A DNA stretch of 64,000 nt from SAR324 cluster bacterium REDSEA-S27_B3. GTDB taxonomy: Bacteria; SAR324; NAC60-12. The position numbers were made by a program, and so were the translations under genes. The stretch covers positions 1 through 64,000 of the forward strand of contig LUQO01000012.1 of assembly GCA_001627865.1 (NCBI GenBank), in the 5' to 3' direction. Each line of letters opens with the position of its first letter. Positions within the stretch are counted from its first letter, which is position 1. Positions 1 through 64,000 of this stretch are shown here, one piece after another. Under the pieces are notes generated by a model. The model saw only the letters and a list, made by a program, of their open reading frames with translations. It ran no database searches and was not told the DNA's origin.

Positions 1-140
1 ATATTAAATTATAATTTACTCACGAATTCAGCAAAAAATGCATGCAGAAATAGTTTCCCTGAAAATGTGATACTAACTTTCCGGTCTAAAAAATCACTTC
101 GACCGGGAAGAAGCAATTTGCTAAATAACAGGACTAGATG

Positions 141-1856
141 TTACTTGCGACGCCAGTCAGCAATATTCCAAAGTTCTGAATCCCATTCATTCATCCGGGG
201 TCCAGTAATACTGTTGGAATGTGCCGAAACTCCTCCACGATGAATGAGAGGAATCATTGCATAATCCTGCATCAGCATATCATTCATTTCTTTCGCGAGC
301 CGAATACGATCCTTTATGGCTGCCGTTTTTGACATTTCCGCAGAAAGAGCGTCATAGGCAGCATTGCACCAGCGAGGCATATTGTTTCCACCCCATTTAT
401 TCCTTTTTTGCGCCATTTCCTTACAAGTCCAATTTGACATGTAGGTTTCCGGATCTGTACCACTGAAAGTGTTTGTGTACATTTCGATATCCGCAAAGAA
501 TTTTTGATAGGTGTCAGGACTTCCAACATCACCACCAAAGAACACAGACGCGCTAATATTACGAAGTTCTGTTTCTACACCAATCTGCTTCCACATCTCC
601 TTAATGAAGGCCTGAGTAGCCTGTCGCACAGAGTTGGTAGAAGTTTGATAAAGAATAGAAATCCGGACTCCACCTTTTTGGCGGATACCATCAGAACCAC
701 GCTTCCATCCAGCAGCATCAAGCAGTCTGTTTGCTTCAGCAATGTTTTGCGTCTTGCATTCATCGTTTGCTGTTGAGGCATAAATGGCCGGTGCAGGTAG
801 AACGTTGCAGCTTATTTTTCCTGCTTGACCGTAGCCTGCATCAACAAGAATCTGGCGATCTATAGCCAGTGAAAGTGCTCGGCGGACGTTATAGTCTGAA
901 AGGAAAGGATGTGCATTTCGGTTGTTGTTTCCACCTATATATTCAGAGCGGTCTTCCCCAAGTGCCGGACTTGGATTTGTAAAATTTACCATCAGCCTTT
1001 CTACAGCAGTTCCGAAAGCTGAGACAACAGTTCCCTTTCCGGCCTGCGCCATTTTAGAAAGGATTTCCGGTTCAACCTGCAGGTTCCAGGCATAATCCAT
1101 TTCACCGGTTTCCAGCACGGCACGGGCTGCTGAGGTGGCATCACCTCCACCTTTGAAAACCAGTTTATTGAAAGCAGGTTTGCTGGCATCACGATAATTG
1201 GGATTAGCCTCAAAAACAATCACATCATTAGGTTTGAAATCCACGACTTTGAAAGGACCAGTTCCAATAGGATAAAAATTCTGCTTGGTACACTCCTGCG
1301 CCTTAGCTCCCTGACATCCGTCAAACTGTGCCTTTTGCAGGATTGGTGAGTTGTAACCCACAAATGTTGCATAAGGAAAAGGCTTTGGCACAGTAAACTG
1401 GATTTTGACAGTGTTGCTTCCAATAGCCTTGACTGACTGGATATCCTTGTAGTAATTGGTTGATGTACATCCCGTATCCGGATTGGTGCAGTACTCATAA
1501 GTGAACACTGCATCATCTGCGGTAAGGGCTGAACCGTCTGACCACTTGATACCTTTTTTAATTTTCCAGGTAATTGAAGTCAGGTCCTTGGAAACGCCGC
1601 CGTTTTCTACTGTAGGAATTTCCTCAGCGAGCCAAGGCAGCATATTACCTTTTTCGTCGTAGCGAGCTAGTGGCTCCAAAACAACAGAGGAGGCTTCAAG
1701 TTCCTTTGTTCCTCCAGAAAGATTGGGGTTCATGGTTGATGGTGCCTGCCAGTAAAGCAGGTTTAGTTGACCGTCACTGCCGCGTCCGGCCTGTACGGAA
1801 CTTGCTAAACCCAGCGCTACTGCGAGGGTTATGATGGTAGTAATGATTTTCTGCAT
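141..1856 (-). CDS. Peptide ABC transporter substrate-binding protein (SBP family 5)
   Basis: Periplasmic solute-binding protein of the DppA/OppA type, which would capture di- or oligopeptides (or a related solute) and deliver them to an ABC importer. The first 23 residues form a clear Sec signal peptide ending in SSVQA, with no lipobox Cys. The mature start (LNLLYWQAPSTMNPNLSG) and the block WKIKKGIKWSDGSALTADDAVFTYEY are typical of SBP_bac_5. The length of 571 aa is normal for the family. It lies downstream of two matching ATPase genes on the same strand, after a 216-bp spacer containing inverted repeats. Permease genes are not seen and may lie beyond the window start. The substrate cannot be told from sequence. 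Confidence 0.93.
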   Translation of the reverse strand: MQKIITTIITLAVALGLASSVQAGRGSDGQLNLLYWQAPSTMNPNLSGGTKELEASSVVLEPLARYDEKGNMLPWLAEEIPTVENGGVSKDLTSITWKIKKGIKWSDGSALTADDAVFTYEYCTNPDTGCTSTNYYKDIQSVKAIGSNTVKIQFTVPKPFPYATFVGYNSPILQKAQFDGCQGAKAQECTKQNFYPIGTGPFKVVDFKPNDVIVFEANPNYRDASKPAFNKLVFKGGGDATSAARAVLETGEMDYAWNLQVEPEILSKMAQAGKGTVVSAFGTAVERLMVNFTNPSPALGEDRSEYIGGNNNRNAHPFLSDYNVRRALSLAIDRQILVDAGYGQAGKISCNVLPAPAIYASTANDECKTQNIAEANRLLDAAGWKRGSDGIRQKGGVRISILYQTSTNSVRQATQAFIKEMWKQIGVETELRNISASVFFGGDVGSPDTYQKFFADIEMYTNTFSGTDPETYMSNWTCKEMAQKRNKWGGNNMPRWCNAAYDALSAEMSKTAAIKDRIRLAKEMNDMLMQDYAMIPLIHRGGVSAHSNSITGPRMNEWDSELWNIADWRRK

Positions 1857-1916
1857 AGTTTTTCCTCATTCAGAATGTTTATGTCAGCTGAGTTATTTTA
1901 CTGACGGGATACAGCA

Positions 1917-1933
1917 TACCGAACCACTCGGTA
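1917..1933 (-). other. Short inverted repeat in the leader of the binding-protein gene
   Basis: TACCGA and TCGGTA form a perfect 6-bp stem around a 5-base loop, about 60 bases upstream of the binding-protein start. It lies in the spacer between dppF-like and SBP genes. It could act in mRNA processing or stabilisation, which often allows high expression of a binding protein relative to its ATPases. The role is inference. Confidence 0.4.
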
Positions 1934-1979
1934 GTACTGACAAAGGCTTCGACTGTTAAGAGCAGAAACCCTTTTTTCA

Positions 1980-2022
1980 CTTTTTGTACTATGATAAACA
2001 AGAAAATCACAGGTACAAAAAG
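1980..2022 (-). other. 10-bp inverted repeat between ATPase and binding-protein genes
   Basis: CTTTTTGTAC (1980-1989) and GTACAAAAAG (2013-2022) are perfect reverse complements separated by 23 bases. In minus-strand RNA this would be an intercistronic hairpin just after the OppF-like gene. It is AT-rich and lacks a GC-rich stem before a U-run, so it is not a textbook terminator. It could be a partial terminator, a processing site, or an operator for a separate SBP promoter. Confidence 0.45.
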
Positions 2023-2072
2023 TTGGAGCATTATACTAAATGTAAAGAAAAAGTCAACTATTCATTTAATTA

Positions 2073-3056
2073 TTACACCAAATGACAGGCTACACTATGA
2101 TCCGGAGAGACCTTTCTCCATTCCGGAGAAACTTTGAAGCAGTTTTCCTCTGCAATTGGGCATCTGGTGCTGAAGTGGCAGCCCGACGGTGGATTGGCCG
2201 GACTCGGCACATCACCAACAAGGACTGTATGTTTACGTTTTCGTTCCAAAACTGGATCGTGTATTGGAACAGCCGAAAGCAGTGCTTTCGTATATGGATG
2301 CAGCGGCTTGCTGTAAAGCACCTGACTGGGAGCAAGCTCAACAATCCGTCCCAAATACATCACTGCCACGCGGTCAGCAATGTGACGAATCATACTTAAG
2401 TCATGTGAAATGAACAGATAAGTAAGACCGAATTTTTCCTGTAAATCCTCCAGCAGATTGATGACCTGTGCCTGGATTGAAACATCCAGCGCCGCGATAG
2501 GCTCATCACAGATAATGAAATCAGGACTGAGAGCCAGGGCGCGTGCGATGCCGATGCGCTGGCGCTGTCCCCCTGAAAATTCATGAGGATACCGATTAGT
2601 GACATTGTGATTAAGTCCTACTGAATGCAGCAGGTGTTCTACCCGCTCCCGACGCTCTTTGCCTTTGAGTTGTTGATGCTCAAACAACGGTTCACTTATA
2701 ATGCTTCCAACGGTCATTCTTGGATTAAGGCTGTCTTGAGGATCCTGAAAAATCATTTGCATTTGAGGGCGCTGTTTGCGCAAATCTTCCTTGCTGATGG
2801 ATGTAAGTTCATGCTCTTTAAAATAAACTTTTCCCGCAGTGGCCTGCAGCAGCTGCAGGATAACCCTGGCTGCGGTTGATTTTCCACATCCGCTTTCACC
2901 CACAAGTCCCAAAGTTTCCCGTTCCTTGATATCAAACGTAATTCCGTCAACGGCCTTTACACTGCCAACTTCTCTGCGAAAAATTCCGTGAGTAATCGGA
3001 AAATGTTTTACCAGGCCATCAACTTTGAGCAGAGTTTTATTTGCTGATTTTGTCAT
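2073..3056 (-). CDS. Oligopeptide/dipeptide ABC transporter ATP-binding protein, OppF/DppF type
   Basis: Cytoplasmic ATPase subunit of a peptide importer. The Walker A motif GESGCGKST is near residue 53, the ABC signature is [15 protein letters not shown], and Walker B with its acidic residue is FIICDEP. The C-terminal extension [16 protein letters not shown] is the cysteine-bearing oligopeptide-transporter tail (oligo_HPY), which often binds an Fe-S cluster in this family. The start overlaps the stop of the upstream OppD-like gene by 4 bp, which indicates translational coupling. The two ATPases should form a heterodimer. Confidence 0.94.
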
Positions 3057-4048
3057 GAGTCATTACCGGAATCAGGATTCCACCAGCAGGCAACATTATG
3101 ATTATTATTTCTGCTGGTTAAGACAGGGTTTTCGTGTTTACATCGTTCAAGCACCCGATTACAGCGCGGTGCGAAAGGACAACTTCGGGGTACCTGATAC
3201 AGACTTGGAGGCTGGCCTTTGATGCTTTCCAAACGTTCTGCACGTTTCCCTTCCAGGTTCGGCAAAGTTTTAAGCAAATCCTGAGTATAAGGGTGCTTTG
3301 GCTTTGCATAAAGCTCATTTACTGGAGCTTCTTCTACTATGTAACCTCCGTACATTACAGCTACTCTATCTGCTATTCCTGCAACCACACCAAGATCATG
3401 AGTAATCCAGATGATCGCCATGCCGAGCTCTTCCCGCAGCCTTTTTACGATTTCCAGTATCTGTGCCTGTATAGTTACATCCAGCGCGGTTGTGGGTTCA
3501 TCGGCAATCAGAATTTGGGGATCACATGCCAGGGCAATGGCAATCATCACCCTTTGACGCATTCCTCCGGAAAACTGGTGAGGAAAGTCATTCATGCGAC
3601 TTTTTGCCATTGGGATACCCACAAGATCAAGCAGTTCAATGGCTCTTATACGAGCATTCTTACGGCTCAATCCAAGGTGTTCACGCATCGGCTCAGTCAG
3701 CTGGTAACCGATTGTCAGTACAGGATTAAGAGAGGTCATTGGATCCTGAAAAATAAATCCAATTTTTCCTCCGCGGATTTTTCTCAGTTTTTCCAGGTCC
3801 AGCTTTAGTAGATCCTCTCCATCAAATGTAGCTTTTCCAGACACAATTTCCGCAGGCGGCATAGGCAGAAGTTTAAGCAATGACATCATCGTGACACTTT
3901 TTCCAGCACCGCTTTCTCCAACTACACCCAGCAACTCACCTTTTTTAAGCTCGAAGCTGATGCCATTTACAGCATGGACAATACCCTCTTGGGTACGGAA
4001 ACAAGTAGCAATATTTTCTACCTGGAGTATGGAATGTTGGCTTAACAC
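3053..4048 (-). CDS. Oligopeptide/dipeptide ABC transporter ATP-binding protein, OppD/DppD type
   Basis: Partner ATPase of the peptide importer. It has Walker A GESGAGKSVT near residue 44, Q-loop region IFQDPMTSLNPV, signature FSGGMRQRVMIAIAL, Walker B ILIADEPTTALD and the cysteine-rich C-terminal tail SCPFAPRCNRVLERC. It is the first gene of the minus-strand unit in this window, and its upstream region is shared with divergent rpsD. The usual order in peptide operons is binding protein or permeases first. Here the ATPases lead and no permease is visible between them and the binding protein. Confidence 0.94.
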   Translation of the reverse strand: MLSQHSILQVENIATCFRTQEGIVHAVNGISFELKKGELLGVVGESGAGKSVTMMSLLKLLPMPPAEIVSGKATFDGEDLLKLDLEKLRKIRGGKIGFIFQDPMTSLNPVLTIGYQLTEPMREHLGLSRKNARIRAIELLDLVGIPMAKSRMNDFPHQFSGGMRQRVMIAIALACDPQILIADEPTTALDVTIQAQILEIVKRLREELGMAIIWITHDLGVVAGIADRVAVMYGGYIVEEAPVNELYAKPKHPYTQDLLKTLPNLEGKRAERLESIKGQPPSLYQVPRSCPFAPRCNRVLERCKHENPVLTSRNNNHNVACWWNPDSGNDS

Positions 4049-4192
4049 CGAAATAGGAATCTGGTAAGTTTGAAGGTATAGATCTTTATTAATTTGAAAA
4101 AAAGTCTATTCTTATCTCTTTATATGTCAAGAATATTGTGGCTATCCAAAAAAAGTTAAACCTTTTTTACAAAAATTCTATATTATTTACGA

Positions 4193-4221
4193 TTGACAAC
4201 AATTAAATTTTCAGAGAAAAT
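4193..4221 (+). promoter_or_regulatory. Weak sigma-70-like promoter candidate for rpsD
   Basis: A perfect -35 (TTGACA, 4193-4198) is followed after 17 bases by a poor -10 (GAAAAT, 4216-4221). The -10 match is weak, so this is only a candidate. If it is used, it leaves a leader of about 160 nt before rpsD. The opposite strand of the same block has TTGTCA, which could serve the divergent ATPase genes. Confidence 0.3.
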
Positions 4222-4389
4222 GGTATGGTTTTTTACCATGCTCTTTTTAACAAAAAATATCAGTCGGACCCATTTGATGGGATGGCATCCTGATAGTTTT
4301 ACGTTGGAATGAGGAGTGGTAAAGAAGCATTTCAATAATTTTTATTTCTATAGTTCTCCAAAGATGCCATCTGAGCGGAACAGGAAAAC
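4220..4389 (+). promoter_or_regulatory. Structured leader upstream of rpsD, candidate S4 autoregulatory element
   Basis: This gene-free stretch precedes rpsD. A small hairpin (ATGGTA 4220-4225 with TACCAT 4234-4239) is followed by a U-rich stretch. Further down, GATGGCATC (4281-4289) is a perfect reverse complement of GATGCCATC (4363-4371), giving a 9-bp long-range stem that closes about 70 nt and ends 18 nt before the ATG. The ribosome-binding site (AGGAAA) is just downstream of this stem. S4 is a known autoregulator in E. coli and Bacillus through structured mRNA. A similar role here is inference. Confidence 0.45.
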
Positions 4390-5001
4390 ATGCCAGGAAA
4401 ATCTACTATAAAACATAAAGTCTGCCGCGCATTGGGCGTCAATTTGATTGGGACTCCAAGCGCCGCGCTTACTTTAAGCCGACGTCCGAATCGTCCGGGA
4501 CAGCATGGCGCAGGCCGTCAGGCAAAAATATCTCCCTTCGGTCAACAATTAAAAGAAACTCAAAAGCTGAAAGCATTTTACGGAATCAGTTCCAAGCAGC
4601 TGCGCCGTTACTACGAACACGCGGCTAAAGTCCGCAAGCAGACAAACGTAGCGCTGGTCCAAAGTCTTGAAACACGACTGGACAACATGGTGTATCGTAT
4701 GGGATTCGCGGGCACACTGCGCGCGGCCAGACAGATGGTTGTGCACTGTCACATCACCGTAAACGGCAGAAAAGTCAACAAACCCGGATTTCAAGTGAAG
4801 CCGGGTGACAATATACAATTAAGAGAGAAAAGCCAAAAGGTGGACAGATACAAGGATTGGTTTAATTTCTTTGAGCAAAAATTAGCTTATATTCAGCGCG
4901 ACAGCAAGAAATTTTCCGGCTCACTTGTGGAGGTTCCGGAACGCGAGGAAATTCCCATCGATGTTGAAGATCACCTTGTAGTGGAGTTCATGGCACGCTG
5001 A
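4390..5001 (+). CDS. rpsD: 30S ribosomal protein S4
   Basis: Primary 16S rRNA-binding protein that nucleates assembly of the small-subunit body. The 203-aa length is normal. The N-terminal region (LSRRPNRPGQHG) and the S4 RNA-binding domain (LETRLDNMVYRMGFAGTLRAARQMVVHCHITVNGRKVNKPGFQVKPGD) are diagnostic. It has only one N-terminal Cys, so it is the zinc-free form. It stands outside the alpha operon here, with alaS rather than rpsK/rpoA downstream and its own structured leader. Confidence 0.98.
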   Translation: MPGKSTIKHKVCRALGVNLIGTPSAALTLSRRPNRPGQHGAGRQAKISPFGQQLKETQKLKAFYGISSKQLRRYYEHAAKVRKQTNVALVQSLETRLDNMVYRMGFAGTLRAARQMVVHCHITVNGRKVNKPGFQVKPGDNIQLREKSQKVDRYKDWFNFFEQKLAYIQRDSKKFSGSLVEVPEREEIPIDVEDHLVVEFMAR

Positions 5002-5133
5002 TTCAAAACAAGTAACAGCCGGCTACCATTACGGCTATCCGGCAGCAAACGCTGGCATGAAAAACCAGTCCCGCCTCCTTCCCCCGAACATTGGTTCATT
5101 GAAAATATATACCTGCTTATAAATTATCGAAGC

Positions 5134-7782
5134 ATGAAAAACTCTAAGCAAATACGACAGGAATTCATCACTTTTTTTGAAGAGCGCGGTCATCGTTTTG
5201 TGCGCAGCTCTCCGGTAGTTCCAAATGACGACCCGACTCTGCTTTTTTCAAATTCCGGAATGGCGCAGTTTAAAGACGTGTTTTTAGGAACAGGTATCCG
5301 TGACTATAACCGTGCGGTTAACTCACAAAAATGCATCCGGGCCAGTGGGAAACATAATGACCTGGAAGATGTCGGATATGACAATTACCACCATACTTTT
5401 TTTGAGATGCTCGGTAACTGGTCGTTCGGAGACTATTTCAAAAAAGAGGCGATAGAATGGGCATGGGAATTAATGATTGAAGTATGGGGGCTACCTAAAG
5501 AAAAAATGTGGGCCACAGTTTTTGCCGGTGGAGATGGTGTTGAAGCAGATGAAGATGCAGAAAACCTCTGGAAAACCTGTACCGACATTAATCCAGCGCA
5601 GGTGCTGCGTTTCGACAAGCATGACAACTTCTGGGAAATGGGTGAGGTCGGTCCATGCGGTCCATGTTCTGAACTGCATATTGATTTAGGAGAGGGTACA
5701 TGTCCACTTTCAGATGAGCATGAGTGTGCTGTCAACCTCGAAGGATGCTGGCGTTTTGTGGAGTTGTGGAACCTGGTTTTCATGCAGTATCAGCGTTTCC
5801 CGGACGGTCATCTGGAAGAGCTTTCAGCTCAGCATGTGGATACGGGTATGGGACTGGAGCGAATTTGCCGTGTTCTGCAGGAAGTTGATTCAAATTACAG
5901 CACTGATCTGTTTGTACCGATATTGGATAAAATCAGTGAAGTCACAGAACAGACTGATTCCGGAGGAGAAGTAAGTGTGGCATATCGAGTAATTGCCGAT
6001 CATCTGCGTTCGCTTAGTTTTGCTGTGGCTGACGGTGCACTGCCTTCCAATGAAGGCCGCGGATATGTTCTGCGTCGTATGCTGCGCAGGGCTACACGCT
6101 TCGGAAGAGTTTTAAACATGCATGAACCGTTTATTTATAAACTGGTGCCAACTCTGGCTGAAGTGATGGGAGATGCTTTTCCGGAAATAAATAAACAGCA
6201 GAATCATGTGCAAAACGTGATTAAGGCAGAAGAGAACAGTTTCGGTTTGACACTGGACCGCGGACTGGAAATATTCCAGAAAATGGTTTCAAGTCCGGAA
6301 ACAAAATCTGCAAAGATGATTTCAGGTGGAGACGCCTTTAAGCTGTATGACACATACGGATTTCCTGTGGACCTGACACGCCTGATGAGTAAGGAACATG
6401 GATTTGAAGTTGACGAAGATGGGTTTGAAAGCCTGATGAAAGAACAGCAGAAACGAGCGCGTGAAGCAGGAAAATTTAAGGCAATTCCTGACAAATGGAC
6501 TGAGATTTCAGCAGGGACTGATTCAAAATTTGTGGGCTATGATACTTTCATGACAGAATCCAAACTGCGCCGTTATTCACAAAATGATTCCGGGCAATGG
6601 CAGTTTATTATGGATATCACACCGTTTTACGCGGAGTCAGGAGGGCAGGTCGGTGACCATGGGAAACTGCAGCAAAATGAAAATACATGGAATGTTGTTG
6701 ATGTTCAGAAGATGGGTGATTCAATCATTCATATATGTGAAGCTGAAAATCACGGAGGCAAAAACATGTTTCCGGATGATTCAACTTTCACTGCCACAGT
6801 CGATGAAAAGCTGCGCTTAACAACCACCAACAACCATACTGCCGCACACTTGCTGCACGAAGCACTGAGACAGATATTAGGTGAACATGTTACTCAGGCA
6901 GGATCACTGGTAAACCCTGAAATCCTGCGGTTTGACTTTACACATTTTGAAAAGGTGAGTGACATACAACTGGAAGAAATTGAGAACATTGTCAACAATG
7001 TAATTCGTCAGAATATTGCTACTGACATTTATGAAACCCCTTTTGATGAGGCAATAAGTTCCGGAATAATCGCCTTGTTTGGTGAAAAATACGGAGATGT
7101 GGTGCGTGTTGTAAAAGTCTCTGATTTTTCAGAAGAACTTTGCGGAGGCTGCCATGTTAAAGCTACAGGACAAATCGGGCAGTTACGCATAGTTTCAGAA
7201 GAAGGCATTGCTGCCGGAATCAGGAGAGTTGTGGCTGTCACAGGAAAACAGGCTGAAGTGATGAATCAGGAACAAGGCCGGGTTGCTCGCGCGATGCGCC
7301 AAATGCTGAATGTTCCAGACGCGCAAGTTCCGGAAATGGCGGAAAAACTTGCTGTAGAAAAGCGACAACTGGAAAAAGAAATACAGCTGTTGAAGAGTAA
7401 GGCCGCACTTGCAGGAGTATCAGAATTGGTTGCACAGGCTGAAACCGTGGACGGGGTGTCGGTACTGGCAAAGGAAATTGAGGCAGACTCTGCAGAAACT
7501 CTCCGGAATATCGGTCATTCGGTACGGGAACAAATCTCTTCAGGGATCGCCTGGCTGGCCGCAACCATGGACGAAAAAAGCACACTGCTCTGTGTAGTAT
7601 CCGATGACCTGATTGAGCGCGGAATCAAGGCCGGTGATATGGTCAATGAAGTCGCGCAGCTCGCAGATGGACGCGGCGGGGGCAAGCCAAACATGGCGCA
7701 AGCAGGGATTAAAGCACCAGAAAAACTTGCTGCGGCATTAGCAGCAACTGCTGATATCGTTCGTGAAAAACTTGTAAATTAA
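5134..7782 (+). CDS. alaS: Alanyl-tRNA synthetase
   Basis: Class II synthetase that charges tRNA-Ala and edits mischarged Ser and Gly. The 882-aa length is normal. The catalytic domain begins with IRQEFITFFEERGHRFVRSSPVVPNDDPTLLFSNSGM cut short here as the class hallmark. The editing site shows HTAAHLLH near residue 570 and CGGCH near residue 670. The C-terminal DHHA1-type oligomerisation domain ends with GGGKPNMAQAG. The permease gene begins 3 bp after the stop, so the two are probably co-transcribed. Confidence 0.98.
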   Translation: MKNSKQIRQEFITFFEERGHRFVRSSPVVPNDDPTLLFSNSGMAQFKDVFLGTGIRDYNRAVNSQKCIRASGKHNDLEDVGYDNYHHTFFEMLGNWSFGDYFKKEAIEWAWELMIEVWGLPKEKMWATVFAGGDGVEADEDAENLWKTCTDINPAQVLRFDKHDNFWEMGEVGPCGPCSELHIDLGEGTCPLSDEHECAVNLEGCWRFVELWNLVFMQYQRFPDGHLEELSAQHVDTGMGLERICRVLQEVDSNYSTDLFVPILDKISEVTEQTDSGGEVSVAYRVIADHLRSLSFAVADGALPSNEGRGYVLRRMLRRATRFGRVLNMHEPFIYKLVPTLAEVMGDAFPEINKQQNHVQNVIKAEENSFGLTLDRGLEIFQKMVSSPETKSAKMISGGDAFKLYDTYGFPVDLTRLMSKEHGFEVDEDGFESLMKEQQKRAREAGKFKAIPDKWTEISAGTDSKFVGYDTFMTESKLRRYSQNDSGQWQFIMDITPFYAESGGQVGDHGKLQQNENTWNVVDVQKMGDSIIHICEAENHGGKNMFPDDSTFTATVDEKLRLTTTNNHTAAHLLHEALRQILGEHVTQAGSLVNPEILRFDFTHFEKVSDIQLEEIENIVNNVIRQNIATDIYETPFDEAISSGIIALFGEKYGDVVRVVKVSDFSEELCGGCHVKATGQIGQLRIVSEEGIAAGIRRVVAVTGKQAEVMNQEQGRVARAMRQMLNVPDAQVPEMAEKLAVEKRQLEKEIQLLKSKAALAGVSELVAQAETVDGVSVLAKEIEADSAETLRNIGHSVREQISSGIAWLAATMDEKSTLLCVVSDDLIERGIKAGDMVNEVAQLADGRGGGKPNMAQAGIKAPEKLAAALAATADIVREKLVN

Positions 7783-7785
7783 CTG

Positions 7786-9075
7786 ATGGGTTACGAAACA
7801 TTCATCGGCAAACGCTATCTTTTTTCTCCTCGGCAGGATCGCTCGATTTCAGTCATTACATGGATTTCCATTGGAGGAGTGGCTTTGGGTGTGATTGCAC
7901 TTATTGTTTCCACTTCAGTAATGAACGGCTTTAGGACAAATTTACAGAATGCCGTAACCGGTTCATTGCCGCATATAACAATGTTTGCCTGGAATGATGG
8001 GATGAAAGATTATTCCGGACTGCAGAAAAGGCTTGAAGATCATCCGGATGTAAAAGGGGTTGCGCCCTACATATATAAACAGGTAATGCTCAGCGGCAAA
8101 AAACAGCCAAAAGGAGCGCTGCTGCGCGGAATTGATCCAAAACAGGAATCGGATGTCACAAATATCTCATCATTCCTGCGGGAAGAAGTTTACGGTATTA
8201 CACCATCCAAGGAAAGCCAGGCTCTGATTTCAGCAAGATTGCTGGAGCGGCTCTCACACCATGAAGCACGGAAAAAAAGACTTAAAGACGGAATTGTTCT
8301 GGGAGCAAAACTGGCACGCCAGTTGGAAGCAGATGTGGGTGATTCTGTAAAGCTTGTGTCCTCAGAACTGAGAATGACTCCTGTAGGCGATATTCCACGT
8401 ATCAAAAAACTGGAGGTGATCGGGATTTTCGAATCAGGAATTTCCGGATATGATGAAGTCCTGGCATTTATGGATTATCGGCTTCTGCAGAAAATTTATC
8501 GGATGAAGGAGCATATTACAGGATTAGGGGTACGAATCGACGATCCTGAAAATGCACCGGAAATTGCCGATGAACTGTCAGAACTGAGTGATGAATATTT
8601 TGTCGGCAACTGGGCTGATGAAAACAAAAGCATCTTTCAGGTGATGAAACTTGAAAAAATTGGATTGTTTCTGATACTCACCCTGATAATTGTCGTGGCG
8701 GCATTCAATATTGTCAGCTCTCTGATTATGCTGGTATTGGAAAAATCCCGGGAAATTGCAATTCTTAAAGCACTTGGTGCAAATGATTCCGGAATAAGGA
8801 AGATCTTCTTTTTTCAGGGACTGGTGATCGGATCACTTGGTACAATCGGTGGAGTACTGTCAGGTCTGGCTATCTGCTGGGTATTAATGAACTTTGAAAT
8901 AATTGATATTCCTCCTGGAGTTTATCCCGGAGGAAACCGTATTCCAGTGCTGATTGACTGGTTTGATGTGGCGATGACGACACTCGCATCATTTGCGATC
9001 TGCATACTGGTAACGCTTTATCCCTCCACAAAAGCAGCCCGGCTCAATCCGGTGGATCCGCTCCGTTACGAATAA
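7786..9075 (+). CDS. Lipoprotein-releasing ABC permease, LolC/LolE family
   Basis: Inner-membrane FtsX-type permease that, with LolD, would extract lipoproteins from the inner membrane and pass them to a periplasmic carrier. The N-terminus (GYETFIGKRYLFSPRQ) and the first TM segment (WISIGGVALGVIALIVSTSVMNGF) are typical. A periplasmic MacB-like domain follows, then three C-terminal TM segments with the REIAILKALGA motif and the ending KAARLNPVDPLRYE. No LolD ATPase gene is adjacent. A single LolC/E-type gene may act as a homodimer (LolF-like), or a paralogue may lie elsewhere. Confidence 0.92.
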   Translation: MGYETFIGKRYLFSPRQDRSISVITWISIGGVALGVIALIVSTSVMNGFRTNLQNAVTGSLPHITMFAWNDGMKDYSGLQKRLEDHPDVKGVAPYIYKQVMLSGKKQPKGALLRGIDPKQESDVTNISSFLREEVYGITPSKESQALISARLLERLSHHEARKKRLKDGIVLGAKLARQLEADVGDSVKLVSSELRMTPVGDIPRIKKLEVIGIFESGISGYDEVLAFMDYRLLQKIYRMKEHITGLGVRIDDPENAPEIADELSELSDEYFVGNWADENKSIFQVMKLEKIGLFLILTLIIVVAAFNIVSSLIMLVLEKSREIAILKALGANDSGIRKIFFFQGLVIGSLGTIGGVLSGLAICWVLMNFEIIDIPPGVYPGGNRIPVLIDWFDVAMTTLASFAICILVTLYPSTKAARLNPVDPLRYE

Positions 9076-9220
9076 TATTGTTGTTTTAAGCTGCTTCCAG
9101 AAAAAACTTGAATTTATGAAGTTAATAAGTGATTATTTAAGGTTATTATTTATTGAACAACTATTGTAAACTACAACCGAATAAAAAATTTTAGGCTGAT
9201 TTTCAACAGGGGAATTACAG

Positions 9221-9532
9221 ATGACTTATACCGTAACCGAAAACTGCGAAAAGTGTAAATATACGGACTGTGTGGAGGTATGTCCGGTGGAGGCATTTCA
9301 TGAAGGACCGGATATGTTGTATATCAATCCGGAAACCTGCATTGATTGCAATGCCTGCGTAGAGGAATGTCCGGTAGAAGCAATTTACGCTGACGTGGAT
9401 GTTCCGGAAAAATGGGAATATTACACTCCGCTAAATGAGGAAAAATGCGAAGTGTATCCGGTCATTGTGGAAGCCAAAGACCCTCTGCCCACTGCACGCA
9501 CGCTTGAAGAAATTCAAGCAGCTGAAGGATAA
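9221..9532 (+). CDS. fdxA: 7Fe ferredoxin FdxA ([3Fe-4S][4Fe-4S])
   Basis: Small cytoplasmic electron carrier. The cysteine pattern CEKCKYTDCVEVCPVEAFHEGPD followed by CIDCNACVEECP matches the Azotobacter ferredoxin I / FdxA family, with the long gap between early cysteines that houses a 3Fe-4S cluster. The C-terminal extension of about 40 aa (KWEYYTPLNEEKC) is also family-typical. It stands alone with 145 bp upstream. The redox partners are unknown. Confidence 0.95.
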   Translation: MTYTVTENCEKCKYTDCVEVCPVEAFHEGPDMLYINPETCIDCNACVEECPVEAIYADVDVPEKWEYYTPLNEEKCEVYPVIVEAKDPLPTARTLEEIQAAEG

Positions 9533-9673
9533 ACCCTGTTTTCATGGATGATTCATATTCATCAAAATGAATGATCACTAAGACTGACCTGGAGACAATC
9601 AATAATCACTAAAAGCATCAATACTCCAGCAGTATTTTTCAGAACTTCTTTATAAAACAAACGTAAACGATCC

Positions 9674-9856
9674 ATGGCTGTACCAAGAAGAAAAACATCC
9701 CGCAGTCAACGTGACCACAGGAGAGGGCACATTAAAATTCCTGAAACTGCTCTTTCTGAATGCACCAACTGTCACGCATTGATCCGACCTCATCGTGTAT
9801 GCCCCGAATGCGGATTTTACAAGGGCGTTGAAGTCATCGAAGTAGCAGCAACCTGA
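9674..9856 (+). CDS. rpmF: 50S ribosomal protein L32
   Basis: Ribosomal protein of the large subunit, 60 aa. The N-terminus AVPRRKTSRSQRDHRRGH is diagnostic. Two CxxC pairs (CTNC and CPEC) make this the zinc-binding form. It lies 47 bp before plsX, the widely conserved rpmF-plsX pairing. The DUF177/YceD gene that often precedes rpmF is not present here. Confidence 0.97.
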   Translation: MAVPRRKTSRSQRDHRRGHIKIPETALSECTNCHALIRPHRVCPECGFYKGVEVIEVAAT

Positions 9857-9903
9857 GCTGATTTTCTGCTCTTTCACTCATCAACAGCAAACCAAGATAG
9901 CGT

Positions 9904-10941
9904 ATGGCAATTGCGGTTGACGCAATGGGAGGAGACAATCCCCTAACAGTGCAGATTGAAGCTGCTCTGCAGGCAATAGCTGAGTTTGGTACTGATGTTG
10001 TTTTGGTGGGGTCAGAAGCCCAGATCAAAGAAAAACTGAAGCGCCAGAGCTACGATCAAAACAAGTTACGCATCGTTAACTCCACTGAAATAGTGGAGAT
10101 GAACGAGTCTCCTGCCACGGCTTTACGTCAAAAGAAAAATTCATCCATCAGAGTGGCTGTTGATCTTCTCTCAACAGGCGAAGCAGATGCTGTTGTAAGC
10201 GCCGGCAATACCGGAGCAGCGATGGCTGCCGCCAAATTTGTGCTCAAATCTGTTGAAGGAATCGAGCGCCCCGCAATCGCTACACTCATGCCTTCCATTC
10301 ATCGCGATCACCCCTTCGTGCTTTTGGACATAGGCGCAAACACAGACTGCAAACCTCTTTACCTTTTTCAGTTTGCCCTGATGGGAGATGCCTACGCGCG
10401 AACTTACCTTCACCTGGATAATCCAAGAGTTGCCCTGCTGAACAATGGTGAGGAAGAAGGTAAAGGTTATCTTCAACTTAAAGAAACCTTTGATTTACTG
10501 AAACAAAGCACACTTAATTTTGCCGGTAATGTTGAAGGCAAGGCAATGTTCAAAGACAGAGTGGATGTAGTTGTTTGCGACGGTTTCATCGGTAATATCG
10601 CGCTTAAAGTCGCGGAAGGTACTTTTGATTTTGTGCGAAGCGTTCTTCGTGAAGAAGTTGAAAACACACTGCTGGCCAAGATGGGCTATCTGGCAATGAA
10701 GGGCCCCTTCAGGGCATTGCGAAAAAGAGCTGACTACTCGGAAGTGGGAGGCGCTCCCTTGCTTGGTGTAAACGGGGTAGTAATAATCTGTCACGGAAGT
10801 TCAAAAGTTCACACAATTCGAAATGCGATCAAACACGCACAGGAATGTGCTGAACATAAACTGAACAATAAAATTGCACTTGAAGTATCAGAGAATCTGG
10901 AAGTCATAAAGCGGGCAAAAAGCCTGAGCGAAGAAGCATGA
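9904..10941 (+). CDS. plsX: Phosphate acyltransferase PlsX
   Basis: Converts acyl-ACP to acyl-phosphate for phosphatidic acid synthesis. The 345-aa length and the N-terminus AIAVDAMGGDNP are diagnostic. Other supporting blocks are SAGNTGAAMAAA, LLDIGANTDCKP and ADYSEVGGAPLLGVNG. In many bacteria fabH-fabD-fabG follow, but here a convergent unknown gene begins 4 bp after the stop, so the fatty-acid cluster is interrupted. Confidence 0.97.
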   Translation: MAIAVDAMGGDNPLTVQIEAALQAIAEFGTDVVLVGSEAQIKEKLKRQSYDQNKLRIVNSTEIVEMNESPATALRQKKNSSIRVAVDLLSTGEADAVVSAGNTGAAMAAAKFVLKSVEGIERPAIATLMPSIHRDHPFVLLDIGANTDCKPLYLFQFALMGDAYARTYLHLDNPRVALLNNGEEEGKGYLQLKETFDLLKQSTLNFAGNVEGKAMFKDRVDVVVCDGFIGNIALKVAEGTFDFVRSVLREEVENTLLAKMGYLAMKGPFRALRKRADYSEVGGAPLLGVNGVVIICHGSSKVHTIRNAIKHAQECAEHKLNNKIALEVSENLEVIKRAKSLSEEA

Positions 10942-10945
10942 TAAG

Positions 10946-11443
10946 CTAATTTGTCCTCCGATGTGTTGAAATCTGCTCCATGATATATTGCTCGCAATCT
11001 TCCCATGACATTTCTTCATGCTTCAATCGTTCATAGAGGGTGAATATCACCTGAAATTCTTCAAGCAGAGGCAGCCCCGTTTTTTCATGTGAAGGAAGCA
11101 TTTTGTGCCGCAAAAGATTCAAAGTATAGACGCTTTCTTTTAAGCGGTGTAAAGACAGTATTTTTTGCTTGAAGTCATACAGAAGATAGCAAAATATAAA
11201 TATTCCTCCATCATCCAGTTCAGCAGTCCAGGCCCATTCTTCTGTGTGATATTCAGCCTTGCTTTCAAGAAGACGCCTTCCATCGCTGACTACCTGTGAA
11301 AATTCAATTTCATCTTCAATGTTAAAAGTTTCAAAATCATTTGTTTTAATTTTTGAAGAAGATGTCATAAACAGGACGGCAATACAAAATATTATGAAAA
11401 CATGATGGCAGAATGGATCGTTACCTTCTGTATTAAAAAACAC
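10946..11443 (-). CDS. Hypothetical protein with N-terminal hydrophobic segment
   Basis: I do not recognise this family. Residues 12-27 (HVFIIFCIAVLFMTSS) are hydrophobic and could be a membrane anchor or signal peptide. If translation starts at the later Met (MTSSSKIK), the protein is soluble and about 140 aa. The body is acidic with a Trp-rich patch (EEWAWTAELDDGG) and a helical C-terminus. It is convergent with plsX with only 4 bp between them. Codon use looks like that of neighbouring genes, and I judge it a real gene of unknown function. Confidence 0.6.
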   Translation of the reverse strand: MFFNTEGNDPFCHHVFIIFCIAVLFMTSSSKIKTNDFETFNIEDEIEFSQVVSDGRRLLESKAEYHTEEWAWTAELDDGGIFIFCYLLYDFKQKILSLHRLKESVYTLNLLRHKMLPSHEKTGLPLLEEFQVIFTLYERLKHEEMSWEDCEQYIMEQISTHRRTN

Positions 11444-11480
11444 TACTGATGCTATATCAACTGATATTAGGTGTCAAACT

Positions 11481-12269
11481 ATGGGAAATATAAAAGATAT
11501 TGAGCAAACAAAGCGTACCTGGGTTGTTGCGCACAGAGGATTCAGTGGACAATATCCTGAAAATACTTGCGCTGCTTTTGAGGCCGCAATCATAGCAAAA
11601 GTAGACATGATTGAAATAGATGTCTGCCTGACCAGAGATCGTATTCCGGTTGTAATCCATGATCATACTCTGGACAGGACAACTGACGGTACAGGGCTGG
11701 TATCAGAACGCTCCCTATCAGAAATAAAAAAACTGGATGCCGGAAGCTGGTTCGGGGCTGAATTTAAAGGGGAAACAATTCCAACCCTTGAGGAAATGCT
11801 GCTGCTGATCAGAGGCAGAGTATCAGTCAACATTGAAATCAAACCAGAATGTTTTGAATCCTCCGCTCCTGCTGATGCAATTGAGGTACAAGTATGTGAA
11901 TTAGTTAAGCAGCTTGGAATGGCTGATTCTGTGCTGATTTCAAGTTTCCAGCATTCGTTCTTTCCCAGAATCAAAAAGTGGCATAGCGATCAAAACATCA
12001 CAGCTTCTCTAAGAACAGCCCCACTGGAGGAAGTTCATCAATCAGAAGAATACACGCTTAACCTTTGCAGGAAGTTAAACGCGTATTCATTTCATCCTGA
12101 TGACAATCTTGTAACTCCTTCTCTTATTAAGAAACTGAAAGCAAATGGAATTAAAACAATTCCTTACACAATAAATGATGAAAAACGCATGAAGCAGTTA
12201 ATTGATTGGGGAATCACAGGAATCATCACTAATGAGCCTGAACGTATGTGGAAAGTTCTACGGACATAA
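11481..12269 (+). CDS. Glycerophosphodiester phosphodiesterase
   Basis: Would hydrolyse glycerophosphodiesters to glycerol-3-phosphate and an alcohol. The GDPD catalytic motifs are present: VAHRGFSGQYPENT, then MIEIDVCLTRDRIPVVIHDHTLDRTTDG. Later VSVNIEIKPE and the C-terminal TINDEKRMKQLIDWGITGIITNEPE complete the TIM-barrel pattern. No signal peptide is seen, so it resembles the cytoplasmic UgpQ type. It is a single-gene unit between an unknown protein and convergent trpD. Confidence 0.93.
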   Translation: MGNIKDIEQTKRTWVVAHRGFSGQYPENTCAAFEAAIIAKVDMIEIDVCLTRDRIPVVIHDHTLDRTTDGTGLVSERSLSEIKKLDAGSWFGAEFKGETIPTLEEMLLLIRGRVSVNIEIKPECFESSAPADAIEVQVCELVKQLGMADSVLISSFQHSFFPRIKKWHSDQNITASLRTAPLEEVHQSEEYTLNLCRKLNAYSFHPDDNLVTPSLIKKLKANGIKTIPYTINDEKRMKQLIDWGITGIITNEPERMWKVLRT

Positions 12270-12349
12270 AAGTGATGAATAAGTAATGATAGCTACTGCT
12301 TAATTAATACCAGAGGTCTAAACTTAAGAAAGAGGAACAATCGCTTCTT

Positions 12350-13372
12350 TCACGAAGCCTGATGGTTGGCCCATGAATAATTGATTAAATTTGTAAGTTT
12401 TTCTGCTGCTTTACCACTGTCAACAGTTTTTGCCGCCAATTCAACACCTTCTTCCAGGTCATCAACCAGACCTGAAACAACCAACGCACCTGAGGCATTT
12501 GCCAAAGCAATTTCACGTGCAGTACCTCTCTCATCACCAGAAAAAATTCTTTCAATTATCCGTGCGCTTTCTTCCGGAGTATCAATACCAATCTCCTTTA
12601 AACTCCCAGTTTTGAGTCCCAATTGTTCCGGAGTTACTTCATATTCCCGGATATTACCATCACGCAGTTCAGCCACGTGTGTTGGGGCTGTTACAGTCAA
12701 TTCGCAAAGACCGTCATGTCCATGTACCACTAAAACACGATCACTACCTAATCGTTTAAGGACCTGTGCTAATTTCAGCGTCAGTTCAACATTCGGCACA
12801 CCAATGAGCTGACTTTTTGCTCCGGCAGGATTTGTAAGAGGACCCAGCAGATTAAAGACGGTAGGAACACCCAATTCTTTGCGTATCGGTCCGGCAAAGC
12901 GCATTGCAGGATGGTGATTGATCGCGTAACAAAAACAAATATCCAAATCCTTAAGGCAGTTTTCAACTTCATTTAATTCCAAAGCTATATTTACGCCTAA
13001 TGCTTCCAATGCTTCAGCACTGCCGCTTTTTCTTGTGTTGCTGCGGTTGCCGTGCTTGGCAACAACTGCTCCAGCGCCGGCAGCAATTATTGCGGCGCAT
13101 GTTGAAATGTTGAAAGTGCTGATTCCATTTCCTCCGGTACTGCAGGTGTCAATAGTATTTTTTGGCGCTTTAATTCCGGATGCACGCTCCCGCATAGCCA
13201 GAGCGGCACCTGCCATTTCATCAACTGTCACGCCCTTTGCCTGCAGCAAGGCTAACAGTGCCGCTGCCTGCACAGAGACAGCATCTTCACTCATGATCCA
13301 TAGAATCATTTCACGTGCTTCTTCAAAGCTGAGTTCATCTGCTGCCAGTAATTTTTGCAGTAATTCTTTCAT
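12350..13372 (-). CDS. trpD: Anthranilate phosphoribosyltransferase
   Basis: Second step of tryptophan synthesis, joining anthranilate to PRPP. The 340-aa length is normal. The glycine-rich PRPP motif reads STGGNGISTFNIST, a small variation on the common GTGGDG form. The anthranilate-site segment KHGNRSNTRKSGSAEALEALG and NLLGPLTNPA are clear. It starts 9 bp after the stop of the NadD/CinA-like gene, so the two are likely in one transcript. No other trp genes are nearby. Confidence 0.95.
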   Translation of the reverse strand: MKELLQKLLAADELSFEEAREMILWIMSEDAVSVQAAALLALLQAKGVTVDEMAGAALAMRERASGIKAPKNTIDTCSTGGNGISTFNISTCAAIIAAGAGAVVAKHGNRSNTRKSGSAEALEALGVNIALELNEVENCLKDLDICFCYAINHHPAMRFAGPIRKELGVPTVFNLLGPLTNPAGAKSQLIGVPNVELTLKLAQVLKRLGSDRVLVVHGHDGLCELTVTAPTHVAELRDGNIREYEVTPEQLGLKTGSLKEIGIDTPEESARIIERIFSGDERGTAREIALANASGALVVSGLVDDLEEGVELAAKTVDSGKAAEKLTNLINYSWANHQAS

Positions 13373-13381
13373 GTTATTAAA

Positions 13382-14536
13382 TCAATGTTGTTTGTTTAGT
13401 TCTTTTTCAGCCCAGGTCAGCGCTTCTATCACAAACAGCAGCTGATGCTCCTTGCGTGTAAGAAAAGGATTAAACTCCAGACACTTATACCTGACTTCAG
13501 ATGATAAAGCCAGATCATCAAATTCTGTAATACCTAAAAATTGTTTTTGTGCTTCCTGATTATAGATAATTCTGCCATCAAGAAAATGCTCTGAGGCTCC
13601 CGAAAGACCGGTGAAAGCCTGAGCAAGTTGTCCGCCCGTGGTTGTTTCCACTACAGCAAAGCGGTGAGGTTGTTTGCTTATTGCCTGTTGATCAAGTGTT
13701 TTTTTAAGCCTCGTGGCTGCTTCGTCCAGCTGCTCTTTCAGTTCAAAACAGCTCAGCTGGTGTTCATTTAAATACTTAGGCTGTACGACATGGGACGGTT
13801 TATGATTATTGTATAAACAGTTTTGCGATACATGCCGTGCTGCATTTTCCGGCAAAAAAGATTCCAGAGAGTGTCCTGCCTGAGACGCTTTGCGAATATG
13901 TGTTGAAGAAATAAGAAAAAATTTGTGCAGATTCTCCGGCAGAACCACAGGAGAAATCAGAGAGACATCTAATTTCACGCCACGTTCTTGTTTTATTAAC
14001 TTTAAAGTATGATTTATATCAATCTCATTACGCGGAGCGGCAAGCAGGCGGCTGCCTTTTTCGATTTGAGTTAAGTCACCGTCAGTGAAAATTATTGGAT
14101 CTATCATGCGTTCAATCAAATCTGCCCCTACAATCATTGAGACTTTCTGCCCTGCAGAAAAATTGTTTACGTGATCCGCCAGTCGCATGGATTTTCTGTA
14201 TGATAATTCCCAACTGGAAACAGCACAGTTATCATTCCTCAATTTCAGTAAAACTCCGGATTTTTCCGCAAATTGTGCCGGCAGAGATTTTTCAGGATCA
14301 GACCATTCCCTAAGCGCGCTTCTTAATATTTCATAGCGCAATGAGGCTTGTAGAATTTGTCCGGATTTGAATGGGTCAGGATGTCTGCCATTGGAAAGAA
14401 TGAAAATTATTAATTGTGTTTTCGGAAATTGCCACAGTACGCACTCAGCCAATGACAAATGGTTGTACCCCACCGGGTTTGCAGTCAAGGGGAAATAAAT
14501 GGTGTTCAGTTTACCCTCAGCAGTTGAGAGGTACAT
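13382..14536 (-). CDS. Fusion of a degenerate NadD-like nucleotidyltransferase and a CinA-C/PncC-like domain
   Basis: Residues about 1-245 look like a nicotinate-nucleotide adenylyltransferase fold. TANPVGYNHLSLAE sits where the (T/S)xNPxHxGH motif should be, and ISSTHIRKASQAGHSLESFLPENAARHV matches the C-terminal ISSTxIR block. The first catalytic His is Gly and the motif Gly is Asn. Residues about 265-384 resemble the CinA C-terminal amidase: VVETTTGGQLAQAFTGLSGASEHFLDGRIIYNQEAQKQFLGI. The usual Ser of AES(C/L)TGG is Thr, the Lys after YSNEA is Gln, and the later GIAGPxG segment is absent. Both halves therefore point to NAD metabolism while both active sites are altered. The function is unknown. 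Confidence 0.7.
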   Translation of the reverse strand: MYLSTAEGKLNTIYFPLTANPVGYNHLSLAECVLWQFPKTQLIIFILSNGRHPDPFKSGQILQASLRYEILRSALREWSDPEKSLPAQFAEKSGVLLKLRNDNCAVSSWELSYRKSMRLADHVNNFSAGQKVSMIVGADLIERMIDPIIFTDGDLTQIEKGSRLLAAPRNEIDINHTLKLIKQERGVKLDVSLISPVVLPENLHKFFLISSTHIRKASQAGHSLESFLPENAARHVSQNCLYNNHKPSHVVQPKYLNEHQLSCFELKEQLDEAATRLKKTLDQQAISKQPHRFAVVETTTGGQLAQAFTGLSGASEHFLDGRIIYNQEAQKQFLGITEFDDLALSSEVRYKCLEFNPFLTRKEHQLLFVIEALTWAEKELNKQH

Positions 14537-14624
14537 GATTATAAATTCTCCACAGCAAAAATTTTCCTGCCGGTGTTGAATTCAGGCATGACGGGATTAA
14601 ACCCATAATTCTCAAACTGAAATA

Positions 14625-16172
14625 TTATTGCATTTGTTGAACATCTTTTTGCAATAACTGTAAATTCAGCAGTTTAAGTGTTGCATTGACTGCGGCAATA
14701 ACCTGATCAGAATCAATGCCGACAGTTTGAAGACGTTTTCCGTTCACCTGCCATGTAATGATTGCTTCAGTGAGTGCGTTTGTTTTCCCGCCTCGTGGAA
14801 TCCTGATTTGATAATCTACAAGTTCCGGTGAATCAAGATGCAGCTTTTTCAGTATTTTGTTTACTGCACTCATAAATGCGTCATATCCGCCGTTTCCGCT
14901 CCCAGCTTCTCGATACTCTTTTGAATCAATTTTAAGATGTATTGCGGCAGTAGCCTTTAAGTTCAATCCACTTGAAATGGAACAATTCAGCAGCTCAATC
15001 CGTTGAGTTTCGCTTGTTTCCAAAACATCTGTAATGATGAACGGCAAATCAGCCGCAGTCATTGATTTTTTTGAATCACCCAGTTCAACAACACGTTTGA
15101 GCACTTTATTCAGATTTTCATCAACAAGCTGAATGCCCAGCAATTCAAGGTTTTTTGCAAGTGACGCTTTACCGCTCATTTTGCCGAGAGCATAGCTTCT
15201 TTTGCGCCCAAAACGCTCCGGAGCAATCGGATTGTGATATAAATTTGCTTTTTTATCACCGTCTGCATGAATCCCGCTGGTTTGAGTGAAAACATTTTCG
15301 CCAACAATTGGTGCATTATCCGCAAGCCTTTTCCCTGAAAAGCTCTCTACCATCTCACTTACCGGCGCAAGACTAGACTCGTCTATTGAAAGCTCCATTC
15401 CAAGTTTGTCATGCAGAGCAACCACGATTTCCGCAAGCGAAACATTACCTGCTCTCTCACCAAGACAGTTCATTGTACAGTGAACATTTCTAACCCCGGC
15501 CTTAACAGCAAACAGCACATTAGCCACACCCAGGCCATAATCATTATGAGGATGAAAATCAAAAGTTGCCCATGGGAATCTCTCGATCATGTCTGAAAGC
15601 ATGTTAAAAACCTGATCCGGAGACAGCAGCCCAAGTGTGTCCGGCAGCATGAAATGATTGATGCCTTCATCTTTCAGCGCATCCATCATCTGGAAAACAT
15701 ATTTGGGACTGTTATTATATCCGTTGGACCAGTCTTCAAGATAGATGTTGACATTAACATTATTTGAATGGGCATAATTTATCGTTTTTCTGATATCTGC
15801 AACATGCTCCTTTAGTGTTTTACGAAGCTGATTCCTGCAGTGGTTTTCGCTTCCTTTGGTCAATAAATTCATTACTCTGCAGCCTGCTTCCTTAATCCAG
15901 TCTACACTCCGTTTATGATCGATGAATCCCAAAACTTCGATTGAGTCCAAAAAACCATTATCCTTTGCCCATGCTGAAATGTTTTGCACTGAGCTTAACT
16001 CACCTTCTGAGATTCTTGCTGAAGTTACTTCAATGCGATCAACACGCAGCTTCTTCAGTAGTGATTTAGCAATGTTTGCCTTTTCCGGCGGAGTGAATGA
16101 GACTCCCTGAGTTTGTTCTCCATCCCTCAGAGTGGTGTCCATTAATTTAACTTTGTTATTCAAATCAGACAT
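14625..16172 (-). CDS. 2-isopropylmalate synthase / citramalate synthase family protein
   Basis: Condenses acetyl-CoA with a 2-oxo acid. DTTLRDGEQTQGVSF carries the catalytic Arg-Asp pair, DFHPHNDYGLG the metal-binding HxH, and GERAGN the third family signature. The C-terminal about 110 aa (LNCSISSGLNLKATAAIHLKID) resemble the LeuA regulatory domain. The sequence is of the divergent subgroup with IEVTSARISEGE and YLEDWSNG, which differs from canonical LeuA. Whether the substrate is 2-oxoisovalerate, pyruvate or another oxo acid cannot be decided. The next gene in the unit is the NadD/CinA-like fusion. Confidence 0.85.
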   Translation of the reverse strand: MSDLNNKVKLMDTTLRDGEQTQGVSFTPPEKANIAKSLLKKLRVDRIEVTSARISEGELSSVQNISAWAKDNGFLDSIEVLGFIDHKRSVDWIKEAGCRVMNLLTKGSENHCRNQLRKTLKEHVADIRKTINYAHSNNVNVNIYLEDWSNGYNNSPKYVFQMMDALKDEGINHFMLPDTLGLLSPDQVFNMLSDMIERFPWATFDFHPHNDYGLGVANVLFAVKAGVRNVHCTMNCLGERAGNVSLAEIVVALHDKLGMELSIDESSLAPVSEMVESFSGKRLADNAPIVGENVFTQTSGIHADGDKKANLYHNPIAPERFGRKRSYALGKMSGKASLAKNLELLGIQLVDENLNKVLKRVVELGDSKKSMTAADLPFIITDVLETSETQRIELLNCSISSGLNLKATAAIHLKIDSKEYREAGSGNGGYDAFMSAVNKILKKLHLDSPELVDYQIRIPRGGKTNALTEAIITWQVNGKRLQTVGIDSDQVIAAVNATLKLLNLQLLQKDVQQMQ

Positions 16173-16214
16173 AATGCTGGAATTACGGGTTCAACAGAGC
16201 TGGTTTTTTACAAC

Positions 16215-16592
16215 CTACTTTTTTGATAATTTGTGTAAAAAAAGGCTCCCGGCCAGTACAAACGTCAGTGCCAAGTGGATTTCACGAGGGAGTTCAAGAA
16301 CATCTGCGCTGTAAAGCAGTAAAGGGATCCCTGAAACAATCAACCCCAAGCCGGTAAAAAACTGAAGGATGCCTGTTGCTGTTACCAAAGAAAATTTTCG
16401 CAATCGATCCGCGTGTCCACGAATATGATCCCAGGAATATAATGGAAAGATGACGATAAAAAATATTCCGGCCCAGATATGCATCAGAGACGTTGCTGTA
16501 GATTCTTCAGCCCACGGAAACATTTCCGGATAAGCTAAAAGTATGCCGGAAAGTATTAAAAAAACACAGCTTAAAACAACAAGTTTTCGCAA
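16215..16592 (-). CDS. Small four-helix membrane protein
   Basis: The family is not firmly recognised. Four hydrophobic segments fill the 125 aa: about residues 3-21, 37-56, 69-93 and 105-120. Histidines lie in or near helices (SLMHIWAG, SWDHIRGH, REIHLALT, LFLHKL). This recalls small haem-b membrane proteins (DUF4405- or cytochrome b561-like), but haem binding is only a guess. It lies between the LeuA-like and HAD genes on the same strand. Confidence 0.6.
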   Translation of the reverse strand: MRKLVVLSCVFLILSGILLAYPEMFPWAEESTATSLMHIWAGIFFIVIFPLYSWDHIRGHADRLRKFSLVTATGILQFFTGLGLIVSGIPLLLYSADVLELPREIHLALTFVLAGSLFLHKLSKK

Positions 16593-16701
16593 AGCATCCG
16601 GAAGTAAATCATCAGTTTATTGGCATTTCAGGAAATGAAAGTTTTCAAAACAGATTAGATCATCAGTGAACAAAACACAAATTGGAGCAATTGGTTGTCT
16701 T

Positions 16702-17310
16702 TCAGAGCAATTTCAGTTTCTGTAAATCTTTCCTGAGTTGCGCCGCATTCTGAAAATGAATACTTTGGATTCCAAATGTTTGTGCCGCTTCAACATTGTT
16801 TTGCTTATCATCAATAAAAACAGTATTTTGTGGGGAAATTCCGTATGTTTTCATTAATAATTGATATATTTCCGGATCAGGTTTTACAATTCCTGCTTCT
16901 CCGGAAATAACTTTACCATCAAACCAGTGTAAAAAATCAAAGCGGGATTCTGCAATGGGGTATGTTTCAGCAGACCAATTGCTAAGAATGTATAATAAAA
17001 ACCCTTTATCTTTCAGCTCAGACAAAATCCCTACAGCTTCATCCATAGGTTCTCCAAGCATTTCTTCCCAACGTTCATACCAGGCATTTATCAGCTCACT
17101 GTATTGTGGATATTGTTCAGAAAGTTCGTTAATGCCTTTGGAAAAAGACTGGCCCGCGTCATGTTTCAGGTTCCAGTCATGATCACAGATATTTTCCAAA
17201 AACCATTCAACTTCTTTTTCAGTTGAAAATAATTTGCGGTAAAGATAGCGGGGATCCCAGTCAATCAGTACGTTTCCAAGGTCGAAAACAACAGAGTTTA
17301 TCAGACTCAT
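16702..17310 (-). CDS. HAD-superfamily hydrolase, YihX-like
   Basis: Cytoplasmic phosphatase of the HAD-IA group. Motif I is VVFDLGNVLIDWD, where the residue after the nucleophile Asp pair is Gly, as in YihX. Motif II is ILSNWSAE, motif III centres on KPDPEIYQ, and motif IV is VFIDDKQNNVEAA. At 202 aa it matches YihX, an alpha-D-glucose-1-phosphatase, but the substrate here is unknown. The amidase gene lies upstream and ends 19 bp before this start. Confidence 0.88.
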   Translation of the reverse strand: MSLINSVVFDLGNVLIDWDPRYLYRKLFSTEKEVEWFLENICDHDWNLKHDAGQSFSKGINELSEQYPQYSELINAWYERWEEMLGEPMDEAVGILSELKDKGFLLYILSNWSAETYPIAESRFDFLHWFDGKVISGEAGIVKPDPEIYQLLMKTYGISPQNTVFIDDKQNNVEAAQTFGIQSIHFQNAAQLRKDLQKLKLL

Positions 17311-17329
17311 TTATAAAGAATTTTGTGGA

Positions 17330-19153
17330 TTAAAGCTTTGCGACCAGGCCGCTTGTGCGGCCAAAATTGGCAACAACAGAATTAGTTATGGCGACCGCTA
17401 TCTGCTGACGTGTCTTTGATTTCAATAGATTCCGTCTGTCTTTTTTATTGTTAAGATTTGCTATTTCCACCAAAACCGATGTGGGCACCTTACTGTAGCG
17501 GAGAACGGCAGGAAGTGTCTTTTTGCCTTTTCGATAAAGATAACCCCTGACTGCAGAAGAAACACGATGTGTACTAAGCTTCAACTTACGGAACTCATCA
17601 ATAACAACTTTGCCAAAGGATTTGCTGAGTTTTTCTGCATACAGATTATCACTTGGCTTGAAAGTTAATCTTGGACTATACTCCTTTCGCTTCTTGTATA
17701 TTTTATTTTTTAATCTAAATCCACCTCTACGCAATCGCCGATCAGGATAATACACCATTGCTCCTCTAAGTGAAGAGTGTAAAGCATCTCCATGAAGACT
17801 GATAAATATAATGTTTTCCTGCGGCACTTTTTTCTTTTTCAATTTCTGATAGATGTGGTTTACCAGATAAACACGCATATTTACACCAGTATGTGAGTTA
17901 CGATTTAGATATCTGGGGGTGACCAGCAGATGTTCATCTTCATCATGCCAATGTGATAAATATCGAATTGGTTTTTTTTGATTTGGATCAGAGAGAGTTG
18001 GATGTACTATAATTCCATGCTTTTTCAGCAGCCCGGAGATACGCTGACTTACATCGTATACCACTTCATCTTCGTAAATCAGATCTTTATTTTTCCTTGT
18101 TCCAGCAATTGCTCCTGGGTCACCTCCGCCGTGTCCGGAATCAAGGATTACATGTATTTTGTGAACATTTTTTTTGTTAGCAGAAGTTGATTTTTTTGCT
18201 ATAGACTTCTGTTGAATTTTTTTATGTTTAGCTTGTTTTTTCCAGGTCACTGACTTTGAGGACTTGCTTTTCTTATCCTCATTTTTCACAACTTTTTTGT
18301 TGGTAGTCCCTTTTTTATTATTTGCAAAATATTCTTCGCTCAGCAACTCCAAAGGAATTTTTATCTTCTGCCGGTTTTGAATTAGTTTCGCCTCAGAGAT
18401 TTTGTTTAATTTAAGTAATTCATTAGCAATCTGGTTTACTTCATCATTCAGGAGCCGTCCTGTAAAACGGATAACAACAGAAGAATAAAGAGTGTCTCCG
18501 GTTTGCATCTGATATTGCGCGTATAATTTTCCTGATTTGTCCTGTTTTAGTTTGAGAGGAGACTTTAATGCAACTTGGCGGAGTCTCAATTCCGGACTAA
18601 TCCATTTCCAGGGAATTTTAATAATGTCCCCTTTTTTGAGAACATTCCCATTTTTTCGCAGTTTATTGTAGCGCACTAAATTGCCTGCCTTGATTCCTTC
18701 TTTAGTGAATAAGCCGGCGATCATACTGGTTGTTTCCCAGTAATACGTAACACGATGCTGCCAAAACTTATTGGTGGCCTTGTCATTAACAAATGTGGCT
18801 TTGAGCGCGGAGCTGCGGATGTTGCCATTTATGACCTTAAGCGGAAAGGTAATGAAGCGATGCTGATATAAACGACGAGTTTTACTGTATTTACGGATTG
18901 TTTTCAGGCTTCTATATTCAGGCACAAGAACTCTTTTTGCCAAACTATAACCTCCTTCGCCCGGTTGCGGTTTAAGTTTTACCACCAGCCGGCTTCCATT
19001 CCAGCCGACAAGCATTTCAGACTGACTGGAATTTTTATGAGGTAAAGTAAAACTTTTCCAATTTGATTTTTTTGTGGATTTGGCGGAAGAATTCTCTGCA
19101 GCCGCCGTTAAACCCAGCAGAATAAATGCGAATATGATGAGTTTTATCTTCAT
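17330..19153 (-). CDS. N-acetylmuramoyl-L-alanine amidase with LysM-like N-terminal region
   Basis: Periplasmic peptidoglycan hydrolase. A signal peptide (about residues 1-24) is followed by a conserved N-terminal region shared with the next gene, then a LysM-like segment with MQTGDTLYSSVVIRFTG. A Lys/Ser-rich linker (about 285-330) leads to an Amidase_3 domain. The zinc and catalytic residues are present: DSGHGGGDPGA, the Glu in LIYEDEVVYDV, the His in ISLHGDA and the Glu in VLVEIANLNN. The amidase domain holds a longer insertion (PDRRLRRGGFRLKNKIYKKRKEY) that could be regulatory. It starts 3 bp after the paralogous LysM gene. Confidence 0.9.
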   Translation of the reverse strand: MKIKLIIFAFILLGLTAAAENSSAKSTKKSNWKSFTLPHKNSSQSEMLVGWNGSRLVVKLKPQPGEGGYSLAKRVLVPEYRSLKTIRKYSKTRRLYQHRFITFPLKVINGNIRSSALKATFVNDKATNKFWQHRVTYYWETTSMIAGLFTKEGIKAGNLVRYNKLRKNGNVLKKGDIIKIPWKWISPELRLRQVALKSPLKLKQDKSGKLYAQYQMQTGDTLYSSVVIRFTGRLLNDEVNQIANELLKLNKISEAKLIQNRQKIKIPLELLSEEYFANNKKGTTNKKVVKNEDKKSKSSKSVTWKKQAKHKKIQQKSIAKKSTSANKKNVHKIHVILDSGHGGGDPGAIAGTRKNKDLIYEDEVVYDVSQRISGLLKKHGIIVHPTLSDPNQKKPIRYLSHWHDEDEHLLVTPRYLNRNSHTGVNMRVYLVNHIYQKLKKKKVPQENIIFISLHGDALHSSLRGAMVYYPDRRLRRGGFRLKNKIYKKRKEYSPRLTFKPSDNLYAEKLSKSFGKVVIDEFRKLKLSTHRVSSAVRGYLYRKGKKTLPAVLRYSKVPTSVLVEIANLNNKKDRRNLLKSKTRQQIAVAITNSVVANFGRTSGLVAKL

Positions 19154-19156
19154 AAT

Positions 19157-20143
19157 TTAGCGCTGGGTGATGCTTTGTGTTTGAAACAAGTTGTCCGTTT
19201 GCTGCTGAAAATTGTCATTTAGTGGCAGGTTCTGTGGTGTAATCACATGTTCATCTACACTTGTTTCCTTATAATTACGGTAAATTCCAGGCACAGGATG
19301 CAAATATGCAGGTCGGATCCATTCCAAAGGAATTTTTATGTATTGGCCTGGTGAGAGGAGGCGTGCGTCAGTGAGCCCGTTCAAAACCAGTAAGTCTCTT
19401 GCATTTTGACTTCTGGCATAATGCTTTGTTTTTCCAATAAAACGGATTACGACAGAAGAATATAATGTGTCTCCTGGCTGAATTTGATAAAAAGCGAAGC
19501 GAAGTCCCGTATCATCTTTTTTGATGATAAGAGGATCCCGGACAGCCAAAGGTTCCAGTTCCAAGTCTGAGCGCAGGATGTTCCATGGAATGGTGAATTG
19601 TTCACCTTGTTTAAATACTTTCTGTGGTAAAATGTGCTTTCCGGACCTGGTAAAAGATTTAGCCAGTAATTCCGGAGTTTCCCATACATAAGTAACCTGA
19701 TGCAGCCAGCCTCCGGCTTCAACACGGTCATTTGGAAAAAGGGAGCGCAATGCTTCACCCTGAATTGCCCCAATCAGCAATTCAAATGGTATTGTTAAGT
19801 AACGTTTATGATTCAGAGGTCTGCCGTCGGTAATTTCTCGTATTCTAAGAAACTGATGCGAACCGTCCCTTAAAACACGTAAAGCGAGCTGGTATTCCCC
19901 TTCATTTTTTCTAGGCTTGAGCTGAACAAACAATGAGCCGACAGGATTCTCAATGTCTGGACTAAATGGCTGATTGTACCAACCAACCCGCATCTGATCA
20001 TGATGAGCAAATAAAAATGATGCAAGAGGCAGTGCTTCTCTTTCTATCAAATTTAATTCTGCCGCCTGAACTCCAGCGGGACTAATGGAGTTGATCAAAA
20101 AATAACAGCCAGCAAAAATTTCCAAGTAATATTTCCGTAACAT
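19157..20143 (-). CDS. Exported LysM protein, paralogue of the amidase N-terminal half
   Basis: A signal peptide is likely (residues about 1-27). The body aligns along its length with the first about 280 aa of the downstream amidase. Shared blocks include MRVGW/MLVGW, the pattern HQVTYVWETPELLAKSFT versus HRVTYYWETTSMIAGLFT, and PGDTLYSSVVIRFIG versus TGDTLYSSVVIRFTG. It ends after the LysM-like region and lacks an amidase domain. The pair looks like a tandem duplication with later loss or gain of the catalytic domain. It may bind peptidoglycan or partner with the amidase. Confidence 0.75.
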   Translation of the reverse strand: MLRKYYLEIFAGCYFLINSISPAGVQAAELNLIEREALPLASFLFAHHDQMRVGWYNQPFSPDIENPVGSLFVQLKPRKNEGEYQLALRVLRDGSHQFLRIREITDGRPLNHKRYLTIPFELLIGAIQGEALRSLFPNDRVEAGGWLHQVTYVWETPELLAKSFTRSGKHILPQKVFKQGEQFTIPWNILRSDLELEPLAVRDPLIIKKDDTGLRFAFYQIQPGDTLYSSVVIRFIGKTKHYARSQNARDLLVLNGLTDARLLSPGQYIKIPLEWIRPAYLHPVPGIYRNYKETSVDEHVITPQNLPLNDNFQQQTDNLFQTQSITQR

Positions 20144-20323
20144 ACTTACTGTGAATTATATTATGTATTTATTTGAACCAAGCCTGTTGTACTCCAAAAA
20201 CACTACCTTTATGCCAATTCTGGTAAAACAAGGTCCCGCTTAATACACAACAAAAACTGTGCCAGTTAGTTCATTGACAGAAAACAGAAGTAATGGAGAG
20301 CAAAATGTTAATAGGAGGTGAGG

Positions 20324-20422
20324 ATGAAAACTAACTGTTTGAATAGTGCGAAAGATTTTTCAAGTCTGGCAAAAATGGTTTGTACCAGTGAAAAACCGTG
20401 GAATGTTGGGAGGAAATATTGA
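20324..20422 (+). CDS. Candidate 32-aa small protein
   Basis: The ORF encodes MKTNCLNSAKDFSSLAKMVC and then TSEKPWNVGRKY. It is preceded by AATAGGAGGTGAGG immediately before the ATG, which contains a perfect AGGAGGT Shine-Dalgarno sequence at short spacing. It is too short for the ORF track. The peptide has two cysteines and no membrane segment. It matches no family I know. The strong ribosome-binding site in an otherwise empty region is the main reason to list it, and a chance ORF cannot be excluded. Confidence 0.35.
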   Translation: MKTNCLNSAKDFSSLAKMVCTSEKPWNVGRKY

Positions 20423-20614
20423 TTAATTAATTTACGAAAAATAGAAACATATTTTTCGCATTTTCTTTAGGGAGGGTGATGATTGTATTTAATAAGTAAC
20501 AGAGTTTCTTAAAACATGTTAAAAGGTTATATTGCAATAAAACACTACGTACAGTATTGATTCTTTTCAGACGCAAATCAAGGAAAGAAAAACTTATAAA
20601 CCCCTGTTCCAACT

Positions 20615-20648
20615 TACCAACCGTGCTTTAGACAAAGCCTGGTTGGTA
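20615..20648. terminator. Strong two-part hairpin
   Basis: TACCAACC (20615-20622) pairs perfectly with GGTTGGTA (20641-20648). Inside, GCTTT pairs with AAAGC around the 4-base loop AGAC, separated by a 2x2 internal loop. It could end transcription of the plus-strand small ORF or of the minus-strand 102-aa gene. Only a partly T-rich stretch (TTTGGTATATTT) follows on the plus strand, so the terminator reading is tentative. A structured RNA or protein-binding site is the alternative. Confidence 0.45.
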
Positions 20649-20681
20649 TTTGGTATATTTAGAGAAACAGCGGTCAGATGA

Positions 20682-20990
20682 TCATGTGACTGATCCACTC
20701 GGATTAGTTTCATAATCCTTGTTTTCCCAACAATCCCATGAATCATCCACCAAGGACCCCATTCCCAGACGAGAATCAGGCTCTACGTTTGCCCGAAAGA
20801 CGTCTTTATGAGCATTCTCTGAATTCTTTGAAGACTTTTCAATTTCACCACCTTTTGCAAGGAATGCCTTTGTTGCAAGTTCAATATCTTCACTTGTTGG
20901 AAGTCCTTTGGCAGAATTTTTACCGCTTTTCCCCTTAATTTTCCTTCCTGAACCAAAACGGTTACTATGTCTATTAAATATTTTATTCAT
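20682..20990 (-). CDS. Small hydrophilic hypothetical protein
   Basis: 102 aa, family not recognised. The N-terminal 30 aa are very basic (NRHSNRFGSGRKIKGKSGKNSAKG), the middle contains a helix-like LPTSEDIELATKAFLAKGGEIEK, and the C-terminus is acidic. There is no signal peptide or membrane segment. A GGAG ribosome-binding site lies 4 bases before the ATG, which supports a real gene. The charge split suggests a nucleic-acid-associated protein, but that is a guess. Confidence 0.55.
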   Translation of the reverse strand: MNKIFNRHSNRFGSGRKIKGKSGKNSAKGLPTSEDIELATKAFLAKGGEIEKSSKNSENAHKDVFRANVEPDSRLGMGSLVDDSWDCWENKDYETNPSGSVT

Positions 20991-21163
20991 ATCACTCCAT
21001 CATTCATTAACATCTAATTCTTTTGGCAAATATGTTATCAAAAATTCTTGCTTTTGTAAAGTTAAAAAAGCAAAATATTTTTGAAAAATGAGGATGGAAT
21101 TCTAATAACAGTAGATAATAAAATTCAGACAGGCTGATTATTTTATAATAGATTTATCCTTTT

Positions 21164-21460
21164 TTATCTGAAATGATTCAGGTATTTTTCCCACTCCATT
21201 GGCAGTAAATTTTTTTTCATGTTATTACAGGATTTGCAACACGGGACTAAATTAGATTTTATGCTACGTCCGCCACGAGCAAGCGGTACGATGTGATCCA
21301 TAGTAAGTTTTCGTGCGGGAGTGATGGTTTTGCAATAATAACATATATTGCAGGCTCTTCTGTTTTTCCACCATTGAGATTGCCTGAGTTCTCTGGCTTT
21401 CTGTTTTTCACGGCGGATAACATGCGGATCAGATTCGCTATGCCAATCATCAATTTGCAT
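21164..21460 (-). CDS. HNH endonuclease, small
   Basis: 98-aa protein with a near-complete HNH fold: CYYC, then LTMDHIVPLARGGRSIKSNLVPCCKSCNNMKKN. The two CxxC pairs form a structural zinc site, and the Asp-His of TMDHIVP and the Asn of KSNLVP fit the catalytic core. Its ATG overlaps the TAA of tolB by one base (TAATG), so translation is probably coupled. It could be a free-standing nuclease for repair or restriction. Its place in a tol unit is unexplained. Confidence 0.85.
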   Translation of the reverse strand: MQIDDWHSESDPHVIRREKQKARELRQSQWWKNRRACNICYYCKTITPARKLTMDHIVPLARGGRSIKSNLVPCCKSCNNMKKNLLPMEWEKYLNHFR

Positions 21461-22809
21461 TAAAACCTTCTAGGAGTCCAGTTGGGGGAGCCTTCCTCAA
21501 AATCTTTTGGTGTACGGGTTAAACGTCTTCGTCCGGAACCATCAACAAACATTACATACAATTTATCCTTTCCGGTTGAAGAAGATACATAAACTATTTG
21601 ACGGCCATCAGGAGACCAGGAAGGCTGTTCTGAATTGTATCGTCCCCTGGTTAGAGAGTGATCTTCACCAGTAAACGGATCCATCAAATGAATTTGGCTG
21701 TAACCATATCTGTATTTGGAATAAGCGATGAGCGTACCATCCGGAGACCAAACAGGATCACTGCTGCTTCCTCGGCCAAATGTTAGTTGAAACGGAATTT
21801 TTGTGCCCAGTTGTAAAATAAATATTTGCTCATGACCTTTGCGGTCTGAAACGAAAATCAATTGCTGATTATCCGGAGATAAATCTGGAACTGTGTCTAT
21901 GGCTTTGTGAGTTGTGAGCCGTGTTTCCTTTCTCTTTCGTCTGTCAAAGGTATACAAATCCGTGTTGCCCTTACGGCTGAGCGTCACAATCAACTTTTGT
22001 CCACTGGAAAACCATGCGCCGCCGCTTACACTTAAAAAATTATTTGAAACAAGCGCTCCGGAGTTGTTTGAGTTAAGCAGCACAACAGGATGATTCTTTA
22101 GATTAAGATCATCGTAAATGATAGAGGTCCCTCTGCGGCTTAATGTTGTGTAAACTATGGCATCACCTTGAGGATTCCATTTCGGCAGCAAACTTATATT
22201 TGGATTGCGGGAAATTGCGGCAAGCTTTTTCCCGTGTGTATTGACTCGAGCAATTATTTTACGACGCTTAGGTTGTTTGAGAGTAAAAGCAATTGTGCTG
22301 CCTAAAACTCCTTCACGTCCGGTTAGCTGAGCTGACAAATCGTTGATCAATTTCATCAAGTTTGATTCGCGGAAACGACCCTTCCGCAATGTTAATGCTA
22401 GTGGAAACAACTCCACCCCGTTGTTATCCGCCACAGTCAACATTAATTGCTTTGAGATTAATGTGCCTGAATTTGAATTATTGCGTTTCAACTCCAGGAT
22501 AATTTTCATATCCACATCATCTCCGCCTGCAGTCCGGCAACTTTTATATCGGGAATTTGTCACCAGAAACACACCGCTCCAACAAAGGTTACGATCAATA
22601 ATTCTTAACCATCGACTGGCTGCGGATTGTTCAGAGAAACTCTTCTCTGAAATCAAAGCTACACTAAAACGAGCAAATCCAAGTCCACTGATTACAATTT
22701 CCTCACTGGAATATGTTTGTGCACGTGCATCAGAAGAGAAAAAAATAAAGAAAACCGGTAAGAAAAAACGCAGATACCGAGCTGCAAGAAAATTCATTAT
22801 TAAGGGCAT
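21460..22809 (-). CDS. tolB: Tol-Pal system protein TolB
   Basis: Periplasmic beta-propeller that links Pal and outer-membrane partners to TolA. A signal peptide (about residues 1-30, ending SSDARA) is followed by the TolB N-terminal domain and then WD40-like PD40 repeats. Clear repeats are NPNISLLPKWNPQGDAIVYTT, DTVPDLSPDNQQLIFVSDR, SSDPVWSPDGTLIAYSK and SEQPSWSPDGRQIVYVSS. The 449-aa length fits. It follows the TolA/TonB-like gene by 22 bp, while tolQ, tolR and pal lie about 14 kb away. Confidence 0.93.
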   Translation of the reverse strand: MPLIMNFLAARYLRFFLPVFFIFFSSDARAQTYSSEEIVISGLGFARFSVALISEKSFSEQSAASRWLRIIDRNLCWSGVFLVTNSRYKSCRTAGGDDVDMKIILELKRNNSNSGTLISKQLMLTVADNNGVELFPLALTLRKGRFRESNLMKLINDLSAQLTGREGVLGSTIAFTLKQPKRRKIIARVNTHGKKLAAISRNPNISLLPKWNPQGDAIVYTTLSRRGTSIIYDDLNLKNHPVVLLNSNNSGALVSNNFLSVSGGAWFSSGQKLIVTLSRKGNTDLYTFDRRKRKETRLTTHKAIDTVPDLSPDNQQLIFVSDRKGHEQIFILQLGTKIPFQLTFGRGSSSDPVWSPDGTLIAYSKYRYGYSQIHLMDPFTGEDHSLTRGRYNSEQPSWSPDGRQIVYVSSSTGKDKLYVMFVDGSGRRRLTRTPKDFEEGSPNWTPRRF

Positions 22810-22831
22810 CAGTTAATTTAACATCCTCACA

Positions 22832-24196
22832 TCAATTCTGTGGAGCCTGAATTTTAATCGAGACAATATATGGGGGATTTTCCGCTAAAGCTTTTGGCAG
22901 AGGATCCAGCACAGCATTTCGCACAGCAAGTTCTGCTGCCTTATCAAAGGCCGAGGATCCGCTGGATTCTTTTATTTCATGGTAAATAATTTCTCCTTTC
23001 GCATCTATATTGAGCAGGATTCTGACAAAAAAATTCGAAGAATAGCTCCCAAGTTTTGGAATAATCCGTGTTCTTATGTGCAGATTATATTCCTCTCCAG
23101 CAAGCTGAGCCAATTTTTTACGCTGCAAGTAACTGGTATTAGGAATCTCATTTAATTTCTGTTCATCATCCTGTTCAAGAATTCCTATATCCGGAAGATT
23201 ATCATCAATTTTTACTTCTTGTGGAAATATTTCCTCCAGTGTGGTTTCAGATTTGACAGAAGGTTTAATTGGAGCAATTACTGGAATTTCAGGCAAAGAA
23301 GGCTGGGATTTTTTTGGCAACTTTTCAAACTGTAGCTCTTTTGGTTTTGAAAACTCAGGTGTGCTTAATTTTTTCGGCTCAATCTTTACAAGTGGACTTT
23401 CAGCTTCTTTGGAAAAAGACTGCATTGATTTTGGCAGTTCCTGAACAGGAATCTCTACCGGTTTGGAAAACTTAGGTGTACTCAGTTTTCTTGGTAGAAT
23501 ATTTTTCATTTCAATCTTTGGTAACTCAATCTGACTTGGCGATAGCCTTGATCTTTTAGAAGTCAAAGGCGAAAGAGGTACAGGGTCTTTGCTCACCTTT
23601 GGCAGTTTCTGAATTGAGTCTGACAATTTTGGAGGTGAAAGCAAAGGTTTCTTAGGAATCTTTATTTTTTGCAGTTTTGGTACACTTGCTTGTTTTTTTT
23701 CAGGCAGTGAAGGTTTCAACTTTGGTTGTGACATTTTAAGACGTGGTGCTTCCGGTTGAGATAAAGCCGGTTTTGGAACAGATGAATTTTTTATAGAATC
23801 TTGAATGACGGGTTTCTTCAACAAAGGCTGTTTGGAAACAGGTTTTATCGTTTTTTTTGGCAGCCTGGCATCAAGTTTATTCATTACCGGCTTCTCAACA
23901 GTACTTTTTGTTTTACTAATTGGAGTCGTGCGCTTGGGTGGGAGTTTAGCATAACGGACACCTATTTTTGCTCTAATCGGCGGTGGTTCAGGCACCCACA
24001 TCTCAGAGAACACTCCAATCATTACCACCAGAACAAAATGAAGCAGCACTGAGCCTATAAACAGCAATGAAAAAAGTCCTTGATCGTAGGGTAAAATCAG
24101 TTTTTCAAAATTACTGAGATTTCTTGATGAAGAAGGGAATCCGGCTGGAATACCGGGAAAACCAACAAAATTTCCTATTTTTTGAAAAAAATTCAT
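22832..24196 (-). CDS. tolA: TolA/TonB-like energy-transducing protein
   Basis: Likely the TolA of the Tol-Pal system. An N-terminal cytoplasmic stretch of about 40 aa precedes one TM helix (LFSLLFIGSVLLHFVLVVMIGVF, about 41-65). A very long Pro/Lys/Ser-rich periplasmic region follows (about 75-330) with many KPxLxxP-like and PKLSTPEFSKP-like repeats. The last about 85 aa form a TonB_C-like domain (FVRILLNIDAKGEIIYHEIKESSGSSAFDKAAELAVRNA). Adjacency to tolB supports TolA over TonB, but the C-terminal domain alone cannot decide. Confidence 0.8.
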   Translation of the reverse strand: MNFFQKIGNFVGFPGIPAGFPSSSRNLSNFEKLILPYDQGLFSLLFIGSVLLHFVLVVMIGVFSEMWVPEPPPIRAKIGVRYAKLPPKRTTPISKTKSTVEKPVMNKLDARLPKKTIKPVSKQPLLKKPVIQDSIKNSSVPKPALSQPEAPRLKMSQPKLKPSLPEKKQASVPKLQKIKIPKKPLLSPPKLSDSIQKLPKVSKDPVPLSPLTSKRSRLSPSQIELPKIEMKNILPRKLSTPKFSKPVEIPVQELPKSMQSFSKEAESPLVKIEPKKLSTPEFSKPKELQFEKLPKKSQPSLPEIPVIAPIKPSVKSETTLEEIFPQEVKIDDNLPDIGILEQDDEQKLNEIPNTSYLQRKKLAQLAGEEYNLHIRTRIIPKLGSYSSNFFVRILLNIDAKGEIIYHEIKESSGSSAFDKAAELAVRNAVLDPLPKALAENPPYIVSIKIQAPQN

Positions 24197-24213
24197 TTTT
24201 TTCTTGTCAAGCC

Positions 24214-24240
24214 TTGACTAATTTTTCAAATAACTATAAT
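24214..24240 (+). promoter_or_regulatory. Candidate promoter for the HU gene
   Basis: TTGACT (24214-24219) is followed by a perfect TATAAT (24235-24240). The 15-base spacer is shorter than ideal. It points toward the HU gene, 145 bp downstream, and away from the divergent tolA-like gene. Confidence 0.4.
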
Positions 24241-24384
24241 TCTTGTATCGTCAATGATAATTGTTGTTATGTAACCATTGATATAATCTGAGTTGCAAAG
24301 TTGCATTTCAGGTTTTGAAAAATCAAAGATAGTTGTGTTTTTTACCCGGCAAACTGTCTAATTTGTTAATCTTTTTACAGGAAA

Positions 24385-24666
24385 ATGACTATGACTAAAT
24401 CTGACCTTATTGATGCTATCGCAGCAGACACCGGTCTGACAAAGGCTGACGCAGACCGTTGTTTAAAGTCTTTCACTTCAAATGTTGAAAGTGCGCTGAA
24501 AAGAGGTGACTCTCTTACATTGATAGGATTTGGCACATTCTCTGTGTCAAATCGTGCAGCACGTACTGGACGTAATCCTCAAAATCCATCTCAAATTATA
24601 AACATTCCAGCATCAAGAAGCGCTAAATTCAAAGCAGGCAGTAAATTGAAAAGCGCTTTAAACTAA
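24385..24666 (+). CDS. hup: HU-family DNA-binding protein
   Basis: Nucleoid-associated DNA-bending protein, 93 aa. The family pattern MTKSDLIDAIAADTGLTKADADRCLKSF and the beta-arm region LIGFGTFSVSNRAARTGRNPQ are clear. The arm carries the usual GRNPQ and the Pro of NIPAS. A nearby ATG two codons earlier in frame (ATGACTATGACT) makes the exact start ambiguous by two residues. It is monocistronic and convergent with mrcA. Confidence 0.95.
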   Translation: MTMTKSDLIDAIAADTGLTKADADRCLKSFTSNVESALKRGDSLTLIGFGTFSVSNRAARTGRNPQNPSQIINIPASRSAKFKAGSKLKSALN

Positions 24667-24681
24667 AAAGTAGTTTCGCAG

Positions 24682-24716
24682 GGTTCAAGGTTTCAAAAAT
24701 ATTACCCCCTTGAACC
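24682..24716. terminator. Inverted repeat between convergent HU and PBP1A genes
   Basis: GGTTCAAGG (24682-24690) and CCTTGAACC (24708-24716) form a perfect 9-bp stem around a 17-base loop, midway between two convergent stop codons. The position fits a bidirectional terminator. No clear U-run follows on either strand, so rho-independent termination is uncertain. Confidence 0.45.
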
Positions 24717-24745
24717 TTGCTGCACATGCTTCACTTTACTTCCGT

Positions 24746-27130
24746 TTATAGTTCAGGTTCTCCTTCCACTTTTGTTTCTCCCGCTGACTGCTCAGCTTGA
24801 ACACACCTTCCGGAAACTGACATATCTAAAACAGGCTCTGTTCCGGATTTATAATGTTCGTCCTGAATATTATCAGGTATATCACATGGTATAGCCCTTC
24901 TTCCGGACTTGTGAATTTTAATTGTTGTTATACCCGGAGGCTGAGGGAATTGCTCTGTAGGCAAATTTGATACAGCATTTTTCATAAAGTTTATCCAGAT
25001 GGGAGCTGCCGCTCTGGAGCCGGTTTCAGATCGTCCCATTCTTCTGGGTTTATCAAACCCAACGTAAACACCTGTTAATAATTGAGGGATGTAACCGATG
25101 TACCAGGCATCGACGCTATCATTGGTAGTACCTGTTTTCCCTGCTGAGGGTCGTCCAATTGCCCGAGCTCGTCGTCCGGTACCACGCTGAACCACATCCT
25201 GTAAAACATTGCTAATCAGAAATGCTGTTGCTTCCGAGGTTACTTGCTGCTCTTCCGGAACACTTGATTCCAGAATTTCACCATTCTGATCCTCAACTCT
25301 CAAAATATAGATTGGTTTAACCAAACGACCCTGGTTTGCAAAAACTCCGTACGCGCTTAACATTTCCTGCAAAGTGACAGACAATGATCCTAAACAAGTT
25401 GTTAGATTTTTCATCATTTCACCTGTGATGCCAAAACGTCTACTGTATGTAATGACCTTTTCCGGTTTTAATTCTTCACAAAGTCCAATTGTAGGCAAGT
25501 TTAGACTTTTAACCAGCGCTGTACGCAGAGAGACTTTGCCCATAACCTTATCTCCATAATTTTTCGGAGTCCATATTTCAGCATCTCCTGCAGTCTGTAT
25601 ACCAGTAGCATAGGCTCTTGGGCTGTCAATTAACTCACTGCTCAAAGTAAAACCTGCATCAAGTGCAGCAGAATAGACTATTGGTTTAAACGATGATCCC
25701 GGTTGTCTCTTGGCCTGTATAGCACGGTTAAACTCACTCTCGCCAAAACGGTAACCACCGGACATTGACAAAACCTCCCCTGTCTTTGGATCCATCGCCA
25801 ATAAGGCTCCATTAACTAACGGTTCCTGATAAAGCTGAAGTCGAAAGTAATTACTATTTGAGTCATAATCTGCAAGTCTGACACTTATTTCATCACCTGT
25901 TTCAAATATTTCTGATGGTTTAGAAATTGGTGTTGGTCTTTCATCTTTGAGTATATCTCCGTTTCTCCATGTACTGATATTGTTCCATTCAAGAACCCCT
26001 GAAGACTCTCCCAGTTTCACAGTCACTTTTTCATCACTGACATCACTCACTATTCCGGAAACAATGTTTCCGAGATACAATGAGTCAATCTTAAAAGGAT
26101 TCCCATCTGCTGATTTTTCTATATAACTTTCGTTGTCCGAGACATGCACATTTTGTATCCCACGGTAACCCTGCCGTTTTGTTAATTCCAATATACCTTT
26201 TCTCAGGGAGTCATGTGCACTAGTCTGAAAGTTTAAGTCCATTGCCAGAAAAACTTTCAGGCCACCTTGATAAAGAACTTTCGAGCCATATTTCTTTATC
26301 AAGTAACGGCGCACATGTTCCACATAGTATGATGTTGCTTCCGTGGTGGAATCATGTACACGAATCAGGCTGATTGGTTTTTCAATTGTTTTCTGCAATT
26401 CTTGCTCCGAGATGAAACCTTCGTCCCTCATTCTTCGCAAAACAACATTGCGCCGTTGCTTTGCAAAATCAGGATTTATATGAGGTGCATAACGAGATGG
26501 CGCTGGAAGTATCCCGACTAAAAGAGCACTTTCCGCAAGATTTAACTCTGAGGCATGTTTGCCAAAATATCCCTGTGCCGCTGCCTCAACACCTTCCCCA
26601 TTGCCTAAATATACTTTGTTCAGATAGAGTGAAAGTATTTCCTGTTTGGAAAACTGCATTTCCATACGGAAAGCAAGCAGCATTTCTCGGAGTTTTCTCA
26701 CGATCTGTTTTTCTCTACTCAACAAAAACAGTCTGGCAGTTTGCTGCGTGAGTGTGCTTGCGCCTTGAACTATCCGTCCTGCCCTGAGATTTTCCAGAAA
26801 GGCTTTGGGGATTCTAAGCGGATCTATCCCGAGGTGTGAAAAGAACCGTGCATCTTCGGCGGCAATTAAAGCCTGTACTAGGTGTGGTGGGAACTGTTCA
26901 TACGGAATCACAATCCTTCGTTGAATAAACAGTTCGTCGATTTGATTTCCTTCACGATCATATAGCACAGTAGGTAATACGTCGTTCCGTTTGTGGAGTT
27001 CATCTTCAAGATTTTGTGGTAAAGTTTTACTTAGCTCATACAGATAAACTCCAAGAGCTGTCCCGGAAACAACACCAATTATTATAATTATCCAAAATGT
27101 GATCTTGAAAAAACTTGTTATCACTTTCAT
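24746..27130 (-). CDS. mrcA: Penicillin-binding protein 1A, bifunctional transglycosylase/transpeptidase
   Basis: Class A PBP that polymerises and crosslinks peptidoglycan. One N-terminal TM helix (about 7-29) is followed by a GT51 domain with AAEDARFFSHLGIDPL, GASTLTQQTARLFLL and the QMEFSKQEILSLYLNKVYLGNG block. An OB-like insert (about 330-420) follows, as in PBP1A. The transpeptidase has the SxxK Ser in QPGSSFKP, SLN, and the KTG motif AGKTGTTND. The 794-aa length fits. Confidence 0.95.
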   Translation of the reverse strand: MKVITSFFKITFWIIIIIGVVSGTALGVYLYELSKTLPQNLEDELHKRNDVLPTVLYDREGNQIDELFIQRRIVIPYEQFPPHLVQALIAAEDARFFSHLGIDPLRIPKAFLENLRAGRIVQGASTLTQQTARLFLLSREKQIVRKLREMLLAFRMEMQFSKQEILSLYLNKVYLGNGEGVEAAAQGYFGKHASELNLAESALLVGILPAPSRYAPHINPDFAKQRRNVVLRRMRDEGFISEQELQKTIEKPISLIRVHDSTTEATSYYVEHVRRYLIKKYGSKVLYQGGLKVFLAMDLNFQTSAHDSLRKGILELTKRQGYRGIQNVHVSDNESYIEKSADGNPFKIDSLYLGNIVSGIVSDVSDEKVTVKLGESSGVLEWNNISTWRNGDILKDERPTPISKPSEIFETGDEISVRLADYDSNSNYFRLQLYQEPLVNGALLAMDPKTGEVLSMSGGYRFGESEFNRAIQAKRQPGSSFKPIVYSAALDAGFTLSSELIDSPRAYATGIQTAGDAEIWTPKNYGDKVMGKVSLRTALVKSLNLPTIGLCEELKPEKVITYSRRFGITGEMMKNLTTCLGSLSVTLQEMLSAYGVFANQGRLVKPIYILRVEDQNGEILESSVPEEQQVTSEATAFLISNVLQDVVQRGTGRRARAIGRPSAGKTGTTNDSVDAWYIGYIPQLLTGVYVGFDKPRRMGRSETGSRAAAPIWINFMKNAVSNLPTEQFPQPPGITTIKIHKSGRRAIPCDIPDNIQDEHYKSGTEPVLDMSVSGRCVQAEQSAGETKVEGEPEL

Positions 27131-27229
27131 AACATTCGAATCCTAATCCGATGTAAAAATAAATTACAGAGTTTTGTGTGCGGTATATTTAAGGAATAAG
27201 ATTGTTATTATAAAAATACTGATGTTTTC

Positions 27230-27745
27230 TTACTTGCTTTGAGTGTCCTGGAATGCATGTTCTGCCATAGATATTGCCCTGGAACGTACTTCATCTGAAA
27301 AATCATTTACCTGAAATTTTTTTATTAAATCTGTGAAGCTATCATCAATAGAGTTTGTTTTAATCTCCAATAAGATGTTTTTCAGTAACAATGCATCTTT
27401 TGTGGAAAGTTCTCCTAATGCGGACTTATGTTTTGAAATTGGTGAAGTCCCTTGAAAAACATCTTCAGATGTATAAAATAATTTGGTGGCTTCACACCGA
27501 CAGCCATGTTCATGTGGTAACTCTGGAGGGGTTTTTTGCTTAAATTGCTTGCCATAACGAATACCATCGCTTTCAAGGCATGACACAGGAGTGTCCCAAT
27601 CTAAATAGGTTTGCAACTCAATTGCTTCAATTGTTGTGATGAAGGGATCGGATTCATTATTTTTTCCTGGAAAGATGTGGTTTTTTTTAGTCCAAATCCA
27701 ATATAGCAATGCTACAGCAACAGCCGCGATAAATAATTTCAGCAT
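27230..27745 (-). CDS. Hypothetical protein with N-terminal membrane anchor
   Basis: 171 aa. Residues 3-19 are a single hydrophobic helix (LFIAAVAVALLYWIW) followed by basic residues KKNH, which suggests an N-in or N-out anchor without a clear cleavage site. The rest is soluble, with a Cys-bearing segment HEHGCRCEATKLFYT and a mostly helical C-terminal half. I know no family. It is transcribed with mrcA in the same direction, 99 bp upstream of it, and may be linked to wall synthesis by position only. Confidence 0.55.
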   Translation of the reverse strand: MLKLFIAAVAVALLYWIWTKKNHIFPGKNNESDPFITTIEAIELQTYLDWDTPVSCLESDGIRYGKQFKQKTPPELPHEHGCRCEATKLFYTSEDVFQGTSPISKHKSALGELSTKDALLLKNILLEIKTNSIDDSFTDLIKKFQVNDFSDEVRSRAISMAEHAFQDTQSK

Positions 27746-28114
27746 GATTCAGCAGACTGACAAATCATCATTGTATGGGAAAAATTGTGATAATTGTCGA
27801 AAAACCATAACATTTAATATTAAGTGAATTACCAAAAACATTCAAGCTGAACATCATTCGAAGAAATTATACAATTTCAGGTAACAACCAATCATTAATA
27901 AATGAGAATCCATCAGGTTTGCAAAACAAAACAATTTAATTATGTTGAGTAACTGACTGAAATTTTTCACTTGAAATAAACAATAATTGCACATTGACCA
28001 TGTTAGTAATTTTTTAGCAATTGACTGAATACCATGTTTTAAGAATAATAACTTCTTATCAAAAAAATATAATCCTGAAGCAGAATTTAACTACCTATAA
28101 ATCCCACACAATCA
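27746..28114. other. AT-rich divergent intergenic region
   Basis: This 369-bp stretch separates the minus-strand anchored protein from the plus-strand YdcF-carB unit. It is strongly AT-rich. The only clear signal is the sigma-70-like promoter near its right end, listed separately. I see no RNA gene or repeat. Confidence 0.6.
28021..28049 (+). promoter_or_regulatory. Sigma-70-like promoter for the YdcF-carB unit
   Basis: TTGACT (28021-28026), a 17-base spacer and AATAAT (28044-28049) give 5/6 matches in each box at ideal spacing. It lies about 65 bp before the YdcF-like ATG and reads toward it. Confidence 0.5.
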
Positions 28115-28864
28115 ATGGAGCGTCCCTTAAAATTTATTCTTGAAGACATTGTATTTGGGCCATTGCTGCTTATAACATTACTGACATGTGCCATTCTGCT
28201 ACTGTTCAAACAAAGGAATTTTTCAAAAATATCATTTCGCACACTGATAGGAAGTTGGGTTGTTCTTATTCTTGGCAGTAATACATTGTTTTTTCAAGCT
28301 GTTTCATATCCGTTAAAATTTTTGACTCCAAAAAGCGTAAAACATCACAGTGACGCAATTGTAGTTGCTTCTGCAGGAGTTCATATGTCTGGCGCACCTA
28401 CACCAGGCTCAACACTGAGGGCACATGCTGCAGGCAAATTATATTTAGAAGGGCTGGCTCCTCTTGTAATAATTACAGGAGGTGTAACTAAACCGTATCT
28501 TCACCCTGTAAAAATCAAGGGGATGGCCATTATTCTCCAAGGGATGGGAGTGCCTTCACATAACATCATCATAGAAAACCGTTCCACAGATACTTATAAA
28601 AATGGAGTAGAAACATCCAAAATATTGGAAAGATTAGAATTGAAAACAGTGCTTCTTGTATCTCATGATTACCATTTGTTTCGTCTTGTTTCAGTGTTTA
28701 AAAAACTTGGAATTGAGTCCTATGCATATGCCGCAAATCAGTCCTATCCAAAAAAATCAATCCCATGGTGGCGCTACTTTGACTGGGCTAATTTCAATCG
28801 AATCCAGACTATCGCACATGAATATTTTGGGCTGCTTTCGTACAAATTCTCAAATCGGATATAA
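28115..28864 (+). CDS. YdcF/ElyC-like DUF218 membrane protein
   Basis: Two N-terminal TM helices (about 14-30 and 41-62) precede a DUF218 domain. The domain shows HHSDAIVVASAGVH, then LAPLVIITGG, IIIENRSTDTYKNGVETSKIL and VLLVSHDYHLFRLVSVFKKLGI. ElyC and SanA in this family affect envelope integrity and polyprenyl-phosphate use, though their chemistry is unclear. It is followed 20 bp later by carB, likely in one transcript. Confidence 0.85.
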   Translation: MERPLKFILEDIVFGPLLLITLLTCAILLLFKQRNFSKISFRTLIGSWVVLILGSNTLFFQAVSYPLKFLTPKSVKHHSDAIVVASAGVHMSGAPTPGSTLRAHAAGKLYLEGLAPLVIITGGVTKPYLHPVKIKGMAIILQGMGVPSHNIIIENRSTDTYKNGVETSKILERLELKTVLLVSHDYHLFRLVSVFKKLGIESYAYAANQSYPKKSIPWWRYFDWANFNRIQTIAHEYFGLLSYKFSNRI

Positions 28865-28884
28865 ACCACTCACTCATCTAAAAT

Positions 28885-31800
28885 ATGCCTAAACGCACTG
28901 ACTTTCAGACAGTACTTCTAATTGGTTCCGGTCCCATAGTGATCGGGCAGGCCTGTGAATTTGATTACAGTGGAACACAAGCCTGTAAAGCCCTCAAAGA
29001 GGAAGGCTACAGGGTCGTTCTGATTAACAGTAATCCTGCCACCATAATGACGGACCCGGGACTGGTAGATGCAACTTATATTGAGCCCATTACTTTAAAA
29101 ACTCTTGAATCAGTCATAAGTCAGGAAAATCCAGACGTTATCCTACCTACCATGGGTGGACAGACAGCACTCAATATGTCAATTAAACTTCATGAAGAAG
29201 GTGTGCTTAAACGCCATGGCGTAGAGTTGATCGGGGCATCGATTGAAGCAATTAACAAAGCAGAAAACCGTGAACTCTTCCGGGAAGCTATGAAGAAAAT
29301 TGGTATAGAAATGCCATCAAGTATCATTGCTCATACAATTGAAGAGGCATTAGATTTATCAGATACTACTCCTTTCCCATTTATCATAAGGCCGTCTTTT
29401 ACTCTGGGAGGCTCAGGAGGAGGAATCGCGCGTAATGAGCAGGAGTTAGTACAAATAGTTTCCAATGGGTTGGCTTTGTCTCCTACAAACGAAGTTCTGG
29501 TCGAACAGTCTGTCATCGGATGGAAGGAATATGAGCTTGAAGTAATGCGTGATCATAAGGATAACGCCGTAATTATTTGTTCGATAGAAAATATTGATCC
29601 CATGGGTGTACATACAGGCGACAGTATCACGGTTGCTCCCGCCCAGACACTGACTGATTTTGAATATCAAAATCTGAGGGATTATTCGATCAAAATTATG
29701 CACGAAATTGGTGTTGATACAGGTGGCTCAAATGTTCAATTTGCCGTCAACCCTGAGGATGGAAAAATCCTTGTGATTGAAATGAATCCAAGGGTTTCAC
29801 GCAGTTCTGCACTTGCTTCTAAAGCTACCGGGTTCCCAATTGCGAAAATTGCCACAAAGTTAGCAATTGGTTATACGCTGGATGAAATTCCAAATGATAT
29901 TACAAAGAAAACTCCAGCCAGTTTTGAGCCATCAATTGATTATGTAGTTACAAAAATTCCAAGGTTTGCTTTTGAAAAATTTCCTCTGACTGATGATAAG
30001 CTTGGCACACAGATGCAGTCAGTAGGAGAAATCATGGCAATTGGGCGAACATTCAGGGAATCATTTCAAAAAGCACTCAGATCATTGGAAACAGGAAATT
30101 CCGGACTCAACCCACCTGACTACCCTGTAGATAAAAGTCCTGAAGAATTACTGGATGATCAGCTACAAACTGTACGAAGCAAACGTATCTGGTATGTTGC
30201 AGACGCAATCAGGAGGGGATGGACAGATGAAGCTCTATATGAACTGACCGGAATTGATTACTGGTATCTGCAACAAATCCGGAGCCTTGTAGAAGAAGAA
30301 GAAATAATTGCCAAAATTGAAGTGTCTGAAATTACTCCTGTGAAATTAAGGAATTGGAAGAGACTTGGATTTTCTGACCTGCGTATTTCAGAATTATTGA
30401 ATGTAAACGAAACACAGATCAAAAACATGCGTTATGAATGGAATGTTCTACCAGTATTCAAACAGGTAGATACATGTGCAGCAGAATTTGAATCAGAAAC
30501 TCCTTATTTTTATTCAACATACGACGAAGAAAATGAATCTCTGCCCACAGAAACAGCAAAAGTACTTATTCTGGGTTCCGGCCCCAACCGCATCGGCCAG
30601 GGAATTGAATTTGATTATTGCTGCGTTCATGCTGCATGGGCTGTCAGAGAACGTGGTTTTGAAGCTATAATGCTCAACTGTAATCCTGAAACAGTGAGTA
30701 CTGACTATGATACTTCAGACCGACTGTATTTTGAGCCAATTACATTTGAGGATGTTATGCATGTAATTGATCTGGAAAGACCACTGGGAGTAATTGTGCA
30801 ACTTGGAGGACAAACTCCGCTTAAACTGGCAAAACAGCTTCATGAAGCAGGGGTGCGAATGTTGGGCACACCTTACGAAAGCATTGATCGTGCAGAAGAC
30901 AGGGAGCAGTTTGCCGCAATGTTGAAAAAATTAAAACTAAGGCAGCCTGAAAATGGTATTGCCCGTTCACTGAAAGATGCGGAAAATATCGCTGAAAAAC
31001 TTGGTTATCCACTTTTAGTTCGCCCTTCTTATGTACTTGGCGGTCGAGCAATGATGATTGCTGAATCAAAAGCACAACTGGCTGATTATTTTATGGAAGC
31101 AGTGCAAGTATCTAAGGAACATCCTGTATTGATAGATCAGTTCCTGAAAGGAGCAGTAGAAATTGATATGGATTTGCTTAGTGACGGCAATCAATCCGAG
31201 TTGGGGGGTATTATGGAACATGTGGAGCGAGCAGGAATTCATTCCGGAGACAGCGCATGCATTTTGCCCCCGCAAAATTTGACTCCTGAAATTATGCAAG
31301 AATTGGAAGCACAAGGGAAATTGCTGGCAAAAGAACTCAAAGTGAAAGGATTGATTAACATTCAATTTGCTGTTCAAAATGATGAAATATTTCTGATTGA
31401 AGTTAATCCGCGCGCTTCAAGGACGGTCCCGTTTGTCTGCAAATCAATTGGCCACCCTCTGGCTAAGTATGCTACCTGGCTTATGCTGGGAGAACAATTG
31501 AGTAACATAGGATTTTCCTATGAAACACCTGACACAGTCTCAGTAAAGGAAACCGTCTTTCCATTTGTTAGTTTTTCAGGTGCGGATACTGAGCTTGGTC
31601 CGGAAATGAAATCAACCGGTGAAGTTATGGGTTGTGGTGAAACTCTGGAAGAGGCTTTTATAAAATCTCAGGTTGCAGCATACCAGTCAGAAATCAGACC
31701 AGGACACGTCTTCATCGGTGTTATAGATCAGGATAAAGAAGGAATGATCCCTGCCGCTAAAGAGTTTCAGAAAGCAGGACTGAAAATAATGGCAACGGAA

Positions 31801-32109
31801 GGGACATTTAAGGTACTGAAAAATGCTGGAGTCACGAATCTTGAAAAAACAAGCCTGGATCGCAATGTACCTGATAACATTTTTGATTCAGTTGCCAGAA
31901 ATGAGGTTGCCCTTATTGTCAACACAACCCGCAGGAGGAAACGCGCAGTTGATTCAAAACATATCAGGCGAGTAGCACTTCTATACAAATTGCCTTATTT
32001 CACCACAGTTGAAGGTACGCTAAATTTCGCGCGCTCATTAGCAGCAACTGATTCCGGCAAAAACCTCAACTATACGTCACTAAAATTGTACGAAGAAATC
32101 TCCTCCTGA
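28885..32109 (+). CDS. carB: Carbamoyl-phosphate synthase large subunit
   Basis: Makes carbamoyl phosphate from bicarbonate, ammonia and two ATP for arginine and pyrimidine synthesis. The 1074-aa length is normal. Two homologous halves each start with an ATP-grasp Rossmann-like segment: [21 protein letters not shown] and [27 protein letters not shown]-grasp blocks [14 protein letters not shown] and [14 protein letters not shown] follow. The C-terminal MGS-like regulatory domain (about 935-1074) is intact. carA is not adjacent. Confidence 0.97.
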
Positions 32110-32118
32110 CTTGGTCTG

Positions 32119-32388
32119 TCATTCTTCAATTTCTGCTGACTTCTGCTGTGACTCCAAATAGTTTCGTTGAAGAAAAATCTTTTGTTGATTATAATCTGAT
32201 TCAGACAACCTCCCAAGCGCATAATCATCTTCTAAATCAGATAACGCGGCAAGGCATGTATCAGCCTGACTGGGATCCTGCGGATATTTTTCAGGGATTT
32301 CATACTTCTGCAGTTTGCTCCTGAACAGAGGGTAAGAAATAATTCCGACTGATCCGGCTATAACGATGATTATGTATGTCCAGATCAC
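32119..32388 (-). CDS. Small membrane protein with CcmI-like N-terminal pattern
   Basis: 89 aa with one N-terminal TM helix (IIIVIAGSVGIISYPLF) followed by a soluble helical tail. The tail LAALSDLEDDYALGRLSESDYNQQK matches the pattern seen in cytochrome c biogenesis CcmI N-termini and in similar short anchored proteins. No other ccm genes are near. It ends 9 bp from convergent carB and is the downstream partner of the R3H gene. Confidence 0.6.
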   Translation of the reverse strand: MIWTYIIIVIAGSVGIISYPLFRSKLQKYEIPEKYPQDPSQADTCLAALSDLEDDYALGRLSESDYNQQKIFLQRNYLESQQKSAEIEE

Positions 32389-32403
32389 ACCAACCCTTTC
32401 TTC

Positions 32404-32856
32404 TCACCAATTACTGTCCTGTTTGCAGACAATTTTATTTTGACGTATACGGAATTCTCCATCATCAACCGCACGTTTGTCAAGAATCCGAGTTTCCCGC
32501 TCTTTGCGTGCTATGCCAAAGCTTCCATCATTACGTAACACAATTACTGTTCCTGGCTTTGCGTAAAAGATTTCTATACCACGGTCGATGATGTTATTTT
32601 GAATTATTTTTTCCGGAATTCTCGTAAGTTCTGTTTTGCCCAGACGAACAGAGCGATTGATACCTTCGCCGGTTGATTCGGAAGAAAGTTTAAATTCTGT
32701 CCCGATTTTGTGAACCATTCTTCTGCGAAATGAATTCATTGGTTCCAGCTGCAGATGAGATTCATCAGATTTGATAAAACGCACAAGTGCTTCATTTATT
32801 TCCACAATCAGTTCCTGATCAGAACTGCTCAATTCCATATCATCAAAAACAGCCAT
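32404..32856 (-). CDS. R3H-domain protein
   Basis: 150 aa. The N-terminal half carries an R3H single-stranded nucleic-acid-binding motif: NSFRRRMVHKIGTEFKLSSESTGEGINRSVRLGK, with the Arg and His three residues apart. The C-terminal half (FYAKPGTVIVLRNDGSFGIARKERETRILDKRAVDDGEFRI) has beta-strand character and no family I know. No KH domain is present, so it is not Jag/KhpB. RNA or DNA binding is likely, but the target is unknown. Confidence 0.78.
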   Translation of the reverse strand: MAVFDDMELSSSDQELIVEINEALVRFIKSDESHLQLEPMNSFRRRMVHKIGTEFKLSSESTGEGINRSVRLGKTELTRIPEKIIQNNIIDRGIEIFYAKPGTVIVLRNDGSFGIARKERETRILDKRAVDDGEFRIRQNKIVCKQDSNW

Positions 32857-32977
32857 ACTTTTTTAAGTCAAATCTACATAAAAATAGCAGTGTTACATCA
32901 GAAGGACTACAATCCTTCAGTGTTTATACATACAAGGGCATGAGAGGTAATTTGTGTTTCAAGCCAGCAAAACAAAT

Positions 32978-35440
32978 TTAAGCATCATAAGTTCGTGGCG
33001 CATCGGGGGACTCGGTTTTCGGCAGTATTGATGCTTCCGGACTGTCTTCTTTTGATCTTTCCTCACCTTCAGGTTCAGGATCGATAACTGTGGTAGGGAA
33101 ACGTTCCAAGGAAATTTGTAGTACTTCTTCCACAGTATTTACCGGAATTATTTCCAATCCATCGCGAATTTCTTCCGGAATTTCGCTCAGATCTTTTTTG
33201 TTTTTCTCCGGAATAATTACTGTGGAGATGACACCTCGTTTAGCAGCAAGAAGTTTTTCTTTCAATCCTCCTATTGCCAGCACCTTGCCACGCAATGTTA
33301 TTTCGCCTGTCATTGCAACATCCTTCTTGACAGGGATGCTGGTAAAAGCACTGACTAAAGAAGTAGCAATTGTAACTCCGGCTGAGGGCCCGTCTTTTGG
33401 AACTGCTCCCGCCGGTACGTGAATGTGTATATCGGTTTTTTCAAAAACTGAGGAAAAAATACCCAGTTTATTTGCATTGGTTCGCACATAACTCAATGCA
33501 GCCTGTGCTGATTCTTTCATCACATCTCCCAGTTTTCCCGTCAGTTGCAACTTGCCTGTGCCTTTCATGATATTTACTTCAGTCACCAGAAGCTCTCCTC
33601 CTGCCTGTGTCCAGGCTAATCCGCATGTTGTGCCAATTTCATTTTGTTCTTCAGCCTTAGTATGTTTGTAACGTGGCACCCCTAAAAATTTCTGTACACG
33701 ATTTTGTGTAACCACTACTTTGCTGAGATTTGTTTTCTTGACTAACTGTGTAGCAACTTTGCGGCAAGTCTTGGCAATTTCCCTTTCAAGATTTCTGACT
33801 CCGGCCTCTCTGGTATAACTGCGTATAATATCCAGAACAGCTTTTTTCTGGAACTGAATCTTTTTTGCTGTCAATCCATTTTCATCCATCTGTTTTGGAA
33901 GAAGATGTTCACGGGCAATGTGTTCTTTTTCCAGCTCTGTGTAGCCTGAAAGCATGATAACTTCCATACGATCTTTAAGTGCAGGCGGAATGTTCTGGGG
34001 TACATTTGCTGTGCAGAAAAACAGTACGTCTGAGACATCAAACTCTACTTCCAGATAATGATCCATGAAAGTATGATTTTGTTCAGGGTCAAGTACTTCC
34101 AGCAAAGCTGCAGCTGGATCTCCCATCACTCCATAAGTCATTTTGTCAATTTCATCAAAGAGCAACAGTGGATTTTTATATTTTACTTTCCGCAAAGACT
34201 GAATGACTTTCCCGGGCATTGCGCCAATGTATGTCCTGCGATGTCCTCTTATTTCAGCCTCATCACGTACACCCCCAAGGGTGACATGGGCAAACTTTCT
34301 TCCCAACGCTTCGGCGACAGATCGAGCCAGAGATGTTTTCCCTACACCAGGCGGACCAACAAGACAAATTATTGGACCTTTCATTTTTCCTACCTGCTGT
34401 GCTACAGCAAGATATTCAATAATACGCTCTTTTACTTTTTCTAAACCATAATGTCTTGCGTCCAGAACTTTTTCAGCTTTACCCAGGTCAAAATTATCTT
34501 CAGTTTTTTCATCCCATGGCATGCAGAGCAACCAGTCAAGATAGTTACGCACCACATTTGCTTCAGAGGACATGGACGGCATCATTTTAAGTTTTTTAAG
34601 TTCTTTTTCTGCCATTTCTTTGGCTTCAGCTGAAAGCTTAATCTCCTCAATTTTTTTGGCATACTCATCCATTTCAGCTTTGCCGTCCTCTCCTTGCCCC
34701 AACTCTTTTTGAATAGCCTTGACTTGTTCATTGAGGTAATATTCTTTTTGTGTCCTTCCAATTTGTCCCTGAACACGCTCCTTCAGTTTACGTTCTACTT
34801 TTTTAAATTCCTTTTCTTCAAGCATTCGTCCATAGACAATTTCCAGACGTTTTTTAGGATCAGCATTTTCAAGTAAATCTTGTTTCTTACGCAAATCCAT
34901 ATACAATAATGGAGCAATCCGATCAGCAAGTATGTGCGGTTCTTCTGAGTCTATGGATAATTTATCAAGTCCTTCTGTTCGACGCTTCACGTCCTTCAGG
35001 TAGCGTTTGAATTCAGTACGAACATTTTTACTGAGAGCAATCAATTCCGGTGCCTGAGAAACATTTTCGGGAATTGGTTCTACAACTGCGGCAAAATGAG
35101 GTTCTTCCATATGCGCTTCAATCAGACGCCCTCTTGTTTTTGCTTCAAACAGCGCTTTAATGGTTCCGTTGTGAAGACGCATAATTTGCAAAACCTTTCC
35201 GATTGTACCAACACGGAACAAATCCTTTGCTTCAGGCTCTTCAATAAGAGGATCTTCTTGTGCAACAACAAAAATTTGACGGTCCCCGTCAAGAGCTTTT
35301 TCCAGTGAGGCAATAGAGAGTGTGCGTCCTATAAAAAACGGCGCAGTCATATGGGGGAACACCACAATATCACGCATGGGCAACATTGGTAGTGCAATCT
35401 GTTTTTGTGCAGAAGATTTACCCTGGACGTCTCCGGTCAT
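32978..35440 (-). CDS. lon: ATP-dependent protease Lon
   Basis: Cytoplasmic AAA+ protease that degrades misfolded and regulatory proteins. The LON substrate-binding domain (residues about 15-210, ALPMLPMRDIVVFPHM) is followed by a coiled region and the AAA+ module with Walker A VGPPGVGKTSLA and Walker B LLLFDEIDKM. The protease domain has the catalytic Ser in PKDGPSAG and the Lys in IGGLKEKLLAAKR. The 820-aa length is normal. A short acidic/Ser-rich tail (PEGEERSKEDSPEAS) extends beyond the protease domain. Confidence 0.97.
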   Translation of the reverse strand: MTGDVQGKSSAQKQIALPMLPMRDIVVFPHMTAPFFIGRTLSIASLEKALDGDRQIFVVAQEDPLIEEPEAKDLFRVGTIGKVLQIMRLHNGTIKALFEAKTRGRLIEAHMEEPHFAAVVEPIPENVSQAPELIALSKNVRTEFKRYLKDVKRRTEGLDKLSIDSEEPHILADRIAPLLYMDLRKKQDLLENADPKKRLEIVYGRMLEEKEFKKVERKLKERVQGQIGRTQKEYYLNEQVKAIQKELGQGEDGKAEMDEYAKKIEEIKLSAEAKEMAEKELKKLKMMPSMSSEANVVRNYLDWLLCMPWDEKTEDNFDLGKAEKVLDARHYGLEKVKERIIEYLAVAQQVGKMKGPIICLVGPPGVGKTSLARSVAEALGRKFAHVTLGGVRDEAEIRGHRRTYIGAMPGKVIQSLRKVKYKNPLLLFDEIDKMTYGVMGDPAAALLEVLDPEQNHTFMDHYLEVEFDVSDVLFFCTANVPQNIPPALKDRMEVIMLSGYTELEKEHIAREHLLPKQMDENGLTAKKIQFQKKAVLDIIRSYTREAGVRNLEREIAKTCRKVATQLVKKTNLSKVVVTQNRVQKFLGVPRYKHTKAEEQNEIGTTCGLAWTQAGGELLVTEVNIMKGTGKLQLTGKLGDVMKESAQAALSYVRTNANKLGIFSSVFEKTDIHIHVPAGAVPKDGPSAGVTIATSLVSAFTSIPVKKDVAMTGEITLRGKVLAIGGLKEKLLAAKRGVISTVIIPEKNKKDLSEIPEEIRDGLEIIPVNTVEEVLQISLERFPTTVIDPEPEGEERSKEDSPEASILPKTESPDAPRTYDA

Positions 35441-35638
35441 AAACTATCTTTTATTTGACACAGTGTGTAATTAAATGAGCGTGCTTGTGCTATGGATTAA
35501 AAGGGAAAAGACTGGTTTTTTTAATACTAGTACATAAACAGCAAACTGCCAAGTACAGAAATTTATATTATACTTTATAGTTCACTACATGAAAAATCAA
35601 GAATTCAAAGATTGAATGCTGTAACAAAAAATGATTTT

Positions 35639-36001
35639 TTATGGAGGTAAAGGGGATGCACTCATTTCCACACAGATTTTATCTTCTGTATAGTAACGGC
35701 TGACTTCATGATATTTTATCTTGTGATTTTCATTTCCAATAGCGCTTCGCAGGTGATATTTGGCAGAAAGCTTCGCAGCAGACAATGCATCCTGAATTTT
35801 TCCTGCACATGCATGACCTACAACTACTACGTCCAGCATTCCTCGATCTATGACCTTGTATTCAGGATCAAAAAAAGTTGAAAACCTTTCTTTTTCAGTT
35901 GAACATCCAATGATTAAAATGAAGATGAACAAGAATAAAAAAAGTTTGCTCTGCATTTTTTTCTTTAGTGAAGTCTTGACAACTTTGGGGCCGTTCTCCA
36001 A
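35639..36001 (-). CDS. Small hypothetical lipoprotein
   Basis: Likely starts at the internal Met (MQSKLFLFLFIFILIIGCS), about residue 16 of the tracked ORF, which gives a compact signal peptide with a lipobox-like IIGC. The mature part is about 85 aa with VIDRGMLDVVVVGHACAGKIQDALSAAKLSAKYHLRS, a pattern reminiscent of LPP20-like lipoproteins. The family is uncertain. It is divergent from hemL. Confidence 0.55.
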   Translation of the reverse strand: MENGPKVVKTSLKKKMQSKLFLFLFIFILIIGCSTEKERFSTFFDPEYKVIDRGMLDVVVVGHACAGKIQDALSAAKLSAKYHLRSAIGNENHKIKYHEVSRYYTEDKICVEMSASPLPP

Positions 36002-36009
36002 ACTACCAG

Positions 36010-36054
36010 TTCAGGTAAAGTTGCTTTCATACAGTTTAAAATCAATTACCTGAA
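36010..36054. promoter_or_regulatory. 9-bp inverted repeat upstream of hemL
   Basis: TTCAGGTAA (36010-36018) and TTACCTGAA (36046-36054) are perfect reverse complements 27 bases apart. They end 27 bp before the hemL ATG, in the divergent spacer shared with the lipoprotein gene. They could be paired operator half-sites or an mRNA hairpin. No regulator is known. Confidence 0.35.
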
Positions 36055-36081
36055 AACTCTTCACTAACAAGTGCAACCTTC

Positions 36082-37365
36082 ATGCAGATCACACAATCAA
36101 CACAACTATTCTCTCGTGCACAGCAAAGAATTCCTGGAGGAGTGAACAGCCCTGTCCGTGCATTCAAATCTGTGAATATGACTCCTCTGTTTATTGCTCA
36201 GGGGTTGGGATCAAAACTATTTGACAAGGATGGTAACGAATGTATTGACTACGTAGGCTCCTGGGGGCCAATGATTCTTGGGCATGCAAATCCGGAAGTT
36301 GTCAGGAAACTTGAAGAAACTCTGAGAAACGGAACTTCGTTTGGCGCACCGACTGAAGGTGAAATTTTGTTGGCTGAAATGATATGTGAGGCTGTGCCAA
36401 GTGTGGAAATGATTCGCTTGGTAAATTCAGGTTCAGAAGCAGCAATGGGGGTTTTACGTGTTGCACGAGGTTACACAGGCCGTGATAAAATAATTAAATT
36501 TGAGGGCTGCTATCATGGCAGTGTAGATCCGCTGCTTGTAAAAGCAGGTTCCGGAGCAATGACATTGGGTATTCCGGATTCTCCTGGAGTGCCGGCCTCA
36601 TTTGTTGAACACACACTTCAGGCTAAGTTCAATGATCTGGATTCTGTTATAAGACTTGCTGAAGATAATACGCAGGACATTGCCGCAATAATTCTGGAAC
36701 CTGTAGCCGGAAATATGGGAATGATTCCTCCGGAGCATGGATTCCTGCAGGGGCTGAGAGATTTATGCGACCGTGAAGGAATATTGTTAATTTTCGATGA
36801 AGTAATGACAGGTTTTCGTGTTGATTTCGGAGGAGCACAAGCACTTTTTGGTATTGTTCCTGACTTGAGTATATTTGGTAAAGTTATTGGCGGAGGGCTT
36901 CCGGTTGGTGCCTATGGGGGACGACAGGATATCATGCTTCAGGTTGCCCCGGCAGGCCCTGTTTATCAGGCAGGAACGTTGTCGGGAAATCCACTAGCTG
37001 TAACAGCAGGGTTAACAACTTTGGAAATTTTGAAAGAGCAAAATCCATATCCTGATCTTGGTCAAAAAACAGCATGGCTTTGCGGTGAATTGGCATCTGC
37101 GGCAGAATCTGCAGGAATCCAAATTCAAACCAAATCTATGGGAGGAATGTTTGGGTACTTCTTTGCAGAAAACACTGTGAGTAATTTCCAGGAAGCGCTT
37201 AATTCTGATACAGAGATATTCACTCGATTTTTCCAGAATATGCTTAGAGAAGGGATTTATTTGCCTCCTTCAGCTTTTGAATCTCATTTTGTATCAACTG
37301 CTCATACTGATGAGGACCTGGAGAAAACTGCTGCTGCGTTTAGAAAGGCGCTAAAAGAAGTGTGA
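36082..37365 (+). CDS. hemL: Glutamate-1-semialdehyde 2,1-aminomutase
   Basis: PLP enzyme of the C5 haem pathway that makes 5-aminolevulinate. The 427-aa length is normal. Motifs include IPGGVNSPVRAFKSV at the N-terminus, MIRLVNSGSEAAMGVLRVARGYTGRDKIIKFEGCYHG, the Asp of LIFDEVMTGFRV, and the Schiff-base Lys in FGKVIGGGLPVGAYGGR. The use of HemL shows that the organism makes haem from glutamyl-tRNA. It is a single-gene unit. Confidence 0.97.
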   Translation: MQITQSTQLFSRAQQRIPGGVNSPVRAFKSVNMTPLFIAQGLGSKLFDKDGNECIDYVGSWGPMILGHANPEVVRKLEETLRNGTSFGAPTEGEILLAEMICEAVPSVEMIRLVNSGSEAAMGVLRVARGYTGRDKIIKFEGCYHGSVDPLLVKAGSGAMTLGIPDSPGVPASFVEHTLQAKFNDLDSVIRLAEDNTQDIAAIILEPVAGNMGMIPPEHGFLQGLRDLCDREGILLIFDEVMTGFRVDFGGAQALFGIVPDLSIFGKVIGGGLPVGAYGGRQDIMLQVAPAGPVYQAGTLSGNPLAVTAGLTTLEILKEQNPYPDLGQKTAWLCGELASAAESAGIQIQTKSMGGMFGYFFAENTVSNFQEALNSDTEIFTRFFQNMLREGIYLPPSAFESHFVSTAHTDEDLEKTAAAFRKALKEV

Positions 37366-37416
37366 ATCTATTCAGAACAAATAAAGTCTGATTAAACTGA
37401 CCATTTCAAAAAAGTA

Positions 37417-37713
37417 TTATTTCCAGTTTGAATCTGCTTTTTCATCGGGATGAGTAATTTCGTTGATCCTCACACCATAGCGATCGTTTACGACAACAAC
37501 CTCTCCCCTTGCTATCAGACGGTTCCCTATTAATACGTCAATTGTAGAACCGATAATTTTATCAAATTTCACTACAGTTCCCTGTTTCCAGAGCATTACA
37601 TCATGCAGGGAAACATTAGAGCGAGCAATCTCAGCCTGCATTATCTGAGGCGCATCTGCCAGAAAATCGAGTTTATGCAGTGTTGAATTCTGCGTTGAAG
37701 ATTCAATACTCAT
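37417..37713 (-). CDS. fliN: Flagellar motor switch protein FliN
   Basis: 98-aa SpoA-domain protein of the flagellar C-ring. The C-terminal 60 aa (LHDVMLWKQGTVVKFDKIIGSTIDVLIGNRLIARGEVVVVNDRYGVRINEI) match FliN. It is an orphan here, without fliM, fliG or export genes. It lies between hemL (convergent) and tatA (divergent). A type III secretion SctQ relative is possible, but the length and sequence favour FliN. Confidence 0.88.
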   Translation of the reverse strand: MSIESSTQNSTLHKLDFLADAPQIMQAEIARSNVSLHDVMLWKQGTVVKFDKIIGSTIDVLIGNRLIARGEVVVVNDRYGVRINEITHPDEKADSNWK

Positions 37714-37789
37714 TGGGGGAATCTAATTTTAAACTGAATCTTAAATGTTGACTTTTTTCACTTTTTTTGCGATCATCACGCGGTTTCGA

Positions 37790-37819
37790 TTGACTGTAAA
37801 TTATAATTCGCATTATACT
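37790..37819 (+). promoter_or_regulatory. Sigma-70-like promoter for tatA
   Basis: TTGACT (37790-37795), an 18-base spacer and TATACT (37814-37819) are near-consensus. They lie about 40 bp before the tatA ATG and read toward it. A ribosome-binding site (AAGGAG) follows at about 37846. Confidence 0.6.
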
Positions 37820-37858
37820 GTTTATCAACAAATGACACAATAATAAGGAGCGTTTAGT

Positions 37859-38095
37859 ATGTTTGGTTTAGGTGTTTGGGAACTTTTGATTGTTTTGGCT
37901 ATTGTAGTTGTTTTATTTGGAGCAAAACGTTTGCCTCTGATTGGCGAGGGGCTTGGAGGAATGATAACTAACTTCAAAAAAGCAACAAAGAAAAACAAAG
38001 GAGAACAAGCTAAAATTGATGATAATTCTGCTGCAGTAAAAGAGGAAGCTACAGTTATCAATGAAAATACTGCTGCCGAAAATGAAAAAAGCTGA
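37859..38095 (+). CDS. tatA: Twin-arginine translocase subunit TatA
   Basis: 78-aa pore-forming subunit of the Tat exporter. The single TM helix (VWELLIVLAIVVVLFG) is followed by the conserved FGAKRLPLIGEGLGG hinge and amphipathic helix and a charged tail (KKATKKNKGEQ). tatB and tatC are not adjacent. It could serve as a TatA/TatE-type subunit. Confidence 0.96.
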   Translation: MFGLGVWELLIVLAIVVVLFGAKRLPLIGEGLGGMITNFKKATKKNKGEQAKIDDNSAAVKEEATVINENTAAENEKS

Positions 38096-38110
38096 TAAGA
38101 AATTATAGAC

Positions 38111-38545
38111 TTATTTTGGTTTTGGACGAATAACCAGATTCATGCTTACATCAAGCTCTTTGAGTCTGGCGATTACGGGAACTATAGAACCGTAATCAAC
38201 TTTTTCATCAGCTTCCACATCCACTAACCAAGGCTGTTTCTTGCCTTTTATCCATTGCCGTATTCGATCCTGCAGCACAACCTGACTCTCTTCTTCAGTA
38301 GTGCCTCCAATGCGTGTTTTTCCTAAGTATAATACTCCAGACTTGTCGATCACCACTTTAAGTGGTTCTTGCAAGGGCTTCATTGTGTCCTGATTGTAGC
38401 TGTCTTCCGGAAGATCGACCTGAATCACATGGTTAACTATTGGTGCCGTTACCATAAAGATGATCAACAAGACCAACAGCACGTCAACAAAAGGAGTGAC
38501 GTTTATTTCACTCAGTGGTTCATTCTCTTCCCAGGAGCCTCCCAT
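38111..38545 (-). CDS. tolR: Tol-Pal proton-channel protein TolR (ExbD family)
   Basis: 144 aa. One TM helix (VTPFVDVLLVLLIIFMVTAPIV) holds the proton-path Asp of the ExbD/TolR family, and the periplasmic domain follows. The N-terminal ENEPLSEINVTPFVDVLLVLLIIFM is diagnostic. Its start overlaps the tolQ end by 26 bp. With pal upstream, TolR is favoured over ExbD. Confidence 0.92.
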   Translation of the reverse strand: MGGSWEENEPLSEINVTPFVDVLLVLLIIFMVTAPIVNHVIQVDLPEDSYNQDTMKPLQEPLKVVIDKSGVLYLGKTRIGGTTEEESQVVLQDRIRQWIKGKKQPWLVDVEADEKVDYGSIVPVIARLKELDVSMNLVIRPKPK

Positions 38546-39248
38546 GTACTATCCATTCAAAACGATTAGTAAGTTCCATTCCATAATTTCGCATTGTGTT
38601 AGCCAAAGTACGTGACTGATTGCGAAAATAATTGTATCCCATCAGAGCCGGAATTGCGGCAAGCAATCCTGCGGCGGTGGCAACGAGTGCCTCAGATATT
38701 CCTGGGGCAACAGCAGCTAAGCTTGTAACCCCTGTTGTTCCGATGCTCTGGAAAGAGTTGATAATACCCAAAACAGTACCAAAGAGACCAATGAATGGCG
38801 CGGCACTGGAAATGGTAGCAAGAATATTTAAGCGGTTTTCAATAAAAGAATATCTTTCATTGATGGTCTGCTCTATTACACGCTGAAGTTGTACACTGAG
38901 ATGCGGCAGCATTGAACTGTTTTCCGCTAGATCCGCAGAAGATCGCTGAATTCGTTGACTCATTCTGGCTGCTTCCTGATAGGTTGCAGTAAACATGAAT
39001 GAAAAATCCGAATAAGGATACTCGGTAGAAACTTTTTTGATTTGATTAAGGTTGGATTCGTTAAGGTAGACCCGGTAGAATTTCTGGTCCTGTTTGCGGA
39101 TATTATAATATTGAAGTGCCTTGATAATGATGACGGCCCAGGAGAGGGCCGACATCAATGCCAAAATGAGCAACACCAGCTTCGCGATTAAGCTGCCACC
39201 AAGTACCAATCCGACTATGCTCGTTTCGCCTAGCCATTCGGTGAGCAT
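38520..39248 (-). CDS. tolQ: Tol-Pal proton-channel protein TolQ (ExbB family)
   Basis: 242-aa membrane protein with three TM helices (about 17-40, 138-160 and 172-195). The MotA/TolQ/ExbB channel pattern LATISSAAPFIGLFGTVLGIINSFQSIG and the last helix GISEALVATAAGLLAAIPALMGYN are diagnostic. With TolR it would use proton flow to energise TolA during envelope constriction. It lies 42 bp downstream of pal. Confidence 0.94.
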   Translation of the reverse strand: MLTEWLGETSIVGLVLGGSLIAKLVLLILALMSALSWAVIIIKALQYYNIRKQDQKFYRVYLNESNLNQIKKVSTEYPYSDFSFMFTATYQEAARMSQRIQRSSADLAENSSMLPHLSVQLQRVIEQTINERYSFIENRLNILATISSAAPFIGLFGTVLGIINSFQSIGTTGVTSLAAVAPGISEALVATAAGLLAAIPALMGYNYFRNQSRTLANTMRNYGMELTNRFEWIVHGRLLGRE

Positions 39249-39290
39249 GATTCAAAGCGTTATCAAAGTTGCTGGCTTAGCTAGAAAGTA

Positions 39291-40196
39291 TTACAAGCGG
39301 GTGAACTCTACTCTACGGTTCTTACCCCATGCAGCTTCATTGCTGCCAGAAACTGCCGGTCGTTCTTCGCCAAAACTTACCATTGTAAACTGAGATGGAC
39401 TGGCTCCAAGACCGACAAGGTAGTCAAAAACAGCTTTAGCGCGTCGTTCACCTAATGCCAGATTATATTCATTGGTACCCCGCTCATCACAGTGTCCTTC
39501 CAACTGAATTTGCATATCCGGATTTGCGGCAATCCATTCATAATTTTTCTGGATTACTTCCTCAAATTCAGGAGTGATATCACTCTTATCAAAGGCAAAA
39601 TAAACCATACCCATTTCACTGATGGCTGTTTCTGACTCTTCAGGCGGAGCTGAAATGATGGTAACAGCTTTTGGCGCTTCAACACTCTCATCAGCATCCT
39701 TCTCAACCGCAATTTGAGCTTCTTCTTTTTCCACTTCCTGCTGTTGTGCTGCAGCAACATATTCCGTCAGATCCTTGCCAGTCAGCGGTGTTTTATCTTT
39801 AACTGTCTCATGTCCATCAGGTAAATTTGCTCTATTCAGCTCCAAATCTTCAGGCTCATCCGGTTTTGGTGGATCAGCTGGCTTTGGTTCATCCGGCTTT
39901 GGATCCTCTGTCTTTGGTGGCTCAGCTGGCTTTGGTGGCTCAGCAGGCTTTGGTTCATCCGGGGTTGTTGGCTCAGCTGGCTTTGGTTCATCCGGTGTTG
40001 TGGGCTCAGCTGGCTTTGGTTCATCCGGGGTTGCGGGCTCATCAACCTTTGTTTCTTCCGGAGTTGTGGGCTCTTCAGCCTTATCCTCAGTAGGTGTTGT
40101 GGGCTCATCTGCTGGTTCTGGTGTTTTGTCAGCACAGCCCGTTGTCAAGAAGACCGTAATAATTGCGAAAACAATAAGTAAATATATTTTTTTCAT
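39291..40196 (-). CDS. pal: Peptidoglycan-associated lipoprotein Pal with Pro-rich repeats
   Basis: Outer-membrane lipoprotein that binds peptidoglycan and TolB. A lipobox (FLTTGC) is at residue 21. Residues about 28-115 are an extended Pro/Glu/Lys/Asp region with an 11-aa unit TPDEPKPAEPT in tandem and degenerate copies around it. An acidic linker leads to an OmpA-like domain with DITPEFEEVIQKNYEWIAANP, QLEGHCDERGTNEYNLALGERRAKAV and GEERPAVSGSNEAAWGKNRRVEF. The repeat region makes it longer than ordinary Pal. It precedes tolQ-tolR. Confidence 0.93.
   Translation of the reverse strand: MKKIYLLIVFAIITVFLTTGCADKTPEPADEPTTPTEDKAEEPTTPEETKVDEPATPDEPKPAEPTTPDEPKPAEPTTPDEPKPAEPPKPAEPPKTEDPKPDEPKPADPPKPDEPEDLELNRANLPDGHETVKDKTPLTGKDLTEYVAAAQQQEVEKEEAQIAVEKDADESVEAPKAVTIISAPPEESETAISEMGMVYFAFDKSDITPEFEEVIQKNYEWIAANPDMQIQLEGHCDERGTNEYNLALGERRAKAVFDYLVGLGASPSQFTMVSFGEERPAVSGSNEAAWGKNRRVEFTRL
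39848..40115 (-). repeat. Coding tandem repeat in pal (33-bp unit)
   Basis: On the plus strand GGCTCAGCTGGCTTTGGTTC followed by ATCCGG and a short variable part recurs about every 33 bp, with degenerate copies on each side. It encodes the 11-aa TPDEPKPAEPT unit. Two or three units are nearly identical at the DNA level, as expected for a recently expanded repeat. Confidence 0.75.
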
Positions 40197-40628
40197 AACA
40201 TACCTCCTAAGTGTTGTAAATTTTCTAAAGGCAAGCTTTTGTCAGGTAAATCATGAGACGTAAAATCTCTGGTAAATTTAACCTGTTAGAGTAATTGTGC
40301 AAGTGGAGTGCCTAATACACTAACAGTAAAAAAATTGATAAACTGCCTTTTCCGTTAAACTTTCATTCAGTCAGATAGATTATATTGGTTAGAAGCAAGA
40401 AACAATTCTTTTTTTGTTCATTCAATATGAAAGTTGATTTTTCTTAACTACAAAACAAAATAGATGCGCCTTTTTGTATTTGATTATTTTAAAAATGTTA
40501 TCATTTGGTAAACAGCAGGATATGTTGAAATTATCTTGAGAACTTTAAAAGAAGTGTTAGAGTAAGCCTGAATTTTTTAGTTCATAATTAGTGTGCGTGC
40601 AGCTGATTAATAACTAATACACAATTGT
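40197..40628. other. AT-rich divergent intergenic region
   Basis: 432 bp separate pal (minus) from the CNNM gene (plus). The stretch is AT-rich with T- and A-tracts. The pal ribosome-binding site (AGGAGG on the minus strand) lies at its left edge. I see no gene, RNA or strong repeat, and no convincing promoter. Confidence 0.55.
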
Positions 40629-41666
40629 ATGGACCTTGCCCTCTTTGCAGGCATTATTTTCTGTTTAACACAATCTGCCATATTTTCCGGTCTGACCCTG
40701 GGATTATTTGGATTGAGCAGGTTAAAGCTTGAAATTGAGGTTGAGTCAGGCAATAAAGCTGCATCAAAAGTACTGGAGTTAAGAAAGGACGCTAATCTAT
40801 TACTGACAACATTACTGTGGGGTAACGTGAGTATTAACGTATTACTGACACTCTTAACAGATTCAATACTTGCAGGCCTTTGGGCATTTTTCTTTTCATC
40901 TATTTGCATCACCTTATTTGGTGAAATCATGCCACAAGCGTATTTTTCCCGAAATGCGCTGCGTATGGGGATCATGCTTTCCCCCATAATTAGATTTTAC
41001 AGATTTGTTCTTTATCCTGTAAGTAAACCTTCAGCATTACTGCTTGACAGATGGCTGGGTAAAGAAGGTGTGCTTTACTTTAAAGAGGATGATTTCCGGA
41101 TAATGCTGCAAAAACACATGGAGTCGCGGGAATCAGACATAAGCCGGCTTGAGGGAACCGGAGCGCTGAATTTCTTGAGTATTGATGATTTGCCTGTTGG
41201 TGATGAAGGAGAACTGGTTGATCCCGCAAGCATTATCCCATTGGAAACAGAATTTGATCTTCCTGTTTTTCCGGTATTTCAACGTAATCCGGAGGATCCG
41301 TTTTTAATTCAGGTTCAGGATTCAGGTAAAAAATGGGTTATCTTGACTTCACTGGACGGAAATCCCCGATTGGTGCTCAATGCTGATCTGTTCCTGCGCG
41401 ACGCGCTTTTTGGTGTTGAACCTTTTCGACCATATTCTTATTGTCATCGACCCATAGTTGTATCAGATGCAACAACACCACTCGGAGAAGTCATTCAAAA
41501 ATTGCGTGTTCATCCGGAACATTCTGAAGATGACGTAATTGATAATGACCTGATCTTATGCTGGAACAAAGAAAAAAGGATCATTACAGGCGCAGATTTA
41601 TTAGGAAGACTTTTAAGAGGTATAGCGGGTCGCAGACCTCAATTTTTCATACCAAAAGAAAAATAA
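40629..41666 (+). CDS. CNNM-domain (DUF21) membrane protein
   Basis: 345 aa. The N-terminal half is a CNNM transmembrane domain with AIFSGLTLGLFGLSRLKLEIEVESGNKAASKVLELRKD, NLLLTTLLWGNVSINVLLTLL and the GEIMPQAYFSRNALR motif, in about four helices. The C-terminal half has a CBS-pair-like layout, without the sequence strength to be sure. The family includes CorB/CorC-type divalent-cation transporters. Magnesium export is the usual proposal, and the substrate here is unproven. Confidence 0.85.
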   Translation: MDLALFAGIIFCLTQSAIFSGLTLGLFGLSRLKLEIEVESGNKAASKVLELRKDANLLLTTLLWGNVSINVLLTLLTDSILAGLWAFFFSSICITLFGEIMPQAYFSRNALRMGIMLSPIIRFYRFVLYPVSKPSALLLDRWLGKEGVLYFKEDDFRIMLQKHMESRESDISRLEGTGALNFLSIDDLPVGDEGELVDPASIIPLETEFDLPVFPVFQRNPEDPFLIQVQDSGKKWVILTSLDGNPRLVLNADLFLRDALFGVEPFRPYSYCHRPIVVSDATTPLGEVIQKLRVHPEHSEDDVIDNDLILCWNKEKRIITGADLLGRLLRGIAGRRPQFFIPKEK

Positions 41667-41701
41667 ATTTTTTCTAAAATCAACAACTGCTTATATTTGA
41701 T

Positions 41702-43039
41702 ATGATCAAAAGTGCAAAGAGATTATTTTCACTTTTTCCAATGTTTACTTTATCCATGATTCCAGGCAAATCATTATTCAGCAGAAAAACCAAATTATGG
41801 TTAATTTTCTGCTTTTTCATGCCTTCAATGGCCCTAGCCTTTGAGTTCCCTCCAGAGAGAAGTAAAAGTGAAGCAGAGACTGAATTAGGCTGGATGGTAG
41901 CACCGCTTCCTATTGTAGTTGAAGGTATTGGAACCGGCATTCCTGTTGTCGCATTTATATCCAATGCATATAAGAATACTGATCTTCAGATGGCTAAAAC
42001 TTTCTTCAAAGGAGATTTTGAAGTGAATCTGTTTAACATTTCAAAATTTCCTGTAATAGATGAGCATTTATTTTTTTCACTTGGAGCAACAGATCTTTTA
42101 ATGCCTTTCAGATCCTATAACCGTGGCATTGAGTCTGGTAAAGAGGATTATTATCAGACACTTGAGAAATATAACAGCAGCTTCGTTACTTTCCAGTCAC
42201 AATTTTTTCAGCAAAGGCTGGAAGTACTACTGAGTTACTCCACAGGGGGAACAAAGATAGACAAAATATATGATGTTGATGGAAATAGTTTTCAAAATAT
42301 TCAGTCTCCAAAACGAAGCTGGATAGACAGTACAATTGGAACACAGATTGATCTGACAGATAATCACCTTGATCCTCATGAAGGACTTCGGTTTGAATTA
42401 TTGCACAGTTTTTCAAATTATGGTTTGAACGAATTAAGTGACTATAAAGTCAACGATCTGAATATAACTACTTACTTCCCCTTCTTTGAAACTCACACAC
42501 TTTTATTTAACGCTTTTCATTCACGTTCCTACATTTCAGCTCAAGGTTTAGTTGATGAAACTGAATTAAGAAATAAATTCAGCCTGGGATGTGCTTTAGA
42601 AATGGAAGCTGACGCTTGCCGAAATGCGGAAACAAAACACATTAACTACTGGCAAAAAAGGAATCAATCAGGCAAAGCTACAGCATTAGGCGGACTTAAC
42701 AGGATGCGTGCTTACAGCCTCGGTCGATTTTACGCGGCAAACAGCGCGAATTATGCATTGGAATATCGTCTGAACTATTCTGAACAGCGAATCCCCATAA
42801 ACTGGATTTTAATTGGAGGAATACGAACTGTTCTTCAGACTTCTTTTTTTTACGAGACAGGCGGTGTATCAGATGATTTGTCTGAGCTGCACAAAAATAT
42901 GAGAACTTCGTATGGAGTCGGTTTTCGTGCAATTATTTCAGGGTTGATTTACCGTTTTGATCTTGCTGGAGGAGATGACGGTATTGCTCCAACATTGTTC
43001 ATTAATTATCCATTATCGTTAGGCACTCTTGGGAGTTAG
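41702..43039 (+). CDS. Outer-membrane beta-barrel protein, surface-antigen (D15) like
   Basis: 445 aa. A signal peptide is likely from one of several Met (MIPGKSLFSRKTKLWLIFCFFMPSMALA). The mature protein alternates aromatic and hydrophobic strands, for example DNHLDPHEGLRFELLHSFSNYG and NYALEYRLNYSEQRIPINWILIGGIRTVLQTSFFYETGG. The last strands end YRFDLAGGDDGIAPTLFINYPL, which resembles the C-terminus of Omp85 surface-antigen barrels. No POTRA domain is seen. The specific family is uncertain. Confidence 0.65.
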   Translation: MIKSAKRLFSLFPMFTLSMIPGKSLFSRKTKLWLIFCFFMPSMALAFEFPPERSKSEAETELGWMVAPLPIVVEGIGTGIPVVAFISNAYKNTDLQMAKTFFKGDFEVNLFNISKFPVIDEHLFFSLGATDLLMPFRSYNRGIESGKEDYYQTLEKYNSSFVTFQSQFFQQRLEVLLSYSTGGTKIDKIYDVDGNSFQNIQSPKRSWIDSTIGTQIDLTDNHLDPHEGLRFELLHSFSNYGLNELSDYKVNDLNITTYFPFFETHTLLFNAFHSRSYISAQGLVDETELRNKFSLGCALEMEADACRNAETKHINYWQKRNQSGKATALGGLNRMRAYSLGRFYAANSANYALEYRLNYSEQRIPINWILIGGIRTVLQTSFFYETGGVSDDLSELHKNMRTSYGVGFRAIISGLIYRFDLAGGDDGIAPTLFINYPLSLGTLGS

Positions 43040-43195
43040 CAAAGACCAGAGTAAATAACATTATACAAAATTCATAATATAAAAATAAGCTTACTTTATG
43101 AGTGTATGAATAATTGTATAAAATACTTCATCTCAAAGATGATGATATACAAGATATTGATTAGATAGACCTTTTTCATCATTGCAAGCTTTCAA

Positions 43196-43813
43196 ATGTT
43201 ATTGAGTATCAATCCGTTCAACCCACAACCTCTCCATATTCAGCAAGTTGTGGAAGTTTTGAAAAATGATGGAGTTATTATTTATCCCACTGATACAGTT
43301 TATGGCTTGGGATGCAGTATTTTCAGCAAAAAAGCAATGAAGCGCCTGCATCAAATTAAAAAGGTGAACCATAAAAAACCTTTGACAATTATCTGTGCAA
43401 ATCAAACCGAAGTTCAGGAATATACTCAAGGCATTCCTACTTCTATATTTAAACTGCTTCGCCGTAAATTGCCCGGACCATATACTTTTGTCTTTAAAGC
43501 CTCCAAGATTGTACCAAAAATGATGCTTACACCAAGAAGCACAGTAGGTATGCGCTGGCCGGAGCATCCAATTGCCAACGAAATCGTAACGTACTTGGGA
43601 TACCCTATTCTAAGCAGCAGTTTAAGGATGTCTGAGGAAGAGCTGCATGATGACCCTTACGAATTACATGAAAAATACAAAAAACAGGTTGATCTGATTG
43701 TTGATGGCGGAACTATTTTCGCCGAACATTCGACGATTATTGATTTCAGTCAAGGAGATGCAGAAATCATCAGGTTGGGTAAAGGACCTGTAGATTGGCT
43801 GGAAGAAGAATGA
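43196..43813 (+). CDS. YciO/YrdC/Sua5-family protein
   Basis: 205 aa. The nucleotide- and threonylcarbamoyl-binding motifs are IIYPTDTVYGLGC and KPLTIIC, with TVGMRWPEHPIANEIV downstream. This family makes threonylcarbamoyl-AMP for t6A tRNA modification. The INPFNPQPLHIQ start is closer to YciO than to TsaC. YciO itself has a less certain role. I give no symbol because the subfamily is not settled. Confidence 0.85.
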   Translation: MLLSINPFNPQPLHIQQVVEVLKNDGVIIYPTDTVYGLGCSIFSKKAMKRLHQIKKVNHKKPLTIICANQTEVQEYTQGIPTSIFKLLRRKLPGPYTFVFKASKIVPKMMLTPRSTVGMRWPEHPIANEIVTYLGYPILSSSLRMSEEELHDDPYELHEKYKKQVDLIVDGGTIFAEHSTIIDFSQGDAEIIRLGKGPVDWLEEE

Positions 43814-43838
43814 TTAAGGAAACGGATTGAACTGCTTG

Positions 43839-44660
43839 CTAATCAAACAATTCATGATTACAAGGGGGTACGCATAGGTTGATGACTTGTGAGTCAGAAA
43901 TGGATTTTTCTCCTTGTGATTTCAGAGCCATTGTTAATTTGATTGCTCGGGGAAGACAGAAATTTTCATTAATTCTTATGTCATGACACACACCTTCCTC
44001 AGAATTCCATTCCCTGGTCCATTTTTCCCTGAAACCGCCTCCAGCTAAAGCAGTCTCACTTTCCAGAAATTCTATTTCAAATTTAGTAACCTCCTCAGAT
44101 AAAATATAGCTTTCCCCGCCTTCTCTGAGATTATTGTCGATATAAAAATCTTCACGTCGAAAAAACTCCCATATTTTTGTATCCGGATTCTCAAGTAGTG
44201 AATAACCGACTTCATGAATTTCCGGATCACGATGACTCTCCTCAGGGAAAAAACGTGATTTGATTGCAGCATGAAAATGTACGCCTGTTACTTCTTCAAA
44301 TTCACCTGTTTCAGGATTTCCCGGTCCCAGATTAATTTCTGCAATCAGTCCGGTATCTCCTGGCTGAGTTTCGCCTTTTTCAGTATCAGCAAAGTGTTTC
44401 AAATATTTTACTGTTTGTAAGTCATCCAGCACAATTTTCATCAGTAGCCGCAACTCCTGACGAGTATCAAGTGATGATTTTACTTTGATCGATGAATTTG
44501 ATATCTGGAAAAATGCTGTATAAAGCAAGGCCATCACAAGTCCCAGTAAAGTTACAGATATTAATAACTCTAATATGGAAAATCCCATTTTTATTTTCGT
44601 GACATTATTTGGGATTGACGTAAATGTCCGCATCATAAGTATAGACGTGTTTCCCTTCAT
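43839..44660 (-). CDS. gspJ: Type II secretion minor pseudopilin GspJ
   Basis: Prepilin-like N-terminus with the cleavage site before FSILELLISVTLLGLVMALLYTAFF. The Glu at +5 is present. The best start is the internal MMRTFTSIPNN (about residue 9), which shortens a 56-bp overlap with gspI. The body (273 aa) contains a GspJ-like soluble domain with VKYLKHFADTEKG. It is the last gene of the cluster, since no gspK-N follow before the convergent YciO gene. Confidence 0.82.
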   Translation of the reverse strand: MKGNTSILMMRTFTSIPNNVTKIKMGFSILELLISVTLLGLVMALLYTAFFQISNSSIKVKSSLDTRQELRLLMKIVLDDLQTVKYLKHFADTEKGETQPGDTGLIAEINLGPGNPETGEFEEVTGVHFHAAIKSRFFPEESHRDPEIHEVGYSLLENPDTKIWEFFRREDFYIDNNLREGGESYILSEEVTKFEIEFLESETALAGGGFREKWTREWNSEEGVCHDIRINENFCLPRAIKLTMALKSQGEKSISDSQVINLCVPPCNHELFD

Positions 44661-45024
44661 TCCACTGCAATTGATAATTAACCTGTCGCACCTCTATTCC
44701 GGGAAATGGTTTAGTATCCCGTACAAACTTCTTCCAGCTGAAACCACTCATGCTGCTGTCAAGTTCAAACTCTCCCTGGTTGATTGAAACAGGAGGTGAA
44801 ACTGTTGCACGTTCTGATTTTAACAATTCATTCTGAGCATAAGTAATTGCTTTCCATAAGTTTGTTGTTGAAGAAATGATGAAAATGGACGTTGAATATG
44901 ACTGATAAAGCGCCATCAAGGTGATTACCAAAATTGAAAGTGAAATAAGAACTTCAAGAATTGTAAATCCTTTTATATTTGTAGCCACTTTTTTGTGACA
45001 GGAATTATTATTGTCAGTGCTCAT
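44605..45024 (-). CDS. gspI: Type II secretion minor pseudopilin GspI
   Basis: 139 aa. A basic leader ends at Gly before FTILEVLISLSILVITLMALYQSYSTS, the classic pseudopilin helix with Glu at +5. The C-terminal domain of about 90 aa ends with VRQVNYQLQWNEGKHVYTYDADIYV. It overlaps gspH by 4 bp and gspJ by about 30-56 bp, showing tight operon packing. Confidence 0.82.
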   Translation of the reverse strand: MSTDNNNSCHKKVATNIKGFTILEVLISLSILVITLMALYQSYSTSIFIISSTTNLWKAITYAQNELLKSERATVSPPVSINQGEFELDSSMSGFSWKKFVRDTKPFPGIEVRQVNYQLQWNEGKHVYTYDADIYVNPK

Positions 45025-45617
45025 TGCTCACGTAAAAGCAGATTGCCCATGATTCCTTTGGTTTCAATTGTCCAATAATTAGAAGCATCAGGTAACGAGA
45101 ATTCAAGCATAAATGGAGTGACAAACCCGGAACTGTTGATATGTACTTCCATCAAATCAGTAAATCCTCCGGAGGCAAAATAGCGTGTACCTGACAACTG
45201 AGCCTCTCTTAAATTAAGATCTTCCGGAAATTCGCGTGGTTTGAGAACTTTTGGCTTCTCTAAAAACTCTTCCGCGCATTTACCTGATTCATCCTCCTCA
45301 GAGGTCATCATTTGCTGTGAATTCAAATCAAACACTAAACAATAAGAGGTGCTTTTTAGCACAGCGTCATTTCTGAGAGTTTTCAGAACACTGTTCAAAT
45401 GCTTAAATTCTGTTTCAATAGGCTTGGAAAAAAAGGCAAGAAACTGTGGCAGGGCTGTGCCCAGCAACAGGAGCGCCAAAGTCAAAACAACAAGTATTTC
45501 CAGAAATGTAAATCCACTTCCTGAGTCATGAGTTTTTTGCTTTGACGCTTTTTTAGAGCTCGCTGGAACTGATATCTGCATCCAAATCCGCACCTCCGTC
45601 AATTCCATCTGCTCCAA
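45021..45617 (-). CDS. gspH: Type II secretion pseudopilin GspH
   Basis: The pseudopilin signal GSG before FTFLEILVVLTLALLLLGTALPQFLAFF is clear. The likely start is MQISVPASSKK (residue 13 of the tracked ORF), which keeps the overlap with gspG to about 30 bp. The soluble part is rich in strands (FDLNSQQMMTSEEDESGKCAEE). Assignment as GspH follows from its place between G and I and its size, since the soluble domain itself is poorly conserved. Confidence 0.78.
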   Translation of the reverse strand: MEQMELTEVRIWMQISVPASSKKASKQKTHDSGSGFTFLEILVVLTLALLLLGTALPQFLAFFSKPIETEFKHLNSVLKTLRNDAVLKSTSYCLVFDLNSQQMMTSEEDESGKCAEEFLEKPKVLKPREFPEDLNLREAQLSGTRYFASGGFTDLMEVHINSSGFVTPFMLEFSLPDASNYWTIETKGIMGNLLLREQ

Positions 45618-46026
45618 GTGAAATTATTTCATATTCGTTACCATTTTCGCTGACAAAGCGGAAAGGAGTCCCCCAGCCGTCTTCTGGTATATTATTCCCA
45701 CGCAAATAAGGTCCATTCCAGTTTTTTGGAATCAATCCCACTTCCGGTTTTTCAAGCAGAGCCTTCAATCCTTGCTCTGATGATGGATAACGGGAATTAT
45801 GCAGGCGGTAGAGATCAAGCGCGGTTTCCAGCCCCTTGATCTGTGTTTTTGTTGCATCAACTTTTGCCTTCTCTGCAGAATCAAAAAGATATACACCAAC
45901 TATGCTTGAAAGCAGTCCAAGGATAATTATCACCACCATCACTTCAATGAAACTGAATCCCCTGTGACGCTTTATTTCTTTTTTTACAGTGCTCTGTAAT
46001 AAATTATGTTTCAAAGTGTTTTTCAT
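45553..46026 (-). CDS. gspG: Type II secretion major pseudopilin GspG
   Basis: 157 aa. The leader ends with KRHRG before FSFIEVMVVIIILGLLSSIVGVYLF. The body has the GspG signatures KIQ-like TQIKGLETALDLYRLHNSRYPSSEQGLKALLEKP, DGWGTPFRFVSENG and the calcium-loop ending ISLGADGIDGGADLDADI. It is the most recognisable member of the cluster and would form the pseudopilus shaft. It is divergent from rnpB. Confidence 0.95.
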   Translation of the reverse strand: MKNTLKHNLLQSTVKKEIKRHRGFSFIEVMVVIIILGLLSSIVGVYLFDSAEKAKVDATKTQIKGLETALDLYRLHNSRYPSSEQGLKALLEKPEVGLIPKNWNGPYLRGNNIPEDGWGTPFRFVSENGNEYEIISLGADGIDGGADLDADISSSEL

Positions 46027-46063
46027 GTAAGTTCGGATTTGAGTTTGAAATGAAGAAGCGCGC

Positions 46064-46091
46064 TTGATCTTATCTGCAACGGTGCTAATTT
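46064..46091 (+). promoter_or_regulatory. Promoter for rnpB
   Basis: TTGATC (46064-46069), a 16-base spacer and TAATTT (46086-46091) place transcription start about 46098-46101, exactly where the P1 helix of the RNase P RNA begins. The fit with the RNA 5' end supports it. Confidence 0.5.
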
Positions 46092-46100
46092 AGTATTCAT

Positions 46101-46476
46101 CAGAGTCGGATACGTGATCGCCGGATTCCCGGTTTTTTATTCCGGTACTCCGGAGGAAAGTCCGGGCAACACAGGGCAAAGGTGCTGGCTAACAGCCAGA
46201 TGGTGCAAGCCAATGGATAGTGCAGCAGAAAACATACCGCCGATGGTTTCCATTGAAACACAGGTAAGGGTGAAATGGCAGGGTAAAAGCCTACCGCAGT
46301 CCTGGTGACAGTACTGGCAGTGTAAACCCCACCTGTTGCAAGTCCAAATAGAACCGCAATCAGGCTGCCCGCCTGGCGGTTGGGTAGGACGCTAGAGGCT
46401 GTCGGTAACGGCAGTCCCAGATGAATGATCACGGCTCACTTCTGTGAGGACAGAACCCGGCTTATTTCCGGCTCTG
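46101..46476 (+). ncRNA. rnpB: RNase P RNA, bacterial class A
   Basis: Catalytic RNA of RNase P, which matures the 5' ends of tRNAs. Conserved blocks appear in order: GGAGGAAAGTCCGGGC, AGGGTGAAATGGCAGGGTAA, AAGCCTACCG and ACAGAACCCGGCTTAT. The terminal helix P1 pairs CAGAGTCGG (46101-46109) with CCGGCTCTG (46468-46476), with one G-U pair, which sets the ends. The length is about 376 nt. The two tracked ORFs inside it (46100-46432 and 46114-46308) are shadows of the RNA gene. Confidence 0.97.
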
Positions 46477-46557
46477 ATTTTATCCAAAATACGGTTTGCT
46501 TTCAATTCAACAGCCCATACAATTGACTTCAATTGTAAAATGCTCTCATACCATAAT

Positions 46558-47370
46558 TCAACCACTTTCAGACTCTAGAGAATTTTTATACAAACAAATA
46601 TAATCATCCAGGATTTGTTTTGAGGGTAAATTCATAGATTCAACATAACAAAGCAAATAACCTTTTAAATAAATTTCAGAAGAGAATTTACTGAAATCCT
46701 CTTCCTCAATAGCCTTGAGGTATGCTCCGCGAATACAGGTTATTTGAGCAAGTTCATCCAAAGTTATGGATTTAATATTTCTGATTTGCTGCAAAACTGC
46801 CCCATTGTAGGATATTTCACCACCATGTGTTTTGAGAGAATTATAATATTCCTGAAGACTGTCTTCAGACAGCTCATTTTTTGCAGCCAGGTTTAGATAA
46901 AAGTCCTGTCTCTCGGTTTGAGTTTGTCCTGCAACATCCTGAGTGTTGTTTTCTGGAATTTCTGCTTTTATCTCAGGTTGAATTTTGTCGAGACTTTTTC
47001 CGAGAGGTCCTGTCTCCGTTTTCTCCCAGGCTGATTTAACAGGAGATTGCTCTTCAATTAGTGGAGCACTTTCTTTTTTCAGGTCAATTTGCGGCTCTGC
47101 AGAAACATTTAATTGATTTAACTCATCATCATATTTTGCCCGTGCGATTGGGTTGGCCAGAGTTACAAAAGCCTGGCTGTACTGAAGCAGCTTTTCTTCA
47201 GTTTCTTCTTCCGGAAACAAGGAATATGCCGCAAATGCTTCTAAGTGAGTTTCTTCAAGTTTTTCTTCGTAAGCATTGCGTATCTCCATTAATGTAGCAG
47301 TGTTTGGAACATCTAGAATCTGATAATAATTATCTTCAACAGTCACAGGTATATTGGTGCGATCAGTCAT
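46558..47370 (-). CDS. J-like/HTH regulatory protein paired with a MinD-type ATPase
   Basis: 270 aa. Residues about 13-85 look like a J domain (NYYQILDVPNTATLMEIRNAYEEKL and FVTLANPIARAKYDDEL) but lack the HPD tripeptide, so Hsp70 stimulation is unlikely. An acidic linker follows. Residues about 190-265 hold a RodZ-type HTH (LQQIRNIKSITLDELAQITCIRGAYLKAIEEEDFSKFSSEIYLKGYLLCY). It overlaps the upstream FlhG-like ATPase gene by 4 bp. Together they may place or regulate a polar structure such as the flagellum, which is inference. Confidence 0.78.
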   Translation of the reverse strand: MTDRTNIPVTVEDNYYQILDVPNTATLMEIRNAYEEKLEETHLEAFAAYSLFPEEETEEKLLQYSQAFVTLANPIARAKYDDELNQLNVSAEPQIDLKKESAPLIEEQSPVKSAWEKTETGPLGKSLDKIQPEIKAEIPENNTQDVAGQTQTERQDFYLNLAAKNELSEDSLQEYYNSLKTHGGEISYNGAVLQQIRNIKSITLDELAQITCIRGAYLKAIEEEDFSKFSSEIYLKGYLLCYVESMNLPSKQILDDYICLYKNSLESESG

Positions 47371-48311
47371 AGTGCCAATTTCGACAAAATATTGTTGTTT
47401 CCAGCAAATTCTTTCTCATCCTTCAGGAGATTCGCGCATATCTTATTCAGCTGTTTTATTGGTACACAATCAGGATATGCCGCCGCTAATGGTTGACGTT
47501 CCAACACAGATTTTCTGATAGATTCATCATAAGCGATGTGTCCCATAAATTTTACATCCAGATTAAAATATTTTAAACACGCTTTTTTCATAGCCGGACC
47601 AACCATTTGATCGCGCTCTGTACGTACCTGGTTAAGGATCATTTTTGGAATAAATGAATGTATCTGTTCCTCAATAAATACCGTAGCTCTGCCTCCTAAT
47701 TTGTTAAAATAATCAATGAGTTCTTTAGGAGTATTGACATTATGTGGATTATCCTTGCGCAATATTGGAGTAACAACGGATTTCAATCCGAAGTTTTGGC
47801 TGTTATGGAAAATTTGGCGAAAAAAAGAATTTTTTATGAAACGGTAGGCATTTTCAATAGAAGTTGGCTCCGGTATTACAATCATTACCTGAGAATCTGC
47901 CAACAGAAAAAAATCAACTGTATTATAGGCAGTCCCTGCACCTAAATCTATCACTATATAATCAGCATCCAATCGCCTCAATGCAGATATAAAACGGCGT
48001 TTTTGAGTATGCTTCAAATTAGCAATTTCAACTCCGTCCTTTGCTCCACTGATCAGACTCAATCCTGGAATATCGGTTGGTATTAACAGTTTTTTTATAT
48101 TGTGTACTTCTCTCCCTATAAACTCGGAGATACCTTTCATAGGACTGTTAACTCCAAGCCAGGTGTGCATGTTCGCCCCACCCAAATCCAAGTCTGCGAG
48201 AATTACATTGTAACCACTTTGGGCCAGCAAAATGCCAAGGTTTCCGGCAACAAAACTTTTGCCTACACCGCCTTTACCTCCGCCAAAAGCCCAAATCCTT
48301 TTTTGTTCCAT
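47367..48311 (-). CDS. MinD/ParA-family ATPase, FlhG/FleN-like
   Basis: 314 aa. The deviant Walker A FGGGKGGVGKSFVAGNLG and the switch regions DLDLGGANMHTWLG and DYIVIDLGAGTAYNTVDFFLLAD are typical of FlhG/FleN and related P-loop ATPases. In Proteobacteria FlhG sets flagellar number together with FlhF. flhF is not adjacent, and the HTH protein downstream is instead its partner here. The lone fliN in the window fits a flagellated organism. Confidence 0.85.
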   Translation of the reverse strand: MEQKRIWAFGGGKGGVGKSFVAGNLGILLAQSGYNVILADLDLGGANMHTWLGVNSPMKGISEFIGREVHNIKKLLIPTDIPGLSLISGAKDGVEIANLKHTQKRRFISALRRLDADYIVIDLGAGTAYNTVDFFLLADSQVMIVIPEPTSIENAYRFIKNSFFRQIFHNSQNFGLKSVVTPILRKDNPHNVNTPKELIDYFNKLGGRATVFIEEQIHSFIPKMILNQVRTERDQMVGPAMKKACLKYFNLDVKFMGHIAYDESIRKSVLERQPLAAAYPDCVPIKQLNKICANLLKDEKEFAGNNNILSKLAL

Positions 48312-48606
48312 AACCAGTTAGTGACCGTAGAAAATAGATCTTTTCCATGTAAAATTGCAAATTATTGACCAATTCGGTGCTGCAATGGAATAACAACATA
48401 GCACAACATTTTCTACTTGAACAATTCTATAATTTTGATTAAAAAATATTTTTTTGTAATCTGGATAGAAATGTCTTCCTGAATTAAAGATTTTTTGCTG
48501 AGCAGCCGATATACAGAACAGGCGGGTTTATATGCAATTAAACTATATGATTTCGATAAAACTTACTAAAACTTGAAAAATAATCACATACGGTAGATTA
48601 AATCTT

Positions 48607-48993
48607 ATGTTAACACGCATCTTGATTGTTTATTTTACAGTTATAGTTCTGTTGACCTCCTGTTCAAACAGCGTGTCAGAGTTTCCCACACAATCTTTCC
48701 GGAGCCGTTTGAGTGAGGGAGACAATCATATTGGTTGGGGATTAAATTATTTTGACAGTTGGCAGAAAGGGCTACAGCCACGATATCTAAAGCTGGCTGA
48801 AAAACACACTATAACTGCAATCAACATGTTTGCGAACCTGGAATATGATACATCCCCACGTATCAGCGAATATTATGTTGTGCGTGAACGCCGCACACGA
48901 GGCTGCAGGTTGTTAGCTGAATTGCAATTTGCGGCCGGGAACCACGGCTATAAACTCAGCTCGCTCACACCTGAAGGTTGTATCTATTTTTAG
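48607..48993 (+). CDS. Small hypothetical lipoprotein
   Basis: 128 aa. A signal peptide ends in the lipobox LLTSC at about residue 19. The mature domain of about 110 aa has the blocks HIGWGLNYFDSWQKGLQPRYLKLAEKHTITAINMFANLEYD and RERRTRGCRLLAELQFAAGNHGYKLS. I know no family. It stands alone between two minus-strand units. Confidence 0.6.
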   Translation: MLTRILIVYFTVIVLLTSCSNSVSEFPTQSFRSRLSEGDNHIGWGLNYFDSWQKGLQPRYLKLAEKHTITAINMFANLEYDTSPRISEYYVVRERRTRGCRLLAELQFAAGNHGYKLSSLTPEGCIYF

Positions 48994-49059
48994 CTAAAAG
49001 CTGTAATCTCTGAATAATCCTTCAAATCGCATTAACTCTTGGACTATTGAAAGCCTGCC

Positions 49060-50613
49060 TCATGCTTCGTTTAACCCAGACCTGACACGCAAGCTTTCCG
49101 CGTGATAACGATCTGAGGCTTTCTGATCACCAGAATCAGCGTAATGGGAACTTATCAAATCAAGCAGACGCAACTCACCTTCCACATCATCGAGCTGCTG
49201 CTTAATTGCAAGATGCTCTTTATAAGTTTCAACTAATTCCTTAGTATTATTCATTGATGCATGTGCCTTCTCAATTCTATCAAAAAGGGGATCCATGGCT
49301 GAAACATTCACACGCTGTCGATTGTATTTAAGCAGATCATGCAGAAGGGGTAATGCTTCTTCATAAGTTCCTTTCTTTTCCAAGGTCTTTACAATGCCAT
49401 CCATTACGCTCGCATAATCCGTTTGCTCAGTCTCTTTCTGAACAGATGTTTCCGCATCGTCTGCAGATTCATCTTCTATCTCTACTGTATTGTCAGAAAT
49501 TTCTTCAGCTATGGTTGAATCAACTGGGATCTCAAGTTTTTCAAGTAATTGCAGTACATCATGAGATGGTTTCTGACCAAGTTCTTTAAGCAGATCAAGG
49601 TAACTTTTAAGACCGGCCTTGGCTTCTTCATATCTTCCGGATTCACATGCTGCTGTTGCAATTTTCAGCAATCCTTCAGCCTCAGATGATTTTTCCTCCC
49701 ATGGTGCTGTTTCCTGCAGGGTTAGCCCTAAACCTTCTTCATCTTCCAGGTTTTCATTCTCCAAATGAGGTGAAAATATATCTTCATCTCTATACTCCTC
49801 ATTTTCAGGCTCAGCAAGAGCTTCTCCTCCAGGAATCGGGATCAGTTCATCTGCAAAGAGATCATCTTCTTCTTCAACCAGAGGTTCTGTTGTTAATTCT
49901 TCAGATTGCCTCTTTAATGCCTGATGCTTTTTAGTAAGTAATTCAAGTGCCTCTTCACCTGCTCCAAGTATCCTTTCATTCTCAACTTTTCCACTCTCAG
50001 ATGTTTTTGGATTTTCCGCTTTTACATATTCAGATGTTTCCGGCTTTTCCACAATCATTTCATCAGGTTCTCCGGGTTCTTCATCAAAAGTAGTCTCCTG
50101 CAAAATTTTCGCGTTCTCACTTAAAGTAACTTTCACCTGATCCACTTCTTCAAGTTCTTCAGCAAAATTTTCGGGGGAATCAGTTACACTGGCTTTTTCA
50201 TATGCTTCTGCAACCGAGCTGGTATTTGGTGTACTTGCTGAGGCCGCCTCAGTTTCATCAGTCGCATCTTCATCAGCAGTAATTTCAGGTGGTTTTAAAT
50301 TAAACTTTTTTCTGAATTGCTCAAATATGGAAGCATCAATCCCCGGAATTAAATTTTCTGAATCGGATGTTTTTTCTTCAGCAGATTTGGATACTTTGTC
50401 AATATTCTTTGCTGAATCACGAAATGGCTCTGATGAAAGCGCCAGCTGCGGCTGTTCCACAACAGTTGTAATTTTACTTAATACAAACCCGATGCATAAT
50501 GCTGCACTAACCAAAACCAAGGAACCTGCTCCAAATTCCCATGAAATTTGAAACATAATTACCTCAAAAACAAGGATAACAACTACAAAAAAGATTTTTA
50601 TCAAGATCCTCAT
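49060..50613 (-). CDS. Membrane-anchored acidic protein with C-terminal TPR-like helices
   Basis: 517 aa. Two adjacent N-terminal TM helices (about 4-22 and 28-46) are followed by a long acidic disordered region (about 70-310, rich in Glu, Asp and Ser). The C-terminal about 190 aa form paired helices like TPRs (LLKIATAACESGRYEEAKAGLKSYLDLLKELG and ALPLLHDLLKYNRQRVNV). The layout recalls FimV-type polar scaffolds, but no LysM domain is present. The function is unknown. Confidence 0.65.
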   Translation of the reverse strand: MRILIKIFFVVVILVFEVIMFQISWEFGAGSLVLVSAALCIGFVLSKITTVVEQPQLALSSEPFRDSAKNIDKVSKSAEEKTSDSENLIPGIDASIFEQFRKKFNLKPPEITADEDATDETEAASASTPNTSSVAEAYEKASVTDSPENFAEELEEVDQVKVTLSENAKILQETTFDEEPGEPDEMIVEKPETSEYVKAENPKTSESGKVENERILGAGEEALELLTKKHQALKRQSEELTTEPLVEEEDDLFADELIPIPGGEALAEPENEEYRDEDIFSPHLENENLEDEEGLGLTLQETAPWEEKSSEAEGLLKIATAACESGRYEEAKAGLKSYLDLLKELGQKPSHDVLQLLEKLEIPVDSTIAEEISDNTVEIEDESADDAETSVQKETEQTDYASVMDGIVKTLEKKGTYEEALPLLHDLLKYNRQRVNVSAMDPLFDRIEKAHASMNNTKELVETYKEHLAIKQQLDDVEGELRLLDLISSHYADSGDQKASDRYHAESLRVRSGLNEA

Positions 50614-50682
50614 TTTAGCCAGTAAGTAAGCATTTAAAAATTGTCATTAATATAATCATTTGCCTGGGCTTAACAAAAAGAG

Positions 50683-51642
50683 TCAATCAATTCCAAGTGT
50701 GCGTAGATGATTTTCGTTATGAGACCAATGTTTGAGGACTTTTACATGCAGTGTTAAAAACACCTTATTCCCCAGTAAACCTTCAATTTTTTTACGAGAC
50801 GCGGTTCCTATTTTTTTCAGCATCTCGCCTTTTTTCCCAATAATAATTCCCTTTTGAGAATTACGCTCAACACAAATAACACAAGCAATTTTAATGCATT
50901 TAGTTTCTTCCTTAAATTGCTCAACAATGACCGCGACTGAATATGGTATCTCCTGCCTCAAACGCAGAAACAGTTCCTCCCTGACAAATTCACCCGCCAG
51001 GAACCGTTCAGAAACATCTGTGACCTGACGGTTGTCAAAATAAAAAGGGTGAGGTGATAGATATTTTTTCAGGCTCTTGATCAACTGATCGAGGTTGGTA
51101 GATCTAAGGGCAGAAACAGGAATAATTTCAGCAAAGTTTCCGAATTTATCCAGATTGGCAATGCTTTCAAGCACATGCTCATTTGGCATAGTATCAATTT
51201 TATTCAATACCAGCACAGTTCTTGTTTCCTTCCCAGACAGCATGTTTAGAATATGCTGATCTTCCGGATGCAAGACGGAGAAGCATTCCCCCTTTTGAAA
51301 TGATTCCGGATAAGGTTGAACCAACCACAGGTTCAGGTCAGTATCCCTAAGAGTTTTTTCAGCATAGGCAACAATTTTACGATTAAGCAGATTTTCTGTT
51401 TGATGTATTCCGGGAGTATCAATAAAAATAATCTGTGTAGTTTGCTCCGTCCGGATTCCAAGAATGCGATTTCGTGTAGTTTGTGCTTTGTGAGTGGTGA
51501 TAGAAACTTTTTGCCCTACCAGTTTGTTTAACAAAGTTGATTTTCCCGCATTTGGTCGGCCAATCATCCCGATAAATCCGCAACATTGTTCTGTATTTTG
51601 AGTTACCTCGTTTAGCTGAGCGGGGTCATTATATTTTTTCAC
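50683..51642 (-). CDS. era: GTPase Era
   Basis: Ribosome-biogenesis GTPase that binds 16S rRNA. G1 is GRPNAGKSTL, G3 is FIDTPGIH, G4 is VLNKID, and the KH domain holds ERNSQKGIIIGKKGEMLKKIGTASRKKIEGLLG. The 319-aa length is normal. It overlaps the Ppx/GppA gene upstream by 4 bp (ATGA). rnc and recO, common neighbours, are absent. Confidence 0.96.
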   Translation of the reverse strand: MKKYNDPAQLNEVTQNTEQCCGFIGMIGRPNAGKSTLLNKLVGQKVSITTHKAQTTRNRILGIRTEQTTQIIFIDTPGIHQTENLLNRKIVAYAEKTLRDTDLNLWLVQPYPESFQKGECFSVLHPEDQHILNMLSGKETRTVLVLNKIDTMPNEHVLESIANLDKFGNFAEIIPVSALRSTNLDQLIKSLKKYLSPHPFYFDNRQVTDVSERFLAGEFVREELFLRLRQEIPYSVAVIVEQFKEETKCIKIACVICVERNSQKGIIIGKKGEMLKKIGTASRKKIEGLLGNKVFLTLHVKVLKHWSHNENHLRTLGID

Positions 51643-52682
51643 GCGATGATTTTATGTTGTTTGAGAAGTTCGGAAGACAAAATGAGTTTGAGATCCTGAA
51701 CCGGTTTTTCAATTTCATCAGAAGCAATGCTTAACAATAATGATTCTTTTAAGCCAAATAATGGGATGCTCACCCGATCAATTCTGAGTTGTCGGCCTAT
51801 TGCCAGAAAAACAGAAAGAGCTGATTTATAAACTTCTGTCTGCTGGCTGCGGAGTTTCCAATGTTTATTCAAGTCCTGTGGAGACTGTTTTTGAAAAATC
51901 CCTGCAAGCCGTTCAAATTCTGGCCAGTTTATGCACAGCCATTTTTCAAAATGTTCGGTTTTGATTTTTTTTGACTTAAGATTAGCGGGCATTTGAGGAT
52001 ACAGGCGGGCAAATGTTTTCGCGTTTCCACCAGTGAGAATCAAGTGGGAAGATATTTTAGGATTTATTGAGCATGCCTTGCTCAAATGTGACAATTTTTC
52101 AGGCAGATTAGCAAAGAGCTGTTTTGCTTTTTTGTCCATTTTCACCAGTCGGAGGGTTCCTAAATCAAAGCTGTTCAGGTAATCATTATCATTGTTGATT
52201 TTATTTTCAGGTTGAGCCAGTAATGACACTTCCAAACTTCCTCCACCTAAATCCAGCAAAACAGTTTTTTCAAATGGGGAGTGCATTACCAATGATGGTG
52301 GTAAAAAAGATTTAATTCCTTCAGCTAAACATCCTGATTCTTCTTTTCCGGAAAGAATTTTTACTGGGAAGCCAATTAAAGATTTAAGGCGGTTAATCAC
52401 TTCTATGCGGTTTTTTGCCTCTCGCATGGCGCTTGTGGCAAATAATTTTATGTGGGCAGGCTGATACTTTTGCACTTCACTCAACAACTGCTGAATTGAG
52501 TTTAGCAGCTGTTGAAATACTTTTTCAGAAACTTCACCATGTTCAAAAACGGTATCACCCAAACGCAAATGAACACTTCCACGTTCAAGCTCATGCAACT
52601 CAGAATTCCCCCTTATTTCACCCACAATCATGCGTACCGCATTACTTCCAATTTCAATGCAGGCAAAGATTGAGGGATTCAT
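51639..52682 (-). CDS. Ppx/GppA family phosphatase
   Basis: Actin-fold phosphatase that would act on polyphosphate or pppGpp. The phosphate 1 motif is CIEIGSNAVRMIVGEI, the phosphate 2 motif LLDLGGGSLEVSLL, and the adenosine-like motif LILTGGNAKTFARL. At 347 aa it lacks the C-terminal HD domain of long Ppx proteins and matches the short form. Its substrate cannot be told from sequence. Confidence 0.88.
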   Translation of the reverse strand: MNPSIFACIEIGSNAVRMIVGEIRGNSELHELERGSVHLRLGDTVFEHGEVSEKVFQQLLNSIQQLLSEVQKYQPAHIKLFATSAMREAKNRIEVINRLKSLIGFPVKILSGKEESGCLAEGIKSFLPPSLVMHSPFEKTVLLDLGGGSLEVSLLAQPENKINNDNDYLNSFDLGTLRLVKMDKKAKQLFANLPEKLSHLSKACSINPKISSHLILTGGNAKTFARLYPQMPANLKSKKIKTEHFEKWLCINWPEFERLAGIFQKQSPQDLNKHWKLRSQQTEVYKSALSVFLAIGRQLRIDRVSIPLFGLKESLLLSIASDEIEKPVQDLKLILSSELLKQHKIIA

Positions 52683-52713
52683 CTCTTGAAAAAAAGTGTT
52701 AAATTTGTGATCA

Positions 52714-53118
52714 TCAGAGGCAATTTCGTATCATAGCTCCCACTTCTTGCATTTCCCCATCAGCATACTGGACACGTTCCCGAAAGGGTCTGGGGCTCCC
52801 ATGGGTGCGCGGCAATACGTGGAAGTGGACATGCTCAATTTCCTGTCCGGCATTTATCCCGTTGTTCAGGATCAGATTATAGTCAATCCCATTGAACGCC
52901 GCACTGACTGCTTTTGCCACATGCTGCATAGTACGCATCAATGACAAAGCCTGAGCTTCAGGTAAATCTTCTAACCGCTTAACTTCAAGTTTTGGAATAA
53001 CCAGTGTGTGTCCTTTTGCACAGGGCATGATATCAAGTAAAGCGATTTCTGAATCTGTTTCAATAATTTTTTCGCAAGGAATTTCACCTTGAATTATTTT
53101 AGTGAAGATCGAGGCCAT
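52714..53118 (-). CDS. HIT-family nucleotide-binding protein
   Basis: 134 aa. The His-triad motif EIEHVHFHVLPR near the C-terminus and the N-terminal SIFTKIIQGEIPCEKI are diagnostic of the HINT branch. It would hydrolyse adenosine phosphoramidates or related nucleotides. Its start overlaps the start region of the divergent barrel gene. Confidence 0.93.
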   Translation of the reverse strand: MASIFTKIIQGEIPCEKIIETDSEIALLDIMPCAKGHTLVIPKLEVKRLEDLPEAQALSLMRTMQHVAKAVSAAFNGIDYNLILNNGINAGQEIEHVHFHVLPRTHGSPRPFRERVQYADGEMQEVGAMIRNCL

Positions 53119-56100
53119 ATTGGAGTTCTAATTCTAAAGTTAAATGTTACAGATTTAAAAGGTGAGGTTCATTTACTGACAAACTTAATTTCCAGTTTAT
53201 CCTTCCTTTTTGTTCTTGTTTTTGGAATACAGTTAATTTTTCATACTCAGATTTTATATGCAAAATCCTATAATTTAACCGAGGTTCCACACTACAAAAT
53301 TGATGTCTCTTATGACCACGATGAGACACTTCTTGTGGGAAAAATGCAAGTCCGTTTCAACCGCAGCGCATTTCCTGACAATGAATTGCTGTTTGCTCTG
53401 CCGGGAAACCGTTTCCGCAAACCTGATGAAAGAGGAGTGAGAAAACATAAAATAGTTCCTGTATTCTCGATTAGACGCTTCCAGGACAATTTTGAGGATC
53501 CTAAAACCCCTACAGGTTTCAGTCGTGGCAGCCTGGGAGTTACCTCCGTGAGCGCACACAGCCATAATCCCACTGCAGTGAAGCTCAAGTTAAAATTCTC
53601 AATTGAACAGAATCCTGATTTAGAAGTAGGTTACTCCACTTCAAAGGGCTTGTTGAGAGTTAAACTTCCCAAGGATCTTCCGGATTCAAAAGACTTCCCA
53701 GGTCAATCGACTGTTTTTATAGAATTTTATACACATTTTCCGGAACACGTCCAGGAAGGCAAAGTCAACGGCATGTTGTTGACCTCAAATTGGCATCCAA
53801 AGCTCATAAGCTGGAATGAAGAGCCTGCGGTAAAAGCACAAGGCTGGGAAACTGAAGGTAATAATCCTTCACTTGCAACATTTGAGGTCACATGGAAAGC
53901 TGCTCAGGCGGGGACATTGATCACAACGACCGGTCATCAGAAATTGCAGGCAGATCAATCAATAACTTTTGCTGAAAAAAGACGTCCCCTAAAATACTTC
54001 CCCTTGATTTTTACCAAAGTCCATCAACGACTTTCATTAAAAACCGAAAAAGTAATTTTGGATAAAAAGTCAGCTTCCGGAACAGGGCATGCTTCCGGTC
54101 AACTGACCTCTTTTTATATCAAAGGTCATGAAAGAAGAGCAGAACTTATACATCATTGGAGCAAACTATTTTTGGAATTTGTTCATGCTCGTTATGGACT
54201 GCAATCTCCATGGGAATCATTCCGAATCGTTGCTGTTGAAGCAGAATATGAACAGGTTGACGTTCTTAATAATCTGATACTTGTTCCTATTCCTAATTAT
54301 AAGCGTTCTGAATTTCTTGATCGGCAGGCACTTGGATTTTTGACAAGAAGGCTGGCCCAACTTTGGTTTGGAGAATCAGTCTTGAACAACCAGGACACAC
54401 AGCTATGGCTGAACCTTGGACTTCCGGCTTTTTTGGGACTACGTTTCTTTCAGGAAAAATATGGTCCGGACGCTGGAATATTTGATTCTTTTGACTGGCT
54501 GAATCCAAAATACCGTGATCATTTTTATGAAAACATGGCAAACACCGTTTCTCCGGAATTAAGCTATCCCATCCTGTCTTCTTTTCGAAATAATCCGGAA
54601 TCCCAAAAATATTTGCAGACACTGACTTACAAAACTGCAATGGTTCTTTCCATGCTGGAATATCTGATGGGGAACAGGGCATTTCGGCAAGGACTGCAGC
54701 ATTTTGCTCAAAATAATCAGGGAGTGTTAGCTGGACAAAAAGAATTTCAGGTTTCAATGGAAAAGTTCAATGATCCCAAACGAAGAGTTCCGCCTCTTCC
54801 ATCTGTAAGTCCGTATGGTATAAAAGGTAAAGGATCATTGGATTGGTTTTTCAGTCAGTGGTTCCGAACTGTACAAACTTTGGATTACAGCTTTGAGCGC
54901 TCAACTATTCGAACCTTATCAGATGGAATGTATGAAACAGAAATAATAATAAACAAAAATGATGCTGCCAAGATGCCGGTTGTAGTCGCACTGAGAACCA
55001 AAGATGGCAGAGAGTTTCGCAGGACGTCGCCCGGACTTAAACAGCAGGAAAAAGTATTCATAAAAACTGCTGATTACCCTGAACAGGTTTCAATTGATCC
55101 GGATGAAGAATTACTTGAATCATCTCGGATCAATAACCATTCCTTCAGCTTTTATCGGGTGCGTCTTGGATTTGACTGGAAAAAGCAGCGAGAGCATTTA
55201 GTGCTGATGGTTCCTGGATTTGGAAACAACGCCATAGATGGAAACTCATTTGGTATCGGTGTTAAATACAGGTTTAATGATTACCGACTTTATGCAATTC
55301 CAGGCTATGGCACAAAAAATAAACGCGGACTCTACATTTTCAATTTTGATCGTGAAAATCTGGGAATTAATGGATTGGAAGCAGGATTCAGCGCACGCGA
55401 ATATGGCGGAGTCCGTTCAGAGGCTATACGTGCGACATTCAAGCCTGCTTATAATTCCAGCAAACTGGATTACAAATTCCACTCCAGTTTGTCCCGGGAA
55501 ACTCTCTTTGCCGCACGTAATACTTCCGAAAATGGTAAGATTTTCGAAACAGGAAAATTAAACTCTTTTTTTCTGGAACATAGCGGTGGATACAGACTCT
55601 TGGATAATTATCTAATTAGCTGGAACATCTGGAACGAGCAACCTTCACTTCAATTGGAGAGTGATTTTTCGTATGTACGCTGGCAGGGAACACTTGGGCA
55701 AAAACTTCATGTTGGGCACCGAAAATGGCTTCAACTGGATATCATTCACGGAACAACAGAGGGAGAAACACCCCTGCAGAAAAAATTTCTGCTAGGCAGT
55801 CCTGCTGTTTTGCGGGGATTTCCTCAGCATACAGTGTTAAGTGACGATCGTCTTATGGCATCAAGATTTGATTATAAATTCCCTTTAGTCACTGCCCCAC
55901 TGTGGGGAATTGTGAGTGCCTTCAAAATTCAGGGTACCGTATTTTATGATCAGGGGAAATTATGGTCCAATAATATCACCTTTGAAAAAGCGAAACATCG
56001 TCAAAACGCAGGTTTTGGAATTGAGTGGACTGTAGATACCGCGTCACTGTTTCAGGTTCCATTAAAACTTGAAGTCGCTTTCCCGATTAATGACCAGGAT

Positions 56101-56148
56101 TATAAAAAACCACAGTTCATTTTCTTAGGTGTTCTTACAGGAAGTTAA
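53089..56148 (+). CDS. M1-peptidase-like pseudoenzyme fused to an Omp85-type beta-barrel
   Basis: 1019 aa as tracked. The ATG at 53089 lies inside the divergent HIT gene. A CTG at 53176, 9 bases after GGTGAGG, would give a compact signal peptide (ISSLSFLFVLVFGIQLIFHTQILYA) and may be the real start. Residues about 60-570 follow an M1 layout with an N-terminal beta domain. The zinc motif HExxHxWFG is replaced by RRLAQLWFG and WLNEG by WLNLG, and no GAMEN-like motif is visible. The C-terminal about 340 aa form a barrel ending with KKFLLGSPAVLRGFP and KLEVAFPINDQDYKKPQFIFLGV. It is likely an outer-membrane protein with a non-catalytic periplasmic domain. Confidence 0.75.
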   Translation: MNYFSEDRGHIGVLILKLNVTDLKGEVHLLTNLISSLSFLFVLVFGIQLIFHTQILYAKSYNLTEVPHYKIDVSYDHDETLLVGKMQVRFNRSAFPDNELLFALPGNRFRKPDERGVRKHKIVPVFSIRRFQDNFEDPKTPTGFSRGSLGVTSVSAHSHNPTAVKLKLKFSIEQNPDLEVGYSTSKGLLRVKLPKDLPDSKDFPGQSTVFIEFYTHFPEHVQEGKVNGMLLTSNWHPKLISWNEEPAVKAQGWETEGNNPSLATFEVTWKAAQAGTLITTTGHQKLQADQSITFAEKRRPLKYFPLIFTKVHQRLSLKTEKVILDKKSASGTGHASGQLTSFYIKGHERRAELIHHWSKLFLEFVHARYGLQSPWESFRIVAVEAEYEQVDVLNNLILVPIPNYKRSEFLDRQALGFLTRRLAQLWFGESVLNNQDTQLWLNLGLPAFLGLRFFQEKYGPDAGIFDSFDWLNPKYRDHFYENMANTVSPELSYPILSSFRNNPESQKYLQTLTYKTAMVLSMLEYLMGNRAFRQGLQHFAQNNQGVLAGQKEFQVSMEKFNDPKRRVPPLPSVSPYGIKGKGSLDWFFSQWFRTVQTLDYSFERSTIRTLSDGMYETEIIINKNDAAKMPVVVALRTKDGREFRRTSPGLKQQEKVFIKTADYPEQVSIDPDEELLESSRINNHSFSFYRVRLGFDWKKQREHLVLMVPGFGNNAIDGNSFGIGVKYRFNDYRLYAIPGYGTKNKRGLYIFNFDRENLGINGLEAGFSAREYGGVRSEAIRATFKPAYNSSKLDYKFHSSLSRETLFAARNTSENGKIFETGKLNSFFLEHSGGYRLLDNYLISWNIWNEQPSLQLESDFSYVRWQGTLGQKLHVGHRKWLQLDIIHGTTEGETPLQKKFLLGSPAVLRGFPQHTVLSDDRLMASRFDYKFPLVTAPLWGIVSAFKIQGTVFYDQGKLWSNNITFEKAKHRQNAGFGIEWTVDTASLFQVPLKLEVAFPINDQDYKKPQFIFLGVLTGS

Positions 56149-56316
56149 AGAATTTTAGACCCATTTTTGATGCTGTTAACTTGCTTTTTCTTACTATAAA
56201 TGTGAGTCTTATATACGACAGGAAACTATGGATCTTGCATGGTTAATATTCATACAGGAAGTTGATCAGACCAGTCGGCAAATTTCGCCCCATAGTTGGT
56301 AATAGTCTGAAGACAC

Positions 56317-57300
56317 ATGATAGCAAGAAAACCACAGAAATTTTCCTTGAATTCAAGTGAAAGTGCCCATTTAAATCTTCCCGAAGGAGAATCCTCATCC
56401 TTTTTTAATCAGCAGCGCAAAAAAACTGCCGCTGATGCCGCAACTTCAATCCTCGAAGAACTTGGTGTAAAAAAATCATCTGCAAGTGAACGTAATGTTT
56501 CAACTCTTGGAGAGGTTAACAGAAATGCGGAACACAAAAAATATCAGACAAAAAAACATCAAGACCCGGAAAGCCGAATCCTAAAAGACTTTAAAAGACA
56601 AAATACTGAAAGTAAAAATTTAAAGTCTAAAAATAATGATGAAGTCAAAATGTCTAAAACTGGTAAAACAGATACAAAAAAATCTTCTGTTCAGCCTAAT
56701 ATAAAATTTGGTTTTCATGAGAAATTCATTTTGTTTATTATCTTTTGTGTGGGAGCAGTTGCCACGATTGCATACATAGGAGGCTATCTAAAATTTTATG
56801 ACTCAGCAATTTTTCAACATTTAGCCGGAAATAACGCATATCACCTGGAGTTCGCAGGTGAGTTTAAAGCAAGAAAAGTAGAAAATGGTTATAATCGGCT
56901 TCCGTTATTATTAGTCGAAGGTGCAATCCGGAACAGCTTCGATGAATCAGACGAGGTGCATAAAATTCAGTTAAAAGCTTTTGCATATAACTCAGAAAAC
57001 CAGATTATCGAAAGCCAGTTCACTTTTGCTGGAGCAGTACTGACCGATAACGAATTGGAAACATTTAGCCCAATGGATATCACAGCAATACGCCACTCTG
57101 CTAATCTGGAAATGCTTAACACTTCAGAATTTGCTGATGCTCAAATCAATAATTTCAATACAGAACTTCAACAAAACACTATTCCTTTTCAACTCATTTT
57201 TTTTAAGTCTGTTCAGGATATTAAACGAACTTCAGTACAAATTGTAAGTTATGTGCGAAATAACAAAATTGTATTTGTACGTTCATCTGACCTCCTGTGA
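56317..57300 (+). CDS. DUF3426-like membrane protein
   Basis: 327 aa. A basic, disordered N-terminal region (about 1-130) precedes one TM helix (FILFIIFCVGAVATIAYIGGYL, about 140-162). The C-terminal about 150 aa match the DUF3426 pattern: RLPLLLVEGAIRNSFDESDEVHKIQLKAFAYNSENQIIESQFTFAGAVLTDNELETF, then NTIPFQLIFFKSV. The zinc-ribbon often found at the N-terminus of this group is absent. The function is unknown. Confidence 0.7.
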   Translation: MIARKPQKFSLNSSESAHLNLPEGESSSFFNQQRKKTAADAATSILEELGVKKSSASERNVSTLGEVNRNAEHKKYQTKKHQDPESRILKDFKRQNTESKNLKSKNNDEVKMSKTGKTDTKKSSVQPNIKFGFHEKFILFIIFCVGAVATIAYIGGYLKFYDSAIFQHLAGNNAYHLEFAGEFKARKVENGYNRLPLLLVEGAIRNSFDESDEVHKIQLKAFAYNSENQIIESQFTFAGAVLTDNELETFSPMDITAIRHSANLEMLNTSEFADAQINNFNTELQQNTIPFQLIFFKSVQDIKRTSVQIVSYVRNNKIVFVRSSDLL

Positions 57301-57383
57301 TTTCACTGGCAGGTATTCTTAATCCCAAGACTCCTCTGACAGCGTAGAGCTTACCTGGGCCACTCCATTAATAAAAATAATTC

Positions 57384-58547
57384 GTGCAACTCAAGTCTGA
57401 ATCAAGCATGAGGGCTGTTTCTTCAGCACAATGGAGCGAACTGACTGGTACAAATTTCCCTTTTACTGATCATGACTTTTTGTCGGCTCTGGAAGAAACT
57501 GATTGTGTCGGAGAAGAATCAGGCTGGCTGCCATGCCACTTGACACTATGGAATAATGGTAGTTTACACGGTGCCTTATGCCTGTATGAAAAATACAATG
57601 GTTACGGCGAATATATTTTTGACTGGGGATGGGCGCAAGCCTATGAGAGACATGGATTGAATTATTATCCGAAACTTGTGTCTGCAGTTCCATTCACTCC
57701 TGCCACTGGCCGGAAACTACTTGTTCATCCTGACGCAGATATTTTTCCAGTCCGGAAAATACTGCTGAAAGAAGCGCTGTTGAGTATGCGTAGACGAAAC
57801 TGTTCTTCCCTGCATTTCTTATACATCACAGCAGAAGAACTGCCTGTTTTCGACTCAATGGGGTTCATGATCCGTCACAGTTTCCAGTTTCATTGGAAGA
57901 ATAATAATTATCAGGATTTTGATCAGTTCCTTTCAACTATGAAAGGTAAGAGACGAAAGGAGATTCTTAGAGAACGCCGGCAAATAAAAGAACAGATGAT
58001 CACAGTTTCAGTGCTTCAAGGGAATGAAATTACGCGGGAACACATGCATCAGATGTTTCAGTTTTATATTACAACCATTAGCAGAAAATGGGGTCATCCA
58101 TATCTGTCCTTAGAGTTTTTTTACAGAATACACGAAACAATGCTGAAGAGACTGGTATTAATTTTCGCTTATGCCGATGGTGATTGTGTGGCAGGCACGA
58201 TAAATTTTCATAAAGGAAATTGTTTGTACGGGCGTTACTGGGGTTGTAAAGGTAATTACAGGAGTTTGCATTTTGAGTTATGCTACTACCAGCCGATAGA
58301 ATTTGCCATACGTAATAGAATAAGCTTGTTTGAAGCGGGAGCTCAGGGTGAGCATAAAATCCAGCGGGGGTTTCTTCCGGAACTTACGTACAGTGCTCAC
58401 TGGGTGGAGCATCCTGGATTCCGGAGCTCAATATCAGATTTTCTGGAAGATGAGAAAGTTGCAATTCGGCAGGGCATCAAAGAATTCAGTCCGCACTCAC
58501 CTTATCGGGATAATGATTCATTTTTTGCTTTTGAATCACGTTCATAA
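57384..58547 (+). CDS. COG3146-like acyltransferase (GNAT/FemAB-like fold)
   Basis: 387 aa from a GTG start; an ATG at 57408 is an alternative. The family signatures WGWAQAYERHGLNYYPKLVSAVPFTPATGRKLL and GRYWGCKGNYRSLHFELCYYQPIEFAIRNRISLFEAGAQGEHKIQRGFLPELTYSAHW are very clear. These proteins are annotated as peptidoglycan-related N-acyltransferases, but the biochemistry is not established. It ends in a 46-bp convergent overlap with the recombinase-like gene. Confidence 0.9.
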   Translation: MQLKSESSMRAVSSAQWSELTGTNFPFTDHDFLSALEETDCVGEESGWLPCHLTLWNNGSLHGALCLYEKYNGYGEYIFDWGWAQAYERHGLNYYPKLVSAVPFTPATGRKLLVHPDADIFPVRKILLKEALLSMRRRNCSSLHFLYITAEELPVFDSMGFMIRHSFQFHWKNNNYQDFDQFLSTMKGKRRKEILRERRQIKEQMITVSVLQGNEITREHMHQMFQFYITTISRKWGHPYLSLEFFYRIHETMLKRLVLIFAYADGDCVAGTINFHKGNCLYGRYWGCKGNYRSLHFELCYYQPIEFAIRNRISLFEAGAQGEHKIQRGFLPELTYSAHWVEHPGFRSSISDFLEDEKVAIRQGIKEFSPHSPYRDNDSFFAFESRS

Positions 58548-59236
58548 AGCGGATTTTCGCAAATCACTTTTATCGTTTCCGCATACCAGCGACCGCCCCG
58601 TTTGGCACGCAGTCTTTGGCTGTTGAGAAATTTGGCTATTTTATGGTAACTGAGGTTTTCGTCTTCCCGTTTTTCTCTGATAATTGAGGCAATTGCCAGT
58701 TCTTTTTCTAAAGGAGTAAGGCGTTTCTTCTGGTATGTAAAGCCAAACGGGGCATGCCCCACATGTTCACCAATTTTACGTTTTCGTTCAATCATTTGTT
58801 TGGTACGGTCAGGGATTGATTTCGCGTCCCAGAGAGCTAAAATGTTTATGGCTTCCAAAACCTTTTTGCCGCTTTTTGTTTTTGAATCCAAACCTTCCGC
58901 GATTGAAACAAATCTTACATTATTTTCTTTGAATAAATTCAGTAATTGTTGGTGCAGACGAATTGCTCTTGTTAACCTGTCCAGGCGGGCAACAACAAGC
59001 ACTGAAACTTCACCGTTTTCAACCAAGGAGATCAGTTTCTTCAAATTCGGCAAATCCAGGCTGGCGCTATTGGATGCTGTATCTCGGAAAATTTTCCTGA
59101 TTGTCAAACCCTTATCTTCAGTCCATTGTCTGATGATTTTGACTTGATTTCGAATGCCAAGATTTTTTGGAGTTGGACGATGATCATTCAATCTGGCATA
59201 TCCATAAATACTCATTTTTCTAATAATGGGAAACAA
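58502..59236 (-). CDS. Serine-recombinase-like protein lacking the catalytic serine
   Basis: 244 aa, likely started at the internal MSIYGYARLNDHRP (residue 8). The resolvase fold is clear: FRDTASNSASLDLPNLKKLISLVENGEVSVLVVARLDRLTR. The C-terminal part carries the helix-turn-helix and recombinase-like AKFLNSQRLRAKRGGRWYAETIKVICENPLY. The N-terminal YARVS nucleophile motif reads YARLN, so the Ser is Asn. The Arg pair of LDRLTR is kept. It may be a dead recombinase or a DNA-binding regulator. No inverted repeats or mobile cargo are seen nearby. Confidence 0.82.
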   Translation of the reverse strand: MFPIIRKMSIYGYARLNDHRPTPKNLGIRNQVKIIRQWTEDKGLTIRKIFRDTASNSASLDLPNLKKLISLVENGEVSVLVVARLDRLTRAIRLHQQLLNLFKENNVRFVSIAEGLDSKTKSGKKVLEAINILALWDAKSIPDRTKQMIERKRKIGEHVGHAPFGFTYQKKRLTPLEKELAIASIIREKREDENLSYHKIAKFLNSQRLRAKRGGRWYAETIKVICENPLYERDSKAKNESLSR

Positions 59237-59542
59237 AAGTGAAACTGAAACAAGTAAATATTATTCATGATCTCTGCTAAGTGCGGAATCAGTCAGCCTA
59301 GCAAAACCTTGACAGGAATAGTCTGTTTTTCTTAAACAATGATCAAGTGTTTTAGTAATTTCTCAGGAAATTACATGTTTTGTTCTCAATTCAATAACAC
59401 TTGACTGAGTAGTTACAGCTGGTTATTCTGAAATCACATATTATGTCATAGATTAATGCACTAAATTTTTTCAATATAATTTGTAAAAAGGAAGTTTTCA
59501 GTATGTGTGATGAACTGCTGAAATTATTGACAGGAGGTAAAG
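59237..59542. other. Intergenic region upstream of glcD
   Basis: 306 bp between the divergent recombinase-like gene and glcD. It holds a plausible promoter (listed separately) and a strong ribosome-binding site. No gene or repeat is evident. Confidence 0.55.
59401..59429 (+). promoter_or_regulatory. Candidate promoter for the glcDEF unit
   Basis: TTGACT (59401-59406), a 17-base spacer and TATTCT (59424-59429) match sigma-70 boxes 5/6 and 4/6. It lies about 113 bp before the glcD ATG. The glcD ribosome-binding site is a full AGGAGGT (59532-59538). Confidence 0.4.
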
Positions 59543-61024
59543 ATGCCATTTAAAAGCAGTATACGCCGTGAATGTGAACAGATTCTTGGTAAAGAATGGG
59601 TTAAAGATGATTCGGTAACTCTTTACGCTTACCGTTGTGACGGCCTTACACTTTATGCATCACTACCGATGGCTGTGGTGTTTCCCGGAAAAGTTTCAGA
59701 GCTGACATCCATTATCAAATTGCTGCATCGCCACAAAATCAGCTTTATCGCAAGGGGTGCCGGAACAGGACTCTCAGGAGGGGCAGTACCACAGGACAAC
59801 AGCGTTATAATAGAAATGGCTCGTTTCAAGGATGTGCATGAAGTGGATTGTGAAAACAGGACCATTACTGTGGGACCGGGAGTGATTAATTTACGCATCT
59901 CTGAGCATGTTCAGTCAGAAGGATACCATTATGCCCCGGATCCATCTTCACAAAAAGCCTGCACTATAGGAGGTAATTTAGCTGAAAATTCAGGCGGACC
60001 CCACACACTTAAATACGGTGTGACCGTCAATCATGTGCTTGGAATGGAAATGGTTTTGCCTGACGGTGAACTGGTCACACTCGGCGGGAAACATCTTGGG
60101 ATGCCTGGCCCGGATTTACTTGGTTTGATGACTGGTTCAGAAGGGACTTTTGCCATCATCACCAAAATCATTTGCCGGCTCACTCCAAATCCCGAAAAAG
60201 CGGTCACGCTGCTGGGCATATACTCTTCAGTGAGGGAAGCATGTGAATCTGTTTCCAGCATTATTCGCCAGGGGATAATCCCAGCGGCCATGGAAATGCT
60301 GGACAAAATAACCATTGCCGCGGTTGAAAAAGCGCTGAAGCCGGGATTCCCTCTTGATGCTGAAGCTGTATTGATTGTTGAACTGGATGGTTTAATTGAT
60401 GGGCTTGATGAAGAAGCCAGGGTAGTTGAAAATCTGCTGAAAGAGTCCGGAGCCACTAAAGTCAGTCGTGCAAGGGATGAAGCCGAACGTGCCAAAATAT
60501 GGCGTGCTCGCAAAGAGGCTTTTGGAGCGATCGGACAAATATCCCCAAGCTACTATGTACAGGACGGAGTGATACCCAGAAGCAAACTCCCGGAAGTATT
60601 GGATGAAATTACGCAGATCGGCAAAAAACATGGTTTGACTGTTGCAAATGTTTTTCACGCTGGAGATGGCAACCTTCATCCTCTGATTCTATACAATTAT
60701 GAAAATCCGGAAGAGGTGGAAAAGTCGCATCTGATTGGTGAAGAAATTCTATCTTCCTGCATCCGTCATGGAGGTGCGTTGTCCGGGGAACATGGTATCG
60801 GCCTTGAAAAGGCAGAGTGGATGTCAGAGCTTTACTCAGGTAATTCACTGGAAAACATGCAAAATGTGCGAACGTTTTTTAATCCGGAAAATCTGCTCAA
60901 TCCCGGAAAGCTTTTCCCGCAGCCAGGACGCTGTGCTGAATCAAAAAGCGGTACTCCCCCCAAAAGTACTGCTGTTTTGGATAAAACAAAAATTGTGGCA
61001 GCAAAATCCGGAATTGCCGTATGA
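59543..61024 (+). CDS. glcD: Glycolate oxidase FAD-binding subunit GlcD
   Basis: Oxidises glycolate to glyoxylate using FAD. The N-terminal FAD_binding_4 domain (about 40-215) has ISFIARGAGTGLSGGAVPQDN and YAPDPSSQKACTIGGNLAENSGGPHTLKYG. The C-terminal FAD-oxidase domain holds VANVFHAGDGNLHPLILYN and GGALSGEHGIGLEKAEWM. The 493-aa length is normal. It overlaps glcE by 4 bp. Co-located glcE and glcF support glycolate over D-lactate. Confidence 0.94.
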   Translation: MPFKSSIRRECEQILGKEWVKDDSVTLYAYRCDGLTLYASLPMAVVFPGKVSELTSIIKLLHRHKISFIARGAGTGLSGGAVPQDNSVIIEMARFKDVHEVDCENRTITVGPGVINLRISEHVQSEGYHYAPDPSSQKACTIGGNLAENSGGPHTLKYGVTVNHVLGMEMVLPDGELVTLGGKHLGMPGPDLLGLMTGSEGTFAIITKIICRLTPNPEKAVTLLGIYSSVREACESVSSIIRQGIIPAAMEMLDKITIAAVEKALKPGFPLDAEAVLIVELDGLIDGLDEEARVVENLLKESGATKVSRARDEAERAKIWRARKEAFGAIGQISPSYYVQDGVIPRSKLPEVLDEITQIGKKHGLTVANVFHAGDGNLHPLILYNYENPEEVEKSHLIGEEILSSCIRHGGALSGEHGIGLEKAEWMSELYSGNSLENMQNVRTFFNPENLLNPGKLFPQPGRCAESKSGTPPKSTAVLDKTKIVAAKSGIAV

Positions 61025-62226
61025 GCAGATTTGAACCTGGCTCTCTGCAGGAAATACAAAGCTGGGTGTCTTCACGAATTGAGTCACAGGAAGTATTCCG
61101 GATGTGCGGCAATTGTTCCCGTACTCTGACCACTGCATCCGGAAACTCAAATGAAATACCCTCAGACATCCTCTCACTTAAAAACCTGAACAAAACCCGC
61201 TTTTTTGATCCGGAAGACATGGTCGTTGGTGTTGAAGCTGGGATGAGCATCCGGACTTTACAGGAAATGCTTGGTGAAAGGAATATGCTCCTTCCTGTGA
61301 ATCCGTGGTATTCCGATTCATGTGTGGGCTCAATGGTTGCCTGCAACGATTTTGGCCCAAACCGCATGTTTATGGGCGGACTCCGTGACTGCATGATAGG
61401 AATTGAATACATAAACGGAAAAGGGGAAATTGTACAGGCCGGGGGCAAAGTTGTAAAAAATGTTTCCGGCTACGATTTGACAAGAATGATGCTTGGAAGT
61501 CTTGGAGGATTTGGTGTTATTACAGCAATCAATTTTAAGGTGTTGCCACGTCCTGTTGAACCGCATGGCATGTATGGAATATTCAAAAACAAAGAGTGGC
61601 TGACTCAGGTAAAAGAGCTGCTCCATCGAAGGATGCCTTTGGACTGGATTCAGGCTGTGTCAACTCCGGATTCAAGCTGGTCATTGGGACTCGGATATTC
61701 CGGAAACATTTCAAAGAGAAACCGGATTCAAAGCGAAATCAGTGATGTTTTCAATCAACCTCTGCAGGTACTGCCTGACGGCAAATCCTTTTCCGGAAAA
61801 AAATTCACACCAGGAGAGCAAAGGTTTGTGGGATTTATGACGGCAATCCGTGCCGCTGCAGGTATGGAAGTTAATTCCTTTCATATTTTTGCGACACTGC
61901 CATCTGAAGAAATAATGAACTTTCCTTTTGAAACATTCAGTAAAGATAATTTCAAAATGGTTGTACATCCCGCTGGAGGTGATATTCATTTTATGCACAA
62001 TAGCACCGGGGGAAAAGAACAGCTGGAGCTTCTTGAAAAAATCAAATCCTGCCTGACTCATTCTGACAGCAAACTTCGCTGGGTCAGTTCAGCAGAAGAA
62101 GGTACATATCAGGCTCTTGGCAGTTTCGGTGTTGCCAACGGGTATTCTTTGTCGCAGAGATTAAAACATCATCTGGATCCATCAGGTGTGTTTTTTTCCA
62201 CATATTACAATTTGCAATTTGATTAA
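61021..62226 (+). CDS. glcE: Glycolate oxidase FAD-binding subunit GlcE
   Basis: 401-aa second flavoprotein subunit. The FAD_binding_4 pattern is present: DPEDMVVGVEAGMSIRTLQEMLGERNMLLPVNPWYSDSCVGSMVACNDFGPNRM, then VQAGGKVVKNVSGYDLTRMMLGSLGGFGVITAINFKVLPRP. This GGKVVKNVAGYDL-type motif is typical of GlcE. It overlaps glcD by 4 bp and glcF by 1 bp (TAATG). Confidence 0.93.
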   Translation: MSRFEPGSLQEIQSWVSSRIESQEVFRMCGNCSRTLTTASGNSNEIPSDILSLKNLNKTRFFDPEDMVVGVEAGMSIRTLQEMLGERNMLLPVNPWYSDSCVGSMVACNDFGPNRMFMGGLRDCMIGIEYINGKGEIVQAGGKVVKNVSGYDLTRMMLGSLGGFGVITAINFKVLPRPVEPHGMYGIFKNKEWLTQVKELLHRRMPLDWIQAVSTPDSSWSLGLGYSGNISKRNRIQSEISDVFNQPLQVLPDGKSFSGKKFTPGEQRFVGFMTAIRAAAGMEVNSFHIFATLPSEEIMNFPFETFSKDNFKMVVHPAGGDIHFMHNSTGGKEQLELLEKIKSCLTHSDSKLRWVSSAEEGTYQALGSFGVANGYSLSQRLKHHLDPSGVFFSTYYNLQFD

Positions 62227-63620
62227 TGAATACTGAAGTTTCAGAAAATAGTACTGTTGCGTCTAAAGCACTTTTCCGGGATGTGGAATTTGACAACATT
62301 CTCAAATGCGTACATTGCGGACTCTGTCTTGACAGCTGTCCTACCTACAGGGAACTAGCTGATGAAAAAGATTCACCTCGCGGCCGTCTCTATTTAATGC
62401 GTGGCCTGTGGGAAGGTGAACTGGAACTCAAGCCGCAAGTGATTGAACCCTTGAACCGCTGCATCGATTGCCGTGCCTGCGAAAGCGCTTGTCCTTCTGG
62501 TGTGCCATTTGGTGAACTGCTGGAAAAAACGCGAGGCATTATTCTGGAGAACAAATCACAAAGCCTTAAAGAAAGATTGTCCAGAGCTTTGCTGCTGAAA
62601 GGCCTGTTCCGTTCCACAGCTTTAATGATTGCCGCCAGTCGTCTTTTGAAATTATACTCTGCCCTTGGTCTACCCAAACTTATCACAAAAACTTTTGTGG
62701 GCAAATTGCTTCCAAAATCCTTCGTTTTTCAACAGCATTTGCTACCTGACTGCTCAGGTGAGTCCTTCAAACAAAAACACGCGGATAAAAATTTCTTACC
62801 GTTGCAGGCACATGAAAGTCAAAAAGTCGATTCACAAATTCAGCAAACAAATTTAAAAGTCGGAATGTTCACGGGATGCATCATGGATGTTTCGGAAAAA
62901 GCGATTCATAATTCAACATTGACTCTGCTGCGCCACATCGGCTGCGAAGTGGTGATTCCTGGAAATCAGGTTTGCTGCGGCGCACTGCATGTTCACAGCG
63001 GTGACAGGAAGACTGCAAGAGAATTTGCAGTAAAGAATCTTGCCGCGTTCGAGCCGCGTAATCTGGACGCAACCATCACAAATGCAGCAGGCTGCGGTGC
63101 TCAGTTGAAAGAGTATAATCACCTTTTTGCTGAAGGCACAGCTGAAGCACAGAAAAACTGGAGAGGCTTTGAAAACAATATTATTGATGTTCTTGAATTC
63201 CTTTCCAGATACGCGGAAAAGCTAAAAAAACTGCCCTTCAGGGAGGAAGAAGATACGGTTCTTTACGACGCGCCGTGTCACTTGATGCATGCTCAGAAAG
63301 TGGATGAAAATCCCCGAAAACTTCTAAGCAGTTTGCCGGGAGTGAATTTGGTTACACTCACTGAATCAAACTGGTGCTGCGGTTCAGGGGGGATTTATAA
63401 TCTTGTTCAGCCGGATCTTTCAAATGCTGTGCTGGAAAGAAAAATCGAATCTGTCCGCCAGACACTTAGTGCCAACCCCGGAGCCTCCTCAATTGTCACC
63501 GGAAATCCCGGATGCCTTTACCAAATTCGTGCAGGATTACGAAGCAACGATATCGACCTGCGCATTCTCCACCCTGCAGTTTATATGATGGAACGCCTGA
63601 AAATAAATGGATCCCCGTAA
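62226..63620 (+). CDS. glcF: Glycolate oxidase iron-sulfur subunit GlcF
   Basis: 464 aa. Two N-terminal [4Fe-4S] motifs, CVHCGLCLDSCP and CIDCRACESACPSG, carry electrons from the flavin subunits to the membrane. Two CCG domains follow, with MFTGCIMDV, NQVCCGALHVHSGD, YDAPCHLMHAQKV and NWCCGSGGIYN. It shares 14 bp with the glycerate kinase gene. Confidence 0.95.
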   Translation: MNTEVSENSTVASKALFRDVEFDNILKCVHCGLCLDSCPTYRELADEKDSPRGRLYLMRGLWEGELELKPQVIEPLNRCIDCRACESACPSGVPFGELLEKTRGIILENKSQSLKERLSRALLLKGLFRSTALMIAASRLLKLYSALGLPKLITKTFVGKLLPKSFVFQQHLLPDCSGESFKQKHADKNFLPLQAHESQKVDSQIQQTNLKVGMFTGCIMDVSEKAIHNSTLTLLRHIGCEVVIPGNQVCCGALHVHSGDRKTAREFAVKNLAAFEPRNLDATITNAAGCGAQLKEYNHLFAEGTAEAQKNWRGFENNIIDVLEFLSRYAEKLKKLPFREEEDTVLYDAPCHLMHAQKVDENPRKLLSSLPGVNLVTLTESNWCCGSGGIYNLVQPDLSNAVLERKIESVRQTLSANPGASSIVTGNPGCLYQIRAGLRSNDIDLRILHPAVYMMERLKINGSP

Positions 63621-64000
63621 ATTCATTAATTCCCTGTTTGAAACAGCGGTTGCCGCAGCACAGCCCAGTCAATGTGTTCCGCCCTTCCTTTCTAAATTTA
63701 ATTTTTCCGCACGTACTGTGGTTTTTGGCGCGGGCAAGGCCTCCGCTGAAATGGCACGGGTTGTTGAACAGCATATTACCGGCAAACTGGAAGGGTTGGT
63801 AATCACCCGTTACGGTCATGCAGTAGAGTGTCAGCAGATAGAAATTGTTGAAGCAGGGCATCCGGTCCCTGATAACAATGGCATGAAAGCAGCGTCAAAA
63901 ATGCTTGAAATTGCTTCCGGACTGACTGAGCAAGATAACGTACTGTGCCTGATTTCTGGTGGAGGATCTTCGCTGCTGTCGCTTCCTGCTCCTGGATTAC
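63607..64000 (+). CDS. Glycerate 2-kinase (DUF4147 family), partial at window end
   Basis: The start is ATG at 63607, overlapping glcF by 14 bp, and the ORF runs off the window after about 131 codons. The visible part reads RTVVFGAGKASAEMARVVEQH, then GLVITRYGHAVECQQIEIVEAGHPVPDNNGMKAA and LCLISGGGSSLLSLPAPG, all hallmarks of the GckA/TtuD/GLYCTK family. It would phosphorylate glycerate to 2-phosphoglycerate. This links glycolate oxidation to central carbon metabolism through the glycerate pathway. Confidence 0.9.
   Translation, partial: MDPRKFINSLFETAVAAAQPSQCVPPFLSKFNFSARTVVFGAGKASAEMARVVEQHITGKLEGLVITRYGHAVECQQIEIVEAGHPVPDNNGMKAASKMLEIASGLTEQDNVLCLISGGGSSLLSLPAPGL

Follow-up and report, generated by a model that had tools for sequence, protein, structure and literature searches.

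On the minus strand of the window (the whole stretch of 64,000 nucleotides analysed here) lies a gene, 13382..14536, whose open reading frame, family matches and homologues characterise the 384-residue product as an NMNAT/NadD-like domain joined by a helical linker to a truncated CinA-C-like domain; all features of the locus given below are on this strand. The N-terminal domain (residues 11–245; 13802..14506) is recognised by TIGR00482, by a profile match to NMNAT1/NadD structures, by a profile-profile match to the canonical SAR324 NadD, and by Foldseek. The remnant of the CinA-C/PncC-like domain (residues 284–384; 13385..13687) scores over the cut-off of PF02464, the match being confined to residues 284–338, whereas relatives match nearly the whole model. 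Downstream, trpD (12350..13372) follows after a gap of 9 bp (13373–13381), and a gene of the citramalate/isopropylmalate synthase family is located upstream (14625..16172).

The genomes compared are grouped into genera, of which g1 is that of the window (genomes G000–G016, with G000 the window's genome), while g4 is represented by G019 and G025, and g8 by G023. The adjacency to trpD, which a preliminary description of this DNA had pointed out, is real as far as the 9-bp gap is concerned but does not extend beyond g1, and it was rejected as functional evidence; the synthase gene is linked to the fusion in g1, g2, g4, g7 and g8, and four loci from family f2 have no neighbour in common with the window. 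Gene neighbours therefore say little about the function of the fusion.

A two-domain family of the SAR324 order

Within its first 245 residues the window protein matches TIGR00482 with 43.4 bits (E 3.8e-11), and its C-terminal half matches PF02464 with 40.3 bits (E 3.3e-10; gathering cut-off 23.5 bits), a model matched by all 27 aligned family members. Both resemblances lie well above chance. The equivalog cut-off of TIGR00482 (112.45 bits) is reached neither by the window protein nor by its relatives (28–68 bits), and the same is true of TIGR00199, the model of the NMN deamidase PncC (cut-off 68.9 bits), for which the window protein scores 34.6 and relatives 43–60 bits. Together with Foldseek comparison of an intact relative, these matches bear out the fusion of NadD-like and CinA-C-like domains that had been proposed from the sequence alone.

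When related genomes were searched, 15 of the 16 genus-mates proved to have a two-domain homologue, as did most genera elsewhere in the SAR324 order. A family profile detects the fusion, whole or partial, in 39 of the 41 genomes sampled from the order (a tally which includes two fragments, in G029 and G035, and a copy truncated at the end of its contig, in G040), among them 16 of the 17 genomes of g1; the substitutions noted in the preliminary description are largely common to these relatives. None of the 11 other genomes of the phylum has the fusion; they match at most in the CinA part. The sample consists of MAGs or SAGs throughout, with a completeness of about 51 to 92% in g1. Single-sequence scans of genome and viral contigs yielded no relatives, an alignment scan retrieved SAR324 fusions only, plus three Chloroflexi loci matching the CinA part alone, and no phage homologue was found. 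Present in 39 of 41 genomes within the order and in none of 11 outside it, the fusion is therefore an old, order-wide invention and not an oddity of the window's genome.

Active sites, predicted structures and a private deletion

The first motif of the NadD family, GGxF(D/N)PxHxGH, reads PLTxNPxGxxH throughout the fusion family, with an invariant Gly at the position of the first His and an invariant His at the last. In the window protein it is PLTANPVGYNH, so that GYNH (residues 23–26; 14459..14470; G23 and H26 invariant) replaces HxGH; the GG of GGxF is replaced in every member, whereas canonical NadDs of the same order keep HxGH. A second peculiarity is the loop LSNGRHPDPFK (residues 47–57; 14366..14398), of which SNGxHPDPxK is nearly or fully invariant in the family and which is longer than the xPxxxPFK segment of NadD. 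In the domain as a whole 29 columns are invariant, the HL, GxD, R and SSTxIR elements are retained, and the canonical SAR324 NadD aligns with it from end to end. GADL (residues 137–140; 14117..14128; G137 and D139 invariant) aligns with GADL of human NMNAT1, and ISSTHIR (residues 209–215; 13892..13912) contains the invariant SSTxIR.

With NadD (TIGR00482, COG1057) the N-terminal half thus shares fold, motif order, GxD, the conserved Arg and (I/L)SSTxIR; it differs in GxxH for HxGH, the rewritten GGxF, the extra SNGxHPDPxK loop, the fused C-terminal domain and a score far below the equivalog cut-off. Its best sequence matches among solved structures are dual-specificity NMN/NaMN adenylyltransferases, among them eukaryotic NMNAT1 (1kqn, 9iw1), with which it has the run GADL...(W/F)...D...R...SSTxIR in common. 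However, identity in structure alignments is 16–18%, Gly stands for the H/T of the first motif and Phe for Trp at the LW/IF position, and the domain is part of a bacterial fusion. In FAD synthetase, exchange of either His of HxGH for Ala abolishes adenylyl transfer (PMC3509593), and in cyanobacterial NMNAT-C the corresponding exchanges lower activity (PMC13036487). Hypothetically, H52 of the conserved loop could replace the lost His.

The C-terminal half shares with PncC/CinA-C (PF02464, COG1546; 2a9s, 4ct8) the ExxxGG, SGAS, Tyr and TGMAGP blocks; the window protein contains SGAS and lacks the GIAGP motif. In AtCinA, Ser31 is the nucleophile and Lys63 is catalytic, and the S31A and K63A variants are inactive (PMC5384747). 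By alignment, the window copy has neither residue: ETTTGG (residues 297–302; 13631..13648) replaces ESCTGG and places Thr at the position of the nucleophile, and in YNQEAQ (residues 325–330; 13547..13564) Gln occupies the position of Lys63, with the Tyr retained. Across the family the Ser31 position is mostly Thr, in some members Ser and in one Ala; the Lys63 position is Gln in g1, g4 and one further genome, and Lys elsewhere. Thr for Ser is thus common, Gln for Lys mainly a trait at genus level. All motifs quoted in the preliminary description (GYNH, ISSTHIR, TGG, SGAS, Thr for Ser, Gln for Lys) are present as written. The lack of GIAGPxG holds for this copy and not for the family: in relatives the segment is GMAGP, lacking the last Gly, and an in-frame deletion of 147 bp with its junction between D341 and L342 (13513..13514) has removed it from the window copy, 49 residues including GMAGP being gone. 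The loss is private to the window copy, as all aligned genus-mates have GMAGP there; each species was represented by one genome.

The AlphaFold2 model of L002, an intact relative of 433 residues (pLDDT 89.9, pTM 0.87), was compared with known structures by Foldseek. It matches the CinA-C structures 2a9s and 5v01 with TMt 0.84 and 0.89, single-domain CinA structures in general with 0.75–0.89, and the NMN/NaMN adenylyltransferases 1nup, 1kaq and 3e27 with 0.75, 0.79 and 0.81; TMt for NMNAT/NadD folds overall is 0.62–0.81, and the nucleotidyltransferase fold is present. Relatives thus have the complete CinA-C fold, with GMAGP at the GIAGP loop, and the window copy does not. Its model keeps an N-terminal domain of high confidence, the residues around 338–345 are disordered, and its 48 PDB matches at E ≤ 0.001 consist of adenylyltransferases alone, with no CinA among them; the deletion therefore most likely breaks the C-terminal domain of this copy.

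What remains of that domain matches L002, L003, L004 and L008 at 77–81% over 93 positions, as intact copies match each other, and the deletion may therefore be recent, or tolerated, or an assembly fault. Close pairs within the genus give dN/dS of 0.14–0.31 for the N-terminal domain where dS is usable (0.82 in one pair that has hardly any dS) and of 0.05–0.24 for the C-terminal domain; for the N-terminal half of the window copy the value is about 0.15–0.17. The N-terminal half is under purifying selection. Of the two findings that the preliminary description had named as speaking against it, a decaying gene applies in part to the C-terminal half in the window and not to the family, given the dN/dS of its C-terminal domain, and a missing structural match to CinA-C applies to the window copy and not to intact L002. 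In another member of the genus (L007, in G013), the fusion gene is split between the two domains by an in-frame TGA around position 2209.

NAD genes of the genus

No match to canonical NadD or to NadC was obtained in the 17 genomes of g1, in g4 or in g8, and NadE was likewise not found in these genomes, in which only weak partial PP-loop matches occur; the protein behind a weak PF02540 match in the window's genome is of the GuaA type. In the rest of the order the majority of genera have both NadD and NadE, several have NadC, and genera with canonical NadD and NadE keep the fusion too. In the 16 g1 genomes carrying the fusion, no other NadD-type protein was found. The other PF01467 proteins of the window's genome are RfaE2, an HldE-like protein, CoaD and RibF, which leaves the fusion as the sole NMNAT-type candidate found there. 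The separate RfaE2-type adenylyltransferase and the divergent HldE-like kinase/adenylyltransferase (L041:1210-1746, L044:340-1734) differ in that the second domain of the latter reads NGYFDDISAGH and the RfaE2 protein NGCFDILHAGH.

A gene of the NAMPT type is present in the window's genome (L127:6578-7966, plus strand, contig G000:C52) and is the sole NAMPT in g1; apart from it, neither NAPRT nor NAMPT was found in the genomes of g1, g4 and g8. Its product scores 544 bits to NF006629, has a NAMPT_N domain, and its PDB matches are nearly all named NAMPT; the name "nicotinate phosphoribosyltransferase" attached to NF006629 was rejected for this protein, as PDB and Pfam show the nicotinamide (NAMPT) type. 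Contig and window agree in tetranucleotide profile (r = 0.97); the gene has a GC content of 49.5%, against 41% for the window, and was possibly acquired. NAMPT converts nicotinamide to NMN, from which an NMN adenylyltransferase makes NAD without NadE. An NAD/ATP translocase (TLC) or PnuC was considered as an escape from NAD synthesis and rejected for g1, in which neither was found; TLC, and PnuC where searched, had no matches in g1, g4 or g8 genomes.

Proposed function and comparison with known systems

Profile and fold comparison establish a SAR324-specific family in which a domain of the NMN/NaMN adenylyltransferase fold is joined to one of the CinA-C fold. As to function, we infer adenylyl transfer to NMN (or NaMN) by the N-terminal half and a non-catalytic role of the C-terminal half. 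The explanation put first here, held tentatively and with slightly less than even confidence, is that the former is a divergent NMN/NaMN adenylyltransferase and the latter a non-catalytic nucleotide-binding or dimerising domain, broken in the window strain. The N-terminal half would bind ATP and NMN (or NaMN) via the retained HL, GxD, R and SSTxIR, with the first motif re-modelled into GxxH and the invariant SNGxHPDPxK loop, and would transfer AMP to yield NAD (or NaAD), a step for which the fusion would be the only candidate in the marine genus g1. The C-terminal half, without the Ser/Lys pair of NMN deamidase, would most likely bind a nucleotide or dimerise; in the window strain, minus its 49 residues, only the N-terminal half is likely to work.

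For this assignment speak the conservation of two-domain homologues across the order, the best structure matches of the N-terminal half, its fold, its 29 invariant columns and the purifying selection on it, and, as regards the C-terminal half, the inactivity of AtCinA S31A and K63A. In addition, the NMN produced by NAMPT in the window's genome needs an NMN adenylyltransferase, and since NadC, NadD and NadE have all been lost in the genus, a working enzyme is a better reading of the N-terminal half than the sensor or regulator of NAD intermediates suggested in the preliminary description. It is also suggestive that loss of the Lys and of a third of the C-terminal domain would fit a NadE-less cell, because there a working NMN deamidase would be wasteful. 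Against catalysis counts that no member keeps HxGH's first His or the GG of GGxF, and against a NAMPT-NMNAT route the confinement of NAMPT, within the genus, to the window's genome; NAD uptake could make NMNAT unnecessary in the genus. Further, the original role of the fusion need not be NAD assembly because genera with canonical NadD and NadE keep it as well.

Unlikely, though in keeping with several of these findings, is a protein in which both domains bind ligand without catalysis and which senses NMN, NaMN or NAD and regulates something else: alterations affect both active sites and, in motif I, the entire family, mutational data show that both His of HxGH matter (PMC3509593, PMC13036487), and the fusion coexists with canonical NadD in many genera. 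However, the family never departs from SSTxIR, GxD or the terminal His, the genus yielded no further NMNAT-type protein, NAMPT is present in the window's genome, and a partner, DNA-binding or output domain was not apparent. That decay or an assembly fault, and not a functional variant, lies behind the window copy appears quite unlikely; the private 49-residue deletion, the lost CinA matches of the model of this copy and the in-frame TGA in L007 of the same genus point that way, but the reading frame is uninterrupted, what is left of the C-terminal half is as conserved as in intact relatives, and the low dN/dS of the N-terminal half speaks against it. An adenylyl- or cytidylyltransferase for another phosphorylated substrate, selected by the CinA-like domain, is improbable: the SNGxHPDPxK active-site loop is new and invariant, the fusion is conserved alongside canonical NadD, and the upstream link in several genera is to the synthase gene and not to NAD genes, but by profile and by fold the closest matches are to NMN/NaMN adenylyltransferases and not to other nucleotidyltransferases, and the partner domain likewise stems from NAD metabolism. 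Least probable is a bifunctional enzyme that recycles NMN, by way of NaMN, to NaAD in Lys-keeping relatives, secondarily reduced to the adenylyltransferase step in NadE-less lineages, for which speak the Lys63 equivalent, kept in most genera with NadE and lost in two of three without (g1, g4), and the mostly kept Thr of TGMAGP, a Lys/Thr mechanism having been proposed for TtCinA (PMC4246079), and against which speak Thr, Ser or Ala at the Ser31 position, other CinA/PncC-family proteins in several f2 genomes, and an association resting on few genera with exceptions in both directions (g8 has Lys without NadE, g6 NadE without Lys).

The adenylyltransferase reading may be extended: a new NAD-forming enzyme with a re-built first motif would alone carry out final NAD assembly in a ubiquitous marine genus of SAR324 and would be gated through NMN binding by a fused, dead NMN-deamidase domain. 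In this full form it is doubtful. If true, abundant ocean bacteria would have replaced the NadC/NadD/NadE route by a fused, re-modelled enzyme and would depend on outside pyridine precursors, this class of enzyme would not require HxGH, and the way in which uncultured SAR324 are supplied with NAD would become directly testable.

No description of a NadD–CinA-C fusion was found in the literature, and the sequence comparison covered genomes of the phylum and non-eukaryotic genome and viral contigs. In certain plants a nucleotidyltransferase may be combined with a CinA-like domain; a literature search for this pairing gave nothing. Known fusions of the NAD cycle include COG1058-PncC and NadM-Nudix (PMC3680494) and NadR (PMC3855486), and further CinA fusions are mentioned, without particulars, in a survey of NMN deamidases (PMC3855486). 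While none of the three named fusions pairs a NadD/NMNAT-type domain with a CinA-C domain, they have in common with the SAR324 fusion that two domains of the NAD cycle are carried on one chain.
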